The notes under the pieces are model-generated. The model did not search any database, had not been told where the DNA came from, and saw only the letters and a program-made list of their open reading frames with translations. This document shows, piece after piece, positions 1 to 15,501 of a stretch of DNA of 15,501 nucleotides (the first letter of the stretch is position 1; each line of letters begins with the position of its first letter). Source of the stretch: Paludibacter sp. (lineage in GTDB: Bacteria > Bacteroidota > Bacteroidia > Bacteroidales > Paludibacteraceae); contig JAITXR010000072.1 of NCBI GenBank assembly GCA_031284665.1, positions 1 through 15,501 of the forward strand. The letters are read 5' to 3'. The translations under genes were made by a program, and so were the position numbers.

Positions 1-2870
1 TGGACGAAAAACGCAGCGAAAGTGTAATAAAAGTTTTTGTAGATTTGCACAACAAAGGATTGATTTACAGAGGTGTACGAATGGTTAACTGGGATCCGAA
101 AGCCCTTACCGCCATTTCCGACGAAGAGGTTAATTATAAGGAACAAAATGGGAAATTGTATTATTTGAGATATAAGATTGCCGCCCCCCCAAGCCCCCCC
201 GAAGGGGGGGATGTTAGCAGCGTAGAAACAAATTTCGGCTATCTTACTGCTAACATTGCTAATTATGGTTTATTGAAAGAATTTGCTAAAAATATGCGCA
301 GATTTTCGACTGAGGCAGAGAGTGCGCTTTGGGAAATGTTGCGTAGAAAAAATTTTGACCTGCGTTTTCGCAGACAACACGTTATTGGTGATTTCATTGT
401 TGATTTTGTCTGTTTGCAAAAAAAATTGATAATTGAAGTGGATGGCGGATACCATAATGAGCCTGATGCTGTGGAACACGATAGAGCAAGAACCGAAATT
501 TTAAACAATCTTGGTTTTAGTGTCATAAGATTTTCAAACGAAGAAGTTATAGGAAATACTGATAAAGTGCTTGAAACTATCAAAGCAGTACTAACCCAAA
601 CGCCCCTTCCTTTGGATAATATTGCAAATACTACTACCCTGACATCCCCTCCTTTGGAGGGGCTTGGGGAGGCAGCGATTATCGCCACCACCCGCCCTGA
701 AACAATTTTTGGAGATGTGGCAGTTTGCATAAACCCCAACAATCCAAAAACCGCGTGGTTAAAGGGCAAACGGTTAATTGTGCCTGTTTGTAACCGCGAA
801 ATTCCGGTGATTGAGGATGAGTATGTTGATATGGAATTTGGTACAGGATGCCTCAAAGTTACGCCTGCTCACGATGTAAACGACTATATGCTCGGCGAAA
901 AATATAGTTTGGAAACGCTCAATATTTTTAACGACGACGGAACATTAAATCAATATGGTTTGCATTACGAAGGGAAAGACCGCTTTGCCGTGCGCAAATT
1001 AATCGAAAAAGAACTGGAAGAAAATGGCTTAATGGAAAAAGTCGAAGCCTACACAAATAAAGTCGGTTTTTCGGAACGCACCGATGTGCCTATTGAGCCT
1101 AAACTTTCGATGCAATGGTTTTTGAAAATGGCTGATTTGGCAAAACCTGCATTGCAAATCGTTGAAAATGATACAATTAAATTTTATCCGGCAAAGTTTA
1201 AAAACACTTATCGCCATTGGATGGAAACTATTAAAGATTGGAATATCTCGCGCCAACTTTGGTGGGGACATCGCATTCCGGCATATTATTTAACATTGCC
1301 AACAGGCGAAAAAACCTTTGTGGTTGCCGAAACAAAAGAACAAGCATACGAAAAAGCACTGTCTCAATTCCCAATTCTCAATTCTCAATTTTCAATTGAC
1401 GACCTGCGGCAGGACGAGGATACGCTGGACACTTGGTTTTCGTCGTGGCTCTGGCCTATTTCGGTTTTTGACGGAATAAATAATCCTGATAATGAGGAGA
1501 TTAACTATTATTATCCAACAAACGATTTAATAACTGCTCCCGAAATTATATTTTTCTGGGTGGCAAGAATGATTATGTCGGGCTATGAATATCGGAATAA
1601 AGAATGTTTCAAAAATGTATATTTTACGGGTATTGTGCGGGATAAATTAGGGCGAAAAATGTCGAAATCGCTCGGAAATTCGCCCGACCCGATTGAACTA
1701 ATGAAAAAATATGGTGCGGATGGCGTTCGTATGGGAATGTTGCTATCCTCGCCCGCAGGTAACGATTTGCCGTTCGACGAAAGCCAATGCGAACAAGGTC
1801 GAAATTTTAGCAATAAAATTTGGAATGCGTTTCGTTTGGTGCAGGGCTGGGAAGTTTCGTTTACAGAGCCTTTTAATGATGTTGCAAGTCTTGCCGGTGA
1901 TTGGTTTGAGGAAGTGTTGGAAAAAGCCATTGTCGAAATCGACGATTTGTTTTCAAAATACCGAATTTCAGAGGCTTTGATGCTTGTTTACAAATTGTTT
2001 TGGGACGATTTCTGTGCGTGGTATCTCGAAATGATAAAACCGGAATTTGGCAAGCCGATAGACCAATATACTATTAGTGCGGCAACTCATTATTTTGATG
2101 TGTTGCTGAGAATTTTGCACCCATTTATGCCTTTTATTACCGAAGAACTCTGGCAAGTGTTAAAAGATATGACCATTGAAACTGTTCAAAAAGAATTGAA
2201 GGAAACAGGTAAAACCAATCAGAATTATTTGAGAGCTTTGCAGCAATATATGGAGTGCGAAAGCATTATGATTACCGAAATGCCTAAAATTAGCGCTAAA
2301 CTTGAAAGCGAAATACCGGAATATTACGAAGGCGACGAAGATGATGACGACGAAGAATATTTTGAAGACCAAATAGCCTCGTTTGATGAGGAATTTGCGA
2401 TTACAAAACAGATTATCGCAGGCATTCGCAGCATTCGCCAGCAAAAAAACATTGCGCCGAAAGAAAAACTGACTTTGCAAATTTTTGGTGAACATAATGA
2501 ATTGTTTGACGAAGTGATTAAAAAATTGGGCAATATTTCGGAAATAGAATCTATCAACTCTTCCGACGAAGGGGAAAATCCTTCGCGGTCGGGTTTAGGC
2601 GGGGCGGTTTCGTTTTTGGTTGGCACAACCGAATACGCCGTTCCTGTGGAAATCAATATTGAGGAAGAAATCGAAAAAATGCAAAAGGAAATAGTATATT
2701 TGGAAGGCTTTTTGAAATCAACACAAAACAAACTCAGCAACGAGCGTTTTGTTGCCAATGCCAAACCCGAAGTTGTTGAAAATGAGCGCAAAAAACTTGC
2801 CGATGCCGAAAGCAAAATACAATCGTTGCGGGAAGGGATAAACAAATTAAAAATTGACAACGAAAAATGA
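1..2870 (+). CDS. valS: Valyl-tRNA synthetase, 5'-truncated by the window edge, with an in-frame nuclease cassette
   Basis: This class I synthetase charges tRNA-Val in the cytoplasm and hydrolyses mischarged Thr-tRNA-Val. The frame is open from the first full codon at position 3, so the TTG at 45 is not the start; the N-terminus with the HIGH motif lies upstream. Visible landmarks are the NWDPKAL strand, the editing (CP1) motifs [11 protein letters not shown] (from about 684) and [16 protein letters not shown] (from about 841), the return to the catalytic core at [14 protein letters not shown] (about 1249), KMSKS at 1656-1670, the anticodon-binding region, and a C-terminal coiled coil ending at 2870. 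Four in-frame expansions depart from the usual family sequence: a DUF559 cassette (about 180-677) in the editing domain, a heptamer array (1363-1397), an acidic run (about 2329-2370) and a short GC-rich hairpin (2567-2605). The frame stays intact through all of them, so a working enzyme is inferred. Family identity is very secure. Confidence 0.97.
184..215 (+). repeat. Left terminal inverted repeat of the valS cassette, itself a hairpin
   Basis: The sequence contains C7 (184-190), AAG, C7 (194-200), GAA and G7 (204-210), ending ATGTT. C194-200 pairs perfectly with G204-210 across a three-base GAA loop. The whole segment matches the reverse complement of 641-672 at 27 of 32 positions. In the valS frame it reads as a Pro-rich then Gly-rich peptide ([10 protein letters not shown]). 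Confidence 0.85.
270..593 (+). other. DUF559 (Vsr-like PD-(D/E)XK) nuclease domain embedded in ValRS
   Basis: The segment encodes a full DUF559-type domain of about 108 residues. It opens with a basic helix ([11 protein letters not shown]) and the conserved [12 protein letters not shown]. Next come the core [15 protein letters not shown], with an Asp at codon 402-404, and IEVDGGYH, with Glu at 435-437 and Asp at 441-443. The C-terminal half has the typical D-x-x-R ... [16 protein letters not shown] pattern. DUF559 proteins are related to the very-short-patch-repair endonuclease Vsr and are usually free-standing and of similar length. All the acidic residues expected of the active site are present, so the domain may be catalytically competent, though its target is unknown. 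An ATG at 294 lies in frame near the domain start, but no ribosome-binding signal marks it; translation as part of ValRS is the simplest reading. Confidence 0.85.
641..672 (-). repeat. Right terminal inverted repeat of the valS cassette, itself a hairpin
   Basis: CCCCTCC (646-652), TTT and GGAGGGG (656-662) form a perfect 7-bp stem with a three-base loop, followed by CTT and a G-rich tail. On the minus strand it mirrors 184-215 with five mismatches. Two of these (at the middle of the stem) are compensatory, replacing a C:G pair of the left hairpin by T:A. Translated in the valS frame it gives [10 protein letters not shown]. Confidence 0.85.
1363..1397 (+). repeat. Five tandem heptamers (YYCAATT) inside valS
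   Basis: Five consecutive copies read CTCAATT, CCCAATT, CTCAATT, CTCAATT and TTCAATT. They encode the stretch [12 protein letters not shown] just before the conserved [16 protein letters not shown] segment. The array sits in a variable part of the protein and looks like a short-tandem-repeat expansion captured in coding sequence. Confidence 0.85.
2567..2605 (+). repeat. Short GC-rich hairpin element in the 3' part of valS
   Basis: CGAAGG (2567-2572) pairs perfectly with CCTTCG (2580-2585) over a 7-base loop, and a G-rich tail runs to about 2605. It encodes [10 protein letters not shown], an insertion before the conserved [14 protein letters not shown]. The peptide and the CCTTCG, G-rich, TTT, GGCGGGGCGG layout resemble the right end of the upstream cassette ([10 protein letters not shown] in the same frame). 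It may be a degenerate solo copy; the match is only moderate. Confidence 0.45.
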
Positions 2871-2983
2871 AAAAGTTTTTTGGAATAAGAATTTTATTTT
2901 TGTTTTTACCTATATTTTTTTATTTTGTTGGGAAACACACAATAGATGATTTTAAAGAGGAAACAAAGAAAAATCCAAGATAA
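2867..2983 (+). CDS. Putative 38-aa single-pass membrane peptide, overlapping the valS stop
   Basis: An ATG at 2867 overlaps the valS TGA in the classic ATGA arrangement, which permits translational coupling. The product starts [20 protein letters not shown], with two lysines followed by about 15 hydrophobic residues, and ends in a short charged tail ([12 protein letters not shown]) before TAA at 2981-2983. This is the pattern of a small inner-membrane protein with a cytoplasmic N-terminus, or of a bare signal anchor. I do not recognise a family. The overlap, the clean topology and the sharp stop argue for a gene. The phenylalanine-rich composition could also arise by chance from the T-rich DNA downstream of valS. 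Confidence 0.45.
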
Positions 2984-3007
2984 AAAAACCGTCTTTGCAA
3001 ACTTATT

Positions 3008-3259
3008 TTATGTTCTGCATTTCTTGTCGTTTAAAGTTTTGCATTTGCGCCCACATACTTGCCCTAAAATTGCCACTGCAATAAATACAGGAATAAACGC
3101 TGTGGGCGTATGCAGCAAAATTCGCATCGTTACAATCAACGGAATTGATGCGTGAATAAGGAAAAACCACATAAACGAAAGTTTCTTATACTTACTGCGC
3201 CACATTCCAAGCGGAATATTTACAATAAAAGACGAAACGGCAACCAATATTATATTCAT
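3008..3259 (-). CDS. Small three-helix membrane protein, function unknown
   Basis: The 83-residue product has three hydrophobic segments: about residues 1-17, 29-50 and 53-72. A short basic loop (WRSKYKK) follows the first segment and a basic tail follows the last. The layout, with an N-terminal NIPLGMWR and WFFLIHASIPLI in the middle helix, resembles short uncharacterised bacterial membrane proteins I associate with this general type; I cannot name a function. Its ATG overlaps the flavodoxin TGA by four bases (ATGA, 3256-3259), so the two are very likely translated as a coupled pair and may work together in membrane redox chemistry. That functional link is inference only. It is the last gene of the minus-strand operon and converges on valS, leaving about 24 bp after the 38-aa ORF. 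Confidence 0.7.
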   Translation of the reverse strand: MNIILVAVSSFIVNIPLGMWRSKYKKLSFMWFFLIHASIPLIVTMRILLHTPTAFIPVFIAVAILGQVCGRKCKTLNDKKCRT

Positions 3260-3666
3260 TTTCCAACTATTTCTTTGATAAATTCTTTGAGATTGTCTAA
3301 ATCTTTTTCATTGGGTCGTCCTCGGTGCAATGCCGAAAATTGTCCGCGACAATGAAATTCACGCTCATCCAAAGGAATGTTTTTTGCTTTCAGAAGCGTT
3401 TTTATTTGTGAATAGGATGACGGCAATACGGCAGCAGAACTGAAATTCACCACATTTTTAACCTTTGAGTCCAAGCCTGCTATAAATTTTTTAATTTCCG
3501 CACTAATTCCCGCAGCATAAACAGCACTGCCAAGAAACAGAATATCAACATCTTCGGTTATAGGAACAGCAACCGTTTCTGCTTTTACGTCAATTTCGGC
3601 GGCGATGGACATTGCCATTTTTTGCATATGTCCTGTTTTTGAGTAATACCTTATTGCATATTTCAT
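3256..3666 (-). CDS. Flavodoxin-like protein
   Basis: This is a 136-residue single-domain protein of flavodoxin fold, close to the usual length for short-chain flavodoxins. The first strand leads into the FMN phosphate loop YYSKTGHMQKMA (residues about 7-18). The second loop is FLGSAVYAAGISAEI, which by position would contact the isoalloxazine ring, followed by a strand-helix unit (VVNFSSAAVLPSS) and FHCRGQFSALHRGRPNEKDL near the C-terminus. It should bind FMN and carry low-potential electrons in the cytoplasm, but its partner is unknown. It lies 26 bp downstream of the glutathione peroxidase gene and overlaps the following membrane gene by 4 bp, so the three probably share one transcript. 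That context suggests a role in oxidative-stress or thiol redox metabolism. Confidence 0.9.
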   Translation of the reverse strand: MKYAIRYYSKTGHMQKMAMSIAAEIDVKAETVAVPITEDVDILFLGSAVYAAGISAEIKKFIAGLDSKVKNVVNFSSAAVLPSSYSQIKTLLKAKNIPLDEREFHCRGQFSALHRGRPNEKDLDNLKEFIKEIVGK

Positions 3667-3692
3667 ATTTTTGTTTTTATATTAAATTTTTA

Positions 3693-4166
3693 TTATAATA
3701 AAATTTCTATTTCTTTTTCAATTTTTTCGGGTTTCACAAACGAGGAAAATCGTTTCACAGGATTTCCGTTTCTGTCAATAAGAAATTTGGTAAAATTCCA
3801 CTTAATGGCATTTCCAAAACATCCTTTCAACTCGTTTTTCAAGTATTTGTACAATGGGTGGGCTTTATCGCCATTAACCTCAATTTTGTCAAACATTTGA
3901 AAACTTACTCCGTAATTCAACAGGCAGGTTTCCATCGTTTGTTTATTGGGTTCTTGATGCCCAAACTGATTACATGGAAAGCCAAGTATAATCAAGCCTT
4001 TATCTTTGTATTGGCGATGTAACTTTTCAAGTCCTTTGTATTGAGGTGTAAAACCGCATTTGCTTGCTGTGTTGACTATCAACACAACTTTACCTTTGTA
4101 GGTTTTCATGCTTATCTCTTTGTTTTGCAACGAGATAGCCTTAAAATCATAAAAATTAGATTTCAT
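3693..4166 (-). CDS. Glutathione peroxidase family protein (cysteine type, probably thioredoxin-dependent)
   Basis: The protein reduces hydrogen peroxide or organic hydroperoxides with a peroxidatic cysteine. The 157-residue length is normal for bacterial members. [12 protein letters not shown] carries the peroxidatic Cys37, [13 protein letters not shown] carries the catalytic Gln71, and KWNFTKFL carries Trp123-Asn124, so the catalytic tetrad is complete. Cys81 in [10 protein letters not shown] stands where thioredoxin-dependent members keep their resolving cysteine. This favours a thioredoxin-recycled enzyme over a glutathione-dependent one. There is no signal peptide, so it is cytoplasmic. 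It is the first gene of a minus-strand group followed by a flavodoxin and a membrane protein; a terminator just upstream (4240-4273) isolates it from the efflux operon. I found no convincing TAnnTTTG promoter in its short leader. Confidence 0.96.
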
Positions 4167-4239
4167 GTTTTTTTAATATTTCAAATATTTGTAGGTTGGC
4201 GTAATTTCGAAAACCGTATATTGTGGCTCTAAAATAACA

Positions 4240-4273
4240 AACTCTAACAAGGCTCAAAAACCTTGTTAGAGTT
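4240..4273 (-). terminator. Factor-independent terminator of the efflux operon
   Basis: A perfect 13-bp stem (4240-4252 with 4261-4273) closes an 8-base loop. On the minus strand it is followed by TTGTTATTTTA. It lies just 10 bp past the stop of the PII-like gene and before the peroxidase gene, so it should end the efflux transcript. Confidence 0.88.
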
Positions 4274-4282
4274 ATTCTAATT

Positions 4283-4576
4283 TTATAACGTTTCTTCTAC
4301 GCTCCACACAAATGCGCTTAAACCTTGTTCTTCGGTTTGCTGGTTGAGCAGGCGGAGTTTCTGCATAAGCAGAGTGGCTTTGTTGTCATCCACAATAGCA
4401 ATTATCGAAGAGTTTTTCGATGGCCATGCGTGTGTGCCGTAATGCGGGTCTCCGTTTTCGCTGCCGCGCCCGAAAGTTTCGTCCCAACGCGAAAATCCGC
4501 GAACCGAAAGTTTGTCTAATAATTCTTCTATCGCTTGGTTGAGCGATTGTCCGTATGTTATAAATACTGATTTCAT
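4283..4576 (-). CDS. Small PII-like protein linked to an RND efflux pump
   Basis: The 97-residue soluble protein opens MKSVFITYGQSLNQAIEELL and contains GTHAWPSKNSSIIAIVDD in the middle and EQGLSAFVW near the end. The alternation of strands and helices fits the ferredoxin-like fold of PII/CutA-type trimers. Similar short proteins commonly follow RND pump genes in Bacteroidota. I recall them being described as PII-like, but I cannot verify that here, and the true PII T-loop uridylylation motif is not evident. It is the last gene of the efflux operon, 109 bp after the pump gene, with a perfect palindrome in the gap. Its position suggests it senses a small ligand or metal and tunes the pump, which is inference. 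Assignment to a real conserved gene is firm; the function is not. Confidence 0.8.
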   Translation of the reverse strand: MKSVFITYGQSLNQAIEELLDKLSVRGFSRWDETFGRGSENGDPHYGTHAWPSKNSSIIAIVDDNKATLLMQKLRLLNQQTEEQGLSAFVWSVEETL

Positions 4577-4592
4577 TGTTTTATATTTTTAG

Positions 4593-4613
4593 AACAAAGA
4601 ACAAAGAGCAAAG
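4593..4613 (+). repeat. Three tandem heptamers (AACAAAG-type) before the PII-like gene
   Basis: AACAAAG, AACAAAG and AGCAAAG stand in a row between the pump and the PII-like gene. A related array (AACAAAG, AACAAAT, AAGAAAG) occurs at 7834-7854 between the adaptor and pump genes, with the same TTAGA lead-in. Confidence 0.8.
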
Positions 4614-4632
4614 ATGTGTAAGATTACACATC
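4613..4632. repeat. Perfect 9-2-9 palindrome between the pump and PII-like genes
   Basis: GATGTGTAA (4613-4621) and TTACACATC (4624-4632) are exact complements across a two-base spacer. With a one-base bulge the pairing extends through CAAA/TTTG. On the minus transcript the hairpin is followed by a pyrimidine-rich run (CTCTTTGTTCTTTGTTCT). It could act as a partial terminator, an RNA processing or stability signal, or a protein-binding site. Confidence 0.7.
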
Positions 4633-4685
4633 ATTTGCCTTGTCTATCAATGTCTTTGTTGTTAATGTTTCATTGTTTTATTTTG

Positions 4686-7600
4686 TTAAAGTTCTTCTAT
4701 TGCTACTCTATTGTCGGCGCGCTCACGTTTTATTTCTCCAATATTGAAAGCAGCGTAAACCGTAGGTATTACCAGCAGAGTAAGTACGGTCGAAATCGTC
4801 AAGCCACCAACTACTGCGATACCCATCGATTGCCAAAGTTCCGAGCCTTCGCCTGTGCCTATTGCCAATGGTAACATACCAAGAATAGTGGTTGCCGAGG
4901 TCATAAGTACCGGTCGTAAACGCGATTTTCCGGCGGTAATTACTGCGTCAGTCAATCCCATTCCGCGCTCTCGTTGCAGGTTGGTAAAATCGACCATTAC
5001 AATACCGTTTTTCACCACAATACCTACAAGCATAATGGAGCCGATAAGTGCAATCAATCCGAGCGAAGTGCCTGTAATCCAGAGTGCTAAAAATACTCCG
5101 GTAAAGGCAAACAGCACCGAAATCATAATAATAAGCGGTTGACTAAGCGATTCGAACTGTGCTGCCATTACGATGTAAACCAGCAACAAAATTAGTCCAA
5201 GCAACGTTATTAAGTCGCCAAACGATTCTTCCTGATCTTCGACCGAGCCTGCTATTGCCACATCCACTCCTGCGGGCAATGTGAGTGCTTTGAGTATTTT
5301 GCGTGTTCCGGTGGCTACATCGCCAAGTGCCACGCCTTTACCCAATGATGCCGAAACGGTAACTACACGTTGGCGGTCTTCGTGTTCGATAATTGGCGGC
5401 GTAAAGTCTTCGGTAATTTTTGCAACTTCGCTCAAATGAATAGTAGCACCTTGACTGTTGATAAGGATAATGTTTTCAACATCCTCGATAGAGGTGCGGA
5501 ATGGCTCGTCGTAACGAACATAAATATCGTATTCTTCGCCATCTTCGCGGTAAAGCGAGCAGAGCATACCGTTAATTCTGTTGCGAACAAATGTGGCTGC
5601 GGTGGCGGTGTTGATGCCAAATTGCGCCAATTTTTCGCGGTCAAAGTCCACGTGCATTTCCATACGCATATCTTCGCGGCTGATGGATAAATCGCGCGCT
5701 CCGGGGATTAGTTTCATCTTGTCGGAAATTTCTTTGGCAATATCCATAGTATTGTTAAAATCGTAACCAAATACTTTTACATCCACTGTATTGCCGCCCA
5801 TCATACCGCCACCACTGTTACCATTGGTTACAGAGTATTTTGTAGGCTCGGAATATTTGGCAATTTCGGCACGTATAAGGTCGGCAATTTCAGCCTGACC
5901 ACGTTCACGGTCTTTTTTATCAACCATAACTATACTGATACTTAATGAGTTTACACCCGAATTGCCAAAAAGCGCAGCAAAGCCACCTTGGTCGTCGGCA
6001 CCTGACGAAACCGAAATATATTCTATTTCCGGAACTAATTCTTTAATGCGGTTTTCGAGTTGGTGTGCAAAAGTGGTGGTTTGTTCCAAATTGTAATTTA
6101 CAGGCAAATCAACTTTTACGGTCAATTGTCCGTTGTCGGTTTGCGGCATCATATCGGTAGAAACCAATCCCAGCACGGGTATCAGCACACTTGCAAGAAA
6201 TATAAGCGCAGCCGAAACTATTGTAATGGCTTTATGACCCACTGTCCACGTGAGCAAGCGAGCATAAGCACTATCCAATTTGTCAAGGAATTTATCTATC
6301 GGTTTAAATATTATTCCAACTCCTTTGTAAGTATGTACAAGTTTGAATTTTAGCATTTTAGCCGAGAGCAACGGTGTAAGCGTAATAGCAGCGACAGCCG
6401 AAACTACAATTACTATTGTTACAATCCATCCTAATTGTTTGAACATAATTCCTGCCATACCGCCTACCATAGTAAGTGGTAAGAACACCGCCACAACGGT
6501 AAGTGTAGTAGCGATTACAGCCAGCCAAACTTCGTTTGTGCCGTAAACTGCTGCGTCCACAGGTCGGGCTTTGCGTTCAAGGTGTTTGGTAATATTTTCG
6601 AGTACCACAATGGCGTCGTCCACCACCATACCAATGGCTATGGAGAGCGAACTGAGCGAGATTACGTTCAGCGTGCCGCCGGTAAACATTAGGTAGATAA
6701 ACGCCGCAATAAGCGAAACCGGAATGGTAAGGCAGATAATAATTGTGGCACGCCAGCGACCCAAGAAAAACAGCACTACCAAAATTACAAACAGAAAAGC
6801 AAAAATTACTGTTTCGGACAGACTGTTGATACTGTTGTTGATAAATTTAGATGTATCGTTAAGGATTCCGAGTTTGACATCGGATGGCAGTGAGGCTTGA
6901 ATTTCGGGCAGCATTTTTTTCACTGCGTTACAAATATCTACCGAGTTTGCGCCCGATTGTTTTTGTACGCTAATTCTTACACTTTGGATTCCGTTGACAG
7001 TTTCTTCTACGGTCAGTTTTCGTACCGTATCGCAAACTTGCGCCACATCTTGTATTTTTATTGGTTTGCCGTTGTAGGTTGCCACGACGATATTTTTGAT
7101 TTCGCTACTTTCGACAAATTCGCCCTGTGTGCGCAGCGACAATCGTTCCGAGCCAATATCCATTGCTCCGGCAGGAATGTTGATATTTTCCTGCGCAATA
7201 ATTTGACCTATTTGTTCTACCGTAAGGTGGTAAGCCTCTAAGCGTTGCGGGTCAACATTGACCTGAATTTCGCGGTCGGGCGCGCCACTGATATTTACCG
7301 AGCCTACTCCGTCGATGCGGTTAAGCGGGTTTGCTACTTTTTCGTCGAGCAATTTGTAAAGTCCTTTGTAACTTTGGTCGGCGGTGGCGTAAAGGAACAT
7401 AATCGGCATCATACTGGAACTGAACTTGAGAATCATTGGTTTGTCGGCTCCGTCGGGCAAATAAGTTTCGATACGCCCAATTACATCGCGAATATCGTTA
7501 GAGGCTTCGTCAAGATTCGACCCCCATTCAAATTCGAGCATAATAACCGACATATTTTCTTGCGACCGTGAAGTGATTTTTTTCAAATTCGACACCGTGT

Positions 7601-7814
7601 TCAAATTACTTTCGAGGCGTTTGGTAATATTTTGTTCAATATCGCCTGCGCTGGCACCGGTATAGGTGGTAATCACGCTAAGATAGGGAACATCCATTTC
7701 GGGGTACAAGTCAACAGATAATCTGTTGAACGCAAATACGCCCAGCACAATGGCTCCTATAAATATTAATATGGTAGAAATTGGTTTTCGTACCGCTGTT
7801 TCGTATATTTTCAT
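4686..7814 (-). CDS. RND-family multidrug efflux transporter (AcrB/MexB type)
   Basis: This inner-membrane proton antiporter moves drugs or other hydrophobic compounds from the periplasm through the tripartite pump. The 1042 residues match the normal RND length of about 1030-1050. The sequence shows TM1 (residues about 12-30), a large periplasmic loop starting DLYPEMDVPYLSV, and TM2-6 around residues 334-480. The second half repeats this layout (TM7 about 530-550, TM8-12 about 867-1020). The proton-relay pair is present: adjacent aspartates in GMVVDDAIVVLEN at about 399-400 in TM4, and the TM10 lysine in VGIVVKNGIVMVD at about 934. These and the absence of the metal-pump methionine pattern favour the HAE1 drug-efflux branch; the substrate cannot be read from the sequence. 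It follows its adaptor gene by 123 bp in the same operon. Confidence 0.97.
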   Translation of the reverse strand: MKIYETAVRKPISTILIFIGAIVLGVFAFNRLSVDLYPEMDVPYLSVITTYTGASAGDIEQNITKRLESNLNTVSNLKKITSRSQENMSVIMLEFEWGSNLDEASNDIRDVIGRIETYLPDGADKPMILKFSSSMMPIMFLYATADQSYKGLYKLLDEKVANPLNRIDGVGSVNISGAPDREIQVNVDPQRLEAYHLTVEQIGQIIAQENINIPAGAMDIGSERLSLRTQGEFVESSEIKNIVVATYNGKPIKIQDVAQVCDTVRKLTVEETVNGIQSVRISVQKQSGANSVDICNAVKKMLPEIQASLPSDVKLGILNDTSKFINNSINSLSETVIFAFLFVILVVLFFLGRWRATIIICLTIPVSLIAAFIYLMFTGGTLNVISLSSLSIAIGMVVDDAIVVLENITKHLERKARPVDAAVYGTNEVWLAVIATTLTVVAVFLPLTMVGGMAGIMFKQLGWIVTIVIVVSAVAAITLTPLLSAKMLKFKLVHTYKGVGIIFKPIDKFLDKLDSAYARLLTWTVGHKAITIVSAALIFLASVLIPVLGLVSTDMMPQTDNGQLTVKVDLPVNYNLEQTTTFAHQLENRIKELVPEIEYISVSSGADDQGGFAALFGNSGVNSLSISIVMVDKKDRERGQAEIADLIRAEIAKYSEPTKYSVTNGNSGGGMMGGNTVDVKVFGYDFNNTMDIAKEISDKMKLIPGARDLSISREDMRMEMHVDFDREKLAQFGINTATAATFVRNRINGMLCSLYREDGEEYDIYVRYDEPFRTSIEDVENIILINSQGATIHLSEVAKITEDFTPPIIEHEDRQRVVTVSASLGKGVALGDVATGTRKILKALTLPAGVDVAIAGSVEDQEESFGDLITLLGLILLLVYIVMAAQFESLSQPLIIMISVLFAFTGVFLALWITGTSLGLIALIGSIMLVGIVVKNGIVMVDFTNLQRERGMGLTDAVITAGKSRLRPVLMTSATTILGMLPLAIGTGEGSELWQSMGIAVVGGLTISTVLTLLVIPTVYAAFNIGEIKRERADNRVAIEEL

Positions 7815-7937
7815 TTGTTTATAATTATTTTAGAACAAAGAACAAATAAGAAAGAATACAGACTTCCAAAATTAGTAGTTTTTTCGTGTGCTGTGTACCC
7901 TTTGCCTGATTTCGTAATTTGTAATTCGTAATTGGTT
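7815..7937. other. Spacer with two period-7 arrays and a weak promoter-like site
   Basis: The 123-bp gap between the adaptor and pump genes holds AACAAAG-type heptamers (7834-7854) and three xGTAATT heptamers (7913-7933). TAATTTTG on the minus strand (7874-7867) matches the Bacteroidota -7 consensus, but no clear -33 element accompanies it. Positions 7864-7884 match, on the minus strand, the left arm of the clpC terminator (14623-14643) at 20 of 21 positions. No hairpin partner is visible here. Confidence 0.5.
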
Positions 7938-8957
7938 TTATTGATTTGCAACAGTTACTGTTTTCCCTTCGAGAAGTCCGGCAAGTCCTTCGACCACAAT
8001 TTTTTCGCCTTCCGAGATACCTTCAGTTACTTCGTATTCGTTGGCAAGGCGTTTTCCGAGTATTATTTTTTTGTACGAAACGCTGTTGTCGCTGTTCAAT
8101 ACATAAGCGTAACGGTCGGCTGTGCCTTGTTGTTTTACAATGGCTTTATCGGGGATTACTACACTATTTGCATCGCCAAAGTTTATAGTAACGCGGGCAA
8201 ACATTCCCGGACGAATACGCCAATTGCTGTTGGCTATCGAAATTTCGGTTGTAAACGAACGAGTTAATTCATCTACGACAGGATAAATAAGGCTTACTTT
8301 GCCGGTAAATTTTTCGTTGCCAAACACATCAATTTTCACATCCACAGACATTCCTTTTTTCACTTCCAAGAAATATTTTTCGGGGATATTAATTTTGATT
8401 TTTACCGGTGCAATTTGCATTACCGTTACAAGAGGATATTGTCCGGCGGCAAAAAGGTCGCCTTCGTCGAAATAGCGAGCGGTGATTACGCCGTTAATCG
8501 GGCTTACCAAATATGTATTTTCCTGTAAGGTAGCGAAGTTTTTTTCAGCCACATCGAGTTGCAGTTTAACGTTTTCCAAATCCTGTTGCGACACTCCGCC
8601 CACAGCGTGCAGTTCCGACAAACGGTTGTAATTGGTTTTCAGATTGGCAATTTGAATTTTTGCGTTATCTACGTTGGCATCGTCCATTTGGGCGATTTTT
8701 TGATCTTTGCTCACATGGTCGCCAACTTCAACAAAAAGTTTGCGAATGCGTCCGGGCGTACCGGCAACAATGTTGTTTTTTGCTTCGGGCAGTACGGTTG
8801 CCGAAAATTCGGTAGTCTGCGGCACAATTTTTTTGACGGCAGTTGCCACGCTTACAAGCGATTCTTTTTCGGCTACTACACTTTGTTCTTTTTTGGAGCA
8901 GGCAGTCATTGCAAGCGCCAAACCTAAAAGGCTGATAATGATACGATTCTTTTTCAT
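7938..8957 (-). CDS. Periplasmic adaptor (membrane fusion) lipoprotein of the RND pump
   Basis: This HlyD/AcrA-family subunit bridges the inner-membrane pump and the outer-membrane channel. The N-terminus (MKKNRIIISLLGLALAMTAC) is a lipoprotein signal with the acylated Cys at residue 20. Next are the first lipoyl half (GRIRKLFVEVGDHVSKDQ, about 69-86), a short coiled hairpin (about 95-145), and the second lipoyl half (SPINGVITARYFDEGD). Beta-barrel and membrane-proximal domains containing IRPGMFARVTINFG and GISEGEKIVVEGLAGL complete it. At 339 residues it is somewhat shorter than E. coli AcrA, as many Bacteroidota adaptors are, mainly because of the short hairpin. It lies 54 bp after the channel gene and 123 bp before the pump gene. 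Confidence 0.96.
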   Translation of the reverse strand: MKKNRIIISLLGLALAMTACSKKEQSVVAEKESLVSVATAVKKIVPQTTEFSATVLPEAKNNIVAGTPGRIRKLFVEVGDHVSKDQKIAQMDDANVDNAKIQIANLKTNYNRLSELHAVGGVSQQDLENVKLQLDVAEKNFATLQENTYLVSPINGVITARYFDEGDLFAAGQYPLVTVMQIAPVKIKINIPEKYFLEVKKGMSVDVKIDVFGNEKFTGKVSLIYPVVDELTRSFTTEISIANSNWRIRPGMFARVTINFGDANSVVIPDKAIVKQQGTADRYAYVLNSDNSVSYKKIILGKRLANEYEVTEGISEGEKIVVEGLAGLLEGKTVTVANQ

Positions 8958-9011
8958 AATTTATTTATTGCTAAAAATATTACAATTTGTTAATTTGTTA
9001 AAAAATATAAT

Positions 9012-10361
9012 TTAATTTTGTACTCCTAAAATTTTATCCAAGTCGGCTTTGGCGTTCAAATAGTCCGAAATTGCTTGGTTATAAGACAATTGCGCATTCG
9101 ACAGTGACACTGTGGCAGCATTCAGTTCGAGTATTGTGCCACCACCGTTTTCGTAGCGTTTAGAGGAAATGTCGAAACCTTTTTGGGCAAGGGTAATAGC
9201 CTTTTTTGCCGCCTCTACCTGTTTATCGGCTTTGTCCATATTATCGAGCGCAGAGCGGGCTTGTACTTTCAGCTGACTTTCGGTCAGGTCGCGGGCAATG
9301 TCCAACGATTCTGCTTGCACCTTCAACTTCTTTACTTTGTAAAGATTGTTGAGATGGAAAATGGGTACATTTAATTGCAAACCAACTATTAAGCCTTGTC
9401 CATACCAACTTGTGCTTGCGGGCGAGGGTTGTTGTGTAATAAAATTCACTGCTGCCTTATTTCCTTGACCGGCATAATTATATTGAGCAAAAGCAGCAAG
9501 AGTAGGCATAAATTGAGTCTTTTGTATGCTCAATGCCTCCTTTAACTGTTGTTTTTGCACATCCAATTGGAGCAAGTCCACATTGTTGTCCAACTTCACA
9601 TTACGTTCGCTGTTCAGTCCGCGCACGTCGGTTTCAAAATTGGTAAGTTTGCCTTCCACTGCAAGTTCCACCGAAGCATCGATGCTCAGCAAAACTTTCA
9701 ACATCAATTTGGCTTGACGAATTCCACTTTCGACAGCCAAAATATTTGGTTGCAAATTGTTCAGTTGCACTTCGGCAGAAATGGCATCGTATTCGGCAGC
9801 CAATCCAAGATTAAAGCGCGTTTTGGCTTGGTCGTAGTTTTGCTTGGCAAGTTTATAACTGCTTTGCAACACTGCATAAGAACTTTCAGCCAGCAACACA
9901 CCGTAATATGCTTTGCTAACATTGTTGCGCAGGTCAATTTTGGATGCAGTGGCTTTTGCCAAAGCCAACTTCATTTCTGTTTCGCCCATTTTAATTGATT
10001 GCCACAATGCAGGTGCTACCAATGGCAATGCTGCCTGCACTCCAAGCGATGCGCCCCAATCCGAAGGCAGTTTAATTGTCATTCCGGCTAATGCCATAGT
10101 TGACGCTGTGGCATATTTTTGGAATGAGCCTGTACCGTCGATGGTAGGAAACAAACCAGACCAACTTTCTTTTTTGGAGTAATCGACCCGCTGAATTTCC
10201 TTGTCGGCAATTTTAATAGTAGGGCTTTCGCTCAAGGCAATTTGTAATGCTTCGGGTAGCGACAACTTTAAGGTGTCGGGCTTAGATGACGTATCCGAAG
10301 TTTGCGCATAAGTGGCTGTGGCAAATGCCAAAACCATTAAAAACAAAAACTTTTTTCTCAT
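9012..10361 (-). CDS. TolC-like outer membrane efflux protein
   Basis: The protein forms the outer-membrane and periplasmic exit duct of the tripartite pump. A signal peptide covers residues 1-19 (MRKKFLFLMVLAFATATYA), with cleavage likely before QTSDT. Two OEP repeats follow: the first from LSLPEALQIALSESPTIKIA, the second with long helical stretches such as LTESQLKVQARSALDNMDKA and ISSKRYENGGGTILELNAA, ending in SYNQAISDYLNAKADLDKIL. The 449-residue length is normal for TolC-type proteins. There is no N-terminal lipobox, unlike OprM-type channels. It begins 27 bp after the tetR stop and is followed by the adaptor gene. Confidence 0.96.
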   Translation of the reverse strand: MRKKFLFLMVLAFATATYAQTSDTSSKPDTLKLSLPEALQIALSESPTIKIADKEIQRVDYSKKESWSGLFPTIDGTGSFQKYATASTMALAGMTIKLPSDWGASLGVQAALPLVAPALWQSIKMGETEMKLALAKATASKIDLRNNVSKAYYGVLLAESSYAVLQSSYKLAKQNYDQAKTRFNLGLAAEYDAISAEVQLNNLQPNILAVESGIRQAKLMLKVLLSIDASVELAVEGKLTNFETDVRGLNSERNVKLDNNVDLLQLDVQKQQLKEALSIQKTQFMPTLAAFAQYNYAGQGNKAAVNFITQQPSPASTSWYGQGLIVGLQLNVPIFHLNNLYKVKKLKVQAESLDIARDLTESQLKVQARSALDNMDKADKQVEAAKKAITLAQKGFDISSKRYENGGGTILELNAATVSLSNAQLSYNQAISDYLNAKADLDKILGVQN

Positions 10362-10388
10362 AACCTTTTTTTAAATTTATTTATTGAA

Positions 10389-10982
10389 TTAATTGTAGTA
10401 CATTTTAAAATATTCTTTGCCCTTAGGGCTTGCAATAACACGAATAAGCATATCGATAAAAAAATCAAACAATTGCTTTTTGCTGTATTTTTTTGTTTCC
10501 GACATTGGGAGAAATGTATTTGGAATATTGGCAAAAAACAACGATACAAGTTCGGCTTGCAAATCCTCGCGATAATAACCTTCGGCAATGCCACGTTGCA
10601 GGTTTCGCAGGCATCCGCTTTGTATTAGTTTTACTCTGTCCTTTTCGAGTTGTGCGTATAATTGCGGATAAAATTTCTGCAAATCGTAAAATATCACCGG
10701 CGTTTGTTCGGCAATATTCTTGCGAATTTCCTTCATTATGGTAATCAACCCCTCGATGGCATTTGTGCCTGCAAGCTTTTCTTCCACTCGGCACTGACTT
10801 TCAATATATTGAGTATTCAAACAAGTTTCGACTAACTCGTCTTTTTGTGAGAAAATCGAATAAAATGTTTTCTTTGATATTTGTAATTTTGAGCAAATAT
10901 CGTCAATCGACACACTACGTATGCCGTACTCAAAAAATAGTCGGGATGCAATTGCAATAATATTTTCGCGAACGCTGCTCAT
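10389..10982 (-). CDS. TetR-family transcriptional regulator of the efflux operon
   Basis: This is a 197-residue DNA-binding protein of ordinary TetR length. The N-terminal domain is clear: RENIIAIASRLFFEYGIRSV followed by the helix-turn-helix SIDDICSKLQISKKTFYSIF (residues about 25-44) and the conserved FSQKDELV. The C-terminal ligand and dimerisation domain is divergent, as is usual. It is the first gene of the operon it probably controls, not divergently oriented. Repression of its own promoter (minus-strand TATATTTG at 11013-11006) would therefore shut down the whole pump, with inducer binding relieving it. I could not find a clear palindromic operator near that promoter. Regulation is inferred from position. 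Confidence 0.95.
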   Translation of the reverse strand: MSSVRENIIAIASRLFFEYGIRSVSIDDICSKLQISKKTFYSIFSQKDELVETCLNTQYIESQCRVEEKLAGTNAIEGLITIMKEIRKNIAEQTPVIFYDLQKFYPQLYAQLEKDRVKLIQSGCLRNLQRGIAEGYYREDLQAELVSLFFANIPNTFLPMSETKKYSKKQLFDFFIDMLIRVIASPKGKEYFKMYYN

Positions 10983-11005
10983 TTGTGTTTTTTTTATTTC
11001 GAGCG

Positions 11006-11013
11006 CAAATATA
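11006..11013 (-). promoter_or_regulatory. Probable -7 promoter element for the tetR-efflux operon
   Basis: TATATTTG on the minus strand fits the Bacteroidota -7 consensus TAnnTTTG exactly and sits 23 bp upstream of the tetR ATG, giving a short leader. The -33 region (around ATGTTACA) is not a clean TTTG. Confidence 0.6.
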
Positions 11014-11339
11014 CATCTAAAAAACTGCTGTGTAACATATTTTTCCTTAAATAATATATAAAAAATCTTAAAATAAAATATCTATCTTGATTTTCAGCAC
11101 ATTAACTCTTCGATATGGAAACTACAAAAATCAAATAGTTTCTTAGTGCAAAAAAATGTGCCAATTAACAATAAACAATGAGCTAATGTGCCAATGAACA
11201 ATTAAGAAATGAAGAAATGTAGGAATTAAGATACAGCCCGTACTGTATGGACTTTATAACTTATTAAATACTAAGTAATGAGAATAAAATAATGTTACAT
11301 TACATATTTTGTAAATGATTGAAAGATTGCATCTTGTGC

Positions 11340-11360
11340 CATTTTACATTTTACATTTTA
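11340..11360 (+). repeat. Three tandem CATTTTA heptamers
   Basis: Three exact copies of CATTTTA are followed by a partial CATTA. The array lies just past the stop side of the possible 29-aa ORF. Confidence 0.85.
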
Positions 11361-11384
11361 CATTACTTAATTTGTTATTTCTAT

Positions 11385-11474
11385 TTATTTGTGAGATTGT
11401 TCTCTGCTAATAAAATCGCTGTTAATCCACAGCAATGCAAAAATCATTAGCACAATGTAGTATATAAAGCCCAT
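11385..11474 (-). CDS. Putative 29-aa membrane peptide
   Basis: ATG at 11474 opens a 29-codon frame ending in TAA at 11387-11385. The product begins MGFIYYIVLMIFALLWI, one clean hydrophobic helix, followed by the polar tail NSDFISREQSHK. Such single-helix peptides occur as accessory subunits of respiratory and transport complexes in bacteria, but this one matches no family I can name. It stands alone in the long gap, with no neighbour close enough for an operon. No TAnnTTTG promoter is obvious upstream, and 22-bp direct repeats bracket it, one overlapping its 3' end. The case for a gene rests on topology and on an otherwise non-coding region; chance is a real alternative. Confidence 0.35.
   Translation of the reverse strand: MGFIYYIVLMIFALLWINSDFISREQSHK
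11392..11413 (+). repeat. Direct repeat, copy 1 (pairs with 11499-11520)
   Basis: This 22-bp segment, starting TGAGATTGTTCTCT, matches 11499-11520 at 18 positions in the same orientation. The two copies bracket the 29-aa ORF. Confidence 0.6.
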
Positions 11475-11498
11475 TTGTTTTTTGTATTAATGTTGTGT

Positions 11499-11520
11499 TG
11501 AGATTATTCTCTATTTATAA
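11499..11520 (+). repeat. Direct repeat, copy 2 (pairs with 11392-11413)
   Basis: This 22-bp segment, starting TGAGATTATTCTCT, is the upstream partner of the repeat at 11392-11413. It lies 25 bp before the start codon of the 29-aa ORF. Confidence 0.6.
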
Positions 11521-11572
11521 GACAAATGAGGAGGAAAAATATTTTAGAAAAAAACAAAAAAAACGAAACAGT

Positions 11573-11600
11573 GATGAGTGATTAACGATTAGTGATAAAC
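11573..11600 (+). repeat. Four degenerate heptamers (GATnAnn)
   Basis: GATGAGT, GATTAAC, GATTAGT and GATAAAC follow one another without gaps. This is another period-7 array of the type seen elsewhere in the window. Confidence 0.7.
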
Positions 11601-11719
11601 ACCACCACCCCCTACAAAACGGCAACACAACCAACACAGCGATTAAAAATCGACGCAAGCAGCCGTAGTCTGTTTCTTAATCATAGTAATCTTAAAAATC
11701 TTATTAAAATCATTACTTG

Positions 11720-11735
11720 TCCCGCCAACGCGGGA
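11720..11735. repeat. GC hairpin in the tetR-clpC spacer
   Basis: TCCCGC pairs with GCGGGA around a 4-base loop (CAAC). It follows about 40 bp of ATC/AAT-rich degenerate repeats. The G+C content contrasts sharply with the surrounding AT-rich DNA, and it may be part of a dispersed repeat. Confidence 0.5.
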
Positions 11736-12051
11736 GTTCAGATAAATGCACAATGACTGGCTGTGGCTGCTGTATCTCGCTCCGTGTACCTTGTTCCGTA
11801 CTATCAAATTAGGTTTTTTACAAGATATTCTTTTCAATTATCCATTTTCAATTCCCCACTCCCCTACTCTCCCCCTGTTTTTCTGTAATTTTGTCATACA
11901 AATGTCGTTGGTATGATATTTGATTAAGTTGTGGCATAACAAAATTATACAAAACAAGTAATTTGAACGTTAATTTTATAGGAAAGATAACTTTCTTTTT
12001 GTAAATTATTTAATGGCAAAGGGAAGACAGATTTTTTCCGAAATTTTTTTT

Positions 12052-12059
12052 TATCTTTG
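12052..12059 (+). promoter_or_regulatory. clpC: Probable clpC -7 promoter element
   Basis: TATCTTTG is an exact match to the Bacteroidota TAnnTTTG consensus, 26 bp upstream of the clpC ATG. The upstream T-rich stretch shows no convincing -33 TTTG. Confidence 0.65.
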
Positions 12060-12085
12060 CATCAAATTTCCGAAAAACAATAGCA

Positions 12086-14596
12086 ATGACAGTAAATTAT
12101 AGTGAACAACTCAACAAAGTATTCGATTACAGCGTTCAAGAAGCCGAACGGCTGGGAAACGATTATGTAGGTGCTGAGCATTTTTTGCTCGGCATAATAC
12201 GCAATGGCAGTGGTAAAGCCATCGAAATAATGACAAAAGCAAATGTTGATATATTAAAGGTAAAACAAAGCATCGAAAGTCAAGTCAGAACTGACAGCGA
12301 ACCGATGCAACAAGAGGCGCATTTGCTCAAAAGTGCCGAGAAAATTAAAAACCTGATGGAACTCGAATCACATCAACTTGGTGCTAACGAAGTGGATACC
12401 GACCATTTGCTGCTCGCCATTCTGCGCGAAAAAAACAATATCGCCGTAAATGTGTTGCAAGAGCAAAATTTGGATTATGCCGATGTCAAAAGCACATTAG
12501 CACCCACCGCCAAGCCGCAAAATGCTGTATTTGAACAAGATGAAGAGGATGAAGACGAAGAAAAACCAAAAGACAGCAGCGCAAAAACTACAACAAAAAA
12601 ACAAGCCTCAAACGGAAAAAGCGACACACCCGCACTCGATGCCTTTGGTACTGACATTACGGCTGCGGCAGTTAGTAACAAACTCGACCCTGTGGTAGGG
12701 CGTAAAAGCGAAATAGAGCGAGTTGCCCAAATATTAAGTCGCCGTAAAAAGAACAATCCAGTGCTTATTGGCGACCCCGGAGTTGGGAAATCGGCAATCG
12801 TCGAAGGACTTGCGTTGCGGATTGTGCAACACACTGTGCCGCGCATTTTGTTCGACAAACGTGTTGTTTCGCTTGATATGGCGTCAATTGTAGCCGGCAC
12901 AAAATATCGTGGTCAGTTCGAAGAGCGCATAAAAGCAATACTCAACGAACTGCAAAAACATCCGGAAGTTATACTTTTTATCGACGAACTTCACACTATT
13001 GTTGGTGCAGGCTCGGCATCAGGCTCACTCGATGCGGCAAATATGCTAAAACCGGCATTGGCACGAGGCGAAATTCAGTGCATTGGCGCAACTACACTCG
13101 ACGAATACCGTCAAAATATTGAAAAAGATGGCGCATTAGAACGCCGTTTCCAAAAAATAATTGTTGAGCCAACAAGCATTGACGACACCTTACTTATTCT
13201 GCAAAATATTAAAGAACGTTACGAATATCATCACAATGTGCGTTACACTCCAGAGGCAATCAAAGCCTGCGTAATGCTTACCGACCGCTATATTACCGAC
13301 CGTTGTTTCCCCGACAAGGCTATTGATGCCCTCGATGAAGCCGGCTCGCGCGTACATATTTATTCCGAATCGGCTCCAAGCGAGATTGAAAAAATTGAAC
13401 AGGAACTTGTGGAACTGCGCAACGAAAAGCAAAAAGTAATCGCCGAGCAACAATACGAACTTGCCGCCCCAATTCGCGACCGCGAAAAACAGTTGGTTTA
13501 TGCCCTCGATGACGCAAAACGTCGCTGGCAAGAAGAGTCGTTGCAACATCCCGAAACTGTAACCGACGAGCAAGTAGCCGAAGTTGTGGCAATGATGTCA
13601 GGCGTACCTGTACAGCGAATTGCTCAGGCTGAGGGTCTGAAACTGCGCAAAATGAAAGAGGCACTGCAAAGCAAAATTATAGGACAAAACGATGCTGTAA
13701 ACACAATAGTAAAAGCCATTCAGCGCAATCGCTTAGGGATTAAAGACCCAAATAAACCTATCGGCTCGTTTGTTTTTGTGGGACCTACCGGCGTAGGGAA
13801 AACTCATTTGGCAAAAATGCTTGCCGAATTTATGTTCGACAGTGCCGAGTCGCTTATACGAATTGATATGAGCGAATATATGGAAAAATTCAGCGTTTCG
13901 CGACTGATAGGTGCGCCTCCGGGATATGTGGGCTACGAAGAAGGAGGGCAACTTACCGAAAAAGTGCGGCGTAAACCATATTCAATTATCCTGTTAGACG
14001 AAATTGAAAAAGCGCATCCCGATGTTTACAATCTGCTGCTGCAAGTAATGGACGAAGGGCGACTGACCGACGGACTTGGCAGACGAATTGATTTCAAAAA
14101 TACGATTGTGATTATGACTTCAAATGTCGGGACAAAACATTTAAAAGACTTTGGCAAAGGCATAGGTTTTAACATCAATAAAGATGTGGCAATGGATTCG
14201 CAATACGCAAAAGACGTGATAAAAAGGGAAATGAACAAAACTTTTTCGCCCGAATTTTTGAATCGCGTTGACGAAGTAATTACATTTGACCAATTAAGTA
14301 AAGAATCGATAAAATTAATTATTGACTTGGAACTCAAAGGATTGTACGAAAGGATTCTGAAAATGGGTTACAATATTGAACTTAGCGAGGCTGCAAAAGA
14401 TTTTATAGCCGACAAAGGTTACGATGTTCAATTAGGGGCGCGCCCGCTCAAAAGGGCTATCCAACGTTATGTGGAAGACCAACTTGCAGATATTGTACTT
14501 TCGGGCGATTTGAACGAAGGCGACACTATTGCGATGCAACTCGTTGATAATGACATAAAAGCGGAAATTGTGAGTGCCGAATTGCAAACCATTTAA
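12086..14596 (+). CDS. clpC: ClpC-type AAA+ unfoldase, ATPase subunit of the Clp protease
   Basis: This HSP100 protein unfolds substrates and feeds them to ClpP in the cytoplasm. The 836 residues match the family. Domains in order are two N-terminal Clp repeats (residues about 1-142), a variable acidic linker (DEEDEDEEKPKD, about 152-163), and NBD1 with Walker A GDPGVGKS (229-236) and Walker B VILFIDE (295-301). A UVR-type middle region (about 431-468, with ELAAPIRDREKQ) follows; this marks ClpC rather than ClpA. NBD2 has Walker A GPTGVGKT (566-573), Walker B IILLDE (634-639) and a C-terminal D2-small domain. The tripeptide IGF in KGIGFN (about 693-695) sits where ClpP-binding unfoldases keep their docking loop. 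It is a single-gene unit, with its own promoter upstream and a terminator downstream. No CtsR or McsAB gene is nearby, consistent with Gram-negative ClpC. Confidence 0.97.
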   Translation: MTVNYSEQLNKVFDYSVQEAERLGNDYVGAEHFLLGIIRNGSGKAIEIMTKANVDILKVKQSIESQVRTDSEPMQQEAHLLKSAEKIKNLMELESHQLGANEVDTDHLLLAILREKNNIAVNVLQEQNLDYADVKSTLAPTAKPQNAVFEQDEEDEDEEKPKDSSAKTTTKKQASNGKSDTPALDAFGTDITAAAVSNKLDPVVGRKSEIERVAQILSRRKKNNPVLIGDPGVGKSAIVEGLALRIVQHTVPRILFDKRVVSLDMASIVAGTKYRGQFEERIKAILNELQKHPEVILFIDELHTIVGAGSASGSLDAANMLKPALARGEIQCIGATTLDEYRQNIEKDGALERRFQKIIVEPTSIDDTLLILQNIKERYEYHHNVRYTPEAIKACVMLTDRYITDRCFPDKAIDALDEAGSRVHIYSESAPSEIEKIEQELVELRNEKQKVIAEQQYELAAPIRDREKQLVYALDDAKRRWQEESLQHPETVTDEQVAEVVAMMSGVPVQRIAQAEGLKLRKMKEALQSKIIGQNDAVNTIVKAIQRNRLGIKDPNKPIGSFVFVGPTGVGKTHLAKMLAEFMFDSAESLIRIDMSEYMEKFSVSRLIGAPPGYVGYEEGGQLTEKVRRKPYSIILLDEIEKAHPDVYNLLLQVMDEGRLTDGLGRRIDFKNTIVIMTSNVGTKHLKDFGKGIGFNINKDVAMDSQYAKDVIKREMNKTFSPEFLNRVDEVITFDQLSKESIKLIIDLELKGLYERILKMGYNIELSEAAKDFIADKGYDVQLGARPLKRAIQRYVEDQLADIVLSGDLNEGDTIAMQLVDNDIKAEIVSAELQTI

Positions 14597-14624
14597 ATAG
14601 TTTATAGCGATTAGTTAATAGTAA

Positions 14625-14670
14625 AAAACTACTAATTTAGGAATTAATCAATTACCTAATTAGTAGTTTT
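14625..14670 (+). terminator. Terminator downstream of clpC
   Basis: Arms 14625-14641 and 14655-14670 pair over 16 bp with a single bulged T, enclosing a 13-base loop. A-rich sequence before the stem and TTTT at its end make it potentially bidirectional. It begins 29 bp after the clpC stop codon. Confidence 0.85.
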
Positions 14671-14735
14671 ATCTTTGTTCTACCATTGACGTATCTTTAT
14701 AATTCGTTAAAAATCAACGTATTGTATTTCGTCGT

Positions 14736-14812
14736 GTCTTCTTGTCTTCTTGTCTTATTGCCGTTCTGTTCATATAAAAGAGCGCTTGCGCTTAATAAAT
14801 AAACAAGAAGAC
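14736..14812. repeat. Octamer repeats and long inverted repeat between clpC and the IS
   Basis: Two overlapping copies of GTCTTCTTGT (14736-14745 and 14744-14753) can pair with ACAAGAAGAC (14803-14812). Between the arms is a compact AGCGC-TT-GCGCT hairpin (about 14780-14791). AGAAAGGC is then repeated and followed by a T8 run (about 14813-14837). The structure could be a terminator for minus- or plus-strand transcripts or an IS-associated end; I cannot decide which. Confidence 0.5.
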
Positions 14813-14879
14813 AGAAAGGCAGAAAGGCATTTTTTTTATTTACGTCATTTCTTTTTCCTGACTTCGCCACTGGGACACC

Positions 14880-15501
14880 CTAAACGGATTTCCAAAAATT
14901 TTGGTCAAATAGTATAGCAATAGATTTATGTTTTGAGGTTAACAACATCGTTTTTGTCATCGTTTCATTGCTGATTGGCAACTTGATTTTCAGTGTTGTT
15001 ATCGTTTTGGCAATATCTAAAACTTTATCAACACTCAAATTTATACTGTTGATTTTCAGTATTCTTTCAAGTTCTTTATATACTTTGTAAGCAACAAAAC
15101 AAATGCAGACGTGCGCTTCAATACGTTTTTTTGTAAAATGGAACATGGGCCGCAACTCCAGCGTACCCTTTGTTATGCGGAACGCCCGTTCAACCTGCCA
15201 CAGCCCGCGGTATTGTTCATAAACCGTTTTTGTCGGCAAATTGGTATTGGTAATGTAACCCTTCAATCCGTCCCAACGCTCATCTTCCTTTATTTTATCG
15301 TAATTTATTGCTGCCTTTATATCATCGCTTATTTCCAAAAACTTGTTGTACCCGCGTTTATTGACTTTGTCTTTGGTTATAGAACCGCTTTTGTACTCTT
15401 TTTCGAGCCTTTTGATGCCCTTTTCCCGATTATATCGGTCTTTTTTTGCTCTGTTTTCAGAATAACCGACAATCAGACGTGATGTCGCTGCCTTTTGATA
15501 T
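14880..15501 (-). CDS. IS1634-type transposase, 3' part (5' end beyond the window)
   Basis: This DDE transposase belongs to the IS4 superfamily, and the frame is open from the window edge to TAG at 14882-14880 (206 codons seen). Readable landmarks are LIVGYSENRAKKDRYNREKG, then KRGYNKFLEISDD. The C-terminal catalytic signature follows: YRGLWQVERAFRITK, whose Glu is followed by six residues and Lys, then LELRPMFHFTKKRIEAHVCI. The Glu-x6-Lys spacing is the third part of the DDE triad in this superfamily. The two catalytic aspartates lie upstream, outside the window. No frameshift or stop occurs in the visible part, so the element may be intact. The IS end nearest clpC should lie within about 14850-14880, but without the other end neither the terminal repeat nor a target duplication can be defined. 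Confidence 0.92.
   Translation of the reverse strand, partial: YQKAATSRLIVGYSENRAKKDRYNREKGIKRLEKEYKSGSITKDKVNKRGYNKFLEISDDIKAAINYDKIKEDERWDGLKGYITNTNLPTKTVYEQYRGLWQVERAFRITKGTLELRPMFHFTKKRIEAHVCICFVAYKVYKELERILKINSINLSVDKVLDIAKTITTLKIKLPISNETMTKTMLLTSKHKSIAILFDQNFWKSV

Follow-up and report, generated by a model that had tools for sequence, protein, structure and literature searches.

The analysed window is a 15,501-nucleotide stretch of Paludibacter sp. DNA (contig JAITXR010000072.1). It begins within valS, the gene for valyl-tRNA synthetase (ValRS), whose 5' end is cut off by the contig end. The open reading frame (positions 3 to 2870, + strand) is free of stops over 955 codons, insert included; its matches are to families of class I synthetases, the C-terminal arm of ValRS among them. 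An earlier note, made from the letters alone, had placed 166 extra in-frame codons at 180 to 677. This proved exact: the frame is unbroken, and at the position taken up in relatives by a loop of some six residues the gene carries a whole in-frame element (180-677, + strand). Overlooked at that stage were the 41-nucleotide inverted repeats that bound the insert. An inverted-repeat search finds the left terminal inverted repeat (TIR) at 177-217 and the right one, with which it pairs at 83% complementarity, at 639-679 (both + strand). Each TIR consists of a C/G-run tail and a hairpin. Read from the sequence, the left end has an outer C-run (184-190), laid out similarly in relatives, and the hairpin CCCCCCC-GAA-GGGGGGG (194-210); the right end has the hairpin CCCCTCC-TTT-GGAGGGG (646-662) and an outer G-run (666-672), all on the + strand. 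A second coding hairpin of valS lies at 2563-2592; it was rejected as a repeat family, since a search of the genome allowing up to 3 mismatches finds it only once.

Between the repeats lies a DUF559 (PF04480) Vsr-like nuclease domain (252-593, + strand; residues 84-197 of the frame), delimited by Pfam scan, conserved residues and a structural model. The Pfam match covers residues 92-197 and scores 123.9 bits (curated cut-off 20.6) with an E-value of 3.4e-36, which agrees with the complete Vsr-like nuclease described before. The acidic residues are indeed intact, but the numbers 402, 435 and 441, given earlier as codon numbers, count nucleotides and mark the codons for D134 (402-404), E145 (435-437) and D147 (441-443). 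Among 182 distinct fused inserts, D134, E145 and H151 (453-455) are kept in every one, and D147 and E106 (318-320) in 180 (codons all on the + strand). Median dN/dS lies between 0.05 and 0.23 across seven host genes (many pairs have a high or saturated dS, and individual ratios go up to 0.55), which points to purifying selection on the nuclease.

The same domain matches the 'Mobile intron protein' 3r3p with an E-value of 1.5e-6 by profile and 0.0017 by single sequence. With Foldseek this structure, the homing endonuclease I-Bth0305I, is the second-closest solved structure to the insert nuclease (4.1e-5). In the model of the insert the core has pLDDT values of mostly 86-94, and the ends fall below 50 at the repeats. 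An AF2 model of the whole ValRS, used for layout only given its pLDDT of just 68.8, places the insert between two strands with linkers below 50. I-Bth0305I has a separate extended DNA-binding region (PMC3943268), and none was found in the insert. Because the latter comprises only a nuclease of about 110 residues and repeat-coded linkers, we do not file it as an I-Bth0305I-type enzyme. The Pfam scan of the valS frame revealed no intein or splicing domain, no transposase, no HUH tyrosine transposase and no separate DNA-binding module. An Rfam scan of the window at gathering scores returned 0 matches and thus no group I or II intron structure. Junction residues vary among the fused inserts, in line with the former remark that intein junctions are absent, and on these three grounds an intein or intron identity was rejected.

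A single valS was found in the genome; the proviso that this be the only copy is borne out to that extent, but the assembly is just 82% complete. Two genomes of 97-98% completeness (G225 and G102) each have one valS among the matches listed, and it bears the insert. The Paludibacter genome has just one further DUF559 domain; it belongs to leuS, where it too is in frame and occupies the homologous site of the editing domain. A recent jump between the valS and leuS copies was rejected, the two being 43% identical and lying in different parts of the tree. Lone repeats are present elsewhere in the same genome.

The search for DUF559 reading frames with the same kind of ends, which had been proposed as a check, found TIR-flanked copies in many Bacteroidota hosts. 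In-frame copies occur in at least about 23 protein families (at least 16, plus 7) across the Bacteroidota, and most are TIR-flanked; this tally rests on assigned hosts and omits those of loci L178, L181, L188, L216 and L247. Examples are the Val, Leu, Ile and Met synthetases, PurL, MetH, UvrA, MurC and RecG. Altogether 746 long DUF559 proteins were found, of which at least 120 were itemised; Pfam accessions within them are taken by us to stand for SpoIID, PriA and a polysaccharide/epimerase fusion. The copy in Limnohabitans (L218) may stem from a mis-binned genome. Since the arrangement recurs in many genomes, among the matches listed also in isolates, it is not due to chance, and an assembly chimera or lone oddity was rejected. 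One of the matches listed is a Dysgonomonas with ValRS-DUF559.

Loci L013-L145 comprise 98 distinct elements, 97 of them with flanks; TIR scores of 82 exceed the highest of 300 shuffles. Clear TIRs are present in 58 of the 66 fused copies in this set. They are weaker in the named loci (L205-L284), which partly repeat genomes of the earlier set (L212, L272, L274), so that the counts are not additive: 42/79 are above the shuffle maximum, with 1/19 for RecG and 22/36 for other fused copies. The arms of one element match each other (mean score 23.5) better than those of other elements (12.9), and an arm's own partner is best or tied in 18/66 fused, 9/31 standalone and 26/79 named copies. Standalone DUF559 copies carry ends of the same kind. 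RecG-DUF559 recurs in named Flavobacteriaceae, among the matches listed, with eroded ends.

When 32 standalone loci were compared with the proteins of 17 hosts, none lay inside these and no out-of-frame copy was seen; four of the queries hold a second unmasked DUF559 copy, and DUF559-to-DUF559 hits were discounted by eye. Likewise, none of the 43 standalone copies with a TIR score of at least 16 lies inside a longer reading frame on either strand, hence no antisense residence was seen among them. Locus L134 resembled an out-of-frame case but was rejected: its metH has an open frame and no insert, and the element is found downstream of the gene. That fused copies are in frame is partly because open frames were selected.

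Comparison with relatives lacking the insert, also suggested before, shows a short loop at the ValRS site in 24/29 loci of relatives and in 23/30 loci of one genus, often reading EGEDG. In that genus the 30 loci read divide into 3 full copies, 4 nuclease-less mini-elements and 23 empty sites. The three states are scattered over the ValRS gene tree, where 6 changes are forced. At the PurL site 8 of the 30 loci read are full and 22 empty; the tree of 29 (one locus without the N-terminal part was left out) has 8 state changes, 5 of which are forced by well supported branches. Shuffled labels give similar scatter (PurL 8 changes against a mean of 7.2, ValRS empty versus the rest 6 against 6.4; ValRS full copies alone 2 against 2.9). 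As the scatter is at the shuffled level, it demonstrates patchiness and not its cause.

In full copies at both sites the native loop is gone, and by eye no target duplication is seen there relative to empty alleles. Just upstream of the PurL site 8/8 full copies read MRLTF against M-x-F-(V/I)-F in 22/22 empty ones, which may reflect co-conversion of the flank or an adaptation. In windows of 50 residues along PurL, full copies do not clearly share more with one another than expected, and no wide co-conversion tract is seen. Identities of PurL inserts and hosts correlate (r = 0.71, 28 pairs), and the division of the inserts into two groups largely mirrors that of their hosts, with L150 intermediate. 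Homing would fit this pattern, but so would a presence/absence polymorphism of old date that has seen losses. In the domain tree (exact duplicates dropped, 227 to 212) the inserts cluster by host gene, with 37 label changes against at least 121 in 300 shuffles. Jumps between genes are visible too, for instance inserts of MurC and PurL that group with those of ValRS, at moderate supports.

These patterns can be read in several ways. Each host gene might have been entered once long ago, after which empty alleles often replaced full ones by ordinary recombination and the nuclease no longer drove any spread. The clustering by host gene and the PurL correlation speak for such a history, which we nonetheless think unlikely: a passive passenger would hardly keep the near-invariant nuclease residues and low dN/dS, full and mini-elements are a minority scattered among empty sites with the same native loop, and inserts jump between genes. 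Somewhat better placed, and compatible with homing, is the possibility that DUF559 works on the hairpin ends in a transposase-like (REP/RAYT-like) manner and inserts widely, with only in-frame loop copies surviving in genes. The hairpin TIRs with arms matched within an element, the standalone copies with such ends, the many host genes and the lone repeats fit this tentative account. Random insertion, however, predicts neither the re-occupation of the same ValRS and PurL positions nor the host-gene clustering; besides, target duplications were not seen and the Pfam scan gave no transposase domain.

Selection for the fusion, with a nuclease useful to the host protein or the cell in repair or defence, would explain the recurrent RecG-DUF559 with its eroded ends as well as the purifying selection. 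It nonetheless seems improbable, given that host functions differ widely, the insert is patchy inside one genus, and fused copies outside RecG more often keep clear TIRs. Less probable by far is an intein, intron or translational bypass that would leave a synthetase of normal size. Folding of the mRNA through its long inverted repeats is conceivable, yet the domain, junction and Rfam results above speak against splicing, which moreover would not need an insert that is stop-free in the host frame.

Our preferred reading, to which we assign a probability of roughly 65%, is a homing-like selfish element that persists as a translated, tolerated internal domain. The proposal in the earlier note of an in-frame element that survives by not breaking its host gene thus gains support at the sequence level from the TIRs, the scattered presence and absence, the homology to a homing endonuclease, the lack of out-of-frame copies among the standalone loci compared and the purifying selection. 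None of the findings that the note named as refuting it turned up, as far as the incomplete genome goes. The unit, read here as a mobile element, is about 500 bp long, with two hairpin-bearing TIRs around one DUF559 (Vsr/EDxHD-like) nuclease, and stands, sense and in frame, where the editing domain of ValRS otherwise has a surface loop. The enlarged ValRS would be made and functional, the nuclease forming a tethered extra domain without splicing. We infer that the nuclease cuts element-free alleles at or near the occupied site, and that repair from an element-bearing copy transfers the element between DNA-exchanging cells, as in the homing cycle of homing endonucleases. An occasional jump would reach a new gene, survivors being only those in frame, stop-free and in loops or linkers. 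Internal deletion may then yield the nuclease-less mini-elements, comparable to mini-inteins, which lack the endonuclease. Whether this amounts to a new class is an even bet: splicing-free coding palindromes with a nuclease, tolerated as internal domains of conserved proteins throughout Bacteroidota. Such elements would home to the equivalent loop in relatives through cleavage of alleles that lack them, would now and then use the hairpin ends to transpose into new genes, and would degenerate into in-frame palindromes without a nuclease.

Several known systems share part of these features. EDxHD/Vsr-like homing endonucleases such as I-Bth0305I (3r3p) have a catalytic domain homologous by profile and fold, and are likewise present or absent at fixed sites of conserved genes. 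The insert differs in that it is neither in an intron or intein nor free-standing, is read through inside the host protein and has flanking hairpin TIRs. A DUF559 gene has been assigned to the EDxHD family (PMC9403480), and EDxHD/Vsr-type endonuclease genes are found in phage introns (PMC12350094, PMC11878797). Inteins with homing endonucleases are similarly patchy, site-bound in conserved proteins and known in nuclease-less forms (PMC3943268), whereas the insert has no splicing domain, its ends are DNA palindromes and nothing suggests excision. With classical IS transposons it shares TIRs, but a transposase and, at the ValRS and PurL sites, a target-site duplication were not found.

To our knowledge, Rickettsia palindromic elements (RPEs) contain no enzyme, and we know of no established means of spread for elements of this type. 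The likeness to RPEs drawn earlier holds: they too are palindromic DNA that lies in frame within coding genes of unrelated kinds (PMC10969869, PMC3733652), and at about 150 bp they encode a conserved peptide (PMC10969869). In the present case, by contrast, an intact nuclease is enclosed by the palindromes; in form, the ValRS mini-elements resemble RPEs. REP/RAYT elements (REPtrons) also combine hairpin repeats around a DNA-processing gene with lone repeats elsewhere, and PMC3733652 describes RAYTs as HUH tyrosine transposases and REPs as GTAG-tagged. Here we see instead a Vsr-like nuclease, C/G-run ends and in-frame residence in conserved genes.

Within the literature searched, which excluded preprints and most subscription papers, such an in-frame DUF559 element is not described; among its DUF559 papers, no title or abstract opening concerns in-frame inserts, and none contains 'inverted repeat'. 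According to a review (PMC3943268), it is the link to self-splicing sequences that allows homing endonucleases to enter sequences of high conservation. The present nuclease element appears to manage without splicing, by means of surface loops, in-frame position and stop-free palindromic ends. If true, in-frame palindromic elements would have an autonomous source and those of the Rickettsia type an autonomous counterpart, and many of the long DUF559 proteins would be accounted for. It would also be a route for enzymes to gain whole domains, and RecG-DUF559 is perhaps an instance that became fixed. With full, mini and empty versions of the gene for an essential enzyme present in sister species, both the cost of the element and its homing can be tested directly.

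The window begins inside valS (3-2870, forward strand, 955 codons), the 5' end of which is lost at the contig end. Between the YLRYKI strand of the editing domain and the strand that follows it the gene carries 166 extra codons (180-677, forward strand), and the earlier claim that these encode a whole DUF559 domain is borne out: the domain is complete, with a profile match of 123.9 bits. The acidic residues pointed out in the earlier note are correct and conserved (D134, E145 and D147, numbered along the valS ORF), but 402, 435 and 441 are nucleotide positions, not codon numbers. A comparison with relatives' ValRS, also suggested there, shows a short loop (often EGEDG) at the insert position in 24 of 29 loci; in a single, well-sampled genus 23 of the 30 loci likewise have a short loop there, two genomes being common to both sets.

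Absent from that note are the inverted repeats bounding the insert. The left repeat (177-217, 41 nt) is 83% complementary to the right one (639-679, 41 nt). The outer runs are C7 (184-190) and GGGGAGG (666-672), with a hairpin inward of each (194-210 and 646-662). We scored such terminal inverted repeats (TIRs) in 97 of 98 distinct DUF559 copies with both flanks (loci L013-L145), using the best of 300 shuffles as benchmark: 82 copies exceed it, namely 58/66 of those fused in frame to a host protein and 24/31 standalone copies. The share is lower in the named genomes (42/79: RecG 1/19, standalone 19/24, other fused 22/36), and is 19/29 for loci L176-L204. Among fused copies, arms within one element are more alike than arms across elements (mean 23.5 against 12.9), and the own partner arm is the best or tied match in 18 of 66.

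Since fused copies are in frame partly through the way they were found, the converse was tested on standalone loci. Searching 17 host proteins against 32 standalone loci revealed no out-of-frame copy inside these genes, and none of 43 standalone copies with a TIR score of at least 16 is contained in a longer ORF, whichever strand is read. One candidate, an apparent out-of-frame case in metH (L134), was rejected: metH is open and empty and the element lies downstream.

The nuclease residues are almost invariant among fused copies. Median pairwise dN/dS is 0.05-0.23 across seven host genes (highest single ratio 0.55), based on 13/21 pairs for PurL, 28/66 for IleRS, 44/55 for MetH, 15/55 for LeuRS, 10/15 for ValRS, 5/10 for UvrA and 3/3 for SpoIID; saturated pairs were excluded and median dS is 1.06-2.31. 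Sequence searches match the domain to 3hrl ('Endonuclease-Like Protein') and to 3r3p ('Mobile intron protein'). An AF2 model of the insert, with a mean pLDDT of 76.0 and a core mostly at 86-94, matches 3hrl first and then 3r3p, titled homing endonuclease I-Bth0305I, as the only structures with E < 0.001; weaker matches follow, first to mitochondrial ribosome proteins and next to Vsr itself. A passage in a genome paper assigns a DUF559 gene to the EDxHD homing family (PMC9403480), and passages in reviews describe EDxHD enzymes (PMC3943268) and in-frame RPEs (PMC10969869).

The genome of the window (2.27 Mb, 419 contigs, 82% complete) contains two DUF559 matches. The search for further inserts that the earlier note had proposed uncovered a second copy, in frame within leuS (host assigned to LeuRS by similarity). 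It sits just ahead of VVFTTRPDT, at the homologous site in the editing domain of this paralogue, and shares 43% identity with the valS insert. DUF559 occurs in 131 of 300 genomes of the family, where 63 of the 150 matches listed lie in frames of at least 400 codons, one in 200-399 and 86 in fewer than 200, and in 222 of 395 genomes of the phylum. A scan of named genomes, limited to the best 80 of at least 564 relatives, yielded 79 loci, which together hold 80 domain copies: 25 standalone, 19 RecG, 10 ValRS, 8 IleRS and 4 LeuRS, the rest being other or not assigned. The genome sets overlap partly. Among the matches listed, database proteins and named-genome copies belong to Bacteroidota by their titles.

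From 194 domain copies (loci and database proteins) we count at least 16 host families: ValRS, LeuRS, IleRS, MetH, RecG, PurL, SpoIID, a polysaccharide-biosynthesis/epimerase fusion, UvrA, DegT-type aminotransferases, DNA methylase-like and FemAB-like proteins (both weak matches under curated cut-offs), PrmC, a TPR protein, MurC and PriA. The names SpoIID, PriA and polysaccharide/epimerase fusion are what we take the Pfam accessions to denote. The database proteins were searched with the ValRS insert as query, which skews the set to ValRS. A Pfam scan of ten more loci added seven hosts: MazG, a MiaB-like radical SAM protein, GH31, MetRS, urocanase, GcpE (DUF559 at the C-terminal end) and HsdR. 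In methylases and HsdR the domain may be a native nuclease domain instead of an insert. Judging from junction peptides, inserts seem to occupy loops and linkers. The site before the TTRPET-type strand is common to ValRS, LeuRS and IleRS, and IleRS has a second one. One IleRS (L056, G179:C52) carries two DUF559 inserts at different sites, and between the two lies a short palindrome-like stretch that is in frame.

Several further features were seen. The window's valS has a second coding hairpin near its C-terminal part (2563-2592, CCGACGAAGGGGAAAATCCTTCGCGGTCGG), where the relatives' consensus is a short EK-containing loop; with up to 3 mismatches allowed, it is single-copy in its genome. Also inside valS, short CAATTCTCAATT-type repeats follow one another (1363-1400), coding for ILNSQFSI ahead of DLRQDED. 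Elsewhere in this genome, a lone end-like palindrome lies in frame (L018, G000:C73, 1093-1119) in a long ORF that by eye looks like a sensor histidine kinase; three other lone repeats are in short ORFs only. Upstream of the interrupted leuS (L013, complement, ~2010-2170) a sequence of ~70 bp (accacaaaccacact...) occurs twice in almost identical form. The RND efflux genes of the window (4686-10982, reverse strand: AcrB-family pump, membrane-fusion protein, outer-membrane channel, TetR-type regulator) are ordinary. The ORF cut by the contig end (14880-15500) has no Pfam match; from its sequence we would guess it to be transposase-like.

A search of 48 genomes of one genus gave 30 loci that were read at the junction: the ValRS site is full in 3 of them, holds a nuclease-less mini-element in 4 and is empty in 23. 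The mini-elements (genomes G203, G239, G227 and G215) are in frame and retain a tail-hairpin unit, followed in 3 of 4 by a stretch resembling the right-hand tail (AGTTGAAGA against AGTTGAGGGGG in full copies). This layout is what internal deletion would leave, from which we infer derivation from full copies. A mini-element-like palindrome lies in frame in the same loop in a genome from a different family within the order (L020, G055:C133). At L021 (G021:C135) this loop holds, in frame, a different palindromic sequence (GATTTGCAATCGG ... GGGTTGCAAACCC), which may be another kind of coding palindrome using the element's site. The PurL site is full in 8 and empty in 22 of 30 loci read. The native loop is missing from full copies of both ValRS and PurL. 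On the ValRS tree, well supported branches force 6 changes between occupied and empty states; the PurL tree (29 rows) needs 8 changes, 5 of them forced. As the scatter on both trees is about that of shuffled labels, the patchiness is shown, its cause is not.

Insert lineages are bound to their sites, partly through vertical descent: a tree of 212 distinct DUF559 domains needs 37 changes of host-gene label, against at least 121 in 300 shuffles. Exceptions, such as inserts of MurC and PurL that fall among those of ValRS (moderate branch supports), suggest jumps. For PurL, insert and host identities are correlated (r = 0.71, 28 pairs), which counts against pure homing. Directly upstream of that site, MRLTF is found in 8/8 full copies and M-x-F-(V/I)-F in 22/22 empty ones, a difference that may mark a short tract of co-conversion or be an adaptation. 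In wider windows around the full PurL copies, flank sharing shows no clear excess. Transposition via the hairpin ends would account for new sites, and homing and transposition may both be at work, their odds not being exclusive.

The best account of these sequences is a homing-like selfish element without splicing, with putative cleavage, homing and product size. In RecG the copies may have become fixed and domesticated: at the 19 named loci (within L217-L283, mostly Flavobacteriaceae by title) the TIRs are eroded, scoring no higher than the shuffle maximum in 18. In the proposed mechanism the stop-free palindromic ends would serve as linkers in the host protein and the nuclease would ride along as a tethered domain. 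With non-splicing linker ends and a tethered nuclease, a conserved gene could therefore be refuge and target at once.
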